From Phoenix dactylifera (Eukaryota; Streptophyta; Magnoliopsida; Arecales; Arecaceae), in the NCBI RefSeq assembly GCF_009389715.1, contig NC_052392.1, positions 35,199,144 through 35,263,143 on the forward strand: 64,000 bases of DNA, in the 5' to 3' direction. Made by a program: the position numbers and the translations under genes. The stretch's first letter is position 1; each line of letters opens with the position of its first letter. Below are positions 1 through 64,000 of this stretch, in pieces. The notes under the pieces were generated by a model. That model ran no database searches. It was not told the origin of the DNA and saw nothing but the letters and a program-made list of their open reading frames with translations.

Positions 1-1669
1 CTAACATTCGGTTCCCACCCCTCCCCCTTACCTCTTAACTTAATAAAAAAAACTGTCTTCTTATGTACAGATTCAACAAGAATCTCTTTTCTTCATTCCA
101 CAGTTCAAAATACGAAGAAGATGATTTGTCAAGCGATTTTCTACGCACAAAATGATTCACCATCATTGTTTTTGGTGAAGCATGGCATTTGATCCACACA
201 CGACCAGCTAGCTTGGTGGTGATGAATTTACACACATTAAATGATCCAAAGGACCCTGGATTATTTGTATTTTGGTCTCTACAAGATAAGTTTGTCTAAC
301 TTTATTCTTATTGAATTTTTTGTTTTATATTCAAAATCTATATATGTATTGGACATTAAATAAATATATACGGAGCATCCACTAATGTGTATTGTTTATT
401 CCGTACCTAGATGGCTAGATCCACAAGTAAAAATATCAAGAAACCTTAAATATATATATATCTATGTATATCATTATACAAAGAAAGTAAATCTAATTTT
501 TACTGAAAATCAACAATTAAGTAAGTTTTTTTTGTACGGTTCAGAAGATCGTAAATAAGAACTCAGCTGAAGTTGTAAGAAAAGGAAAGAAAAGAATGTT
601 GTGACACCAAACCTGATATTATATATGAAACAAGCACTTTTGAGCGACCCTGGTACATTCAATAGTCTAGCATCTCAAACGGACAAATTAATTGATGTGG
701 TGGAAAGTTACCTTGCACAAAAGAACACTAAATTTGAGCACGCGCGCGCACACAAAAGGTACTGTTGGGTATTGCAGCAAGAGTGGGATTGCGGAATCTA
801 GAACTCAACCGCGTACGGACGGTTGGCTCTCGGTGGAAGTTATCGTCCCTCCTCACCCTGCCTCGCTACTTTTTTGTTTCTGATTCCGAAATCTATCCGT
901 AATATATAAGCACGGCTTCGTGCCCGTCTAGAGTTGCTCCATATTGATAGACAACTTGCGCGGTTCTTCATATTTTTATCATTAACAGGCTGTCCGCCAT
1001 GTGCATTCCGTGGGGTGAAGGTAGTGTGGATCAACTGCTACATTGTTTGCAAATATAGTCTCCAGTAGGGTAATGGCAATCCGTTTTTTTTTAATTAAAT
1101 CTAAGCTTTTCTCTTTCTTTGGAAATATTGTGCCCGGTCGCCGTCGTTGGCTGCTGTCAGGCTACGAGAGCTTCTCGTGATGTTTACGGAGTGTTTAATT
1201 GTACGGAAAAGACTCTTCTTTAGCTTTTTCGTTATTTGAATAACGTAAATAATTTGCAAATAGATATATTTATAAAGCAATGATCGTACGTTGTGGTTGT
1301 TGTTCAAAACGAATGAAGGTCTGCGGGCCCAAAATAAATAATTCCGATTCGGATTGGGTCGTTGGATAAATGATCCAAAATTGATTCAAAAAATAATGAA
1401 TTGAGTTAGGTCGGCTCGAGATTCAATAAATCCAGATCTAAACTAAAAAATAGAATAAGTCCAACTTGAGCCCCGATTGGGCCCCACAGTCCTTGATAGT
1501 GGGTTGGATCGGGTCTAAAGAGTCGAGTCAGGTTAGGTTACGGGTCAACCCGACCCATTTGTAGCCTTACAGCCATAAGGATCCCACGTATTTCCCACAT
1601 GAGTAGGACTTGGGGACGGCAAGTTGCTTTCCATCTGGATTATACATGGAGTGCGTAAAAGATGGTTCT

Positions 1670-1995
1670 TGAAAGAGTGTTGGAAGGCGACTCGGCTATA
1701 GTGGTTGGCTAGATTCGGAGTCGAGTTATGGAGGTTCACATCTAACTCTTGCTGCGGGACGTTTGAAGCTTGGTAAAAGTGTGCATCTCCTTCGAGGCGA
1801 GGCATGTCTACTGGGAGGCGAACGTGGCAGTGGACTGGATGACATCCTTTATGGCTGATCGCTCCAGTAAAGTCCTTTGGACCTGTGAGGCGCAGTTGCC
1901 TAGGGCTTTACGAGATTTATAGTTTTTTGATTTTGTTGGATGTTTTCATATCATATTAGTGTGAATCTTTCGTTGTAGCAAAAAAAAAAAAAAAA
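1670..1995 (+). mobile_element. L1-type LINE 3' fragment (RNase H-like tail)
   Basis: The plus strand reads a degenerate C-terminal LINE segment with VLEGDSAIVVG, ARHVYWEANVAVDWMTSF and ALRD, followed by a short 3' tail and a poly(A) run at 1980-1995. The LEGDSA and RHVYREAN-type motifs are typical of the RNase H-like domain at the end of plant L1 ORF2 proteins. In-frame stops are present. It is a 5'-truncated, long-dead insertion shared with the duplicated copy near 36405-36580, so it predates the segmental duplication. Confidence 0.65.
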
Positions 1996-3492
1996 TTTAT
2001 TCCTCTAGGCTCCATAATAATAGATAACTTGTGCAGTTTGGCAGTAGTCTTGATATTTCTATCATTTGCAAGGTCTTTGCTATCTTATTAAAATAACAAA
2101 AATTTAAATTGTATGGTGGATTTTGGTGAGTCAATACAATTAAGATTAGGTTCTCCTTCTATTCAGAAGAATCTCAAACAACGACATGAGACAAAAATCT
2201 CAATTATTGTTGTTTGGGCATGATGATGTGAAATCTAGGCTAAGATTCCTCTTGTTTTTTCACTAGTAGTATGTTTGGTTCCAAACATAAAAATTATAAG
2301 TGACATGATCCGGAGTTCACTTCTTTTGAGACTTAACCAAATACTATACTAGATGTTGCCATCCATATGTAAGGAGAGTGAAGTGTCACAAAATTGTGAT
2401 ATTTAATATTTTAAAAATCTTTAAAGTTTATCTATCTCTTGAATTGATTCGCATTTTATGTTTAATTTTTGATGATTAAAAACTTTATTTCCCTCCTTGA
2501 TATTTGATGACCTTTTTTATATTTTATGAATAGAGATTTTGATGACCATTTTATATGTAGTCCCATGCCATCTAGATGTTCACGCAATATTGTGGGGAAG
2601 ATAGATATATAAAACATTACTAACTATTTAACGGATGATCTGTCAGTAAGACTAGACAAAGACTGAACATAAAATGCTAATTATGTAAGAACTGAATGCA
2701 AAATAATAGTCAAACAAAGAATAGAAAGTTCAAGCTTCATTCGAAGGTTGCATGGTCTATGCATATCTTTCGGAGAACAACCTTTAAAATGCAAGGGATA
2801 AAAAAAGAAGTTAAGTTGCGTCGCCAAATTAAATTTGGTATTTGACGTATTTTTTGTAACTATTTTGCCAAAATGGGTTATCCATAAGTACGTTGCATGG
2901 CAAAGTTAGTTGTGAACTAAGTTGCAGTGGAAGGTCTAAAGTCCTTATTTGGCCTTATCCTTTTCAAGGACATGGTGACCGTAGTCGGCTCATCGGCCGT
3001 CATTCAATTTTGTAAGAAATGCTATTCAAGTGAGGAGCACTATCTAACAAGTCAGGGCTAAACAAATTGCCAATAGTGGTAGGGCCTACAAATTGGGATC
3101 TCCTGTCTTCTACACCATTGAGAAGGGCGTAGCTTCCCAATATCAGTTCGCTCATTGATTATATCTTCAACTAGTTATGATCTAAATTGGCTCCAATTGC
3201 CATTGAGATCCCATCATTGTCACGCTAAACTCATGTCTAACTAATTTCACTCTATGCTCCCATAGCTCATAGCTGCAATTAGTTACAACTTAATTAAATT
3301 GGTCATAAAGAGCAAGTCATGTAAAGGTGCAAATGGGTCTGATCGACGGAGTTATGAGTGACCCCAACCCAGCCTAGTTCTTTATTTCAGTCCAAATTTT
3401 ATACCTAAACCCAACCCAATAGAAGATCGGATTTGGTCGGGTCGGATCCATGGCTACAATTTTTGATCTAGTGGATCATTTGGATTGGATCG

Positions 3493-3496
<4 letters not shown>

Positions 3497-3556
<60 letters not shown>
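3497..3556. repeat. (TA)n microsatellite
   Basis: About 30 uninterrupted TA units. The matching position in the second copy, near 38465-38482, holds a much shorter TA run. Confidence 0.97.
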
Positions 3557-3558
<2 letters not shown>

Positions 3559-3587
3559 TTGGATCTAATCTAAAATAATTTGGATCT

Positions 3588-4593
3588 GGTACTGTTGCTG
3601 GAAATTGGACCCGGGGGCAATCTTCGGTCGAGGAGAGGGAGCGGGAGGTGGTTACTCACGGCGGGGCGGTGGTCCGTCGACGGGCGGCGTCCTCCGTCTG
3701 GGGCGATCGGCGAGAAGGAGCGGCTGATTCCCACGGCTGGGCGACGATCCGACAGTGGGCGGCGTCCTCCGTCTGGGTGCCTGCACACGAGCCGGTGGCC
3801 GGGTCTTCCGGCGCCGGCCCTCCGACGCTCAAGTCAGGGAGGGGGCAAATCGTGTAGAGTAGAGGTAAAACAGTGCCCGTCCCCAGTATCGATTTTCCAA
3901 CCCCCTTTTATAGACCGGGGGTCGGTTTACCTGCAATGTAACGGGGCGAAGCCGTAGTACGGCTCGGCATGTCGTTCAGGTCGGCGCTTGGTCAGGCGAA
4001 TAATTGCACTGATGTCGGCGATGAGGGCGTTGTACAACCCGAACTAGCACGCTACCAGGCGAATTTATTGCATCAGTGTCGGAGGTATGGCCGAGATCAG
4101 AGACTTATCACAGTTGACTAGACTCTGCTGGGCTTATTTGCCGTGGAGAGCTGGGAGTCCGTAGATGACAGGAGTCATGTGCATTAATTGTTGAGTGAGC
4201 CGGAGATCCACATTTATTGTGGAGTAAGCCGGAGATCCGCATTTATTGTGGAGTAAGCCGGAGATCCGCATTCATTGTGGAGTAAGCCGGAGATCCATAT
4301 TTATTGTGGAGTAAGCTGGAGATCCATATTTATTGTGGAGTGTGCCGGAGGATCACAGCGGTCATGCGCAATAAATGCCGGAGGGGCGTCATAGTACGGT
4401 CTCTGGCCGGACCTCGGAGACGTATAGCCGTAGTAGGTGGCTGACAAAAGTAGGCCTCGGGCATTGGGGTTTCTCTTAGGTCGGAGGTTCCGAGTTCGGG
4501 TGCCGACTTCGGCCTTCCAGGGTCGATGATTGTGCGGCTTCTTTGGGGCATTCGTGTCATTTGGGGGAAAAACCTTATTCCCCCAACAGGTAC
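3588..4593. mobile_element. Solo LTR (TG...CA, TSD GGTAC)
   Basis: The element proper is 3593-4588 (996 bp). It starts TGTTGCTGGAAATTGG and ends CCCCCAACA, and is flanked by the direct repeat GGTAC at 3588-3592 and 4589-4593. The duplicated copy at 38500-38520 reads TCTGGTAC then AATTCTGG with no insertion, which is an empty site. TG/CA ends, a 5-bp duplication and no internal coding region fit a solo LTR left by recombination between the two LTRs of a Ty3/gypsy or related element. GC-rich open frames inside it, for example 3580-3957, are not genes. A similarly built LTR lies at 55881-56756. Confidence 0.85.
4195..4345. repeat. Tandem repeat inside solo LTR, about 31-bp unit
   Basis: Five imperfect copies of a unit reading roughly GTGGAGTAAGCCGGAGATCC followed by an ATTTATT-type segment. 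Variation between units is single bases such as CGC/CAC/CAT. Confidence 0.9.
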
Positions 4594-4639
4594 CATTCTG
4601 GATTGGACCATACCCATCTAAAAATCATTGTTAGAGTGA

Positions 4640-4860
4640 TGCCTTGGGCTCCGTGGTAGCAACAAAGAATGCCTCGGGCCTCGAAAGGGTCAACGTCTCC
4701 CTAAAGCAACCCAGCCCACCTTATATAAGAGATAAACAAAGGAGACGGGCCTCGGGCCTCGAAAGGGTCAAGGTCTCCCTAAAATAGCCCACACCACCTT
4801 GTACAAGATACAAACAAAGGAGACTGCGTCTCCTAAGGTGACATCGCGAGACGTGCGGCA
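4640..4860. repeat. Dispersed repeat with GCCTCGGGCCTCGAAAGG units
   Basis: Two tandem versions of a segment containing CCTCGGGCCTCGAAAGGGTC, then a CTCCCTAAA-type stretch and ACAAACAAAGGAGAC. Related versions occur at 38140-38290 and 38550-38800. It is noncoding and its class is unknown. Confidence 0.7.
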
Positions 4861-5359
4861 CGTTGTTGGTGGCAACGCCCAAGAAACTTTCCGCTCTCCT
4901 CCGTTTGCGAGCCCAAGCTCGACATCCGTGCATCTCTTCAAGATGGTTGCTGCAATGCCATGTGCATTCCTCGGAGTAAAGGTAGAGTAGATCAACTGCG
5001 TAGAGTACTGGCAACCCACTTTTTTTTTTTTTTTGTTAATTATAAGCTTTTCTTTTCCTTTGGAAATATACGGCCTTGACGCAGCCGTTAGTTGCTGTCA
5101 GGCTACGAGCTTCTTGTGAAATTTACACTGTTCAATCGTGCGGAAAGGATTCTCCTTTAGCCTTTCCATTATTTTGAATAATGCAAATTATTTGCAAATA
5201 AATATATTTATGTAGCAATGCTTGTACCCTGCAGCCTGTAGATTCAAAATGAATAATTCGAATTCAGATTGAGTCATTGGATAAACGATCCAAAAACAAC
5301 ATGGCTCAAAATTCAGTAAATTCAGATCCGAACCAGAAAATAGAACGAGTATTAGAAGA

Positions 5360-5700
5360 CGAGTCAAAAGAGTGTTGGAAGGCGACTCGGCCACAATGGT
5401 TGGTTGGATTCAGAGTCAAGTTAGGAAGATTCTTATCCATCCCTTGTTGTGGGACGTCTGGAGCTTGGTAAGAGGGTGCGTCTCATTCAGAGCTAGACAT
5501 GTCTACCGAAAGACGAACGGGGCATCAGACTAGATGACGTCCTTTGCGGCTGATCACTCCGATGGTATCCTTTGGACCTATGAGGCATAGTTGTCTAAGG
5601 CTTTACGAGATCCGTTGTTTTCTGATTTTGTTTGATATATTCATATCAGATTAATGTGAATCTTTCGTTGTAGCAAAACGAAAAAAAAAAGAAAAAAAAA
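5360..5700 (+). mobile_element. L1-type LINE 3' fragment
   Basis: The plus strand holds a RHVYRKTNGA-like motif, ADHSDGILWTYEA and ALRDPLFSDFV, then CTTTCGTTGTAGC and an A-rich tail at 5677-5700. It matches the better-preserved copy at 39293-39620. It is a 5'-truncated, degenerate L1 ORF2 end and shares a tail with the fragment at 1670-1995. Confidence 0.65.
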
Positions 5701-6360
5701 GTTATTCATTAGTCACCTCATTAGTCATCATCCAATAAGGTAGGATATAATGAGATGGACCTACAAATTGAGATCCAAGCCTCCCATAGGGCGTAGGTTT
5801 CCAAGATTAGTTCACTCATTGATAATATTTTTAACTAATTGTGATCTAAATCAGCTCCAATTATAATTAGGATCTCACCATTGTCATGCTGAATTTATGT
5901 CGAGCTGATTCCACTATATATTTAAAAAGTATGAATGCTAAAATTGCAAAACATCCTGACCCCCAAACCATATTTCATAAACTATTTTGACATAATGATT
6001 TTATAAATTAATAGCTGCTCAACCGATGTATCATATATGATCTACCAATCAAGTCAGCCCTAAGGTTGAGACATCATATTCATAGCTTTCAAAATATACA
6101 AAGTAACTAGTAGTCCTTGCTGACACAGTAAGATGTTTAGACATTAAAATGCTAATTTTTGTCCAGCAGTTATGAGGGTTCTACATATGCATCCAGGGAT
6201 TCTTACAACTAAAATATATTAACATATAGAAATTTGTTTACATATTTAATAACATTTAATGTAGAAGTTTAGATATTTGTTTACATGTTTAAAATTTAAA
6301 TATTATTAAATTTGTTTCATTCTTTAGAGATTTTCAATGGACTTGTTGAAATATGAACCC

Positions 6361-6637
6361 ATTTTCATGAAAAAAATTGGAGAAAGACCACATATTCGAT
6401 TGAAGTTTCAAAGAATAAAAATAGAAAAATAGTTTTTTCATGAAAATAAAATTCTCATATTTCATAAAAAAATCCATGTAGAGCGTGAAAAAGTCCAGGT
6501 TCCACCAGTAGGAAATTAGGGTATTTTTTTTTCAAATATGCCCTTAAGCTTTTAGATAGAGTTGGATAGCATATTCTTCCTTCTTAAGGAGATAACAAAT
6601 AATTTATACAGCTTTTTTAGAAAAGTAGATGTTCAAC
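6361..6637. repeat. Possible MITE remnant, left part (split by hAT)
   Basis: A-rich sequence with motifs resembling the PIF/Harbinger MITE at 13355-13830, such as TTTTTCATGAAAATAAAATTC and a ...AAAAGTAGATGTTCAAC stretch comparable to AAAAGTTGATGGTTAAC at 13662. Similarity seems to resume at 7825 after the hAT-like insertion. The call rests on short matches and is tentative. Confidence 0.35.
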
Positions 6638-7824
6638 TAGGGGTGGCAAAATATGACCCGACCCGCCAACCCGATCCGTGTTCGACCCACCATAAATAGG
6701 TTTGAATTTGGCATAAACAGGTTCGAGTCGTAAACAGGTTGACCCGTTTAACCTGTTTATTAATTGGATCGGATACATATTTTGGATGTCTGACCTGTTT
6801 AACCCGTTTAATCCGTTTAATATATGGGTCGGGTTGGATCAGATAGGGCCAGCCAAAGCCTCGGCCCAAAGGAAAGCGATAGTTGGTTAGCTGCTCTAGC
6901 GTAGGCTATCTAGTACCTACGTTGATTTAATGAGATGGGACGGAAACCCTCCTCATCTCTCTCTCCGTCGAACCCTCCAGGCCTCCATGGCTCTCTCTCT
7001 CTCTCTGCCAAACCCTCATGGCCTCCCACCTCTCTCTTGCTGTGGACGACACTGTGGGTGGCAGCCGAACGGACGAGCAGAGGAGTGAGGGCGGCGAGCG
7101 GCTCGGATAAGGCGATGGAGCATCCGATCGGAAAGGCGAGGGGGTGTTGCATCCGAGCGGTAGAGCGGCAAAAGCGGAGACACTCGGCGGAGGCAACGAC
7201 GCTCAACGGTGGCGGCTCTATGTGGTGTTGTAAGGGCGGCACAGCGTCGGTCGCGGCAGATCTCGAGATGGTGGTTCGACCGGTGAATCTTCAGCGGCGA
7301 TGCGGCAAGGCGGAGGCCACGGGCGATGCGGGGTGGCGGCTCGGGTGCAGCTGCGGCGAGGGAGGCCGATCGGAAAAGATGAGCAGGTAATTTTTTTTTC
7401 CTTTACCCTACCACCTCTCTCTCTCTTATCGAAAGAAATTCCGACCCCCACCTCTCTCTCTCTCTCTCGCCAATCGCCAGAAGGAACCCCACCCTCCCAT
7501 CTCTCTCTCTTGCCGGAAGGAACGTCTCTCTCCATTTGGTCCGTCTTCTCGGCGTTCTCCAGTTCTCGACTTCTCACAGGCGAGGCGGCCGCCGCAGCGT
7601 CGCACTTATCCTTGATCACCTTCGACTTCACCCTCGGCTCCCTCCGCTGCCTGACGTCCCGCCACGAGAAGCTTAACAAGTACTTAAGTAGGTATTTAGT
7701 TCTCCACTTCCTCTTCCTCTCTCTCTCTCTCTCGAGTCTCTTCCCCTCCCATTCCCTCCCCCAACCCATCCTTTTCTTTTCTTAAACGGGTCAGGTCGGG
7801 TGACCTGTTTATTAAACAAGTCGA
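6638..7824. mobile_element. hAT-like element, right terminus missing
   Basis: It begins TAGGGGTGGCAAAATATGAC, essentially the same terminus as the complete element at 9320-10866, followed by CCCGTTTAACCTGTTTA-type subterminal motifs; inverted versions of these recur near 7780-7820. The expected right end TTGCCACCCCTA is absent. GTTCAAC occurs immediately left of the element (6631-6637) and at 7825-7831, so the junction may be a target duplication or a microhomology-driven terminal deletion. The interior (6935-7790) is a CT-rich, then GC-rich segment that looks like the 5' end of a captured gene, with a frame ending DFTLGSLRCLTSRHEKLNKY before GTAGGT. I do not recognise that protein. Confidence 0.6.
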
Positions 7825-7831
7825 GTTCAAC

Positions 7832-8582
7832 CAAATATAAGCCATCCAGAAATATATCATTTTTTTTCAATCAACCAAATATTTAAAAACTACTTTTTTA
7901 AAGATTATATATTCAGGCATCAACTTTTATTAAAAAAATATTCTAGCAGAAATTTTTTTTCTCACGAATCAAATAAATTTTTAGTTATACTGAAATAATA
8001 CTCTAATTTCTTTCAGCGGATTTCAACCTCTAATTCGATGGATGAGATCCGTGTGATCGACTCATTTCAAGTCCTCGACGTAAAGTCCTCAAGTGGTGGG
8101 AATTAAAGTCCACGGGCATAATGCAAAGGCGGATGCGAGTTGTCTCTTCCATCAAAAAGTTGGTATTCACGTTCACAAGCATGGGTGCGACTGCATGCTA
8201 AGTAATTGTTGACTTGGAGCACAAAGAGAAGCCTTAATATCGTTATCGTCAAACTCATCATCTTCTTAGTATCCAATGCCGTAAGCCAGAATGCAAGATC
8301 TTAGCTTTCTATGCTGTCGTTGGCTGGCAAATAAATTAGTCATAATTATTTACTCTTTTCTAATTGACGTGTCTCAAAGGCCACAGTTAGGTTTACTAAA
8401 GGCTAAATGGTGATTTACCTAATTGTTAAAGATACTTTCTTTAATTTTTGTGTTTTTTTTTTTGGTAGGATGGATGCACTATTCATGAGTTGTATAAACA
8501 TATCTATGAGAATTAGAATTCTAAATTTTCAAAAGTGAAGAAGGAAGAGCTAAGATGCAGCCTAATCTACATATAGATTAAA
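7832..8582. other. Intergenic, no gene seen
   Basis: 7832-7990 may continue the split MITE (CAACCAAATATAAGCC resembles CAACCAAACATATCAA near 13720). The rest, about 8000-8580, shows no convincing open frame, repeat or RNA gene. Confidence 0.5.
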
Positions 8583-9014
8583 ATTTCTTGGATGAATACC
8601 CTCATGAATACCCTCCCAAAATTGATATTTGCATGTATACTCCTCGTAAAACATTTGTTTTGCTATTCGACCCTTTTTTATCCTTGTTTTTGCATATATA
8701 CCCACATCATCGAACGCCGTTAAAAAATTAACGGTTTCAACTTAAAATGATTAAAATATCCTTAATAGATAGATGTGCAAAAAGAAGCATTTATAAGGCG
8801 ATCGCGATGGGAGACAAAAAAAAGTAATTTTAAAGTTCTATTCTATATTTATTTAAAATAAATATAGTTTTTATTAATGGTATTAGAAGAATCGTTATAT
8901 TAGGAACATTGTGCAAAAACAGTGTTTTATAGGAGTACAGAAATAAATATAAATTATAAGAGGATATTCACGCAAATTTAAATTTTTAGAAGGGTATTCA
9001 TACAAAAATTCTTA
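8583..9014. mobile_element. Putative MITE with imperfect inverted termini
   Basis: The left end carries TTGGATGAATACCCT and the right end, read in reverse complement, carries TTTGTATGAATACCCT. A second inverted match lies further in (ATTTGCATG against ATTTGCGTG). There is no coding sequence and no clear target-site duplication, so the class is uncertain. Confidence 0.45.
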
Positions 9015-9099
9015 TTAATTATTATAAATAATTAAAAGTGGCTTGTGTTCCATGGATAGTTTTATCTTCCAAGGTTCTAGGCTAGAGGGGCCATCCCTT

Positions 9100-9255
9100 T
9101 TAATTCTAGAGGGCCCTTTTAAAAATGACAAAGCCATGAGGAAAATATTGTCCATTAAGAGCTGCACACGACACGCGTCACAGATACGTATGCACTTCCC
9201 AAAGCGGACAATACCTCTGGTCGGGTCGCAGTCACTTTTCCGCTCTAACAGATGG
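9100..9255. repeat. Local direct repeat, copy 1 (left of hAT)
   Basis: AGAGGGCCC...GACAAAGCC...CATTAAGAGCTGCACACGA...AAGCGGACAATACCT...TTTTCCGCTCTAACA recurs at 10875-11017 with about 85-90 percent match by eye. The segment may be a small LTR or other repeat. The TCTAACA terminus and a GGACAATACC motif are suggestive only. Confidence 0.7.
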
Positions 9256-9311
9256 CGCTAGAGGAAGGGTCCCGCCGAAACTCCCCGCACGAATCCTTCC
9301 CATTGGGGGTA

Positions 9312-10874
9312 GTCCTTCCTAGGGGTGGCAAAATATGACCCGACCCGCCAACCCGACCCGTGTTCGACCCGCCATAAACAGGTTTGGGTTTGGCCTAAAC
9401 GGATTCGGGTCGTAAACAGGTCGACCCGTTTAACCTGTTTATTAATTGGGTCGGATACGGGTTTTAGATATCGGACCCGTTTAACCCGTGTAACCTGTTT
9501 AACTGTTGGGCTGATAGATAAGGGCCACAATCCACAAAGCCGAGGGCCGACCCAACTCCCCGCCTCAGCCCATTTTCTTTGCCTCGGCCCAACTCCCCGC
9601 TCGGCCCAATCTCAACGCGAGGGCCACCAGCCGTCCACTGGCTTCACTGCTCCACGCATCCACCGTCCGCGACTTTAGATGGATCTTTTAATTGAGACTT
9701 CTCCCGTTCTCCGTTGTTAGGGTGAGGACTGAGGAGTGAGGACTTAGGGTTTGTGCGCCGGCGCCGCCCGAGCTCTATTCCCTCCCTCAGCGTCCCTCTC
9801 GAGTGTCTTCCCTCCCAAGCCCTCTCCTCTCCAGCTTTCCTCCGGAGTCCGGACTCTTTGCCTCTCCAATGTTTTTGTTTATTTGCTCGCTGGGAGGTGG
9901 TCAGGTGGGAGTGAAGTGGCTCTTCGGTTCCCGGCTCTTCGAGTCCGTCCCCGGGAGCTCCTTCCCGAGGTCTTCCTGGTCCGTCGCTGACGGTGAGGTT
10001 GAGCGCCGCGAGTGGAACCGCGAGCGCGGCGCCGGCTCCGACCGCGACGACAACCCCTGCTCCTCCGCTTTCGTCGAGAGCGGATTCTTCGCGAAGAAGC
10101 TCAAGGGCGCGAGGGATACCAAGAAGGATCAGTTTGAAGACGATCTCGACGAGCCGGATGACTGCGAGGATGGCGACGGCAGCGGCGGAGGCGGGGAGGA
10201 TGTCAGGGATGATGGGGATATAGAGGAGAGGGAGATCAGGTCTTCCATCGGGATGGATCCAACCCTAGATAACGAGGTTCGCTTCTCTGTACTTTTGATG
10301 TTTTCCCTTTCTTAGAAATCCCTTGACCTGGCGTTGCAATGAATGCTTCTAATTGGAGGGTGGGACGGTCGGGCAGCCCACAGAAAATTCCCCAATCCCC
10401 TCACGACTTACCCTCACTCCCACAAACCTTCTCCCCCTCCCTCCCTCCCTCGCTTCTTCGTTTGCCGTTTGCGGAAGGATGGGATCATGGAGGAAGACAG
10501 AGTAGGGCCGGCTGCGAGTGACATTTTGAATCGGTGGTTCTCCACCGTGGAGGGATTTGAAATTTGGGAGGAAGAGATTAGGGGCCCTACTCTGGCTGTG
10601 AATCTGTGATCTAATCCCTAATTTAGGGCGCCATTAGGGCTGGCTGTGAGCCTGTGAATCTGTGATCATTGCTGTCCCAATTTTTTTTTTTAATTAAACG
10701 GGTTAAACGGGTCGGGTCGGGTTACCCGTTTAATAAACAGGTCAGGTTCAGGTTGCAATTTTCTGACCTGTTTATTAAACAGGTCGGGTTCAGGTTTACA
10801 ATTTTATGACCTGATCTGCATCTGACCCGACCGTTTATGTCTGACCCGACCCGATTGCCACCCCTAGTCCTTCC
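9312..10874. mobile_element. Non-autonomous hAT element with captured gene sequence
   Basis: The element proper is 9320-10866 (1547 bp). It starts TAGGGGTGGCAA and ends TTGCCACCCCTA, and is flanked by the 8-bp direct repeat GTCCTTCC (9312-9319 and 10867-10874). An 8-bp duplication and short TIRs of this type are typical of the hAT superfamily. Subterminal regions at 9330-9510 and 10695-10850 contain many ACCCGTTTAA and ACAGGTC-type motifs in opposite orientations, probably transposase-recognition repeats. No hAT transposase is present. The centre carries GC-rich host-like sequence at about 9520-10660, including a captured first exon. Confidence 0.88.
9803..10275 (+). pseudogene. Captured exon of an unidentified acidic protein inside hAT
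   Basis: A long plus-strand frame within the hAT element encodes a C-terminal part rich in acidic residues, with EFVESGFFAKKLKG-like text (here AFVESGFFAKKLKG), DTKKDQFEDDLDEPDDCEDG and EIRSSIGMDPTLDNE. It ends at GATAACGAG followed by GTTCGCTT, which reads as an exon end and intron donor. The sequence before about codon 50 is less protein-like and may be 5' UTR. The run looks like exon 1 plus the start of intron 1 of a host gene, as in Pack-type gene capture. I do not recognise the family. GC content is much higher than in the flanking sequence. Confidence 0.5.
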
Positions 10875-11017
10875 AGAGGGCCTTTTTAAGAAGGACAAAG
10901 CCGTGAGGGGAATATTGCCCATTAAGAGCTGCACACGATATGCATCGTGCGATACATACACACTTTCCCAAAGTGGACAATACCTATGGTCGGGATGCAG
11001 CCACTTTTCCGCTCTAA
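10875..11017. repeat. Local direct repeat, copy 2 (right of hAT)
   Basis: Second copy of the segment at 9100-9255, starting immediately after the right target-site duplication of the hAT element. Differences are mostly single bases, plus a longer ATATGCATCGTGCGATACATAC segment. Confidence 0.7.
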
Positions 11018-11021
11018 CAAT

Positions 11022-11340
11022 TGGATTTGAAAGACTTGGAAGCCTTCTCTTCTAGCAGAACTATTATGTAGAAATCAAGTATTCATGAGAACAATTAATA
11101 GCTTTCTTTATAATTTGCTACGAAGGCTCCCTTGAGTCAGGGAAATGACAAGAGTATTGATTTTTCCAAGACCAACAAAAAAGACAACAAAAGCTGCAAT
11201 GGCTCAATGGATCTACTTAGTAACTAGACCCAAACCAAAAATGTAACTCAAGCATAAACTTGCAATCCAACCAAACCTAGTTGGTTTTTTCAGACAAACC
11301 CGAATTATATGCAATTAATATTCTTAATTTGATCTGGTGC
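11022..11340. repeat. Duplicated block W, copy 1
   Basis: Matches 51808-52175: GGATTTGAAAGACTTGGAAG, then a shared stretch through ATTTGATCTGGTGCGAGTT. This copy lacks about 40 bp present in the second. The second copy reads TTTGGTATCAAGGCTCC where this one reads TTTGCTACGAAGGCTCC, reminiscent of an initiator-Met tRNA primer site. The block could therefore be a retroelement LTR and leader, but that is weak. Confidence 0.65.
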
Positions 11341-11793
11341 GAGTTTGTTTGTGAGATTGCTGAATCAAATTAGATTGCAATTAGGTTTTTTTCTGGTTAG
11401 TCGAGCAGGGAGTGCCAAACCAACGCTTAGTGGCCTCTTAGCAAGTTAAGCATGAAATTTAAGAGAATGACTACTTTTTTTTATTTTTAAATTTTATGCA
11501 TGCAATATTTGGAAGAGGCAAGGAAAGACCTAAGTTCCACATGAATATCGAATAGCATTTTATCTCCAGCACAAGTGCTGTCAACTACCATGTAAGCATA
11601 GTAATTGTTTACAATATGTAGTCATGCTAAGGACTCGTATCTCTATAGACATAATGTACAAGTACAATTTTACTAGTAATACCTATAATTCACTAAAAGC
11701 AGAAATGAAATAAAGCCTGTTCTTTCTTTTCAGAAAAAAGAAAAAGAAAATAAAATAAAAGAAAAGTGCTGATTATTCTGCTGCCCAATCATC
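11341..11793. other. Intergenic, no gene seen
   Basis: AT-rich sequence with no long frame, clear repeat or RNA gene. It includes an A/G-rich run at 11740-11765. Confidence 0.5.
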
Positions 11794-12078
11794 CTAATTG
11801 GCCACGAAACATGGATCTTCATCATCACCATCAGTACTCAAATCCGACGGTGCCCAATCCTATATCAGTTTGGTTGTCTCCTCTAGAAAGAAGTCTTCTC
11901 TGACCGGGTCAACAAGCGATCCCCTGTGTCCCAACACCCGGATATCTCGAGTAGGGTCGACGTGAGATATTTCATTGGAGATTATCACATACATGTCCGT
12001 TGTTCGTTTGCTAGGAAGCCTGTCCTCTAGATACTGGGCGTGAGCAGAACATGTGTTGTTAGCTTGAACGTAAGCCAA
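11794..12078 (-). pseudogene. C-terminal fragment of an unidentified protein
   Basis: Read on the minus strand, one frame gives AYVQANNTCSAHAQYLEDRL, then a TTDMYVIISNEISHVDP-type segment and RDIRVLGHRGSLVDPVREDF. After one in-frame TAG it continues DWAPSDLSTDGDDEDPCFVA and ends at a stop at 11794-11796. The composition is clearly protein-like and the fragment probably represents a last exon. There is no ATG start, and the upstream frame breaks within 40 bp. I do not recognise the family. The internal stop, and isolation from any other exon, point to a pseudogene fragment. Confidence 0.5.
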
Positions 12079-12107
12079 GCCGACGGTAGAGGAAGAAATT
12101 ATACCTT

Positions 12108-12305
12108 ACACTGCATGCACCAAATGCCGTGCATGCCGCCAATCGCAATCAGTTATTTTTGTAAACCCCTTGTGAAAGAGCGGCTATGGTTATCAGCGTG
12201 CACTGCGTACTGCATGCACCAAATGCCATGCACGCCGCCAATCACAATCAGTCGTTTCTGTAAACCCCATGTGAACGAGCGGCTATGATTATCAGGGTGC
12301 ACTGC
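12108..12305. repeat. Two-unit tandem repeat, about 98 bp
   Basis: Two imperfect copies of a unit containing TGCATGCACCAAATGCC, GCCGCCAATC, AATCAGT, TTTTGTAAACCCC-like and GAGCGGCTATG. They abut the BTB/MATH-like pseudogene and may be part of its former 5' region. Confidence 0.85.
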
Positions 12306-12306
12306 A

Positions 12307-12722
12307 ATGCTAGAGGGGTTCCTTGAAGTGGAAACCATTTCAAGGTTGGCGCAGTGGAAGATCGAGAGCTTCGGTCCCGGCTCCTACCTCCGCTCCGTTG
12401 CCTTCAAGCTCAGCATCTAGAACTGGTGACTTCCTTTTTTTTTTTTTTTTTTTTTGCATTTTTTTGGGAATTTTTGGGTAAAAAATTCGATCTTTAATGC
12501 TTCTTCCTTGATGTTTTTTTGGATAAAAGTTTGATTTTGTAAAATATTTCTGGGTTATAGGTTCTTATCGGTCGAGAAGAATCGATACATGTACATCCGG
12601 ATCTTCCGGAGCCATGCCAAATCTCAAGGGAGCAGCAGCAGCACCCCCCCCCCCCCCCCCATGGCTCGGTTCGTGCTTCGGGTCTCCAAACCCGGGCCTG
12701 GCCGCCGGCGCTATATCTCACC
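12307..12722 (+). pseudogene. BTB/POZ (MATH-like N-terminus) protein fragment
   Basis: Exon 1 (12307-12425) starts MLEGFLEVETISRLAQWKIE, continues SFGPGSYLRSVAFKLSI, hits an in-frame TAG, and ends NW at a GTGACT donor. Exon 2 starts at 12561 after TTATAG and, with the split W codon, reads FLSVEKNRYMYIRIFRSHAK; after a serine run and a 16-C homopolymer it continues MARFVLRVSKPGPGRRRYIS. The exon structure and sequence match the N-terminal MATH-like part of the plant BTB/POZ protein family that includes Arabidopsis At1g21780 (recognised from memory, not searched). The BTB domain itself is missing. The stop codon, the C-tract and the truncation indicate a pseudogene. The host protein would be a CUL3 adaptor. 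Confidence 0.65.
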
Positions 12723-13351
12723 TTGTACTCTCGCTGCTGCCTTCACTTGATTTGATTTTTGGTCAACTATATTGTTTTGTTAACCTTAGTAAATTTTTAT
12801 TTGAATTCCTGCTTTTTTATTGCAATTGCTGGAAGAGAAACGTATTCGTCGGGATGAAAGGCCGATGTGGGGCCAGGGCATTCTTCATCCACTGTGCTGC
12901 CTTGGGGATTCATGCCACGACCTGATGATGTACAGGGAGACATTGATAATGAACAAGCAACATTGATATAATTCTAGTAAAGAAATGATTTAGAAATAAA
13001 AGAGATATTTATTATTCAAAAATAAAATAACTGATTTGCAAGGATAAATTTCTTAGTTTCTGTTGCTTTTGTTATATTTCTTGAATATGAGCCAAGCAAA
13101 TTAACAAATACCTTAGAATATTTTGAAAAGTATTTTTAATTAAAAAAATACATCTAAAGCAAGCAAAGAATATCACCACTCCGAGGAATCTCTTTTCGAG
13201 CCCTGCCTCCTCACTTCAGTCTCTTTGTTTCTGATTCGAGATTTACCGGTAATATATATAAATATAGCTCAGCACCTGCCTCGGCTTGACTTTTTGCCAA
13301 CTACGGCGTGGGGCCGCACTGCTTCACTGAAAAATGGCCTTTTTAGGTCGC

Positions 13352-13830
13352 TAAGGGCTCATTTGGTTCGCAAAAAAAAAAAAAAAAAAAAAAGTATGGC
13401 CAATAAAAAAGTAATGAGATGCCTCTTATTTGGTTGAAGTTTTTCAAAGAAAGGAATGGAAAAGTTGTATTCCCATGAAAATATAATTCCCACATTTCAT
13501 AAAAAAGTTTTTTCATTAGAAATATAAAAAAATTACTTTTCCATAAGTCAGGAATCACTCCATTTTTATTTTTTTTTCAAAAAGATCCTTCAGCATTAAA
13601 GAAGCATTAAAGACCTAATTTTTTAATAAAGATATAGTAAAAATTATACAATTTTTTTTTTATAAAAGTTGATGGTTAACCAAACATAAGCACTCTAAAA
13701 ATCTATTATTTTTTCATTTTCAACCAAACATATCAAAAGTACATTTTCAGACATTTTTTTTAAAAATTTTTTTTAAAAATTATATTTTTTAAAAATTATA
13801 TTTTTAGAAGAAAAAATGATTCTTGCGAAC
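13352..13830. mobile_element. PIF/Harbinger-like MITE, right end eroded
   Basis: The left terminus GGGCTCATTTGGTTCGC follows TAA at 13352-13354. The right side ends TTGCGAAC, the inverse of GTTCGCAA, and then loses the last ten or so bases. The other block X copy reads GGTCGCTAAAAGGACTTGGAG at 30190-30210, an empty site. It is related to the complete MITE at 14104-14584 and has no coding capacity. Confidence 0.7.
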
Positions 13831-14100
13831 GGATCTGGAGGGTTCATCGAAGTTAATGGGCGAAAGTAATAGGAAAAAATACAAACTTGCCGCTCGTTGG
13901 CAGTTTCCTTGATATTTTTATCATTAGCAGATCCTCCACGATCTTATCAAGCTGAAAGAATTTTTAAATCTTAGTTGCATTTATTGGTTGGCACCTCACT
14001 CTAGGAGCTCGCCTTCCAGTAAATTAAGGCTCCAAATATTGAATATGTTTTAAAAAATAAGTATCTCAAGTTATACAGTGGATTGGATAAGTCAAAACAA

Positions 14101-14587
14101 TTAGGGCTCGTTTGGTTCGCGGGAAGCATTTTCCTTCCTAGGAATATGATTCCTGGAAAACAAATTCCTAGAAAGAGGATGCCTAGGAAAGTACTTTTGG
14201 CATGTTTGGTTGACCATGGGAAAGTGACAAATTTCCAAGATGCTTATGTTTGGTTGGCCATCCACTTTCCTAGGAAAGTTATATATAATTCCTATTATGC
14301 CCTTAATAAAAATTAGATTTTTAATGCCTCTTTAATGCTTCTTTAATGCTGAAGGGACTTTTTGGGAAAAAGTAAAAATGGAGTGATTCCCGCCTCATGG
14401 GAAAGTAACTTTCCCATGTTTCTCATGGGAAAGACTTTCCCATAAAATGTGGGAATCACATTCCCATGGGAATACAACTTTCCCTTCTCTCTCCTTTGAA
14501 AACTCCAACCAAACAAGAGGCATCTCATTACTTTTCCGTTGACCACACTTTCCCCCCTTCTTTTCCCGCGAACCAAACGAGCCCTTA
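14101..14587. mobile_element. PIF/Harbinger (Tourist-like) MITE, TSD TTA
   Basis: The element proper is 14104-14584 (481 bp). It starts GGGCTCGTTTGGTTCGCGGG and ends with the inverse CCCGCGAACCAAACGAGCCC, flanked by TTA at 14101-14103 and 14585-14587. The duplicated copy reads GTCAAAACAATTAGGAATGG at 30481-30500 without insertion. Long inverted internal similarity would fold into a hairpin. A 3-bp TTA duplication is the PIF/Harbinger signature. Confidence 0.9.
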
Positions 14588-14984
14588 GGATTAGGATCGG
14601 ATTCTCCTTCCATTTAGGGGAATCTCCAGTGTGCTCAGCACTGACATGAGCCAAAAATCTAAATTATTATTTATTATTAGGGCATGAGGATATCAAATCA
14701 AGTCTAATCTTCTCTTATTTTTTCACTAATAGTTCGATTTGTTTCTAAAATAAAAATTATGACCAACATGATCCAAATTTCCCTTCCTTCGAGACTTAAC
14801 CAAATGACAGATAATGCCATATGTAAGAAGTCTGGATTGCCACAAAATTGTGATATATTTTAAAAATTGTTAAACTTTATATATATCTAGAATTGATTCT
14901 CATTTTATGTTTAAAATTTATCAAATCACTTAGCGACATGCTGTCAATAGATTCCTCCTCTATGTTACAACCTGATTTATAAAG

Positions 14985-15930
14985 TGCTTGACTAAGTAAG
15001 TTACTATAATTTCTAAAAAAAATTATCTAACAGACATATGGTTCAAAAAATTAAAATAATTAATTTTTCATGAGAAAATCACCCAGTTGCCGCGAGCAAG
15101 CTACTTTTATTGTATAATATCTTGAACATGGGCCGAACAAATTTGACAAGATGTCTTCTGTATTTAAATTATGTAAGTGATGGTAGGAAAATAATTTCTA
15201 TGATTTAATTATTTCTCACGCACAAACAAACAAAAATTTCAAAATTAAGAGATCTAAGCATATACTAGGAATAAGGATTTCCTATGGCTCATTCAAAATC
15301 ATATCATATATATGATCCAAGAATTCCAAGAAAAACTCACTAGAAAGCAAGCACTTAAAAACAAAAAGAAAGTTGAAAATATTTGACCATAATTTAAAAA
15401 TAAATAGATAAAAGATAAATCCTGAAACCTAGAAAGTAAAATGAAATAAGTAAAAATAAAGAAATGAAATTTGAATCACCTCACACATAGAAAATAAAAG
15501 ATAAACAGAATATAAAGAATTTACATTGCATCATCATAAGTGCTAACTTCCTAATTAATAAAGAATAATATTTAAGAATTATGTTGAGAATATGATGATA
15601 TCTATGATAATCATAAAATTATTATTTTTTGGGGCTTTCTATTTTTTTAAATTTATGAGGGCTATCTTTTATCGGAGAAACTCCAAAGTCAGCCTTTCCA
15701 TTTTTACCTGGCCCACAAATTAAATATATAAAAAAGCTATGCACCCCCAAAAAAGTCTTGCTCCTTGGGATATTGGAGAAAAAATTTCAGCCATAACAAA
15801 TTTCAGTCACTATTTAAAATATAGAGTTCAATTACAGGAGAATTCAAGTAAGGTATTTGACGGTTAGTGTTTACACCAGATTCTAACCCATGGTGAGGGT
15901 CTAAAGGCCAGTTAGATAATAGCCACATGA
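14985..15930. repeat. Block P, copy 1 (matches DUF247 5' flank)
   Basis: AAAAAAATTATCTAACAGAC through GCTACTTTTATTGTATAATATC and on to a GGGTCTAAAGG segment matches the sequence immediately upstream of the DUF247 gene (28640-29550) and a third copy at 30885-31510. Here there is no DUF247 coding sequence next to it. Confidence 0.75.
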
Positions 15931-17374
15931 CATTATAAACGACTAGAAAATAATCAGAAATTGCTTTGAAGAGTCAACTCTAATTGAACGAAACACATAT
16001 GGAAGCCACAAACTAGGAGATAGATGTAGATCTGCTATGATAGTGATACATAACAAGACCTAAGATTTGAATAATGGTATTAGGCTGATCAAGTCCCCAC
16101 TAGATACTACACAAGATAGATCGAGCCATGACCAAGAGAAATTAGTCGAACCAGACTAAGTGTTGCCCGAGGCTCAGGTCGAGTTCTAGAGGTAGAAGGT
16201 GCATGCCAATTATAAGTATAGCATGTCGGAGTCGATCGTGCCTTATGTTAAGACATCATCCTAACAGGATGAAGCCTTGGAAGCAAGATGTGAGATGTAG
16301 AAGCAGTTGCTAAGAGATCAAAGCATGGAAAATAGAGTAAACAGGTAAAACGAGCTATAGCAACTATCAGTAGGCGAATGAAGTAGGGACAGGTGTCAAT
16401 GCTGAAAAGAGATAGCATCCAGTAGTTAGGAAAAAATATACGAGTATTCAGTTGGAACTCTGAAAAAGCCCTGCAGCCACCAATCGAATATACAAGAATT
16501 CATCCGACCGACTCCATTGGTCTATTTTTCCATCTGCCTTGTCTTGAGAGTGGGGAGAAAACAGCACCAATAGTTGGACTATAAAACCTTTTCTCATTGA
16601 AATAGTAGATACAGATATGGTTTTGTGTGTTTTAGAGGTTTCTTTCTTGCACCTCAAGACCTCCTATATATAGAATTTTAGGAGCAAATATCTTATATTG
16701 ACTCCGGAATATTTGATGTGTAGGTAAGAGGCATATGAATTTTTGTACACAAGTATTTCAGACCTTATGAAATACATCCAATGATTTTGATTTGTATTTT
16801 CAACCACTATTATTGAACTTGATAATAAATATAAACTCCCCACCTTCCATGTACTACAACCGCACCTAAAGAGAGTGAGTTGATGTCTTGAATATTTTAC
16901 CATATGAAACTAATACAACTATTAAGAAAAGAAATGTAATTTTTACATATTCTTGTCAACTTTGCTTCTTTCTCACCACCACACTGAATATAGAATTCTC
17001 CATTTAAAACTGGAGAAATTAAATTTCTTCAAGATTTTGCTTCACTAAGATATAGGTTTTTCGCCGAGCTTGTGAAATCATAATATTCAATGTAAAAGCA
17101 TGTCCAAATTTGATGATGTGCCTAGATTAGAAAAATATGCTTAAGCAATAGTGCAGTAAATAAAAGGATAATCATGTTATTTTAAAAGGATTTTAAAGAC
17201 TATTGTTATTTTATTACAGAAAATGCTCGTATTGTTTACTTGCATGTCCATGTTTCAATCTCAGCTTAGCAGGATAATCATGACCAATGCAGGCCTTTGG
17301 GACATTAAGTAGAATACAGTGGATCCATGAATAGTCCGACGTCGTTAACTAGTGGCAGTGTGTTTCAGCAAACC
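15931..17374. other. Intergenic part of block X, no gene seen
   Basis: 16448-17374 matches 31520-32632. Short minus-strand frames at 16448-16903 are not conserved as coding between the copies. 15931-16447 has no counterpart in this window and shows nothing recognisable. Confidence 0.5.
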
Positions 17375-17383
17375 ATCTAGATG

Positions 17384-17450
17384 GGGTAGTTCTAAATACA
17401 CCCCCCCCCCGATTGCTCAGGACACCCCCCAAAAACAAAAAAAAAAATAC
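17384..17450. repeat. MULE left terminal inverted repeat (outer part)
   Basis: GGGTAGTTCTAAATACACCC, a C-run, then GATTGCTCAGGACACCCCCC and an A-rich stretch. It is matched inversely at 21985-22050 and in the short derivative at 25947-26010. Confidence 0.9.
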
Positions 17451-17646
17451 CCAAACTAACCTTTAGTGTAATTACCATTTTACCCTTAAAATTTTCTCAG
17501 TACACCCCCCTTCCTCCTCCTCCGTCTCCTCCTCCGTTTCGTTTTCAAAAGAAAAAAAAAAAACACCCTCAAATCCCCCTTAAACCCCTCGATCCATTTA
17601 CATCGTTTAGGCGATCTTTGAAGGAGATTTAAGCCCCATTCGAAGC

Positions 17647-18475
17647 ATGGACAAGCAACTAGTGATTTGGGACGAAGAATCGGCCGCAAAGGTACGTGTT
17701 CCACCTTGTTTCGAAAGTTTTTTTTTTTTCACGGTTCGTGCTCCGTTCGGCACTGGATCGCCGAACAGAAGGCTTCTGTTCGGCTGCATAGTGCCGAACA
17801 GAAGCCTTCTGTTCGGCAACCCTCAGCCGAACAGAAGCCTTCTGTTCGGCAACCCTCAGCCGAACAGTGCCGAACATAAGGCTTCTGTCCGGCACACTGC
17901 AGCCGAACAGAAGGCTTCTGTTCGGCACTGGGTTGCCGAACAGAAGGCTTCTGTTCGGCACTCTGCAGCCGAACAGAAGCCTTCTCGTGCCAAATCGCGT
18001 GCCGTGAATTTTGTGCCGAACAGATCCTCTGATTCATTAATTCTTGGTGATAAATTATTTTATATGTAGGGCTATGCTACAACCGAATCGAGTATAATTG
18101 GATCAGAATTTGTACTGGATTACACAAGCGAATTTACAACTTACGAGGTATTATAATATATTGTGCAATTTTGTATTAGTTTAGCGAGCTATTTTTACAA
18201 CTGTGTACTTACATAAATTGTTTAATGTATAGATCTTCAAGAGTAGAGAGGACTTGTGTAATTGGTGTCGTGAAGCTGGGAGGCGAAATGGTTTTGTTGT
18301 TGTAATCAAATCATCCGATGCAGGTACCATTTCTAAGAAACCCAGAATTACGTTAGGTTGTGAGAGGGGTGGGACGTACCGAACCACAAAAGAAAAGCGA
18401 ATAAAGACTGCCTGTGGGACAAAGAAGTGTGGATGCAGTAGAGTTACAATTAGCGAGACAGTAGAGTTAGATTGA
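17647..18475 (+). pseudogene. Truncated MULE transposase gene, FAR1-type DNA-binding N-terminus
   Basis: Three exons fit GT-AG rules in a single phase. Exon 1 (17647-17691) is MDKQLVIWDEESAAK. Exon 2 (18070-18147) begins GYATTESSIIGSEFVLDYTS. Exon 3 (18233-18475) begins IFKSREDLCNWCREAGRRNG and continues with VIKSSDAG, LGCERGGTYR and GTKKCGC. The LGCERGG...GTKKCGC pattern is the FAR1/WRKY-GCM1-type zinc finger that opens many plant MULE transposases. After CGC the frame leaves the family within a few residues and stops (122 codons in all). The DDE catalytic domain and SWIM finger are absent, replaced by captured sequence. Intron 1 contains the left palindrome array. The product, if any, would bind DNA without catalysing transposition. 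Confidence 0.75.
17743..18020. repeat. Left array of short palindromes (arms GCCGAACAGAAG / CTTCTGTTCGGC)
   Basis: About seven near-perfect inverted units of 25 bp, each with a one-base G or C centre, separated by 6-9 bp spacers such as TGCATAGT or AACCCTCA. One unit carries point changes (CATAAGG, TGTCCGGC). The array ends CGTGCCAAATCGCGTGCC, whose inverse starts the right array, so the array belongs to the extended TIR. It lies inside intron 1 of the transposase gene. Confidence 0.93.
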
Positions 18476-18528
18476 TTGTTTATATATGTACAATTTTTTA
18501 AAGTTGTAAATTTTTTTGGGCTCTTAGA
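18464..18528. repeat. Direct repeat bracketing captured cargo, copy 1
   Basis: GAGTTAGATTGATTGTTTAT through GGGCTCTTAGA, about 65 bp, is repeated at 19051-19114 with only a few differences. The two copies enclose exactly the DRM and AGO4-like fragments. Confidence 0.93.
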
Positions 18529-18745
18529 CCTTTCTGATGTACAAGAACTTAACGGTGACAAGCTTGAGCAGATGATTAACACATTTGGTGGGTTTGATCT
18601 GGTTATTGGTGGAAGTCCATGTAATAATCTTTCAGGTAGCAACCGCTATAGTCGTGATGGGCTGGAGGGTAAACATTCATCTCTTTTTTATGATTATTTT
18701 CGCATCTTACACCTTGTGAAGTGTATCATGGGGAAGAACTTCTGA
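18528..18745 (+). pseudogene. DRM2-like: Captured fragment of a DRM-type de novo cytosine methyltransferase
   Basis: An open plus-strand frame of about 72 codons reads DLSDVQELNGDKLEQMINTF, then GGFDLVIGGSPCNNLSGSNR and DGLEGKHSSLFYDYFRIL, ending at TGA after GKNF. The GGSPCNNL(A/S)GSNR segment is the DRM motif IV, containing the catalytic cysteine of the plant DOMAINS REARRANGED METHYLTRANSFERASE family. These enzymes carry out RNA-directed de novo DNA methylation. Only this central piece of the catalytic domain is present, with no UBA domains and no other motifs, so it cannot encode an active enzyme. It starts at the inner edge of the first 65-bp direct repeat. The frame is otherwise intact, suggesting a fairly recent capture. 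Confidence 0.85.
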
Positions 18746-18765
18746 TTGCACCATCTCACTTTCTT

Positions 18766-18820
18766 GTTGAGCAGGCATCATCATTTCTGAAGGAAAAGTT
18801 GAGCAGGCATTATCATTTCT
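18766..18820. repeat. Short tandem duplication in captured filler
   Basis: TTGAGCAGGCATCATCATTT, then GAAGGAAAAG, then TTGAGCAGGCATTATCATTT. Such small direct repeats are common at repair junctions. Confidence 0.85.
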
Positions 18821-18844
18821 TTTGTTGGAAAAGAGGGCTCTGTG

Positions 18845-19045
18845 ATGTCCTTGGTTAAGAGGTTAATCGGCTGCCCTCTCCTTGCAAGGCCAGGTCTTGC
18901 CACTGGCACCCTCTTAGGCTTTGCTGCCTTTTTTGGAGGGGAACTTTGTCCAGGGTCAGCTTTGATTGGAACAACATTTGGAGGTACCTCAGAGGGAGGT
19001 GGAGGCAGAACATCAGTCGTATCAGATTCAGGGTCAAACCCCCCA
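18845..19045 (-). pseudogene. AGO4-like: Captured N-terminal fragment of an AGO4-clade Argonaute
   Basis: The minus strand has an uninterrupted frame reading GFDPESDTTDVLPPPPSEVP, then PNVVPIKADPGQSSPPKKAA, then KPKRVPVARPGLARRGQPIN and LLT. The pattern of a proline run, PPNVxPxKA, a lysine-rich linker, RVPxARxGxxxxGQxIxLLT is the conserved start of plant AGO4/6/9-clade proteins (recognised from memory of the family; no search run). These proteins load 24-nt siRNAs and guide DRM methyltransferases. Only the extreme N-terminus is present. It lies in opposite orientation to the DRM piece, in the same orientation as the PMD gene, and ends against the second 65-bp direct repeat. Confidence 0.7.
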
Positions 19046-19050
19046 CGGGA

Positions 19051-19114
19051 GAGTTAGATTGATTGTTTATATATGTACAATTTTTGAAAGTTGTAAATTT
19101 TTTTGGCCTCTTAG
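19051..19114. repeat. Direct repeat bracketing captured cargo, copy 2
   Basis: Second copy of the 65-bp sequence at 18464-18528. It continues into non-captured MULE sequence (GTCATGTACTGTG), suggesting that the original element was interrupted here. Confidence 0.93.
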
Positions 19115-19315
19115 AGTCATGTACTGTGAAACTCCATCATCAATATAAATCAAAAAATATCTGTATTCGCATTGTTAGATTGATTGTTATGTGCACTGTT
19201 GTATTTTCGTAAAATAGAACGGGCCAGGCCTTACAAAGATTACACGTAAATGTACCAAAAATATATATTTTTCATTAATATCAAAGGCTTTACAAAGATT
19301 ACAAAGGCTCCATCA

Positions 19316-21230
19316 TCAATCCCTATGACGCCATCGTCGACGCGTGTACTGCTGTACGTCCGAATGAGAGGGTCCTGGATCCGAATGAGAGGGTGCTGTA
19401 CTCGGGCCAGGCTCATCACCCAGAAGTACCTGATGCATCTGAGAAATAGCATCATATAGGTGCCCGGCACCTAGTGACGTAGCCTCTGGGCGACCCATCC
19501 GTACAATGTCGGTACTGATACCGACTGCATCTGCAATACGCCGCCGGTGCATGTCAGCATCATCATGACCTCCCCTAGCTCCAGAATGAGTACTCGAGCG
19601 CAGATGAGGAGGCTGAACTGCAACGTGCGTGATACGGAGATACCACTCCATATATCCCGGTACGCTGTCTGATGGCCGGGTAACTGGGTGGCTCCTGCTC
19701 GCCTGGCTCAGCACGTGGTCCTCCCACCGCTCCCAAAGCTGATCCATATAGGAGTAATGTATCCGGTACGAGCCTGCTGTGGAACCTCTGTTGGCTCGCG
19801 TAGGGGCTAGTGGCGCTCGAGGGATGGTCTGAATACGACCAAACTGTCTAAGAACCCTTTCTGGATGATAGGGTTCTACGATATCAAGGCACTTGATGGA
19901 GCCAGTAAAAAATGCGACGGGTATATATGGGCGATCTCCCCGAAGCCGATGATGGGGATCCCAAATAACCTGCAAAACAAAAGGTACATTTCAGTTTTAT
20001 ACTATATCGCATATTAAAAGTACTGACAAACACAAGCAAATGGTAATATGATACGTACCTCATCGATGCTCAAAAGGTCCAAGTACTCACGTAGAACCAC
20101 TAAATGGTCCATCGTGGTACGGGATGGAGTGCCGGGCATCCAGCGGTGCACGCGGGGACTGGCATCAGTATACTCGAGCGACGGGTGAGGACTGAGTGCA
20201 GGAAAATGCTCATAAATCCATGCCTGCAGAAGCGTCATATAACCACTGATCTGTCTCACTGATGACCTCGACGCAATCCCCAACTGCCGATACAAATATG
20301 CTAAGGCAGCTGTACCCCAGGCATATGTGCTCACCCTATCCAGATCCCGCAGTAAACACAGATACGCTATAGGCACCCTGGTCCCACTCTTATCAGCAAA
20401 GAGTGTGCAGCCTAACAAAAATAACAAATAGGCTCGTGCTGCACACTCTATCCTCTGCTGGCTGTCTCTATCAGATACTGAGTGAAACTGAGTCCTCAGC
20501 CACTCCATCCTCACAGACTGACCGCGCGATGACAGTACCTCCTGACGCGCGTCTCCAGCTGACACCCCCAACAACTCCACAAGTAGCTCCTCAGCATCCC
20601 GATCACTCATCCTCTCAGGAGAAACTGATACTGAGGAACCTGCGACTGGAATCCCTAAAATGGCGGATACATCATCCAACGTGATAGTGATCTCGCCAAA
20701 TGGTATATGGAAGGTGTTCGTCTCGGGCTGCCATCTCTCTACGAAGCCCGAAATCAGAATCTTATCGATGAATCGATAAGAGCACTGCACTAACTCTACG
20801 AGGCCCGACTGCCTCAATAGTGCTCTGAACCTGGTATTTGGTTGGTTTGAAGACCACCACTTCCATTCACCAACCTTGGCAGTATGGTTCATGCACTTGA
20901 GTGGAGCTCGTTCCTGTAATATAAATGTATAATTACTACTACTTTATAAAACATCAATAAACAAAATATAATGCTATAACAAATAAACAATACCTGTTGC
21001 CTCCAGATGGAAGCTGCTATATGCGTCCTGAAACTGATCAGGACGGACTCATCCTCTGGACCTCCTGGACATGGTCCAACGGGCTCATCGTCTTCGCCCC
21101 TAGCGGGCATATCATCATGCTCTGACTCAGGAGAGTCCGATGGCATATGAGCAGGCTCGGGAGAAGCAATCCTAGCACGACGTCTCCTAGCTGACGCCGT
21201 AGGTCTAACTCTGGCGGGACGGGGATCCAT
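19316..21230 (-). CDS. Plant mobile domain (PMD, MAIN-like) protein, transposon-borne
   Basis: Three minus-strand exons join in phase 0: 21230-20994 (79 codons, starting MDPRPARVRPTASARRRR), 20913-20059 (285 codons) and 19969-19316 (217 codons plus stop), giving 581 residues. Splice sites are CAACAG/GTATTG, ATTACAG/GAACG, GATGAG/GTACGT and TTTGCAG/GTTATT. The N-terminus is basic, then acidic. The PMD proper runs from about residue 90 to 400, with FVERWQPETNTFHIPFGEIT followed by DVSAILGIPV, YLLFLLGCTLF and ALAYLYRQLG. Near residue 470 is the PMD-typical YMEWYLRITH; the tail is Ser/Pro-rich and ends RRRWRHRD. Cellular MAIN/MAIL1 relatives act with PP7-like phosphatase in silencing and genome stability, and PMDs are known passengers of plant MULE and Ty3/gypsy elements. 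No frame damage is seen. The function within the element is unknown. Confidence 0.85.
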
Positions 21231-21284
21231 GTCTGAAAATATAGAAATTCAATGTTAGGCTACATCAAAGAAAATAATTCAATT

Positions 21285-21546
21285 GGCACGGCACGCGATT
21301 TGGCACCGGAACCCTTCTGTTCGGCTGCTCAGAGCCGGACAGAAGGCTTCTGTTCGGCTGCTCAGAGCCGGACAGAACCATTCTGTTCGGCACTGTGCAG
21401 CCGAACAGAAGGCTTCTGTTCGGCACCGTGCAGCCGAACAGAAGGCTTCTGTTCGGTTGAGTGTTGCCGAACAGAGGGCTTCTGTTCGGCACTGTTCAGC
21501 CGAACAGAAGGGTTCTGTTCGGCGATCCAGTGCCGAACGGAGCACT
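21285..21546. repeat. Right array of short palindromes
   Basis: Six to seven units with arms GCCGAACAGAAG and CTTCTGTTCGGC, some with GGACAGAA variants, separated by spacers such as TGCTCAGA and ACCGTGCA. It begins GGCACGCGATTTGGCAC and ends GATCCAGTGCCGAACGGAGC, the inverse of the left array edges. It sits just upstream of the PMD start codon, so it may also form part of the PMD promoter or 5' UTR. Confidence 0.93.
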
Positions 21547-22050
21547 GGAGGCAGGGGGGTGGAGCTACCTCGACGTGGTCGTGGAGGCGCCGGCGAGGTG
21601 CTCGTTGCTCGGGAGATGGCCGGGGAGGTGGTTCCGGGAGAATGCCGGCGACGAGAGGGAGAAGGGGAGAATGCCGGCGACGAGAGGGAGAAGGGGGAAC
21701 GGGGGGGTTTTGGGCGTTGGCGAGGTGCACTGCACCGACCGGCGACGAGAGGAAGAAGGGGGAGACGGAGGGGGTTTGGAGGGGCTTGAGGTGCTTGAGG
21801 CGAAGTTTTTTGGGCGGAAGGGAGAAGCCGGCTGGAGTGGTGTTTTGGAGGGGAAGAGCGGGGTGGGGGGGGGTTTGGGGGGTGTAGAGAGCAATTTAGG
21901 TGAGGGGGTGGGGAGAGTGAAGGGTAATTTAGGATTTTTCAATTTTTTAGGGGTGTCCTTAGCAAATGGGGGGGTGTAGAGAGTATTTAATTTTTTTTTA
22001 ATTTTTGGGGGGTGTCCTGAGCAATCGGGGGGGTGTATTTAGAACTACCC
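21547..22050. repeat. MULE right subterminal G-rich region and outer TIR
   Basis: G/A-rich sequence (21550-21935), then TTAGGGGTGTCCTTAGCAAA, ATGGGGGGGTGTAGAGAG and the outer TIR ending GTATTTAGAACTACCC. The last 100 bp are nearly identical to the right end of the short derivative. Long frames here are low-complexity artefacts. Confidence 0.85.
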
Positions 22051-22484
22051 ATCTAGATGTGATCCAGAAACCATTTGGCGTTTCTCAAAGGAAACGTACC
22101 CAGAATTTGTAGCCAACTATAATAATTATGCAGGCTGACAGAGGGAATGCCCAAGCATTTATATCAGGTATGATACTTTTTGCAGAAAGAGAAACGAAAA
22201 GATCATTGCGGATTTCACTAAATTATTCCATATAAATATTGATTTTGCGAGAAAAGTCATATAAATCTTATTTTATAAAATCATATATATTTAGATGTTA
22301 CTTGATGTCGGTATACCGAGTCTGGATTGGGCGCCCATGTTGGGCCCAGCCAACCCTCGTTGTTCAAATTTCAAGCAAAAGAGGGAGGTACCCGTTGGGA
22401 GAAGCTAACATTCGGTTCCCACCCCTCCCCATTACCTCTTAACTTAACAATAATAATAAAAAAAAACTCTCTTCTTATGCACAG
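22051..22484. repeat. Duplicated block Y, copy 1
   Basis: TGTGATCCAGAAACCATTTGG through GCTAACATTCGGTTCCCACC matches 32643-33020, and its right half matches 1-65. It resumes after the solo LTR at 25447-25550 with ATTCAACAAGAATCTC. Nothing coding is seen. Confidence 0.8.
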
Positions 22485-23689
22485 TGTAAATACCGGACCA
22501 AATGGACCAACCTGGACCATAATCGACGGTCCATTTGGAAACCCAAATCAGTGACCATGATCGCCAGCTGTTGAGGCGGTTATAACCGCCTAACAGCCAC
22601 GATCACCACCCCTCTTCTCTTCCGTCCGAGGGCTATTAAAGCCCATGCATCCCTCACAAAGGAACTCCATCACTCTCTCATTTCTTCTCACTCTCTTCTT
22701 TTTCTGCTACAAGGAGCTGAAGAGTGGGGATCTGATCCACCGGAGGGAACATCACAGAGTTGTCCCAGAGCTAGGTAAGTCCCTGACTTCTTCTTCCCTG
22801 GTATTATGCAAGTAGATCTAGCTTAATCATGAAACAACAAGACAAGGAGAAAACGAAATAGAAGAGATCAAAACAGGAAAAGGAAAGAATGAAAACAAAA
22901 GAAAAAGAATAGGAAGAATAAGAAGAAGAAGAAGAAGAAGAGGGAAGGAAGGGGAAAAGTTTACCTGGTATGCTCAGCCGCAGCCATCGACGGCCGGAGG
23001 CCCTTCCTCCCCTCCTTTGGTCGCAACAAGCTCGGCTGCAGCCGTGGCCGCATCCATGGCCACGATTGTGGGTTATTTCTCCTACCCCAATGGGAACGAG
23101 GGAGGAGCCGCCGGCTCCAATTGCAGGCTCCAGTGGCCCTCGCTCGGAACTGCAGCAGGCCGGAGGCCCCTTCCTCTCGAGAGGGTAATCTCGACCCCCA
23201 TTTCCACCAAGGAACAGAGGGGGCCGGCCGCCGCGGGTGCCGCCGGTCGCGGCCGACCTCTTCCGTGAATGGGAGCCGCTCTCCTCCCTTCTCAAGAGAG
23301 GAAGGATGAAGAAGACGGGGGGATCGACTGCTACAGATCGAGCAGCGGGGGATGTTGGCCGACCGCCGGCACCGTCGACCTCGAACCCGGCTCCTCCCGA
23401 GCGCTCCACGAGCCTCCTTGCTTCAAGTGAGGAGGAGAAGAGGAGGGGGAGGAGATCGGGACGGAAAGAAGAAAGAAGGAGAAGAGAGGAAGAAACGGAA
23501 AAAGAGAAAAGAAGGTTCGGGAAGAAAAGAAGGAAAAGAAAAGAAGAAAGAAGAAAAGAAAAGAAAAGAAAAAAAATGGTTGTGGGCCAATTTGGGCCTG
23601 ATTTCTGGGTGGGCTTCAAATAAATTGGCTTTAGAAGCCCGAGGTCGGGCTAGGCCTTGGTTCGAGCCCAACATTCTTAAACCCAGAAT

Positions 23690-24075
23690 TAACTGAACCA
23701 GCATATAATTGACCCAGGCCTGAACCAGTAATTAGGTCAGATCTGAACCAGTATGCAATTGACTCAGACTTGAACCAGTAATTGGGTCAGATCTGAGCCA
23801 GTATGCAATTGACCCAGACTTGAACCAGAAATTGGGTCAAATCTGAACCAGAATGCAATTGACCCAGACCTGAACTAGAAATTGGGTCAGACCTGAACCA
23901 ATATGCAATTGACTCAGGCCTAAACCAGTAATTGGGTCAGACCTGAAGCAGTATGCAATGGACCCAGACTTGAACCAGAAATGGAATCAAATCCGAACCA
24001 GGAAGTAGATTAGACTAGAACCAGAAATTGAATTGGGCCATGGGCCTGAACCAGAAATTAAATTAGGCTATGGAC
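23690..24075. repeat. Tandem repeat in solo LTR (AACCAGTAATTGGGTCAGA-like)
   Basis: About a dozen imperfect units alternating TGAACCAGTAATTGGGTCAG and TGAACCAGTATGCAATTGAC, in effect a compound unit of about 58 bp. Confidence 0.9.
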
Positions 24076-24635
24076 CGAAAATGAAATTGAGTCCTATGGA
24101 TGGACTGTAAATGACTTTAAGATTATAAATAAATAGAAATTAAATGTACAAGTGACATGTAATTTAATAATCTTGCTAGGTATTAGAGAATTGCCATTTG
24201 GTGAGCAAATTAAGGTAAGTAACCTGTTTTAATCTTATTATGGATCATGTATCACGTTTTATAAGATGAAAAAGTATTATTTATGCAATTGGAATTGTGC
24301 ATACGAATTGTGGAAAAAGTAACCCTGATATAATCTTATGTTTTATCAAATACTTGTAACTACTTGATTATAAAATTGTATATGATTATTTATGTTTTCA
24401 CAAAATTAGGATCAAGCATGTGTTAGCAAATGATTACATGATTTTGGATCATGATTATTATTATATTATATACACATGATTATGATGATGTAGAAAGATG
24501 CATAGAAAAATAAAGTTTTCAGCATGATCATGAGTTTTATTTAGCATGATGCCATTATTCACTTTCCAATATTTCTATGAGAAAAGATTTATGAAAAGCA
24601 TGATATGCTTTAAGAACTCTCAGATCGCTATGCAC

Positions 24636-24745
24636 GACCCCCACCAGTGGGTAACAGTAACTAGGCATATGACCCCCGCCAGTGGGTAAAAGTAACTTGG
24701 CTTTACGATCCCCGCCAGTGGGTAATAGTAACTGGAAGATGATCC
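24636..24745. repeat. Tandem repeat in solo LTR (CCAGTGGGTAAxAGTAACT)
   Basis: Three units containing GACCCCCGCCAGTGGGTAA followed by AGTAACT, with single-base variation and a fourth decayed unit. Confidence 0.88.
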
Positions 24746-25549
24746 TGCAGTGGTAAAGGCCTTACCGTGGGAATAAGAGCGGCCATAGCTACACTACCAT
24801 CTGGGAGTATGAATTTTGAAGTATGAAATAATGGCAAAAGTTTTATGATGCATAATTATATTTATGAAGTTGCATGAATGGACTTACATAGTTTTATGAC
24901 TGGTTGGATTATATGAAATGTTTACTTTATTACAAGCACAGATTTCAATGCATGAATAATAACAGCACATATTTCAAAGCATGAATAATGATAAGAATAA
25001 TGATGAGTACGGATTTCAAAGCATGGAATAAAGACAAAAGGTTTACGTCTGGTTTAATTATAGAAAATACTTTCTTTGTTACAACTGTTTGTTCTTCAAA
25101 TAGTGCATTGGCATACAAAAATATTATGCTTGATCTAATAAAATTATGCATGGTTACTTACTGAGCTTTATAGCTCACACCCATTTATTTATATTCTTAC
25201 AGATGAATAGGAGATGCTAGGAACAAGGAGCGTGACATGCTTCAGGGTTATAGAAAAAATGAAATATTAAATGTTGATATTTTTAAACGCTCTGTAATCA
25301 TTGCTTACTGATGAAACATTTAATGACATTCATGAATATAGTTGTTCTCAATTTGATTTGAAGTTTTAAAGTGGTTGCGTGTTATTGTATACTTAACTTA
25401 GCAATAGCACAGCCATGTCATGATCCGAATTCGGGGCGTGACACAGATTCAACAAGAATCTCTATTCTACATTCCACAGTTCAAAATACGAAGAAAATGA
25501 TTTGTTAAGAGATTTTCTAAGCACAAAACGATCCATCATTATTTTTTAA

Positions 25550-25867
25550 GCTCACACCACCTCTTTTCTTCTTCTTTCAAAGTTGCAGGAAACGTAGTTT
25601 TGAATGGGTTGAACATGGAGTACGAACATTAGAGTTATGAGTCAATTAGTTTATTTTCTAATACCGAGGAATATTTGAAGATTTTGTAACTGAACCGATT
25701 GGATTATTTGAATATGATTGATTTATTTATTTGGATTATTCAGCTATTCACTTTTGAGTTATTGGATATTTGCTCGCCTCAGGCCTTGCATGATCTCTAG
25801 GACATCGCTCTAGGCTCATGCGGTCGTGTTACGTGCTCAAGCCCATATATTTGATTTGGGGCATGAC
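25550..25867. mobile_element. 3' end of a Tekay/Del-like LTR, 5' truncated
   Basis: AAGCTCACACCACCTCTTTT through GGGGCATGACACA matches 63440-63768, where the same LTR extends much further left. The sequence right of both copies is the same (ACATTAGATCCAATAGCTAA), so the insertion predates the duplication, and the left part was later lost from this copy. Confidence 0.65.
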
Positions 25868-25937
25868 ACAACCACATTAGATCCAATAGCTAACTTCGAA
25901 GAAAATTACAAACCAACCTGATACATCGCAGCATAGC

Positions 25938-26806
25938 CAACGACATGGGCCGTTCTAAATACACCCCCCCTATTGCTCAGGACACCCCCCAAAAATTAAA
26001 AAAAAAATACCCAAACTAACCTTTAGTGTAATTACCATATTGCCCTTGAAATTTTCTCAGTACACCCCCCTTCCTCCTCCTCCGTTTCGTGCTCCGTTCG
26101 GCACTGGATCGCCGAACAAAATGCTTCTGTTCGGCTGAACGGTGCCGAACAGAAGGCTTCTGTTCGGCGATCCAGTGCCGAACAGAAGGCTTCTGTTCGG
26201 CAACCCTCAACCGAACAGAATCCTTCTGTTCGGCGGAGGGTAGGAGAGGAGGGGTAGGAGGGTGGGGAGGAGGCGGCGGAGGGGGGAGGGGTAGGAGGGA
26301 TAGTTGGAGGAGGGGGAGGTGGAGGAGGAGGAGGAGGAGGGGGAGGTGGAGGAGAAGGGGGAGGAGGGGTAGGAGGAGGAGGAGGAATGGGAGCAGGGAG
26401 GAATAGGGGGTGGAGGAGGAGGCAAAGAAGGGGGAGAAGGCGGAGGGGGATGCAGAGTAAGAGGGGATGGGGATGGGGGGCGGAGGTAGAGGGGTGGAGG
26501 AGTAGGAGGAGGGAGGAGGGAGGAGGAGGAGGAGGGTGAATAGGCGGAGGAGGAGGGGAGAGGGATGAGGGGGAGGCAGAGGTGGGCGGGAAGAGGGGGA
26601 GGGGGAGGCAGAGGTGGGCGGGAAGAGGGGGAGGAGGAGGAGGCAGAGGCGGGGGGTGGGGAGGGTGGGGGTAATTTAGGAATTTTTAATTTTTTAGGGG
26701 TGTCCTTAGCAAATGGGGGGGTGTAGAGAGTATTTAATTTTTTTTTAATTTTTGGGGGGTGTCCTGAGCAATAGGGGGGGTGTATTTAGAACTACCCCAA
26801 CGACAT
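25938..26806. mobile_element. Short non-autonomous MULE of the same family
   Basis: The element proper is 25947-26797 (851 bp), flanked by the 9-bp direct repeat CAACGACAT (25938-25946 and 26798-26806). Its paralogous empty site reads GCCAACCACATTTATC at 63865-63880. The left 150 bp and right 110 bp are almost the same as those of the 4.67-kb element. The interior has a palindrome array at 26089-26237 followed by a G/A-rich tract. There is no coding sequence. It is an internal-deletion derivative mobilised by the same transposase. Confidence 0.93.
26089..26237. repeat. Palindrome array in short MULE
   Basis: Three to four units with arms GCCGAACAGAAG and CTTCTGTTCGGC, one bearing CAAAATGC, flanked by GTGCTCCGTTCGGCACTGGA. 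Retention in a deletion derivative suggests the array matters for transposition. Confidence 0.92.
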
Positions 26807-26976
26807 TTATCTATACTACCTAACAACCGCAGTTAACCGTCTAATTTCTATTCTCCCCAGATAAATGAAAAATTCTCCAGTATCCATGTTTGAAGGGAAT
26901 CCTTTCTTATCCACTCACCCTTCCATTATATCTGTTGCCTGATCCCTGTTTGCACAGGCAAGCAGGTTAATGACAC

Positions 26977-28587
26977 CTATGAAGGATAAATATAGGACAA
27001 TACAGAATATACTGTCTGCATGACAGTCAGCAAGAGCAGAAAGGCCGCTGCCAACACTGAAATTGTAGCCCATGGGTTGCCAACATAGTCTCGCCTCAAA
27101 GCGGCAAGCCATTTGTGACATTTGAGTTCATAAAACCTGTTTATTTCCTCAATCTGATTTGCAAGGTAGTTCTTTTCCCAATCATAGTGTATCTGGTTGC
27201 CCAACCGATTAAAGAGGTTTGCCACTTCTTGATGATTGCTTAGCTTATGTTGCAGTATGCCTTCGAAGCAGAGCAACTGCACGTCCTCAGCCTGGTGGAT
27301 AATGCAGTCCATAAAGAGTGCGTATATCGTAATGTACATCTCAGTGTCGAAATAGCACTGTTCGAAAGCTATGACGTTTCGGAAGAGAGGACCGGTATAG
27401 TCATAGATTTGCAGTAGTGGTATCTCCATCCGCCCACTCCTAAGCATTAAACACAACTTCTGGAGGCACAGCAGTGGCGTGAGCTTCATCTTCCTTCTCC
27501 CGAAATTTATGTTCAAGAAACTGTCTGTCAGTTTCTTCCTCTTGAACTTCACCCCAGCCCTGTCGAGCTCTATCGCACGAGGAATCCACTTGGGTGCAGA
27601 TCCTCGTGGAGGATCAACTTCTGCTTTCTTGCAGTTGCACTTCATGAGTTCAGGAATACATCCTGATGCACATGTCGAAGTCGGTGCAAATGTTGAATCC
27701 CCTTGTGAAGGAGCAGCTTCCTCTGGTACAGATGTAGACTCTACTGGCTTTTCTGAAGGGATCCGAGATGAATAAAATAGATGGAGCAAATGATGGTATT
27801 CTCTAGGGGACTTCTTCTTGGACTTCTTGAATGATTCGGATTCCTCGGGTTGGATGCCCTTGAAAAGCTGGAGAGCAAGGTCAACAAGATTAATCTGTCC
27901 ATCCTCGCATGGTATGAGACGATCAAATAGCAATTGGATGATGGAGAAAGGAATTTGGTTCTCAAGCTTCAGCAGATCATAAACCACTAAATTAATAGTG
28001 AACCGCCCTGCCACAGTTGGGTACTCAAGCTGTTCATCCTTCTCCTCGATATTTAAAACAACCTCCCCTTCCCTCGTCTCAATCATACACTCTCTCCTCT
28101 TCTTGCCCTCATCCTCCTTGGTTGCCTTGCCTTCCTCCTCTTTCTCCCTTAGCATGAGACAAATGATGAAGCACCCATCAAGCAACATGATCAATGCCAT
28201 ATCCTGGGCATTCAGTGTGGAGAATTCCTCGGAGTAGCAACTCCGAACCTTCTCATCCTGTTTCTTCAACTCTAACAAGCACTCGTTAAACAATTGACTT
28301 GCATGCTCCCGACTTCGATGACGCGATAGAATGTGCCGGACACACCGCCACTTGTGGTCGTTCATGAAGGAACTCCCATCGCTGTTGTGGTGAAAAGGTC
28401 CAAGGAAAGCAATCACAGGTTCGTAGGCTTCATTATCCAACTGTCGGATGTGCTTGGGGACTTTGAAGATGGCGCATGGTCCTTCGAGATGGTCCATAGT
28501 TTGTGCTAAATTTACTTGATTCCTAGCTCCATTGATCCACGCCTCGTCGGTTTGGCAGCTAGGGGTAGATTTGTCGGTGGAAGGCAT
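26977..28587 (-). CDS. DUF247 (UPF0481) family membrane-anchored protein
   Basis: Single-exon gene of 536 residues, starting MPSTDKSTPSCQTDEAW and stopping after SYIYPS. The DUF247 domain spans nearly the whole protein. It has CAIFKVPKHIRQLDNEAYEP near residue 40, then VIAFLGPFHH, DMALIMLLDGCFIICLML, YDLLKLENQIPF (the family LLENQIPFF-like motif, about residue 210) and a C-terminal segment DYVGNPWATISVLAAAFLLL. The last ~30 residues form one hydrophobic helix, as in other DUF247 proteins. Inserts rich in Lys/Glu (about 150-175) and Ser/Pro (about 285-320) are variable regions. The length is normal and no damage is seen. Biochemical function is unknown; in grasses two DUF247 clades are tied to self-incompatibility, but nothing here links this gene to that role. 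Its 5' flank is shared with blocks near 14985 and 30885. Confidence 0.92.
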   Translation of the reverse strand: MPSTDKSTPSCQTDEAWINGARNQVNLAQTMDHLEGPCAIFKVPKHIRQLDNEAYEPVIAFLGPFHHNSDGSSFMNDHKWRCVRHILSRHRSREHASQLFNECLLELKKQDEKVRSCYSEEFSTLNAQDMALIMLLDGCFIICLMLREKEEEGKATKEDEGKKRRECMIETREGEVVLNIEEKDEQLEYPTVAGRFTINLVVYDLLKLENQIPFSIIQLLFDRLIPCEDGQINLVDLALQLFKGIQPEESESFKKSKKKSPREYHHLLHLFYSSRIPSEKPVESTSVPEEAAPSQGDSTFAPTSTCASGCIPELMKCNCKKAEVDPPRGSAPKWIPRAIELDRAGVKFKRKKLTDSFLNINFGRRKMKLTPLLCLQKLCLMLRSGRMEIPLLQIYDYTGPLFRNVIAFEQCYFDTEMYITIYALFMDCIIHQAEDVQLLCFEGILQHKLSNHQEVANLFNRLGNQIHYDWEKNYLANQIEEINRFYELKCHKWLAALRRDYVGNPWATISVLAAAFLLLLTVMQTVYSVLSYIYPS

Positions 28588-28639
28588 TCCTCTGCTCGTA
28601 TAAGACGCTGTCGGTCCTGGTACGTGGCCAAGCTAGCAT

Positions 28640-29410
28640 AACTTCTAAGTGAAATTATCCAGCAGACATTTAGATCAAAAATTAAAATATTTGATTTTTC
28701 ATGCGAAAATATCCTAGTTGCCGCGAGCAAGCTACTTTTATCATACAATATCTTGACATGGGCCCAACAAATTTGACAGGATGCCTTTTGTATTTAAATT
28801 ATGCAAGTGACGATATGCAAGTAATCCCTAGGATTTAATTATTTCTCATGCAGAAACAAGCAAAAATTTCAAAATGAAGGGATCTAGTCATATGCTAGGA
28901 ATAAAGATTTTCTGTGGTTCATTCAAAACCATATCACATCCATGATCCAAGAACTCCAAGAGAAATTATTAGAAAGCAACCATTTAAAAACAAAAAAGTT
29001 GACAATATTTGACCACAATTTGAAAAAGATAAATGACAGATAAATTCTGAAACCTAGAAAGTAAAATAAAATAAGTAAGAATAGAGAAAGAAAATTTGAA
29101 TTATCTCTCATGCAGAAAATAAAAGACAAAGAGAATGTAAAGAATTTACATCATATCATCAAGAGTGCTAACTTCTAAAAAAAAATATTTAAGAATTACG
29201 TTGAGAATATGATAATATGTATTATAATCATGAAATTATGATTATTTGGGTTTTTCTATTTTTAAATTTGTGAGAACTTTATTTTATTGGAGAAACTCAA
29301 AGCCACCCCTTCCAGCTTCACATGCCAACAAATTAAATATAAAAACAAAAGCTATGTGCCCCAAAAAAGCAGTGCTGCTCGAAAAAAAAATCCAACCACA
29401 ACAAATTTCA

Positions 29411-29449
<39 letters not shown>

Positions 29450-29550
29450 TTATAAAAGGATTCAAATAACGTATTTGGTAGTTGTTGTTTATACCACGTC
29501 CTAATTAATAGTGGAGGTCTAAATATGGATTAGATGAGAGATAATTCATC
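28640..29550. repeat. Block P, copy 2: 5' flank of the DUF247 gene
   Basis: Begins about 50 bp upstream of the DUF247 start codon and matches 14985-15930 and 30885-31510. It includes GCTACTTTTATCATACAATA and CCATATCACATCCATGATCC. It probably contains the gene's promoter; no TATA box position is decisive. Confidence 0.75.
29413..29447. repeat. (TA)n microsatellite
   Basis: About 16 TA units inside block P. The counterpart at 15815-15830 has no long run. Confidence 0.95.
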
Positions 29551-29714
29551 CTTAAAGATTTCGTAATTAGTAGCTAATACGTTGGTGAAGATTTTTGCTT
29601 TCTGCAGTAGACATACCACCATTTGGACGGTTGAAGTTTGGACGACGGTGGTAAACTAAATTAGGTGACGCTGATGTCACCGCATCGAATATTGGGGACT
29701 GATCAAAAAATCTA

Positions 29715-32642
29715 GTACGGCGATGAAAGGCCGATGTGGGGCCAGGGTACACTTCAGCCACTGTCCCGCCTTGGAGATCCATGCCACGACCTGATGATGT
29801 ACATGGAGACATTGATAATGAACAAGCAATATTGATATAACTTCTAGAAAAGAAATGATTTAGAAATAAAATAGACATTTATAATTCAAAATAAAATAAC
29901 TGATTAATTTGCAGGGATAAATTTTTAGTTTCTGCAAGAAAGTTGCCTTTGTTATATTTCTTGAATACGAGCCAAGCAAATTAATACGAATACCTTAGAA
30001 TATTTTAAAAAATATTTTTTAATTTAAAAAACTAGATCTAGAGCAAGCATAGATTATCAACACTCCGAGGAATCTCTTTCCTAGCCCTGCCTTGTCACTT
30101 CCAATTCTCTTTGTTTCTGATTCGAGATTTATCGGTAATATATACAAAAATAGCTTGGCATCTGTCTGGGCTTGACTTTTATCTTCTCAGGTCGCTAAAA
30201 GGACTTGGAGGCTCCACAGCAGTTAATGGCTGAAAGTTGTAGAAAAAAACAATTCCACTTGGCTTCATACAAACTTGCCGTTGGTTGGCGGTTGCCTTGA
30301 TATTTTTATCATTAGCAGACCCTCCAGATCTTATCAAGCTGAAAGAATTTTTAAATCTTAGTTACATTTATTGGTTGGCACGTCACTCTAGGTGCCCTCC
30401 TTTTACTAAATTAAGGCTTCAAATATTGAATATTTTTTTGAAAAAATAAGGATCTTGAGTTATACGGTGGATTTGGATAAGTCAAAACAATTAGGAATGG
30501 GATTCTCCCATCTTCTTGGAGAATCTCAAATGTGCTCAGCACTGACATGAGAGAAAAATCTAAATTATTAATTATTATTTGGGCATTAGGACATCAAATC
30601 AAGTTCAATCTTCTTTTATTCTTTCACTAATAGTTTGATTGGTTCCTAACATACAAATTATGACCGACATGACCTAGTTTTCACTTCTTTGGAAACTTAA
30701 CCATATAATAGATGATGCCATATGTAAGAAGACTGAAGTGTCAAAATTGTGATATATTGTAAAAATTATTAAATTTATATATACATATCTAGAATTGATT
30801 CTCATGTTATATTTAAAATTTATCATATCGCTCAGCAACATACCATCAAGGGATTCCTCGTCTATGTTACAACTTGATTTATAAATTGCTTGACCAAGTA
30901 AATTACTATAATTTCTAAGAGAAATTATCTAACAGATATTTAGTTCAAAAATTAAAATAATTGATTTTCACGAGAAAATTCTCCGGTTGCTATGAGCAAG
31001 CTACTTTTATTATATAACATCTTGAACATGGGCCGAACAAATTTGACAAGATGCCTTGTGTATTTAAATTATATAAGTGATGGTAGGAAAAATTTCTCAT
31101 GCACAAACAAGCAAAAATTTCAAAATTAAAAGATCTAGGCATATACTAGGAACAAGGATTTTATGTGGTTCATTCAAACCATATCACACACATGATCCAA
31201 GAACTCCAAGAGAAACTCACTAGAAAGCAAGCACTTAAAAACAAAAAGAAGGTTGACAATATTTAACCATAGTTTGAAAAAAATAAAAAAAAGATAAATC
31301 CTAAAATGTAGAAAGTAAAATGAAATAAGTAAAAATAAAGAAATAAAATTTGAATTATCTCTCATGTAGAAAATAAAAGATAAAAAGAATATAAAGAATT
31401 TACATCATATCATCATAAGTGCTAACTTCCTAATTAATAAAAAATAGCATTTAAGAATTACAATACGATGATATGTATGATAATCATGAAATTATTATTT
31501 CTTGGGGCTTTCTGTTGTATAACTCTGAAAAGGCCCTACAACCACCTATCAAATTAATTACCGAGTTTTTTTTCATCAATTTATCTTTTAAATTATCCTT
31601 TGCATTTTTATTACTAGGCAATAGTTCATAGCTCATAGATCCTTATTAGTATTTCCTCGAGAAGGTGGTACCTTAGTAGCAAAAATCATTGAAGGTCAAG
31701 ACAATAGGATCCACTATCATCTATTCTTTATCTTATTCAGATACTAATGGCACGCATGTGCATTCATCCAACCAAGTCCCTTGGTTTATTTTTCCATCTG
31801 CCTTGTCTTGAGAGTGGGGAGAAAAGAGCACCAATAGTTGGACTATAAAACCTTTTCTCATTGAAATAGTAGATACAGATGTAGTTTTATGTGTTTTGGA
31901 GGCTTCTTTCTTGCACCTCAAGACCTCTTATATATAAAATTTTAGAAGCGGATATCTTATATTGACTTTGGAATATTTGATGTGTAGGTAAGAGGCATAA
32001 GAATTTTTGTACACAAGTATTTTAGACCTTATAAAATACATCCAATGATTTTGATTAGTATTTTCAACCTCTATCATTGAACTTGATGGTGGATGTAAAC
32101 TCTACACCTTCCATGTACTACAACGGCGCCTAAAGAGAATGAGTTGATATCTTGAATATTTTACCATATGAAACTAATACAACTATTAAGAAAAGACATG
32201 TAATATTTACATATTCTTATCAACTTTGCTTCTTTCTCACAACCATACTGAATATAGAATTCTCCATTTAAAACTGGAGAAATTAAATACTTAAATTTCT
32301 TCAAGACTTTGCTTCACTAAGATATGGGATTTTCCGCCAAGCTTTGATGTAAAAGCATGCCCAAATTTGATGATGTACATCGATTACAAAAATATGCTTA
32401 AGCAATAATGCAGTAAATTAAAGGATAATCATGTTATTTTAAAAGGATTTTGAAGAGCATTGCTATTTTATTACAGAAAATGCTCGGATAGTTTACTTGC
32501 ATGTCCATGTTTCAATCACCAGCTAAGCAGGATAATCATGACGAAGGCATGCCTTGGGGACATTAAGTAGAATACAGTGGATCCATGAATAGTCCGACGT
32601 CATTATCTAGTAGCAGTGTGTTTCAGCATACCATCTAGATGT
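29715..32642. repeat. Segmental duplication block X, copy 2
   Basis: Matches 12850-17383 in order and orientation but lacks the two MITEs and the 15650-16450 stretch, and contains block P copy 3 (30885-31510). It supplies empty sites for both MITEs and for the MULE. No gene is supported. Confidence 0.75.
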
Positions 32643-33189
32643 GATCCAGAAACCATTTGGCGTCTCTCAAAGGAAAAGTACCCAGAATTTTTAGCCAACT
32701 ATAATAATTTTTTTAGGCTGACAGAGAGAATGCCCAAGCATTCATAGTGGATTTCACTAAAAAATTCCACATAAATATTGATTTTGGGAGAAAAGTCATA
32801 TAAATCTTTTTTTAATAAAATAATATATATTTAGATGTTACTAGATGTTGGTATACCGAGTCTGGATTGGGCGCCCATGATGGGCCGAGCCAACCCTCGT
32901 TTTTCAAATTTGAAGGAAAAGAGGGAGGTGCCCGTTGGGAGAAGGTAACATTCGGTTCCCACCCCTCCCCCTTACCTGCTCTTAACTTAATTAAAAAAAA
33001 AAAAAACTCTCTTCTTATGTACAGATTCAACAAGAATCTCTTTTCTTCATTCCACAGTTCAAAATACAAAGAAAATCATTTGTCAAGAGATTTTCTACGC
33101 ACAAAACAATCCACCTTCATTGTTTTGGTGAAGCATGGCATTTGATCCACACACGACCAGCTGGCTTGGTGGTGATGAATTTACACACA
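32643..33189. repeat. Duplicated block Y, copy 2
   Basis: Continuous copy of the sequence split by the solo LTR at 22485-25441, ending at the TRIM. The part from 32945 on also matches window positions 1-236. Confidence 0.8.
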
Positions 33190-33638
33190 TTAAATGTAAC
33201 AACCCAGGACCTCACCCAAAATGGCTAGCCGGAAGGTATTATTTGGGTTCCTTGATCCTGTATAAGTACCCAAGATCTACCCAGCGAATAACCGATGTAG
33301 GACTAAACACACGCCCGCACGGGTCCTCACATACTCCCCCCGTTCAAGCCCTAACGTCCTCGTCAGGCTAAGGGTTCAAATTCATTCAAATTTAATCACA
33401 AACACCACGATCGGTTCGTGGTCAACCCCAATGGATCCGTGCTGCAGTGTCCCCTAGTCCACATAAGTTATATGCCGGGTCCACTCTGATACCATTTGTA
33501 ACAACCCAGGACCTCACCCAAAATGGCTAGCCGGAAGGTATTATTTGGGTTCCTTGATCCTGTATAAGTACCCAAGATCTACCCAGCGAATAACCGATGT
33601 AGGACTAAACACACGCCCGCACGGGTCCTCACATTAAA
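33190..33638 (-). mobile_element. TRIM retrotransposon with identical LTRs, TSD TTAAA
   Basis: The element proper is 33195-33633 (439 bp). The LTRs at 33195-33331 and 33497-33633 are 137 bp each and read the same at every base I compared; on the plus strand they start TGTAACAACCC and end GGGTCCTCACA. The flanks are TTAAA at 33190-33194 and 33634-33638, and the empty site is CACATTAAATGATCC at 233-247. Read on the minus strand, the LTR is followed by AA then TGGTATCAGAGTGGACCC, a primer site for initiator Met tRNA, and the other LTR is preceded by GAACGGGGGGAGTA, a polypurine tract. There is no coding capacity, so mobilisation in trans is implied. Identical LTRs imply a recent insertion. Confidence 0.95.
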
Positions 33639-33856
33639 TGATCCAAAGGACCCTGGATTAATTGTGTTTTGGTCTCAATAAGGTACGTTTGTCTACTTCT
33701 ATTCTTATCAAATTATTTGTTCTACACTAGATAACAAATGTATGTTTTATATTCAAAATCTATATACATATTGGACATTAAATAACTATATACGGAGCAT
33801 CTACTAATGTGTATTGCTTATTCCGTACCTAGATCCACAAGTAAAAATATCAAAAA

Positions 33857-33860
<4 letters not shown>

Positions 33861-33917
<57 letters not shown>
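33861..33917. repeat. (TA)n microsatellite
   Basis: About 28 TA units. The counterpart in copy 1, near 450-470, is a short degenerate TA run. Confidence 0.95.
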
Positions 33918-33920
<3 letters not shown>

Positions 33921-34547
33921 ATTATACAAAGAAGGTAAATCTAATTTTCACTGAAATCTAATTAAGGAAGTTTTTTTGTACGATTCAGAAGATCATAAAT
34001 TAGAACTCAGCTGAAGTTGTAAGAAAAGGAAAGAAAAGAATGTTGTAACACCAAACCTGAAATTATATATGAAACACACACTTTTGAGCAAATAGTCTAG
34101 CATCTCAAACAGACAAATTAATTGATGTGCTGGAAAGTTACCTTGCACAAAAGAACGCTAAATTTGAGCGCGCGCGCACCGACGCTCGCACACAAAATGT
34201 ACTGTTAGGTATTACAGCAAGGGTGGGATTGCGGAATCTAGAACTCAACCGCGTGGTGCCTCTTTCCTTTTTTTGTTTCCGCCTCTTTCCTTTTTGGTTT
34301 CTGATTCCGAAATCTATCCGTAATATATAAGCGCGGCTTCACGCCCCTCTAGGTTTGAGTTTTCGCCAACCTGGCGGTGAAGCCGCTCCATATTGAAAGA
34401 CAACTTGTGCGATTTGGCACTAGTCTCGATATTTTTACCATTAGCAGGCTGTCTGCCATGTGCATTCCGTCATTAGCAGGCTGTCTGCCATGTGTATTCC
34501 ATGGGGGTGAAGGTAGTGTCGATACTGCTACACTGTTTGCAAATATA

Positions 34548-35811
34548 GATTTTATTTGAGGGGGCTTTTGAAGGACCAAAAAGTATTTTCTGACCTTCAA
34601 AAAGTATTTTTAGATAAAACATAGTTTTTGGTAAAATTTTCAGAAAGCTGTTTCAATTTTTTCGGAAAGCTAAAAACAACTTTTGAGGGAAAGCTCCAAT
34701 TTGGAGCTTTCCGAAAATACTATTTTCAGCTTTGTTGGAAAACTGTATTTTTGACAAAAATGTCCATATTAAAATATAATAATTACATAGTTTGTCCCTT
34801 TATTATGAAAAATTAATTTATACTAATAATTATAATATTTTATACCTTTATTATTGTACTATACTATAAATATAATATCGTATTATATTATATCATAATA
34901 CATTAATATATTATGTTAAATAATTTAATATTATGTTATATTATGGAAAATTAATTTATACTAATAATTATAATATTTTATACCTTTATTATTGTATGAT
35001 ACTATAAATATTATATTATATTACATTACATCATAATACATTAATATGTTATTTTAAATAATTTAATATTATGTTATATTATAAGAAATTAATTTATACT
35101 AATAATTATAATATTTTATATCTTTATTATTGTATTATACTATAAATATAATATTATAATACGTTATATCATAATTCATTAATATGTTATTTTAAATAAT
35201 TTAATATTATGTTATATTATGGGAAATTAATTTTTACTAATAATTATAATATTTTATATCTTTATTATTATATTATACTATAAATATTATATTATATTAC
35301 ATTACATTATAATACATTAATATGTTATTTTAAATAATTTAACATTATGTTATATTATGAAAAATTAATTTATACTAATAATTATAATATTTTATACCTT
35401 TATTATTGTATTATACTATAAATAATGTATATTACATTATATCATAATACATTAATATGTTATGTTAAGTAATTTAATATTATGTTATATTATCAAAAAT
35501 TAATTTACTCTAATAATTATATTACTATTATGCTATATTATAATAATATTATTGCATATTACAATAATATTATATTATATCGTATATTTATGTATTAATA
35601 TATGTTATGTTTTATTATGTTCTATTGTATAATACTATGCAATGTTCTTTATGTTAATTTTGTCATGCAAAAGTACTTTCTCAGTTTATTTACCAAACAT
35701 ATGTTAAAGTGCCACAACACTTTATAAATGTAGTTATCAAATAGCAAACAATTTTTTATAATAGCTCTACTTCAGACAGCTCTACTGTCAACAGCTCTCC
35801 CAAACAGGGCC
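34548..35811. mobile_element. AT-rich insertion with about 139-bp internal tandem repeats
   Basis: Copy 1 reads GCAAATATAGTCTCCAGTAG at 1049-1068. Here the same sequence is split between GCAAATATAG and ATAGTCTCC by about 1.26 kb. The right end CCCAAACAGGGCC and the internal GCTCT motifs resemble MITE termini starting GGCCCTGTTTGG, but the left end (TTTGAGGGGGCTTTTG) is a poor inverse, and the apparent duplication is only ATAG. The interior, 34800-35500, has about six copies of a unit with TTAATTTATACTAATAATTA and TTTAATATTATGTTATATTA. It has no coding capacity. Confidence 0.65.
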
Positions 35812-36404
35812 ATAGTCTCCACTAGGATAATGGCAACCCGCTTTCTTTTTATTAATTATAGGCTTCTCTTTTCCTTTTGGAAATATGCAACCCTGACGCA
35901 ATCGTTGGTTGCTGTCAGGCTACGGACGTCTTGTGATGATTGCATACTATTTAATCGAACGGAAAAGACTCTTCTTTGGCCTTTCCATTATTTGAATAAT
36001 ATAAATTATTTGCAAATAGATATATTTATGTAGCAATGACTGTATGTTGTAGTTGCTCAAAACGGATAATCGCTGCAGCCTACAGGCCCAAAATGAATAG
36101 TTTGGATTTGGATTGGATCGATGGATAAATGATCTAAAATTGATTCAAAAAACAACGAATTAGGTTAGGTTGACTCAAGATTCAGTAAACTCAGACCCAA
36201 ACCAAAAAATAAAACGGATCTAATTTGAGACTCCGACCTAGCCCTACGGTCCTTGAAAATGAATTGGATCAGGTCTAAAGAGTCAAGTCGGGTTGGGTCA
36301 CGGGACAACCCGATCCATTTGCTGCCTTATAACCATGAGAATCCCATGTGTTTCCTATATGAGTGGGACTCAGAGACAGCAAGCTACTTTCTACCTAGAT
36401 TATA

Positions 36405-36580
36405 CATGGAATGGATGACGTCCTTTGTAGCTGATCACTCCAATGAAGTCCTTTGGACCTGTGAGGCGTAGTTTCCTAAAGCTTCGTAGTTTCCTAAAGC
36501 TTTACGAGATATGTTGTTTTCTAATTTTGTTGGATGTTTTCATATCAGATTAGTATGAATCTTTCGTTGTAGCAAAAAAA
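36405..36580 (+). mobile_element. L1 3' fragment, duplicate of 1670-1995
   Basis: MTSFVADHSNEVLWTCEA followed by an ALRD-like end, CTTTCGTTGTAGC and an A-rich tail. It is shorter than its partner: the LEGDSA part is missing here. Confidence 0.6.
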
Positions 36581-39292
36581 CAAAAAGAAAAAAAAAAGTT
36601 ATTCCTCTAGGCCCCATATTGATAGATAAGTTGTGCGGTTTGGCAGTAGTTTTGATATTTCTATCATTAGCAGGCTCTCTGCTATCTTATTAAATTAACA
36701 AAAATTTAATGGTGGATTTTGGTGAGTCAAGACAAAAATCTCAATTATTGTTGTTTGGGCATGAGGATGTCAAATCTAGTCTGAGATTCCTCTTATTTTT
36801 CACTAGTAGTGTGTTTGGTTCTAAACATAAAAATTATAAGTGACATGATCCAAACTTCACTTCTTTTGAGACTTAACCAAATGCTAGATGATGCCATCCA
36901 TAGTAAGAAGAGTGTAGTGTCACAAAATTGTGATATATAATATTTTAAAAATCTTTAAAGTTTATCTATCTCTTGAATTGATTCTCATTTTATGTGTAAT
37001 TTTTGATGATTAAAAATTTTATTTCCCTCCTTGATATTTTATGACCTTTTTTATATTTTCTGAATAGAGATTTTGATGACCATTTTACATGTAGTCCCAT
37101 GCCATCTAGACTCTCACGCAATATTGTGTGGAAGATAGATATATAAAACATTACTAACTATTTAACAGATGATCTGCCAGTAAGACTAGACAAAGACTGG
37201 ACATAAAATACTAATTATGTAAGAGCTGAATGCAAAATGATAGTCAAACAAAGAATAGAAAGTTCAAGCTTCATTCGAAGGCTGCATAGCCTGTGCATAT
37301 CTTTCGATGGACAACCTTTAAAATGCCAGGGATAAAAATAGAAGTTAAGTTGCATCACCAAATTAAATTTGGTATTTGACGTATTTTTCGAAACTATTTT
37401 GCCAAAATGGGTTATCCATAAGAACATTGCACAGCAAAGTTCATCGTGAACCAAGTTGCAGCGGCAGGTCTAAAGTCCTTAACTGGCCATATTCTTTTCA
37501 AGGACATGGTGACCATAGTCGGCTCATCTTGTCAGAAATGCTATTCAAGTGAAGAGCACTATTTAACCATGGCATCGGTGTTAGAATAAGTATCATGAAA
37601 CAAGTTAGGGCTAAACAAGTTGCCAATAGTGGGATAGGGCCTACAAATTGGGATCCTCTTCCACACCATTCAGGAGGGCACAGCTTCCCAAGATCAGTTC
37701 GCTCATTGATTATATCTTCAACTAGTTATGATCTAAATTGGCTCCAATTGTCATTGAGATTCCATCATTGTCACGCTAAACTCATGTCTAGCTAATTCCC
37801 CTCCATGTTCCTATAGCTCATAGCTGCAATTAGTTACAACTTAATCAAACCGGTCATAAAGTGCCCGTCATGTAGGGGTGCAAATGGGTTGGGTTGGACC
37901 GGATCATGAGTGACCCCAACCCAATCCAATTCTTTATTCGGGTTCTAATTTTAGATATAGACCAAATCCAATAGAAGATCGAGTTTGGTCGAGTTGGGTC
38001 TATGGCTACAATTTTTGATCCAATAAGTCATCTGGGTCGGGTCGAGTTTATATATAATTCAGATCCAATCCAAAAAAATTGGATCCGGTTCAGATTTGGA
38101 TCGAATCATACCCCATCTTAAAAATCATCATTATGCTGATGAGTGATACCTCGGGCTCCGCGGTGGCAACAAGCAAAGCCTTGGGCCTCGAAAGGGTCAA
38201 GGTCTTTCTAAAATAACCCAACCCACCTTATATAAGAGACAAACAAAGGAGATGGCGTCTCTTACGTTGACATCGCGAAACGTGCGGCACGTTGGTGGTA
38301 TCAGCCCCCACGCGGTAGCAACAAAGAAAGCCTCAGGCCTTGAACCCATTTCTTCATTCGAGTTCAAAATTTAGACTTACACCCAACCTAATAGAAGATT
38401 GAATTTGGTCGGGTCGGATCCATGACTACAATTTTTGATTCAGTGGATCATTTGGATCGTATCGGATATATATATATATATATTCGGATCCAATCTAAAC
38501 TAATTTGGATCTGGTACAATTCTGGATCGGATCATGCCCATCTAAATCATTGTTAGAGTGATGCCTTGGCTTCCGTGGTAGCAACAAAGAAAGCCTCGGG
38601 CCTCGAAAGGGTCAACGTCTCCCTAAAGTAACCCACCCCAATTTATATAAGAGATAAACAAAGGAGACGGGCCTCGGGCCTCGAAAGGGTCAAGGTCTCC
38701 CTAAAATAGCACACACCACCTTATACAAGATACAAACAAAGGAGACTGCGTCTCGTAAGGTGACATCGCGAAAGAAAAAAGTGCGGCACGATTGGTGGTG
38801 TCAACGCCCAACGATTGGTGGCAAAGTATGTTAGCTTTCCTGCTGAAGTTCTGAATTAAAACTTGAGGAAACCAATGCCATGTGCATTCCTCGGGGTTAA
38901 AGTAGAGTAGATCAACTGCGTAGAGAATAGCAACCCACTTTCTTTTTATAAATTATAAGCTTTTCTTTTCCTTTGGAAATATTCGGCCTTGACGCAGTCA
39001 TTGGTTGCCGTCAGGCTACGAGCTTCTTGTGAAATTTACACAGTTTAATCATACGGAAAGAACTCTCCTTTGGCCTTTCCATTATTTTGAATAATATAAA
39101 TTATTTGCAAATAAATATATTTATGTAGCAATGATTGTACCCTGCAGCCTGCAGATTCAAAATAAATAAGTAGAATTCAGATTGAGTCATTGGATAAACG
39201 ATCCAAAAACAACAAGTCGGGTCGGTTCCGCTCAAGATTCAGTAAATCCAGACCCAAACCAAAAAATAGAACAAGTATTAAAAGGCGAGTTA

Positions 39293-39620
39293 AAAGAGTG
39301 TTGGAAGGCGACTCGGCCATAGTGGTTGGTTGGATTCAGAGTCGAGATAGGGAGATTTTTATCCATCCCTTGTTGTGGGATATCTGGAGCTTGGTAAGAG
39401 AGTGCGTCTCTTTCGGAGTGAGGCATGTCTATCGGAAGACGAATGGAGCAGCAGACTAGATAACGTCCTTTGCGGCTGATTACTCCGGTGGTCTCCTTTG
39501 GACCTATGAGGCACAGTTGCCTAAGGCTTTACGAGATATGTTATTTTCTGATTTTGTTTGATGTATTCATATCAGATTAGCGTGAATCTTTCGTTGTAAC
39601 AAAAAAAAAAAGAAAAAAAA
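39293..39620 (+). mobile_element. L1-type LINE 3' fragment, best preserved of the set
   Basis: The plus strand reads RVLEGDSAIVVGWIQSRDRE, HPLLWDIWSLVREC, GVRHVYRKTNGAAD, a stop, then SFAADYSGGLLWTYEAQLPK and ALRDMLFSDFV, with an A-rich tail at 39600-39620. This is the RNase H-like C-terminus of a plant L1 ORF2 protein. It is 5'-truncated, with one or two stops. It partners 5360-5700. Confidence 0.75.
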
Positions 39621-40287
39621 AGTTATTCATTAGTCACCTCATTAGTCATCATCCAATAAGGTAGGACATAATGAGATGGGCCTACAAATTGAGATCCCCT
39701 GCCTCCCACAGCCACAGGGCGTAGCTTCCCAAGATCAGTTCGCTCATTAATAATATTTTTAACTAGTTGTGATCTAAATCAACTCCAAATATAATTAGGA
39801 TCTCACCATCGTCATGCTGAATTTATGTCGAGCTAATTCCACTATATATTTAAAAAGTATGAACGCCAAAATTGCAAAACATCCTGACCCCAAACCATAT
39901 TCCATAAACTATTTTGACATAATGATTTTATAAATTAATATCTGCTTAGCTGATGTATCATATATGATCTACCAATCAAGTCAGCCCTAAGGTTGGTACA
40001 TCATATTCATAACTTTTAAAATATACAGATTAACTAGTAGTCCTTGCTGACACAGTAAGATGTTTGGACATTAACATGCTAATTTTTGTCCAGCAGTTAT
40101 GAGGGTTCTACATATGCATCCAGGGATTCTTACAACTAAAATATATTAACATATAGAAATTTGTTTACATATTTAATAACATTTAATGTAGAAGTTTAGA
40201 TATTTGTTTACATGTTTAAAATTTAAATATTATTAAATTTGTTTCACTCTTTAGAGATTTTCAATGGACTTGTTGAAATATTAACCC

Positions 40288-40290
<3 letters not shown>

Positions 40291-40365
<75 letters not shown>
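40291..40365. repeat. (TA)n microsatellite at block Z edge
   Basis: About 36 TA units, then GTATGTATGCATG. The match to copy 1 ends here. Confidence 0.95.
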
Positions 40366-40373
<8 letters not shown>

Positions 40374-40436
40374 CATGAACATTGCAATTTTTGCTAGTCT
40401 ATAGAATAATATTATTTCAGGCTTGGACTAGCCCAG

Positions 40437-41993
40437 TGATGTGAAAATTTATTTCACACATTTTCTTAGTCTTAATTATTTTATTTTAGAGTGTTTTGTA
40501 TGTTCTTAGCTCATTTGTCTAGAATTTAGGTATCTTTTATATTTATTTAATTCTTGAAAATTCTTGGTATTTTGCAGGTGTTTAATTATTGAATTCGGTT
40601 GAAATTGGGCTGGTTTAGTCAACCCAGAACACTATTCGGTTTTTGGGTTCTAACTGTAGCTACAGACCTCCGTGTCATATGTTGTTTGGCTTGCTAAAAA
40701 GATAAGACGTAGACCTAAAACTTTTATGCAAATCATAAAACCAAGTTCTGCGGTTTTGAAGTCCAAAATTTAGCCGAAACGGAAAAGTCCGAATCTGTCC
40801 AGAATTTTATTGCGGCCCAGACCCTGTTTCGGTTTTCAGCTTGTATCTGGAGTTATATAAGTCAGAATAATACAAACCCAGGTGCGTTGGAAAGTTGAGA
40901 ACGAGATCTAAAACTTTCATGAGGGTCCAACTCCAAATTATATCGTTTTGGTGCTCTAAATCCAGCTGGAAATCGAGTCTAAAAATCAGCCTAGAATTCC
41001 GGATTTCAGCTAGTAGATAGGGAGGAAATCTGCTTTAAAATTTAGAAAAAAGAAAATTCCGACAAGAGAAGAGGGGCCAGTAGATACGAAGAGGAGGACA
41101 AGCAGGAAAAAAAAAGAAAAATGCAGAGAATCTGAAATTCTGAGAGGAGAAAAAGCTAGAAATTTCGAGAGGAAGAAAAAGCTGGATTCTGGGAGAAAGA
41201 ACGGAACGAAGGATTTTTACAAATACAGAGTTCTTTTTCTTTCTCTTATATATATATATATTTATTTTTTTATTTGCTGAATTGTTATTAAGAATGTTGA
41301 ATGTGAATTTATGTTTGAGAAATAATTGGATTGATTTATTAGTTATGATTTGCTAGTTTTCTTATCCTAGGGCTAGGACGTAGTCATTGAATTTTTGATA
41401 TGAATTGAGTATGGTTGTATTGAATGTCTTTTGTTAATTGCAATTTGATGATTTCGGTTTTCATTCTTGCAATTTACTGGCCATGAATTGCATGCTTAAG
41501 ATGTTGAATGAAGTAACGAAATTTGAAGTTCAATATTAGTTGGTGAATTTATCAAACATTGGTGGTGTAGTTTAGAAATAAATGCACACCCTTGTGACCT
41601 ACAATCAAGAATTTCACAGATCATAATGAATTTATATTAATTTCTATGATCACGAAAGTAGACATAGGATTAATATAGGTATAGGTGTTATGCCTTGAAA
41701 GAGGATATCACATAAAAAAAAGAAATTCGGTCATTGTAATTAGCAGAAAATTAACAATCAGATTTAAATTCATTGAAGGAATTCAATTGATGAAATCCAA
41801 GCCCTAGGAACCTTTCATATTTGATTTTTCAGGTCAAGAAATTGCAGTCAATCACATCAATTTGGGGTCGTCTAAATAAAATAGGAAATTTATAAATTGG
41901 TACTTGAATCGCCTCCTTGTAGAAACGATACTCTTTTTGCCCTATTCTACTTGTCATGACCCATGCACTTGTGGTAGAGTCTAGGAACTATCA
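40437..41993 (+). repeat. Athila 5' LTR
   Basis: 1557 bp, TGATG...ATCA. TTGCAAATACAGAG-like and CTCTTATATATATATATTT near 41210-41260 may be the promoter TATA region; this is inferred from position only. Confidence 0.95.
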
Positions 41994-41999
41994 AGTTTT

Positions 42000-42017
42000 T
42001 GGCGCCGTTGCCGGGGA
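42000..42017 (+). promoter_or_regulatory. Athila primer-binding site (tRNA-Asp)
   Basis: TGGCGCCGTTGCCGGGGA, starting six bases after the 5' LTR, is complementary to the 3' end of tRNA-Asp, the primer used by Athila elements. Confidence 0.9.
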
Positions 42018-42108
42018 GGATTGTTTTTAATATCAATATAAATAATTTTCTGCATTAATTTAGACTGTTTTGTTCTTTTTGTTAATTTTCATTTTCTATA
42101 TTTAGTGC

Positions 42109-43653
42109 ATGCCACGAAACTGTGAGCTAATTGAGCTTTTTGATCTATAAATTGAGAGAACCCTACGAGCATTAAGGAAACAACAAAGATTAGAGCTAAA
42201 GCAAAAACGAGCAGTAGCCATGGCAGATAACCAAGATAACCAGAATAAAAGATTGTTGAGTGACTATGCCGTGCCGAATGTCAATGGTGCTCAACCCAGT
42301 ATTGTGAGACCTACTGTCAATTCTAATAATTTTGAGGTTAAGCCTGGTCTCATCCAGATGGTGCAGCAGGAGCAGTTTGGTGGAGGACCTGCTGAGGATC
42401 TGCATGCACACCTTGCCAATTTTTTGGAGATTTGTGATACAATCAAGATGAATGGAGTTAGTGATGATGCTATTCGACTTCGACTTTTTTCATTTTCTCT
42501 AAAGGATAAAGCCAAGGCCTGGTTGAATTCCAAAGCGCCTAACTCTTTCACCACCTGGAATGCCTTGTCGCAAGCTTTTCTGAGTAAGTATTTTTCCCCA
42601 GGTAAGACTGCCAAACTTAGAAATGATATTACCAGTTTTGCTCAGTTTGATGGTGAATCTTTGTATGAAGCCTGGGAGAGGTTTAAGGATTTGCTGAGGA
42701 AGTGTCCACATCATGATCTTCCTGACTGGCTGATTGTACTGACTTTCTATAATGGATTAATACATTCAGTTAGGATTACCATAGATGCAACTGCAGGAGG
42801 TACTTTAATGAGTAAGTCAACAGAAGAGGCATATGAGTTGTTAGAAGAAATGGCCTCTAACAATTATCAGTGGTCTAATGAAAGAGGTATGCCTAAGAAA
42901 GTTTCAGGTATGTATGATGTAGATGGCATAAACATGTTGAATGCCAAGGTTGATTCTCTAGTAAAAATATTCGGTAAGCTGGGTAATGTGAATTCCGTTT
43001 CTAGTCCTGTATTGAGTTGTGATTGCTGTGGAAGAGCTCACATGAGTTCTGATTGTATGCAGGTTCAATTTATGTCTAATTATAACAGGTAGCAGCAGCA
43101 GAACAACCCTTATTCTAACACATACAACCCAGGCTGGAAGAATCATCCCAACTTTTCATGGAAAGATCAAGGTAACCAAGGTGGCAGTTCTTGACCTCTC
43201 CATCCTCCTGGTTTCCAACCTAGACCATCCCAACCAGAAAGTAAGCAGTCTTGGGAGATAGCTATTGAGAAGTTAGCCAATGCCAGTTCAGAGAGATTTG
43301 AGAGACTGGAAGCAAAGGTTGACTAGTTGGCGAGTTCCAACAGAAATGTGGAGGTGCAATTGGGGCAGTTAGCCAATTCCATCAATTCTCGTGGACAAGG
43401 TAATTTGCCTAGTAAGACAGAGGTCAATCCGAAGGAGCATTGCAAGGCAGTCACCTTGAAAAGTGGTAAGCAACTTGGTCAGGTAAGTGGTGAGACTATA
43501 GTTAGTGATGAAGTAGACTATGAAGAGGTGAGCAAGAAGGTCGATGAAGAAGTTGAGGACCTAGCCAAGACACCATCCCCACTACCACCAGTCGAACCTT
43601 ATGTTCCTCCCATTCCTTTTCCTCAAAGGCTTAAGCAGAATAAAATTGATCAA
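42109..43653 (+). pseudogene. gag: Athila gag, broken by stops
   Basis: One continuous plus-strand frame from the ATG at 42109. The longest open part is 42220-43092 and encodes the capsid-like region, including GLIQMVQQEQFGGGPAEDLH and AIRLRLFSFSLKDKAKAWL, and a C-x2-C zinc-finger-like DCCGRAH motif near 43020. Stops lie at 42148 (TAA), 43090 (TAG), 43192 (TGA) and 43324 (TAG), and at 43654 (TAG) at the boundary with the next open part. Gag would form the virus-like particle. Coding between the stops is well conserved, so the breaks are recent relative to the age of the family. Confidence 0.9.
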
Positions 43654-43668
43654 TAGTTTGAGAAATTT

Positions 43669-46600
43669 TTGAAAGTGTTTAGGCAGCTTCACATTAATAT
43701 TCCTTTTGCAGACGCCTTAGCACAAATTCCTGCATATACAAAATTTTTAAAGGAGATCATGTCTAAGAAGAGGAAATTGGAAGATTTCGAGACCATTGCC
43801 TTGATGGAGGAATGCAGTGCCATTATCCAGAATAAGCTTCCACCAAAGCTAAGAGATCCAGGGAGTTTTTCTATTCCTTGTATTATAGGTGATGTTGATT
43901 TTTCTAGAGCTTTGTATGATTTAGGTGCTAGTGTTTCACTAATGCCTTTATCTGTGTCTAGGAAGCTTGGATTGAAGGAGTTGAAGCCTACTACCATCTC
44001 TTTGTAGCTAGCTGATCGATCGGTCAAATATCCTTTGGGTGTTCTTGAGAATGTGCTGATCAAAGTAAAGAAGTTTATCATTCCAGTTGATTTTATTGTG
44101 TTGGAGATGGAAGAAGACACCGAGATCCCTATCATTTTAGGCTGGCCCTTTCTAGCCACTGCTGGAGTTATCATAGATGTTAAGAATGGTAGGTTGACTT
44201 TGAAGGTCAGTGAAGAAGAGGTAGAGTTTAATTTATTTGAAGCTACTAAATATCCTTCTTTTACTGATCATGTTTTTCGAGTTGATGTTGTAGATGAGTC
44301 GACCAGAGAGGTTTTTAGGGCTGAAAATACTAAAGAACCTCTTGAGACTTGTTTAGTGAGTGCAGGGACAAGTAAAGATGATAATCTAGAGGTTGCTAAA
44401 GTGGCGTGTGCATTAGAGGCTACATGTCCTATGCCAAAGAAGAGAGGTATTTATTTTGAGGATATCGGCAAAGGTAAGCCACCCCCTCCCCCTTCTAATG
44501 TGCAAGCACCAGTTCTAGAGTTGAAACCATTACCCTCATATCTCAGGTATGCATTTTTAGGCAAAAATAATACTTTGCCTGTGATTGTGAGTGCTTCTTT
44601 GTCTGATGAGCAACTTGACAAATTGATACGTATTTTGAGATTGAGAAAAAAAGCCATAGGATGGACTATATCAGACCTTAGAGGAATTAGCCCTTCATTG
44701 TGTATGCATAGAATTTTAATGGAGGATAACCATAAACCTATTGTTGAAAATCAGAGACGATTAAATCCTAACATGAAAGAAGTAGTTAGGGCTAAAGTTC
44801 TTAAATGGTTAGATGCAGGAATTTTTTATCCTATATTCGATAGTTCATGGATTAGTCCAGTGCAGGTAGTACCTAAAAAGGGTGGGATGACTGTGGTGCA
44901 TAATGAAAATAATGAATTAATTCCCACTAGGACAGTAATTGGGTGGAGAGTCCGCATAGATTATAGGAAACTTAATAATGTTACCCGTAAGGATCATTTT
45001 CCTTTACCTTTTCTTGATCAGGTGCTTGAGAGACTTGCTGGGTATGCATATTACTGTTTTTTAGATGGTTATTCAGGGTATAACTAGATTTCTATATCCC
45101 CCGAAGATCAAGAAAAGACCACCTTCACTTGTTCTTATGGTACTTTTGCATTCCGTAGGATACCTTTTGGTTTGTGTAATGCACCTGCTACATTCCAACG
45201 TTGCATGATGGCTATTTTCTCTGATTTTGTTGAAAAGATTATGGAGGTTTTCATGGATGATTTTTCTATTTTTGGATCTTCTTTTGATGGTTGTTTAGAT
45301 AACTTATCTCGAGTTTTGCAGCGTTGTGAGGAGACCAATTTGGTCTTGAATTGGGAGAAATGTCATTTTATGGTGCAGGAAGGTATTGTTTTAGGCCACA
45401 AAATTTCAGCAAGAGGCCTTGAGGTGGACCGAGCAAAAATAGAAATTATTGAAAAATTGCCACCACCTACAAATGTTAAGGGAGTTAGAAGTTTTCTTGG
45501 TCACACAGGATTTTACCGGCGTTTTATTAAGGATTTCTCTAAAATTTCTAAACCTCTTTGTAATCTGTTGAATAAGGATGTTGTGTTTGATTTTGATAAG
45601 GACTGTTTGAATGCTTTTAACAGGTTGAAGCAAGAGTTGGTGTCAGCACCAATTATGGCAGCCCTAGATTGGAGTTTGCCTTTTGAGCTAATGTGTGATG
45701 CTAGTGATTTCGCTTTGGACGCTGTTCTCGGCCAGAGAAAAGACAGGAAGTTGCATGTTATATATTATGCTAGTAGAGTTTTAAATAATGCACAGTTGAA
45801 TTATGCAACTACCGAAAAAGAATTGCTTGCTGTTGTATTTGCTTTTGACAAGTTTCGATCTTATCTTGTAGGTTCCAAGGTAATCGTATATATGGACCAT
45901 TCAGCAATCAAGTACTTGCTGAAAAAAAAAAAGATGCCAAACCATGCTTGATTCGGTGGGTGTTGTTGCTTCAAGAATTTGATCTTGAAATTCGAGACAA
46001 GAGAGGCATGGAGAATATGGTGGCAGATCACTTGTTTAGATTAGAGGGGCAGTCAAGAGCAGATGAGGTGCCCATTAATGAAAGCTTTCCAGATGAGCAG
46101 TTGTTGGCAGTTTCAGTCATCCCCTGGTATGCTGATTTGGTGAACTATTTGGTGAGTGGCATTGTTCCCCCTGATTTGAGCTATCATCAGAAGAAAAAGT
46201 TTTTGTGGGATGTGAAGCATTATTTTTGAGAAGAACCGCTACTCTATAAACACTGTGCAGATGGGATGATTAGAATATGTGTGCCCCAAGATAAGATGCA
46301 GGACCATTGTCATTCCTTGGAGTGTGGTGGACATTTCAGTACCTCTAAGACAGTTGCAAAGGTAGGGCAGTCTCGTTTTTACTGGCCGACCATGTATCAA
46401 GATACTAGACAATATGTGAGCATGTGTGATAGATGTCAGAGGGTTGGCAACATTTCAAAAAAGAATGAGATGCCCTTGACCAATATCCTGGAGGTTGAAC
46501 TGTTTGATTTATGGGGAATTGATTTCATGGGCCCATTTTCTTCTTCCTTCAATAATCAGTACATTCTGGTAGCAGTGGATTATGTATCTAAATGGGTTGA

Positions 46601-47405
46601 AGCTACTGCAACTCAGACTAATGACTCTCGGGTGGTGATGAGATTTGTGAAGAAAAATATTTTTTCAAGATTTGGTGTGCCGAGAGCTATTATTAGTGAT
46701 GAAGGCTCCCATTTTTGTAATCGGTCATTTGAGGCTTTGTTGAAGAAATATGGGGTTACTCATAAGGTGGCACTTGCCTATCATCCCCAAACAAATGGGC
46801 AAGTAGAACTTGCAAATAGGGAATTGAAGCAAATTTTGGAGAAAACTATGAGCAGTTCAAAAAAGGATTGGGCGAATAAGTTTGATGATGCACTTTGGGC
46901 CTATAGGACAGCTTTCAAGACACCTTTGGGTATGTCTCCTTACAGACTTGTCTTTGGAAAGTCTTGTCACTTACCAGTGGAATTGGAACACAGGGCCTAC
47001 TGGGCAATCAAGGAGTTGAACATGGATTTGAAAGCTGCGGGAGAAAAGAGATTGTTACAGTTGAGTGAGTTGGAGGAGTTTAGGTTGGATGCTTATGAAA
47101 ATACTCGGATTTACAAGGAAAAGATAAAGCATTGGCATGACAAACATCTTCAGATTAGAAACTTCGAAATTGGGCAGCAAGTATTACTCTTCAACTCAAG
47201 ACTTAAGTTATTTCCAGGCAAGCTTCGTTCTAGGCGGTCTGGCCCATTCACGGTAACGAAAGTGTATCCATATGGTGCTGTTGAGGTGCGTAGTGAGGTC
47301 ACTGGTGCATTCAAGGTTAATGGGCAGCGTTTGAAGCCTTATCTTGCTAGTAATGCAGTTCCTAAAGGAGTGATTTACTCTTTGAAGAATTCTACCTATG
47401 GTTGA
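43669..47405 (+). pseudogene. pol: Athila pol: protease, RT, RNase H, integrase, broken
   Basis: The protease motif ALYDLGASVSLMP lies near 43910. Reverse transcriptase runs from about 44690, with WISPVQVVPKKGG, FRRIPFGLCNAPATFQRC and the active-site FMDDFSIFG at 45251-45277. RNase H has LMCDASDFALDAVLGQ near 45690. Integrase has the zinc-binding region ending MCDRCQR (about 46420), DFMGPF, SDEGSHF and [10 protein letters not shown] for the DDE residues, and a C-terminal [16 protein letters not shown] end (here [12 protein letters not shown]). Breaks are TAG at 44005 and 45085, a frameshift in the A-tract at 45921-45931, and TGA at 46227. The reading frame is otherwise clean. Confidence 0.93.
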
Positions 47406-48712
47406 TGGTGTGGAAGTCAAGCTAACGACTGTAAACAAGCGCTTCTTGGGAGGCAACCCAACCTCAAAAAAAAAAAAAAATCCTTTCTTTTGTCTTTTGT
47501 TATATGTTTTAATTGTTGTTTTTATTTAAGTCTTTGAATAATTATTGTTGTGACCCCTTTCTTTTTGGTTATGTTGTGTAGGTGCAGAAAAATCAAGCAA
47601 GAAGCTAGTTCGTGTTCAATTCGGTCGGACATTCATTTTGTTCAGCCTTGCTAAAAGGGGAGTATTAGTCTTTCATTTTTCTTTGCTTTCACATTGAGGA
47701 CAATGTAAAAATTAAGTTTGGGGGAGTGGATATTTGATTATGCTGAATGCTGGTGCAGGTTATGTTTGTTTGAGAAAGAAATTTTTTTTAAAATTCTGGT
47801 TTGTTCACTTTCATGCAAGTTAATTGGTGATCATATCCATGTCTTCCAAACTAAATTTTTATGTGAAAGATTAGGAGAAATGAACAAGCATTTGCACTTG
47901 TGTGAGACTTATCTAAGATCAACATTACACTTTTGGGTTCTTTATTGTGTTTAAGCATTGAATTTTGATTTAGGATAGGCAATATCTTATAAAGCAAGAG
48001 TAAGCATATTTGTTTTCCTTTGGGATTATTGAAGTACATCTTTCCTTGCAAAGTTGTATGAGTTGTGTGATTATGCATAAAAGATGAGCGTGATGCTTTT
48101 CTTGTGATTATCCCCTTTGATCTAGTGCTAAACAAGGTTTAAGTAAATAGAGTGATAATGATTAGACAGTCGAATAAATAAATGTGTACAAAGTTCTATC
48201 TACTCCAATGTTTTGAGTTGCTTAGTAACTAGGGGTTTTCATCACCAATGTTTACTTTTACATCAAACGACAACTTGAAATATGAGTATGCAAAAGCACT
48301 TTAAGTGTATGACTTGTTGAGTAACCGGGTGCATCCATCACAAATGCTTGTATTCGCGTCAAAAGGCAAGTGACAATTTAAAGACAAAAAAAAAAAAACT
48401 CTCTAGTTTGCTACCTTGTTTGTAGTAGTGAGAAGGGGTGATTGCAGGTTGAGTTGTTACATGATTCAATTGTGTTGGTTGCATGATAAATATGATTGAG
48501 TTTGGAATTATATATGGATATTTGATCTAGAGAATGTGAGTATGCTTAGTTTTCCTTTATTTGCTATTGTTTATATACTAAATTGAAGATTTGATGTTTG
48601 CATGATAGGTCCTTTGGGTGTGATGAGTTGGGCCTAACTATGGTTATTGTCCTTTGTTTTTATGGTTTTTCTTTTGCTCGAGGACAAGCAAACATTCAAG
48701 TTTGGGGGTATT
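47406..48712 (+). other. Athila 3' internal region without an env-like frame
   Basis: Noncoding. An internal G-rich tract AGTTTGGGGGAG lies at 47715-47726, and the 3' polypurine tract TTTGGGGGTATT at 48701-48712 adjoins the 3' LTR. Two runs near 48210-48380 (GTTGAGTAACCGGGTGCATC and a related segment) form a weak repeat. Some Athila elements have an env-like ORF here; this one does not. Confidence 0.8.
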
Positions 48713-50267
48713 TGATGTGAAAATTTATTTCACACATTTTCTTAGTCTTAATTATTTTGTTTTAGAGTGTTTTGTATGTTCTTAGCTCATTTGTCTAGAA
48801 TTTAGGTGTCTTTTATATTTATTTAATTTTTGAAAATTTTTGGTATTTTGCAGGTGTTTAATTATTGAATTCGGTTGAAATTGGGCTGGTCTAGTCAACC
48901 CAGAATACTATTCGGTTTTTGGGTTCTAACTGGAGCTACAGACCTCCGTTTCATATGTTGTTTGGCTTGCTGGAAAGATAAGACGTAGACCTAAAACTTT
49001 TATGGATATTAAAAAACCAAATTCTGCCAATTTGAAGTCCAAAATTTAGCCGAAACGGAGAAGTCCGAATCTATCCAGAATTTTACTGCGGCCCAGACCC
49101 TATTTCGGTTTTCAGCTTGTATCTGGAGTTATATAAGTCAGAATAATACAAACCTAAGTGCGTTGGAAAGTTGAGAACGAGATCTAAAACTTTCATGAAG
49201 GGTCTAACTCCAAATTATATCGTTTTGGTGCTCTAAATCTAGCTGGGAGTCGAGTCTAAAAATCAGCCTAGAATTCCGGATTTCAGCTAGTAGATAGGGA
49301 GGAAATCTGTTTTAAAATTCAGAAAAAAGAAAATTCTGAGAAGAGAAGGGGGGCCAGTAGATACGAAGAGGAGGACAAGCAGAAAAAAAAGAAAAATGCA
49401 GAGAATCTGAAATTCTGAGAGGAGGAAAAGCTAGAAATTTCGAGAGGAAGAAAAAGCTGGATTCTGGGAGAAAGAACGGAACGGAGGATTTTTGCAAATA
49501 CAGAGTTCTTTTCCTTTCTCTTATATATATATTTTTTATTTTTCTATTTGCTGAATTGTTATTAAGAATGTTGAATGCGAATTTATGTTTGAGAAATAAT
49601 TGGATTGATTTATTAGTTATGATTTGCTAGTTTTCTTATCCTAGGGCTAGGACGTAGTCATTGAATTTTTGATATGAATTGAGTATGGTTGTATTGAATA
49701 TCTTTTGCTAATTGCAATTTGATGATTTCGGTTTTCATTCTTGCAATTTACTGGCCATGAATTGCATGCTTAAGATGTTGAATGAAGTAACGAAAGTTGA
49801 AATTCAATATTAGTTGGTGAATTTATCAAACATTGGTGGTGTAGTTTAGAAATAAATGCACACCCTTGTGACCTACAATCAAGAATTTCATAGATCATAA
49901 TGAATTTATATTAATTTCTATGATCACGAAAGTAGACATAGGATTAATATAGGTATAGGTGTTATGCCTTGAAAGAGGATATCACATAAAAAAAAGAAAT
50001 TCGGTCATTGTAATTAGCAGAATATTAACAATCAGATTTAAATTCATTGAAGAAATTCAATTGATGAAATCCAAGCCCTAGGAACCTTTCATCTTTGATT
50101 TTTCAGGTCAAGAAATTGCTGTCAGTCACATCAATTTGGGGTCGTCTAAATAATATAGAAAATTTATAAATTGGTATTTGAATGGCCTCCTTGTGGAAAC
50201 GATACTCTTTTTGCCATATTCTACTTGTCATGACCCATGCATTTGTGGCAGAGTCTAGGGACTATCA
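48713..50267 (+). repeat. Athila 3' LTR
   Basis: 1555 bp, the same ends as the 5' LTR, directly after the polypurine tract and followed by the CCCAG duplication. Confidence 0.95.
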
Positions 50268-50272
50268 CCCAG

Positions 50273-51807
50273 CCGGCTGGGCTTAAAATCCAAGCCCATG
50301 GCTATTTGACTGGTTTCAAAACCCTCCGGCCCATGAACAGATCTTCTTGATACAATGTTTTGTATAATTTGTAATTTGGATGTGCTCAAATCTATAGAAT
50401 AATTATTGATTTATGTTTTCTTTACATCTATTATAATTTATGGAAAAAAACTTCACAAGATATCTTTCTTTTTCCTTTTTTTTAGTATAAACCAAGACAA
50501 CACAACATGTTCATCTCACTAGAGACTTTAAGATGATGGTGAGAAAGTAGACCAGACTGAACATCTGTTATGCATTGTAGCTGCATTGGGAAGGCAGTTT
50601 GCAAGTCTTTTTGGATACTTTTGAATGTGATGAATTAATATTGTCCATAAGATTCTGTATATAGTTTTGTTCTGGTTTAGAAAGTTGGTGAAGACTAGGG
50701 TGCAGTTGAGGTCCCCCATGAAGCGAAAACTCATGTTCCCTCTTCACGTTATCTCATAACGCATTCCCACCTCGAGTGGGATATAACGAATTAAAAAAAA
50801 AAATAACTCCATTTTTTTTCCAAAAAAGTTAATACCGTTGTTCTACAGAAAGATTCAACTTGTTTCGCATGAATTAATTATTGGATCATCACCTCCTAGA
50901 TCTATGCCAATGGATGAACAACCAAGTTCCAAGTGTTTGGAGATCTAGGTAGTGGGTGATCCAATGGTGGTTTTGCATGAAAGATACAATCCCGTCACAC
51001 TATTGATCTGATAGCTAGTACTATCAAGCATTCACACAAATGAACAATTATAAGATGGACCTACGGTAAAATCATCTTAGGTCCATGATGGCCATTAAAA
51101 TCCTGTTGAGGCATTACGTGCTCAAGCCTCAAATCCTCCAATAAACCGGCGGGTGCAAACCAAATTGTACCACCTGACCCTTCACAAAGATCAAGACAGC
51201 AATTTACCGGCACCATTCGAAACAGGAAAAATATACATCCTTACGCGGGACATCATCCTCACCGGCAACAAATCAACTAAGCTTACAAGGCCCAGCCGTT
51301 AACAAATACGGGCTATACGATGTTGGAAACCGGGTCAGCCCACATCATCAAAGGAATCCGTCCAACTCCTTGACCTCCGGCTATTTCGTGCGCACGAATG
51401 CAACCCCATGTCTTTATTCCCCCAAAGCAAAGCAACTTCCCCACCCCCCTTAAAACGCCCCTCTCATGTCCCCAACGCTTACAACAAATAACAGTACGGT
51501 AACAATAAGATTACAAGTAATGACTCGAATCCATGGTCACGTAGAAATAGAATAGATGCTTAAATATCAATGTTAAGTAATAATATCCACATTAATCTTA
51601 TCAATTAGTGATATTATTATCATTAAAAATCATCTTAGGGTAAAATTAAACTCTTTGGTACCCAACTTCCGGTGTTTTCCATTCCCAAATTGAGCTAATC
51701 TTCCAATATTAGCCTGTAAGATGGGCTGAAAGAGCCATCATAAATCAATTTAACAAATCCATCAGCAGGATATATCCAAGTAACAGCTTGAATTGTGTTT
51801 TGTTGGA
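50273..51807. other. Intergenic, no gene seen
   Basis: No convincing protein or RNA gene. 51100-51480 is less AT-rich and contains short C-rich runs, possibly promoter-like or an eroded repeat, with no recognisable content. Confidence 0.5.
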
Positions 51808-52175
51808 TTTGAAAGACTTGGAAGCCTTCTCTTCTAGCAGAGCTACGATCAATGGTATTCATGACCACATGCCCTATTATGTAGAAATCAAGTATTCATG
51901 AGAACGATTAATAGCTTTCTTTATAATTTGGTATCAAGGCTCCATTGAGTCAGAGAAATGATAAGAGTACTAATTTTTCCAAAACCAACAAAAAAACAAC
52001 AAAAGCTGCAATAGCTCAAAAGGATCTGCTTGGTAACTAGACCCAAACCAAAAATGTAACTCAAGCATAAACTTCCAATCCAACCCAACCTAGTTAGTTT
52101 CTTTAGACAATCCAGCTTAGCAGAACTTGACCTGAATTATATCTAATTAATATTCTTGATTTGATCTGGTGCGAG
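51808..52175. repeat. Duplicated block W, copy 2
   Basis: Partner of 11022-11340, with about 40 extra bases (AGCTACGATCAATGGTATTC region). It contains TTTGGTATCAAGGCTCC, reminiscent of a retroelement primer site, but no flanking LTR pair was found. Confidence 0.65.
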
Positions 52176-55100
52176 TTCTATCGAAGCTTGGTTAATAAGA
52201 ACCTTTTAAAGAAGTCCGACTCGTGGGTTGACAGTGAGCAAGACTCAAAAGGAAAATTATGCTTGCAGATGGCATCTCCAGCTTGGATTGCATAGTTTGG
52301 AGGAACGAGGCTCTTGATAATTTCTAATTCATACATCAATAATTGATACTGTTTTATGGGAAAAAAGTGTTTGTGGGTGTTTTCTACAGCTTGATAAAAA
52401 ATACCGTGATTCATTGGGATCCAAAGGCAACTTTGGAAATTAGAAAGTACTGATGGGAACCATCTGGAGAGCTTCAAGAGAGTAAAGGTCATGCTGTTAT
52501 TCATTGAAGTTGATTTGACTTTATGGAGTGCTGATGTTAGTAACAATGAAATTTACATGTTGGCAACTAATGGTATGCTGGATATATTGATGAAAACAAT
52601 GGTGATTTATTCTAAACTTCAGGATGTCCATCACTTGACATGTCAACAACCATGTTTCATATAGGTAAGCTCAAACTACTTGCAATACAATTAAGCAATG
52701 TGGTCATTAAAGTTTTATATTATCACATCGCAGTGCATTTTAGGCACCATATAGTCACGTACCTTTGGCATATGTAGACACTGTACATAGTAAGAACTAG
52801 GAAAACTATATAGAAAACGGTCCAATTAGAGTAAGGCTTACTTACTGGCTATTGTTATGGTCTCATGGAAAGTTCAGTTAAGGTCGGTAATAGAGCTAGC
52901 CAAGTTGGTTCTAGCCATTGTGACATTCAATGAATGGGTTTGGGCTTAACAAATTTGAGGTTTGAACTTGGCCACCTACCCACCAACCTTGGTCCCCGTT
53001 CTAATCTTAAATTACTGACAACATACCATGGTATGCTATTACATTACAGAGTTTTGCTTTGACAATTCTCTCATTTTTTCAGTTGTTTTGAGGTTTAATT
53101 GTAGCCCATATTGATTTGCTAAAGGGTAGAATAGTAACTTTGAAGTTTGATTGGGTCAGTCGGCTAGTGAATCCATGTGAGACCAAGGAAAAATACTTCT
53201 CGGTATTCTATATTGTGCTTCCTCCTGTGAGCTCAGGGAACAAACAAAGGCACCTCTCCCAAACAGAGTGGAAAGAGAAGAACAAGGGAATTTGGGCAGG
53301 CTTGTTAGAGCACTAGATGTAGCTCCCCTTTTATCTCGCTTACCTATTCTGTCCCTTTTTATCCCACCTTCACTGAATCAGACTTCGCTATGCCTCTTAA
53401 ACTCATCCACATTCGGCCATCCAATTGCTGAATGTGAAATTTTGGCAGATCATATTGAAACATGACAAAGATGTGCTAAGATCATATTGAGTCGTGTTGT
53501 ACTTGCTTTTCAGCCGACTGTATGCTAAGATGTTGTACATTGCACACTTTTATAGTTGACCTTGCAGCAATATGTGCTAAATATACCAAGTCTGTTTTTA
53601 CTTATTATTGTTCTTGACTGGATTCCTTATGCTTTGTATGCAACAACAATGAATATAAATATAGATTTTTTGCATGAAGATCTATTTCAAAAACAATGCT
53701 CTGGTTGTCTGGTTAATTGCAGTTCATGAAAGACTTCTCCGGACCAGTGATGACTTTGTTTGGCCCATTGATTCTACTTTTCATGGGCGTTTCTGGACCT
53801 GAAGATACCCCCGTTAAATGTAAAGATTTCTTCAGGTTAATGTTTTAGGCCTTTTAACATGTAGCTGTTGTGTTCTTGTCATTCCTAATATAAGAAGAAA
53901 ATTGACCAATCTTTTCTAAGTGATATAGTAAATGTGAAATGAGGATAATAGCTGCAGCGGTGCTCACATGATATTTGTGACAACTTGGTCGTAGGTTGGC
54001 AAAAGGAAAAAAAATATTTAATCTTTTTCTTAATTCATATCCTTTTTCTTGCTTTCATTTTTTTTTTTTAAATTTTCTGGTCTAGTTTTTCTTCTTCTTT
54101 TTTAAGAGAGGGGGGGGGGGGGGGGGGGGAGGGTGTGGAGGTATGAAGTATTTTATTCCCTGGAGATTTTTTACTTTTATTGTTAGTTTTTAGTAGAAGA
54201 CCGGAGTAAAGAAATATGTTGAGCAAGAATTCTGGAAGTGAATTCAGACTTTCAAATAAGTGTAATTTAGTATTTCATATGGAAATGCAGGGAGGTGACC
54301 CATACTTTATATGGCCTAACGAAAGCATGATGCAGTCTCCATAGCTGAAAATTCGTTTTCAAATTCGTTTTCCATTGATGCAAGTTAATATAGCCGTAGT
54401 AATCCAACAAAAATGTTAGCTCGAACAGAACATTTTTGGTAGGAGAACATGCCCTGGGTGCATCTTGATGTACCTACCATAAATTCTGCCATGCTTTTTA
54501 TTTTTGAAATTCAAAATTATGATTTTAGACAAGTAGTGTCTAGTTGTCTAGTGAAATTTAACAGCTTTTCTCAAAACACAATTCTAAAAAATTCTATTGA
54601 ACTAAACTATAATTTTCAAGTACATGGTTTTATATTTTTTTTAAGTTACGGCATTGCAATTTGAATTTTTCTCTTTAATAGCCAAACACTGCCTAACAAA
54701 ATTAGCTTTAAAATCCAAAACTCTTGAATTAAGGAAATAGGTAAGGACTGGTTTGGTTTTGTTGTTGTTTTTGTTCTTTTATTTTTTGACAAATCAGTAA
54801 AATGCTATATGGAGATTGATGTTGAAGATAGCATTTGCATAAAACTTCTATTATTCATTGCTTTTTTTTTTTGAAAACAATAATTATTTGCTACCAAATT
54901 TTTACAGATTTTATAAATAATTTCAAAAATAAAATACGTGTTCAGTCTAGTCTATTTTTCTTCTTCGATTCTTAAAAACAAAAAAACAATGTCAAACAAT
55001 CCCTATGATAATGATTTTGAAATTCTCAAAGAAAATAATGATTTTTTAAAGTTTAAAATATCTAAACAAAGCCATAATTATTTAGATCTACTTCTAAAAG

Positions 55101-55880
55101 ATAAATCCAAGAACCTACATTCTTTCTACAAGAGATGGAGTCCTTATACCACATAAAATATTTCATAAATCTATCTATCTATGGATATATATATATTCCC
55201 ATACTGCTTACTGCTAAAAGGTTTAGAGCTTGGTCCTAGAATACCTAGACAATGAGTTGAGCATCTTAGTAAAAAACTGGAGATAGCTGAAGTAATAGAT
55301 CATGATGATGGAACCGTTGGTTGCTTGGAATGGAGGAATGGGTTGCTTAGAATCAAAGAAAATCATCTTCATGTACTATTAAAGCAAAAAGAAATACCTT
55401 GAGGCTTGAGGAAAGACCAGAACAGGTGGATGAAGAACAAAGAGCACAAAGCATCTCATAACTAGCATAAAGACGAGGGATCATATTCAAAGGTTTTTTG
55501 GATATGGATTGGGTTTTTTGGGATAAGGAAAAGTTAAATACAAGGCATTAATTTATACCTATATAAACAAGTTTAAACCTTATTTCTCTTTTGGATAAAA
55601 ATGTAGTCTATCAAGTAATGATTGTACTTATACTCGTTGTGTGTTTGGATATTGATGGGGATGAGAAATGATGTTTCGATGTCACTTTGGAATATGCGGA
55701 TAAAAAGATGAATTTTTAAGACATTGGACAAGTTTGTCCTTGTAATCCGCGCTATTCTATATGCATTGGATAAAAAATGTGTTTGGATTTTTTAATGAGG
55801 AATGAAATATTCTTATAGTGATATAATTAAAATTTATAGTTTATCTTATTATATTATTATTCTTTTACTATTATGTATAC
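52176..55880. other. Intergenic or decayed genic sequence, no gene supported
   Basis: A minus-strand frame at 52178-52546 (122 codons) and short plus-strand pieces such as FMKDFSGPVMTLFGPLILLF after a TTGCAG at 53700-53710 look mildly protein-like, but they do not join into a gene I recognise. A long G homopolymer lies at 54111-54130. The rest is AT-rich. Confidence 0.4.
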
Positions 55881-56761
55881 TGCTGTGGTTCAAATTTGGC
55901 CCGAGGGTGTCCACGCCGGTGGAGTCGAGGGAGCCGTTGGTTAGTGGAAGAAGAAGACGGAAGCCACCTCCGGCGCGACGGCGGTGGCGGTCCTGCACAA
56001 AACCTCACCGATGTTTCCGGTGAGGGCCCTCCGATAATCAAGTTAGAGTGGGATAAATTTGGTCCAGCCAAGAGTCCTTTAGAAGTTACCTGTGCGATCT
56101 ATTTATAGTCCCGATGGAGAGGCCTAGGTGGCAGAGGCACTGTCCACGCTCATCATGAGGGGGCATGGCTCTGAGCTGAATGGCGCGCAGCTAAGGCTGG
56201 CTGGTGGCGTGTGGTGTTGTCCGTTCTCGAGAACGGTAAGGCGTTGACAGTCACAGCAGAGTGTGGCTGGAGTAGTCATGGCGTCGTCCTTTGGCTGTCG
56301 AAGGCCAACTATCGAAGCGTGGAAAGGTGGTGTTGTAATGTACGGCCACGTAGGAGGGCGTAGGCGCGCACATATGTGCGGTTCTTGGCGAGGCCGAGCT
56401 TGTTCAGAGATTGCATCATGCGTTTAGCGAGGTCGGCCAGACGGGTGCTGCGAGTAACTCGGCTCTCCGGGTCCCGTGGTATGCTTGGTGGAGCACCCCG
56501 AGCTAGAAGGTCGGGGCGTGCTATTGAAGTAGGCGCCCCGAGCTTGGTCGAGATAGGTCGGCGAGTATTGGAGGCGCCCCGAGCTTGGTCGGGGGAGTTC
56601 GCGAAGGTCTGAAGTCGGCGGGGCTTTTGGCGGAGTTCGAAGTCGAGCTGATTCTGGGCCGAAGTGAGGATTCAGCCGATCGGCGTTGGCGTTTATTGGG
56701 CCGAAACTGGGCGGCCCTTTAGCTGTGAGCTGGGCGATCCATTTTGCCCCCCATCATATAT
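55876..56761. mobile_element. Probable solo LTR, 876 bp
   Basis: GC-rich island in AT-rich flanks. It starts TGCTGTGGTTCAAATTTGG at 55881 and ends CATTTTGCCCCCCATCA at 56756, with flanks TATAC and TATAT (4 of 5 match). Length, GC bias, the (A/C)AAATTTGGCCC-like start and the CCCCCxxCA end resemble the solo LTR at 3593-4588. There is no coding content beyond low-complexity frames. Confidence 0.6.
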
Positions 56762-57589
56762 CATATATTTTTGTTGTATATTGTAATATCATAACCTATA
56801 CCAAAATAAAATATTGTAATATATAAGATAGTTAGCTATAATGTTATATATCACATTATTCTGTTAGTATAGCATCATATTATTTCACCATTCCTTGATT
56901 AATAATTAATTGTGTAGTACTATATATATAGTTTACGAAATTAATTACTATAAAATACTATATAGTGGGATAGTATAATACAGGTATTACACATTGCAAT
57001 AATGTAAATTATTGTAAAATATGACATAATTGAATATAATATAGTATTTTATAAATGCTGCAGTAGACATATAATTACCACAATATTGTTTTTCTTAGTT
57101 ATTATTACGGTGTATGGAGCTTGTGCACAGTATCTATGAAATTTCATTTTGACGTCGAGCATGAAGAATTAGCCAAGTCCCATAGGAAAATTGGCACTTG
57201 AGTCATGGCATGATATACAAACCACAACATCACAAAATAATATTGAAGTATAATGCTTGAAAATCATAGTAGTATTGAAGATAAGTATTATAATAATTTT
57301 GATAATTTATAATACTATTGATACTTTAGATAATTGCTTTATGCATGATCCATATTACACTTGCGCATGGGGATTAATAGTTATGCAAAGACAGAATGAG
57401 TTTGAGCATGTTAAATGTTGGCTGTGGACGAACTTGGCCAAGTTTATGGTTCCAATTAGAAATTGAGGCAAACCTATATTTTGCATGTGGCTTGCCGCTT
57501 TCTATAGTGATACAAAACTCTAAAATAGGTTATGTCCTCCTAGTTTTATAGGTATCGGGTCAGTCTCTAGATGATGCACATTATTGATA
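56762..57589. other. AT-rich intergenic, no gene seen
   Basis: Very AT-rich at 56760-57060, with many TATAGT-type motifs. No feature is supported. Confidence 0.5.
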
Positions 57590-58230
57590 TGAAAATTGTT
57601 AATTATCCAAATAAACTTAGAGCACATTGAAGAGTGGACTACGGTGGCTTTACCTGGGTTGGCTAGGCATATCTGGGACTCCCACTTAGCTTATGCAGCG
57701 ACCAGAATTACTTTTGTCTCTTGGGAGCCCCCACCTGCTAGCTCTCTTAAGGCTAACTTTGGTTGCAATATTTTTGAGGATGGAGGCAGACTCGTTGTAG
57801 CCGAGGGTCGATGAATCTTCGACGAGATTGTCATCGGAGCAGAGATGAGAGTGGCATAGGAGGGAATCACCTATGCGATGCTGGTTTGGATGCGGACAGC
57901 ATCCACTTTGAAGTAGACTCAACTACGGTGATCAAGTAGATTAAGGCCAACACAGCAACGATGACTGGCACCCGCTGCTTTGGGACATACGCAAGCTTGC
58001 GGGAGAGTTCGGCGCTTTTCGGGCCATCATGTTTATCGAAAGGAGAACAATGCTACTGACTGGGACATCGCCTCCTATGCTGCATATCATTTAGAAGAGA
58101 TCCTTTGAAAGAATCATGAGTATGCTCCTCCCCCTCTCTGTCAACTTCTCTTTTCTGACTTTATTGGTTGTACCTGGGTTGCCTTGATTGTTTTTGGTGT
58201 ACAGAGATTATCCTAATTTTGGACTTCAAT
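57590..58230 (+). mobile_element. L1 ORF2 C-terminal remnant (RNase H-like)
   Basis: Across frames and stops the plus strand reads RITFVSWEPPPASSLKANFG, EGITYAMLVLD-like, a VYRKENNATDWDIASYAA segment with HLEEIL, and LLFSDFIGCTWVALIVFG. The WEPPP...K-NF start and the RHVYREAN-like end are the borders of the RNase H-like domain in plant L1 elements. It is heavily degenerate. Confidence 0.65.
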
Positions 58231-59215
58231 TGCTCCTATTTTTTTTTTGTTTTTGCACATTCTTTACTGATTTATGTTATCTTAATTCCTGACTTTTTTT
58301 ATTGTTGTTTATCACCCCTCTGGAAAATAGGAGTCTTCTTTTTTCCATTGATCTCAGCAAAACCAACACACAAAGAAGTTACTCAGTATGATAGCTTTTT
58401 TCCATTCTATGTTTCAGCTTTTCTTTTTTAACCTCTCCCAATTAAATCCCATACTTTTTCGGATTTGGGCCAGGCTTAGGCCAGAAGATTTTCTCAAACC
58501 TTATGGCTCTTCTGATCTGATCCTGGGCCCAGACGGCTTGAAACCTAATCAAGTCGACTTGAATGTCTATTTGGGCCACAATACTGGGCCAACCCAAGTT
58601 AGTTTAATGGACTTGGTGTTTGGCTTGATGGAAGGAAAGGGTGACGAGGAGTCGGTGTCCATGGATCCACCCTCCTCTCCTCCATCAAGAGGTCGAGATG
58701 AGAGTGAGCGAGAGAAAGGGAGGCCTGCCACCTCCACCCTTTGCTGTTGCCATTATGGTCCTCCTCTCGCCCTCTCTCGCCCCATCCCTCCTCGACTCCA
58801 CCTCCCTCCCTTACGGCCACCACCCCGCCCCAACTGCTATCATAGCTCCCTCTAATGGCATCTGTGAGCCAAGCCTTGGCCAAGCCTAGCTCGTCCATCG
58901 ACACTGAGAGGGGATAGAGGAATGGAGAGATCATGGAGAAAGAGAGGTATCGTACATGTGGTTCACTAGCACGTTTGTTGGCCGGTGAGAGGAGGGTCCA
59001 CATTCGGCCATGTTTGGATTAGTGACGACGGGAGGGGCGATGTGAGAGGGCAACTAGATAAGGCTAGAGATGAGAGGGGAGAGGTGGAGTTAGGTTTGAT
59101 GCCTTGAAGAGAAATTCAAGAATTAGATTAGGGATTGAGCGTTTAAGTCGTCAACCCTCACCCTTAGGCTGTAAATGGGCCGTGAGGCTTTAAGATGTGT
59201 TAACTTCTTTGCTAG
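58231..59215. other. Intergenic, no gene supported
   Basis: Includes a T-rich stretch at 58238-58250 and a C-rich 58640-58860 region with frames on both strands that look like low-complexity promoter or UTR sequence of an unidentified gene. Confidence 0.4.
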
Positions 59216-60245
59216 GTGTCAATCTTCTCCTTGTACTCTCGGTTGCAATATGGAGGATCCTACCCACCACCTCCTCCTTCTTAAGCCTTGAAAATATGTC
59301 TCCCCGGCTACCAACGAGGTTTGTCCTGAGCAGGTGTGGACTGAGCATCTAACCGTACTGCCTTGAGTGCCAGGTGAAAGAGTTTGTGGACCACATTTTG
59401 TTCCAGTGCGATCGAGCCATAGGGGTCTGAAGGCTTGTTGATATCCTACCGGACGCTCAGTGCCAGTCCGTCCCCTTCACCTTGGTGCTCAGACATTGGG
59501 CCACTACCTCTGAGACCCCATATATGGCCATTAGGGCCACCTATATTGCTTACCATATTTGGCTGGCCAGGAATGCCTGAATTTTTGGAGAGAGCAGTCC
59601 TACACAAAGTTTCGTCGCGAAAAAGGCCTGTGTGCAGGCTGCGGGATCACTCATGTAGATCCATCGGGCAAGCATTTGATGGCTCGAAGCATCTGGAGCT
59701 CTACATCTGCTCCTGTAGCATCACGAACGAGGTTCCTCACCTGGGAGCCCCCACCCTCGAGTTTCTTCAAGATCAACTTCCACATATGTGTGTTGGATGA
59801 TGGCAGGAGGGGCAGTACGAGCTTTATGATCAGAGGCTTGAACTCTAGGATGGTGGCGGCCGGTGGGTGCCAAACCTTTGACATTTCTATCCATGGGACG
59901 GAGCTGAGGACAGCTTGGGCTGGTCTATGTCATGCTTGACACATACTGTGGGCTAACGCAATCCTACTTGAAGGTGACTCGGCTACGGTATTCAGCTGGA
60001 TTCAGGGGTACACTATTGACATGGGTGGCTGCCATCCACTGCTTCAAAAAATTTGGGGCATGGTAGGCAGAGAAATCGCCTTCCGAGCCGGATTAGGTGG
60101 CTTTATTTGGGGCAAATCACTCTGGGGGAGTTTTCTGGACTGATGAGAGGAAGCTACCTAGAGCGCTTTGAGACTTATTACTTTCTGATTTTTTTGGATA
60201 TATTCACACTAGACTTATATGACTCATTGTTGTAGTAAAAAGAAA
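59216..60245 (+). mobile_element. L1 ORF2 3' fragment: zf-RVT and RNase H-like domain
   Basis: The plus strand contains a zinc-ribbon-like VCGPHFVPVRSS region (59375-59420), then YLAGQECLNFWREQSYTKF, FLTWEPPPSSFFKINFHICV, GTELRTAWAGLCHA, ILLEGDSATVFSWIQGYTID and HPLLQKIW. It ends with TAGTAAAAAGAAAAAAAGG near 60235. Several stops and at least one frameshift are present. The domain order zf-RVT then RNase H, with an A-rich tail, is that of a plant L1 3' end. Confidence 0.75.
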
Positions 60246-60249
60246 AAAA

Positions 60250-61500
60250 GGCCTCCTAATATCTTTCTAGTTAATGTGGGGTGCCAGCAAAGGCAGAAGT
60301 CTTGTTGGGGAAAGAAGGGCCGAGAAACGAGGAGAGGGAGGTGTTGAGGGTGAAGTCCTTGAAGTCGAATGGAAACCAGATGTCGAAGCCCGATCAGATG
60401 TTGGGTTAGGTCAAGCCTCGGCCTAGGTTTGGGGCTACTTTCGATCAATCTTTAGGCTTGATTTTGGTTTACATTTTGGGCTGGGCCAAGCCAAGCACCC
60501 ACCGAAACTAGCTCAAAATTTCTTTGGGATTTAATTTTAGGCCCAATGTCATCCCAGGCTGCCTCAGGCCGAACCCATGGCCTGACCCAATGTCAGGCTA
60601 GTCCAAGCCCACTTCCAGCCTTAATTAGATTTCTTGAACTTTGGTGTTTTGGGTAACAAGTTAGAATTTAGGACATGTCACAGGCCTAGTTTGAGGTTGG
60701 CTGCGCTAGGTTTGAACTTGGGCACCAGACCGAGCTTAAAATAAATCGGGCATGATAAGACCTCAATTTGGACGCTAACATAGTGTATATCTATAACGAG
60801 CCTCAAAGCCTAAAGCTATGTTCAACTTTAATTAAAAAATTAAAAGTAAGCCTGCTTCTCTACTTTCACAACATTAGTTTTTCCGATCTCTTATATGATG
60901 AGATGAGAAAGAAGAATAAAAGAACCGCAAAACCTGCCTTGTAGCAGGTTATTTTGAAATTAAATACATCTAAACGAAGCCTTAATCATTTTGATTTATT
61001 CGTATAAGATAAATCCAAAACCCTGCATTCTTTCTCATGAACATTCAATCCTTGCACTAGGCAAAACATTTCAAAGATTTACAGTCACAGAGCTTGAAAA
61101 AGAAAATGTTTATATGACATAAATCCGTAAATAAGTCAACACTTGTTGCCGAGGAGTTTTTAGGGCTTGGTCTTGAAACACTTAATGCTTACTTAATGAA
61201 GTGCTCCTAATTTCATTCATTATGTTGTGACAGCTATATCCAAAACTTGTTCGACACAATTTTTAAAGGAAATGTAAAAAATCAACAATATTACAATTTC
61301 CCAAAAACTATGTTTCCAAACATTAGAGGGAGAAATGAGGCAAAATAATAGATGTTGTGCACAATGCCCATTAAACAAATATAGTATCAATAAGTGTTCT
61401 CGAGTAAAATGCGTTTAAAATATCAAGATGAAACTTAACTAGATGCAGGGTAACCAAGAACAAAATTTCATTTCAATTCGATGCGTTGGAACCTTGACAC
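60250..61500. other. Intergenic, no gene seen
   Basis: 60250-60780 is rich in GGCC/CAAGCC-type words (TTGGGCTGGGCCAAGCC). 60840-61440 is AT-rich. No family is recognised. Confidence 0.5.
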
Positions 61501-62279
61501 ATTTTGTAAGGGGCCGTTTTAAAATGGGCTTGGGCTGGCCAGGGAGTGGCCTGGGCTGGCCATTTGGGCCACTCAACGTGCGCTCGGCACGTGAGTCAAG
61601 GGAGAAAGACTCTCGATGGGAGCCTTCTTCCTCCCTTAGTCCGGCAAGGAAACCGGGACTCAAAGGGTGTTGGACTTCGACGAGGACTAGGAGATTTCAT
61701 CTACAAAAGGGCTTCTTCTCCTCCATTGAACCATCTCAAATCCCTCGAAACAGGCCGCCAATGCCAAGTTTTTTTTTTCTTCCATCTCAAATCCCTCGAA
61801 AAGTCACCGGTTCTTCGCCGGACTGAGGTTGGAACAAAGCCATTCTTCTTCTCTTCTTCTCCCAATCTTCTAGTTGTGATTGACTTCGATTTGAGGCGGC
61901 GAATCGCCGGAAAATCATCCAAAATAGGGATGCCCTATGTCGGTCTTCTTCTTCCGCGATTCCGCTGCCACCGACTGCCGAGTTTGGCCGGGGCTGCAGC
62001 TACCTATGGCCGCCGTCGAGTGGGGGCTAGGCCACCATGGCCACCACCCCTCCTTGGATCTGCGGGAGGAAGGGGGGTAAGGGAAAAGAGAAGGGGAAGA
62101 TGACTTCGCCGTTCATGAAGAGAGAGAATAGAGAGGTTTCTCTCTCTTCTTCCCTCTTCTCTCTTTTCTCTCTCGTTCTCTCTCCTCTCTCTATTCGCTC
62201 TCTACTTTTTCTCTCTACCATCTTTCTCTTTTTCTCTCTCATGGTGTCTCTCTCTCTCTCTAGTTAACCCGGGTAAGTG

Positions 62280-62425
62280 GTAGCAGGACTTGGTGGACCT
62301 CGTAATTGACCCCTGGTAGACACCAGTAGGTGGTGTAGGTTATTAGTGCACTATTTGATTTTCTTTTGTAATTGACCTTTGGTGGACGCCAGTAGGTAGT
62401 CTAGGTTACTAATCTACTGTATGCT
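62280..62425. repeat. Two-unit tandem repeat (TAATTGACC...CCAGTAGGT)
   Basis: Two units with GTAATTGACC(C/T), GGT(A/G)GAC(A/G)CCAGTAGGT and TAGGTTA(T/C)TA. Confidence 0.8.
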
Positions 62426-62859
62426 TTTTTTTTGATAATTGAGTTTAAATCATTAGAGGGAGAGTCATCTATGCTAGTAAATTTTGATCGGGATACTACT
62501 CTGCATCCCAACTCGTTGGGTTTAGTCAGTCATCGATAGAGGTATGAAGCAATGTACACAATCACCTTTATGGATAATATATAGTTTGTAATATATGTTG
62601 ATGATTTTAGGGTTTCCATCGTTTTCTGTATGATTGCTTAATGATTTCTGACATATGTATTTTATTAATATGGAGATATCAAATATCGATGATTATGGCT
62701 ACTTGGTTTATGGTTTTGGTTGCTGGCATATGATGCTGATTGTTTTAAAATTTGGGCATGAAATATAATATAAAATTATATTTTTTCTGGTATGGATGAA
62801 ATTTAATAATTTGATTAATGAACAAAAGGATTTGGACTAGACATGTTATGGATCGCCTA

Positions 62860-63145
62860 TCACAGACCGAATCGTAGCACATTGGTTTGCCATTGTAGGC
62901 CGAAGCACAGTTATTTTGGATTGCCACTGCAGGCCAAGGCGCAATTATTTTGGTTCGCCACCGCAGACCGAAGCATGGATATTCTGGTTTGCCACTGTGG
63001 GCCGAAGCACAGTTATCTCCGATTGCCACTGTGGGCCGAAGTGCCATTGTCTTAGTTTGCCACCGCGGGCCAAAGCGCTGATATTTTGGTTCGGCAATGC
63101 AAGCTAAAGCGCAGATGTTTTGGTTTGCCGGTCATGGGCCGAAGC
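62860..63145. repeat. Tandem repeat, about 34-bp unit (GGCCGAAGC family)
   Basis: About eight imperfect units combining TTGCCACTG(C/T)(A/G)GGCCGAAGC with CAGTTATTTTGG-like text. It reads in several frames as repeated peptides but is an LTR-internal satellite. Confidence 0.9.
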
Positions 63146-63768
63146 GTGACCATGAATAGTCCAAATCAGAAAAATGATGATTGATGGAAAATCTGGACAA
63201 AAATAGAAGATTAAAAGTATAAAACCACTGCATGATAATATCTTACGTGTTTTCTGGAACGGGTTATATGTTTGACGACATACATTTATGGATGCATATT
63301 TATATGCATTTTATTGAGCTATATTGAATAATCGGTATAAGGCTTTATGATTTTGTCTGCATTTTGATAAGGTTTGTAGTTAATCCTTATTTTAAATTTA
63401 CTATATTTACATTGGCGTGAGTGTGTGGGATTTTTATTGGGCTGTAAAGTTCACACCACCTCTTTCCTTCTTCTTTCAGAGCGCAAAATGCGCAGTTTTG
63501 GATGAGTTGGGCATGAAGTCCGAGCATTAGAGTTTTGAGTTAGTTAATTAGTTTATTTTTTGATACCGAAGAACATTTGAAGATTTTCTAACTGAACATG
63601 TTGAATTATTTGAATGTGATGGATTTATTTTTTGGATTATTCAGCTATTCACTGTTGAGTTATTGGATATTTGTTCACCTTAGGCCTTGCATAATCTCTA
63701 GAGCATCGCTCTAGGGCTCATGCGGCCGTGCTATGTGCTCGGAGCCAGAAGTTTGATTCAGGGTGTGA

Positions 63769-64000
63769 CACAATAACATTAGATCCAATAGCTAACTTCG
63801 AAGAAAATTACAAACCAACCATGATACATCGTAGCAAATTATTTTTTATGAGGTCAACAGCATAGCCAACCACATTTATCTATGCTACCTAACAACTACA
63901 GTTAACCGTCTAGTTTCTATTCTCCCCAGATAAACAAAAAATTCTCCAGTATCCATGTTTGAAGGGAATCCTTTCTTATCCACTCACCCTTCCATTATAT
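63769..64000. repeat. Duplicate of the DUF247 3' flank; paralogue expected beyond the window
   Basis: ATAACATTAGATCCAATAGC onward matches 25868-25946 and 26798-26940, the sequence just downstream of the DUF247 stop codon. It ends CCACTCACCCTTCCATTATA, which in the first copy lies about 50 bp from the DUF247 stop. The coding region of the second copy would start just past base 64000 on the minus strand. This copy carries a 25-bp segment (AAATTATTTTTTATGAGGTC) absent from the first, and no MULE. Confidence 0.85.

What the first reader, a model, noticed from the sequence alone, without database searches (positions are those of the whole stretch)
17384..22050. A Mutator-like element carrying pieces of two RNA-directed DNA methylation genes plus an intact PMD gene
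Seen: one 4.67-kb element with a 9-bp target duplication holds a DRM-type methyltransferase fragment (GGSPCNNLSGSNR) and, on the other strand, a fragment with the AGO4-clade N-terminal pattern, next to a complete PMD gene. Known: DRM and AGO4 work together in RNA-directed DNA methylation, and PMD proteins such as MAIN/MAIL1 act in transposon silencing. Inference: the element has gathered pieces of the pathway that silences it, and may interfere with that pathway through homologous small RNAs. Gene capture by MULEs is well known; this combination is, as far as I know, not.
Basis: partly seen in the sequence, partly recalled or inferred. Interest (0 to 1): 0.93.

Follow-up and report, generated by a model that had tools for sequence, protein, structure and literature searches.

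The report
Palm transposon carrying silencing-gene pieces
A jumping gene in a date-palm-like genome carries near-identical scraps of two host genes that silence jumping genes, beside a complete gene of its own; the scraps are real, but nothing yet shows that they do anything.

Summary
Window 17384-22050 is a 4,667-bp element with matching ends and a perfect 9-bp target duplication. It carries the C-terminal 72 residues and native stop of DRM2 (1 difference from Phoenix dactylifera DRM2-like). On the other strand it carries residues 3-68 of AGO4B (1 difference from P. dactylifera AGO4B-like). A three-exon PMD gene model (581 aa) is intact. The host is thus probably a palm at or near Phoenix. 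The two fragments form one 521-bp block bracketed by a 66-bp direct duplication (2 mismatches), best read as one recent error-prone repair event. The block lies between two convergent units, has no ATG leading into either fragment, and folds no better than shuffles. A second, 851-bp family member in the window lacks this cargo. Parts of the story are in print: PMD genes captured by MULEs, and rice miR820/CACTA acting on DRM2. No listed row of nine literature searches (lists capped) described DRM2 and AGO4 pieces together. Most likely this is a Pack-MULE-like passenger. Selected interference with RNA-directed DNA methylation is possible but unshown. The host genome search did not complete (ten tries), so recurrence and copy number are untested; expression could not be tested.

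The parts
17375..17383 (.). left target-site duplication ATCTAGATG
22051..22059 (.). right target-site duplication ATCTAGATG
17384..17449 (+). left terminal inverted repeat
   Evidence: 66 aligned columns, 90.9% to the right end
21988..22050 (-). right terminal inverted repeat
17738..18006 (+). left subterminal array of about 33-bp palindrome-rich repeats (core GAACAGAAGGCTTCTGTTC, nearly palindromic)
21287..21545 (-). right subterminal array, inverted relative to the left (83.7% over 270 aligned columns)
17647..18475 (+). putative truncated transposase-type gene, exons 17647-17691, 18070-18147, 18233-18475 joined by eye; FAR1-like only by recalled pattern
   Evidence: exons read from sequence; no significant Pfam or PDB match
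18463..18528 (+). first copy of the 66-bp direct duplication flanking the cargo block
   Evidence: (96.97% identity)
18527..18745 (+). captured 3' coding end of DRM2: 72 residues and native stop codon
18746..18850 (+). 105 bp of unassigned filler between the fragments (perhaps DRM2 3' untranslated region), with a 23-bp repeat
   Evidence: origin not tested
18851..19050 (-). captured 5' coding part of AGO4B: residues 3-68 (19050-18853)
19050..19115 (+). second copy of the 66-bp direct duplication
20994..21230 (-). PMD gene exon 1 (predicted)
20059..20913 (-). PMD gene exon 2 (main PMD domain)
19316..19969 (-). PMD gene exon 3 and stop
25947..26797 (+). second family member, 851 bp, target duplication CAACGACAT, shared ends and repeats, no match to the DRM, AGO4 or PMD parts

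Best explanation
This is a MULE-type DNA transposon of a Phoenix-like palm that keeps its own PMD gene but shows no catalytic transposase. In one error-prone break repair it took in a patchwork of host DNA: the last coding stretch of DRM2, about 105 bp of filler, and the first coding stretch of AGO4B in the opposite direction. Shown: the ends, the target duplication, the two donors at protein level, the open PMD frame, and the 66-bp duplication bracketing the block. Inferred: repair by strand invasion with template switching, which copied 66 bp of element sequence twice when it rejoined. Inferred: the cargo makes no working protein and is at most a source of RNA. It is sense for DRM2 and antisense for AGO4B in left-end transcripts, and could feed small RNAs matching both host mRNAs without having been selected for that.
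For: Ends and 9-bp duplications. Donor identities, 1 of 72 and 1 of 66 residues different from Phoenix. The block 18529-19049 is bracketed by a 66-bp direct repeat, 2 mismatches, with overlaps of at most two bases at the joins, judged from the protein alignments (host DNA not seen). A 23-bp repeat lies inside the filler. No in-frame ATG before the DRM2 part (internal ones at residues 16 and 68) and none within the AGO4B part. PMD exon structure. No unusual fold: whole region z +0.63, 15 of 20 shuffles as stable or more, plus strand; lowest z -1.3 among 21 windows of 150 bases on each strand. The other member in the window lacks cargo. [quoted passage not shown]
Against: Two random scraps both coming from core RNA-directed DNA methylation genes is a striking coincidence, in an element that also carries a gene of a family linked to transposon silencing. 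My rough estimate, from the rice count and recalled figures (about 40 pathway genes of 27,000, a fifth of elements multi-gene), is near 1 in 1,000 per genome for such a pair by chance; across many genomes that is not prohibitive. An internal ATG could give 57 residues of DRM2, and splicing of the block to upstream exons is not excluded. The repair model rests on one locus, without an empty relative for comparison.
Confidence: 0.72

Rival explanations
1. Selected anti-silencing cargo: convergent transcription from both ends makes double-stranded RNA over the block. The resulting small RNAs lower host DRM2 and AGO4B, weaken RNA-directed DNA methylation and let the family move. PMD may add a second counter-silencing activity.
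For: Near identity to both host proteins. The block lies between the two convergent units. Of five polyadenylation-like words scanned on the plus strand, the only matches lie beyond the block, at 19142 and 19260. Rice miR820 in CACTA elements lowers OsDRM2 (passages of PMC3459959). PMD transcripts make phased small RNAs in tea (abstract and passages of PMC10673657). An anti-silencing use of captured PMD was proposed in PMC5418596 (passages) and PMC8616336 (passages).
Against: No expression or small-RNA data. On the minus strand polyadenylation-like words at 19276 and 19269 (and one at 18699) could end PMD transcripts before the AGO4B part. Small RNAs from transposons normally silence the transposon itself. 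No microRNA-type fold. No sign of recurrence: the one other member in the window lacks it.
Confidence: 0.12
2. Two separate captures: DRM2 and AGO4B scraps came in at different times, side by side.
For: Opposite orientation, different parts of the genes (3' end against 5' end) and an unassigned 105-bp middle.
Against: One pair of flanking repeats brackets both, and each fragment differs from Phoenix by one residue, so ages look alike. The Phoenix DRM2-like and AGO4B-like proteins list a contig of the same length, 40,814,151 bases, which fits a shared chromosome.
Confidence: 0.13
3. Assembly or mapping artefact that joined unrelated palm DNA.
For: Only one sequence was seen, and reads were not available.
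Against: The element ends, target duplications and flanking repeats are consistent across the block, and both fragments carry their own private differences from Phoenix.
Confidence: 0.03

Closest known systems
Pack-MULEs (gene-fragment-carrying Mutator-like elements of rice, tomato and others)
   Same: Inverted ends, 9-bp target duplication, fragments of host genes (definition and counts in passages of PMC3310237).
   Different: Keeps a complete gene (PMD) and what looks like transposase remnants. Its two scraps both come from the RNA-directed DNA methylation pathway and sit inside a duplicated stretch of the element.
PMD-C-bearing MULEs of grasses and Amborella (Ikeda et al. 2017, PMC5418596, passages seen)
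   Same: A MULE carrying a PMD gene. PMC7156037 (passages) also notes transposon-associated PMD-C motifs outside eudicots.
   Different: There PMD is described as fused to the transposase; here it is a separate gene on the opposite strand, in a palm, and the PMD clade was not determined.
miR820 in rice CACTA transposons (Nosaka et al. 2012, PMC3459959, passages seen)
   Same: A DNA transposon carrying a piece derived from host DRM2.
   Different: Pre-miR820 matches the second exon to third intron of OsDRM2, forms a microRNA fold-back and was shown to lower OsDRM2. Here the piece is the 3' coding end, without an unusual fold and without functional data, and AGO4B is added.
VANDAL elements with VANC anti-silencing proteins (passages in PMC13317346 and PMC8616336)
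   Same: MULE-type elements that counter silencing; VANC recognises short motifs in non-coding parts of related elements.
   Different: VANC acts as a protein. No VANC-like protein was looked for here beyond Pfam scans of a few frames.

Membership tests
Mutator-like element (MULE) | 9-11 bp target-site duplication | tested here: met
   ATCTAGATG both sides; second element CAACGACAT
Mutator-like element (MULE) | terminal inverted repeats, usually over 100 bp | tested here: inconclusive
   66 columns at 90.9%, plus subterminal inverted arrays of about 270 at 83.7%; shorter than typical, though 50 bp was accepted for multi-TIR elements in PMC3310237
Mutator-like element (MULE) | MULE transposase, or mobilisation by one | tested here: inconclusive
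   no transposase domain in the pieces scanned; FAR1-like exons recalled only; a partner elsewhere could not be sought (genome search did not complete)
Pack-MULE | carries host gene fragments between the ends | tested here: met
   DRM2 and AGO4B fragments
PMD-C MULE | PMD gene inside the element | tested here: met
   Pfam PF10536, 581-aa model, 120 of 120 listed hits carry PF10536
PMD-C MULE | PMD fused to transposase | tested here: not met
   separate three-exon model on the minus strand
PMD-C MULE | PMD nested in clade C | not tested
   no tree with reference clades was built
miR820-like anti-DRM2 transposon | microRNA hairpin derived from DRM2 | tested here: not met
   18440-19120 (+) z +0.63; 21 windows of 150 bases per strand, lowest z -1.3
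miR820-like anti-DRM2 transposon | small RNA that lowers DRM2 | not testable with these tools
   needs small-RNA and transcript data

The most novel reading that the evidence does not exclude
A MULE family in Phoenix palms acts as a double suppressor of RNA-directed DNA methylation. It makes small RNAs from one block that target both the guide protein (AGO4B) and the methyltransferase (DRM2), while encoding a PMD protein that blunts the parallel MAIN/MAIL1 silencing route.
Probability: 0.08. Interest if true: 0.93.

Novelty: new variant of a known kind. Interest (0 to 1): 0.5.

Why it matters
Whether transposons take pieces of the host's silencing genes to defend themselves is an open question with few natural cases; rice miR820 against DRM2 is the clearest one seen here. 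This element pairs pieces of two proteins that work side by side in the pathway, nearly unchanged from the host proteins. That makes a clear test possible in palms: copy number, small RNAs and host transcripts with and without the block. If the test is negative, it is still a clean example of how a repair accident packs two host genes into a transposon.

Tried and rejected
Whole-genome search for other copies: the genome search with where 'own' was asked ten times in the same form and was busy each time, so no statement on recurrence is made. AGO fragment against the PDB: no match at E 10; settled. MicroRNA-type fold over the cargo: not supported. Transposase in the element: none in the pieces scanned; the FAR1-like label has no significant Pfam or PDB match (AFT at E 0.15; an unrelated chain at E 0.81). 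One repeat-rich frame, 21252-21887 (+), matched the A20 zinc finger at E 0.00012 with no stretch passing on its own; taken as a repeat artefact. Other copies of the cargo in the window: only two short matches of 22 and 19 bases, E 0.33. Rfam over the window: one hit, outside the element. Dating by the 66-bp duplication gives 1.2 to 5.9 million years for three recalled rates, limits 0.1 to 21, so it only says recent. GC contents of the parts gave no clear signal. PMC5861414 is not held. PMC8903248 gave no figures on multi-gene capture for the terms searched. PMC11986588 mentions AGO4 and DRM2 only as pathway members (passages). A tree of PMD clades was not built.
Full report
What is there. Window 17384-22050 has the form of a complete DNA transposon. 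Its first 23 bases recur as the exact reverse complement at the other end; 100 shuffles gave a mean of 0.00 matches. Identical 9-mers flank it. The ends align over 66 columns at 90.9%, and further in are two inverted arrays of palindrome-rich repeats. A second, 851-bp element of the same family lies at 25947-26797 with its own 9-bp duplication. It shares the ends (92% over 150 and 96% over 147 columns) and the repeats, but has no match to the coding cargo.

The two fragments. Bases 18527-18745 read as 72 residues and a stop. In the PDB they match a 'DNA methyltransferase' (4onj, tobacco DRM by recall, E 2.7e-32) and then DRM2 chains (about 6e-22). In the large protein set 638 of 645 candidates passed E 1e-5, and all 120 listed rows carry the C-5 methylase domain PF00145. 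The highest identity among the listed rows is Phoenix dactylifera DRM2-like, 97%. Two rows score higher in bits at lower identity: an oat protein (59%), which carries this end twice (sequence), and a Stephania protein (79%), not examined. Residue by residue the fragment differs from Phoenix by 1 of 72, from oil palm by 6 of 72, and ends at the host's own C-terminus. On the minus strand 19050-18853 reads as 66 residues. 14 of 227 candidates passed E 0.01; all 14 carry argonaute and Piwi domains, and the best is Phoenix dactylifera argonaute 4B-like. It differs from residues 3-68 of that protein by 1 of 66, and from coconut by 8 of 66. Candidates were limited to proteins of roughly full argonaute or DRM length. 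So the host is probably at or near Phoenix (inference), and both captures look recent on that lineage. The Phoenix proteins list contigs of the same length, 40,814,151 bases, which suggests one chromosome; distance unknown.

How they came in. Both fragments, with 105 bp of unassigned sequence between them, form a 521-bp block bracketed by a direct repeat of 66 bp with 2 mismatches. The element sequence before the block is thus repeated after it. This is what break repair with template switching would leave: copying left the element, took DRM2, filler and AGO4B, and rejoined 66 bp upstream. That is inference from one locus. The two mismatches give only a loose age, 1.2 to 5.9 million years for three recalled rates, limits 0.1 to 21.

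The genes of the element. On the minus strand three exons with GT-AG introns and no frame break give a 581-aa PMD protein (Pfam). 442 proteins passed E 1e-5 among the 7,999 candidates scored (a cap); 120 were listed, all with PF10536. Many named rows are MAIN-LIKE proteins of Camellia and legumes. One Camellia protein matches over 99% of the length at 49% identity; no listed row bears a palm name, though some are unnamed. On the plus strand three short exons (17647-18475) look like the start of a FAR1-type transposase gene. That name is recalled: Pfam gave only a sub-threshold AFT match, E 0.15, and PDB nothing relevant. No transposase domain was found in the pieces scanned, so the element is probably not autonomous.

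Could the cargo act? No in-frame ATG leads into the DRM2 part (internal ones at residues 16 and 68, the first giving 57 residues) and none lies within the AGO4B part. Neither piece is a whole domain. As RNA the block lies between two convergent units: left-end transcripts would carry DRM2 sense and AGO4B antisense. Of five polyadenylation-like words, plus-strand matches occur only past the block (19142, 19260); on the minus strand they lie just after PMD (19276, 19269) and at 18699, so PMD transcripts may stop before the block. The region folds no better than shuffles as a whole (plus strand, z +0.63) or in 21 windows of 150 bases per strand (lowest z -1.3 of 21 plus, -0.34 of 21 minus, 40 shuffles each), so nothing resembles a microRNA precursor like that of miR820. 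Nothing here shows expression.

What is known. PMC5418596 (passages) reports PMD-C genes captured twice by MULEs, as fusions with transposase, and speculates on anti-silencing. PMC7156037 (passages) notes transposon-associated PMD-C motifs outside eudicots. PMC3459959 (passages) shows that miR820 in rice CACTA elements lowers OsDRM2, and that its precursor probably came from OsDRM2. PMC10673657 (abstract and passages) reports phased small RNAs from PMD genes in tea. PMC13317346 (passages) reviews maize work in which captured fragments act as small-RNA reservoirs that can silence donors, and VANC. PMC8616336 (passages) suggests that transposon PMDs may counter silencing. Nine literature searches were run. 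They listed 20 of 433, 20 of 28, 20 of 76, 5 of 5, 7 of 7, 10 of 16, 12 of 13, 10 of 45 and 2 of 2 papers, and not all were aimed at this pairing. No listed title or abstract opening describes DRM2 and AGO4 fragments together in one element; subscription papers are mostly not held.

Judgement. The description is right and the combination is unusual. The simplest account is a recent repair accident in a PMD-carrying MULE. A selected role stays possible, and testable with palm genome and small-RNA data that these tools did not give: the host genome search did not complete.

Noticed in passing
25947-26797: A second member of the same transposon family, 851 bp, with GGAGG-rich filler and its own 9-bp target duplication CAACGACAT.
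   Followed up: yes
17738-18006, 21287-21545, 26083-26235: Arrays of about 33-bp units with the nearly palindromic core GAACAGAAGGCTTCTGTTC, shared by both elements; possibly binding sites for a transposase or an anti-silencing protein.
   Followed up: partly
42613-42719 (-): Rfam match to plant snoRNA snoR71 (74.4 bits, gathering score 40) lying inside the gag reading frame of a Ty3-type retrotransposon (42220-43092), on the opposite strand.
   Followed up: no
26977-28587 (-): Uninterrupted 536-aa reading frame of the DUF247 family (Pfam E 7.3e-103) close to the second element.
   Followed up: no
42220-47405: Ty3-type retrotransposon with gag and integrase frames.
   Followed up: no
P0015 (Avena sativa protein): An annotated oat DRM-type protein whose C-terminal methyltransferase end is repeated in tandem; may be an annotation error.
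   Followed up: no
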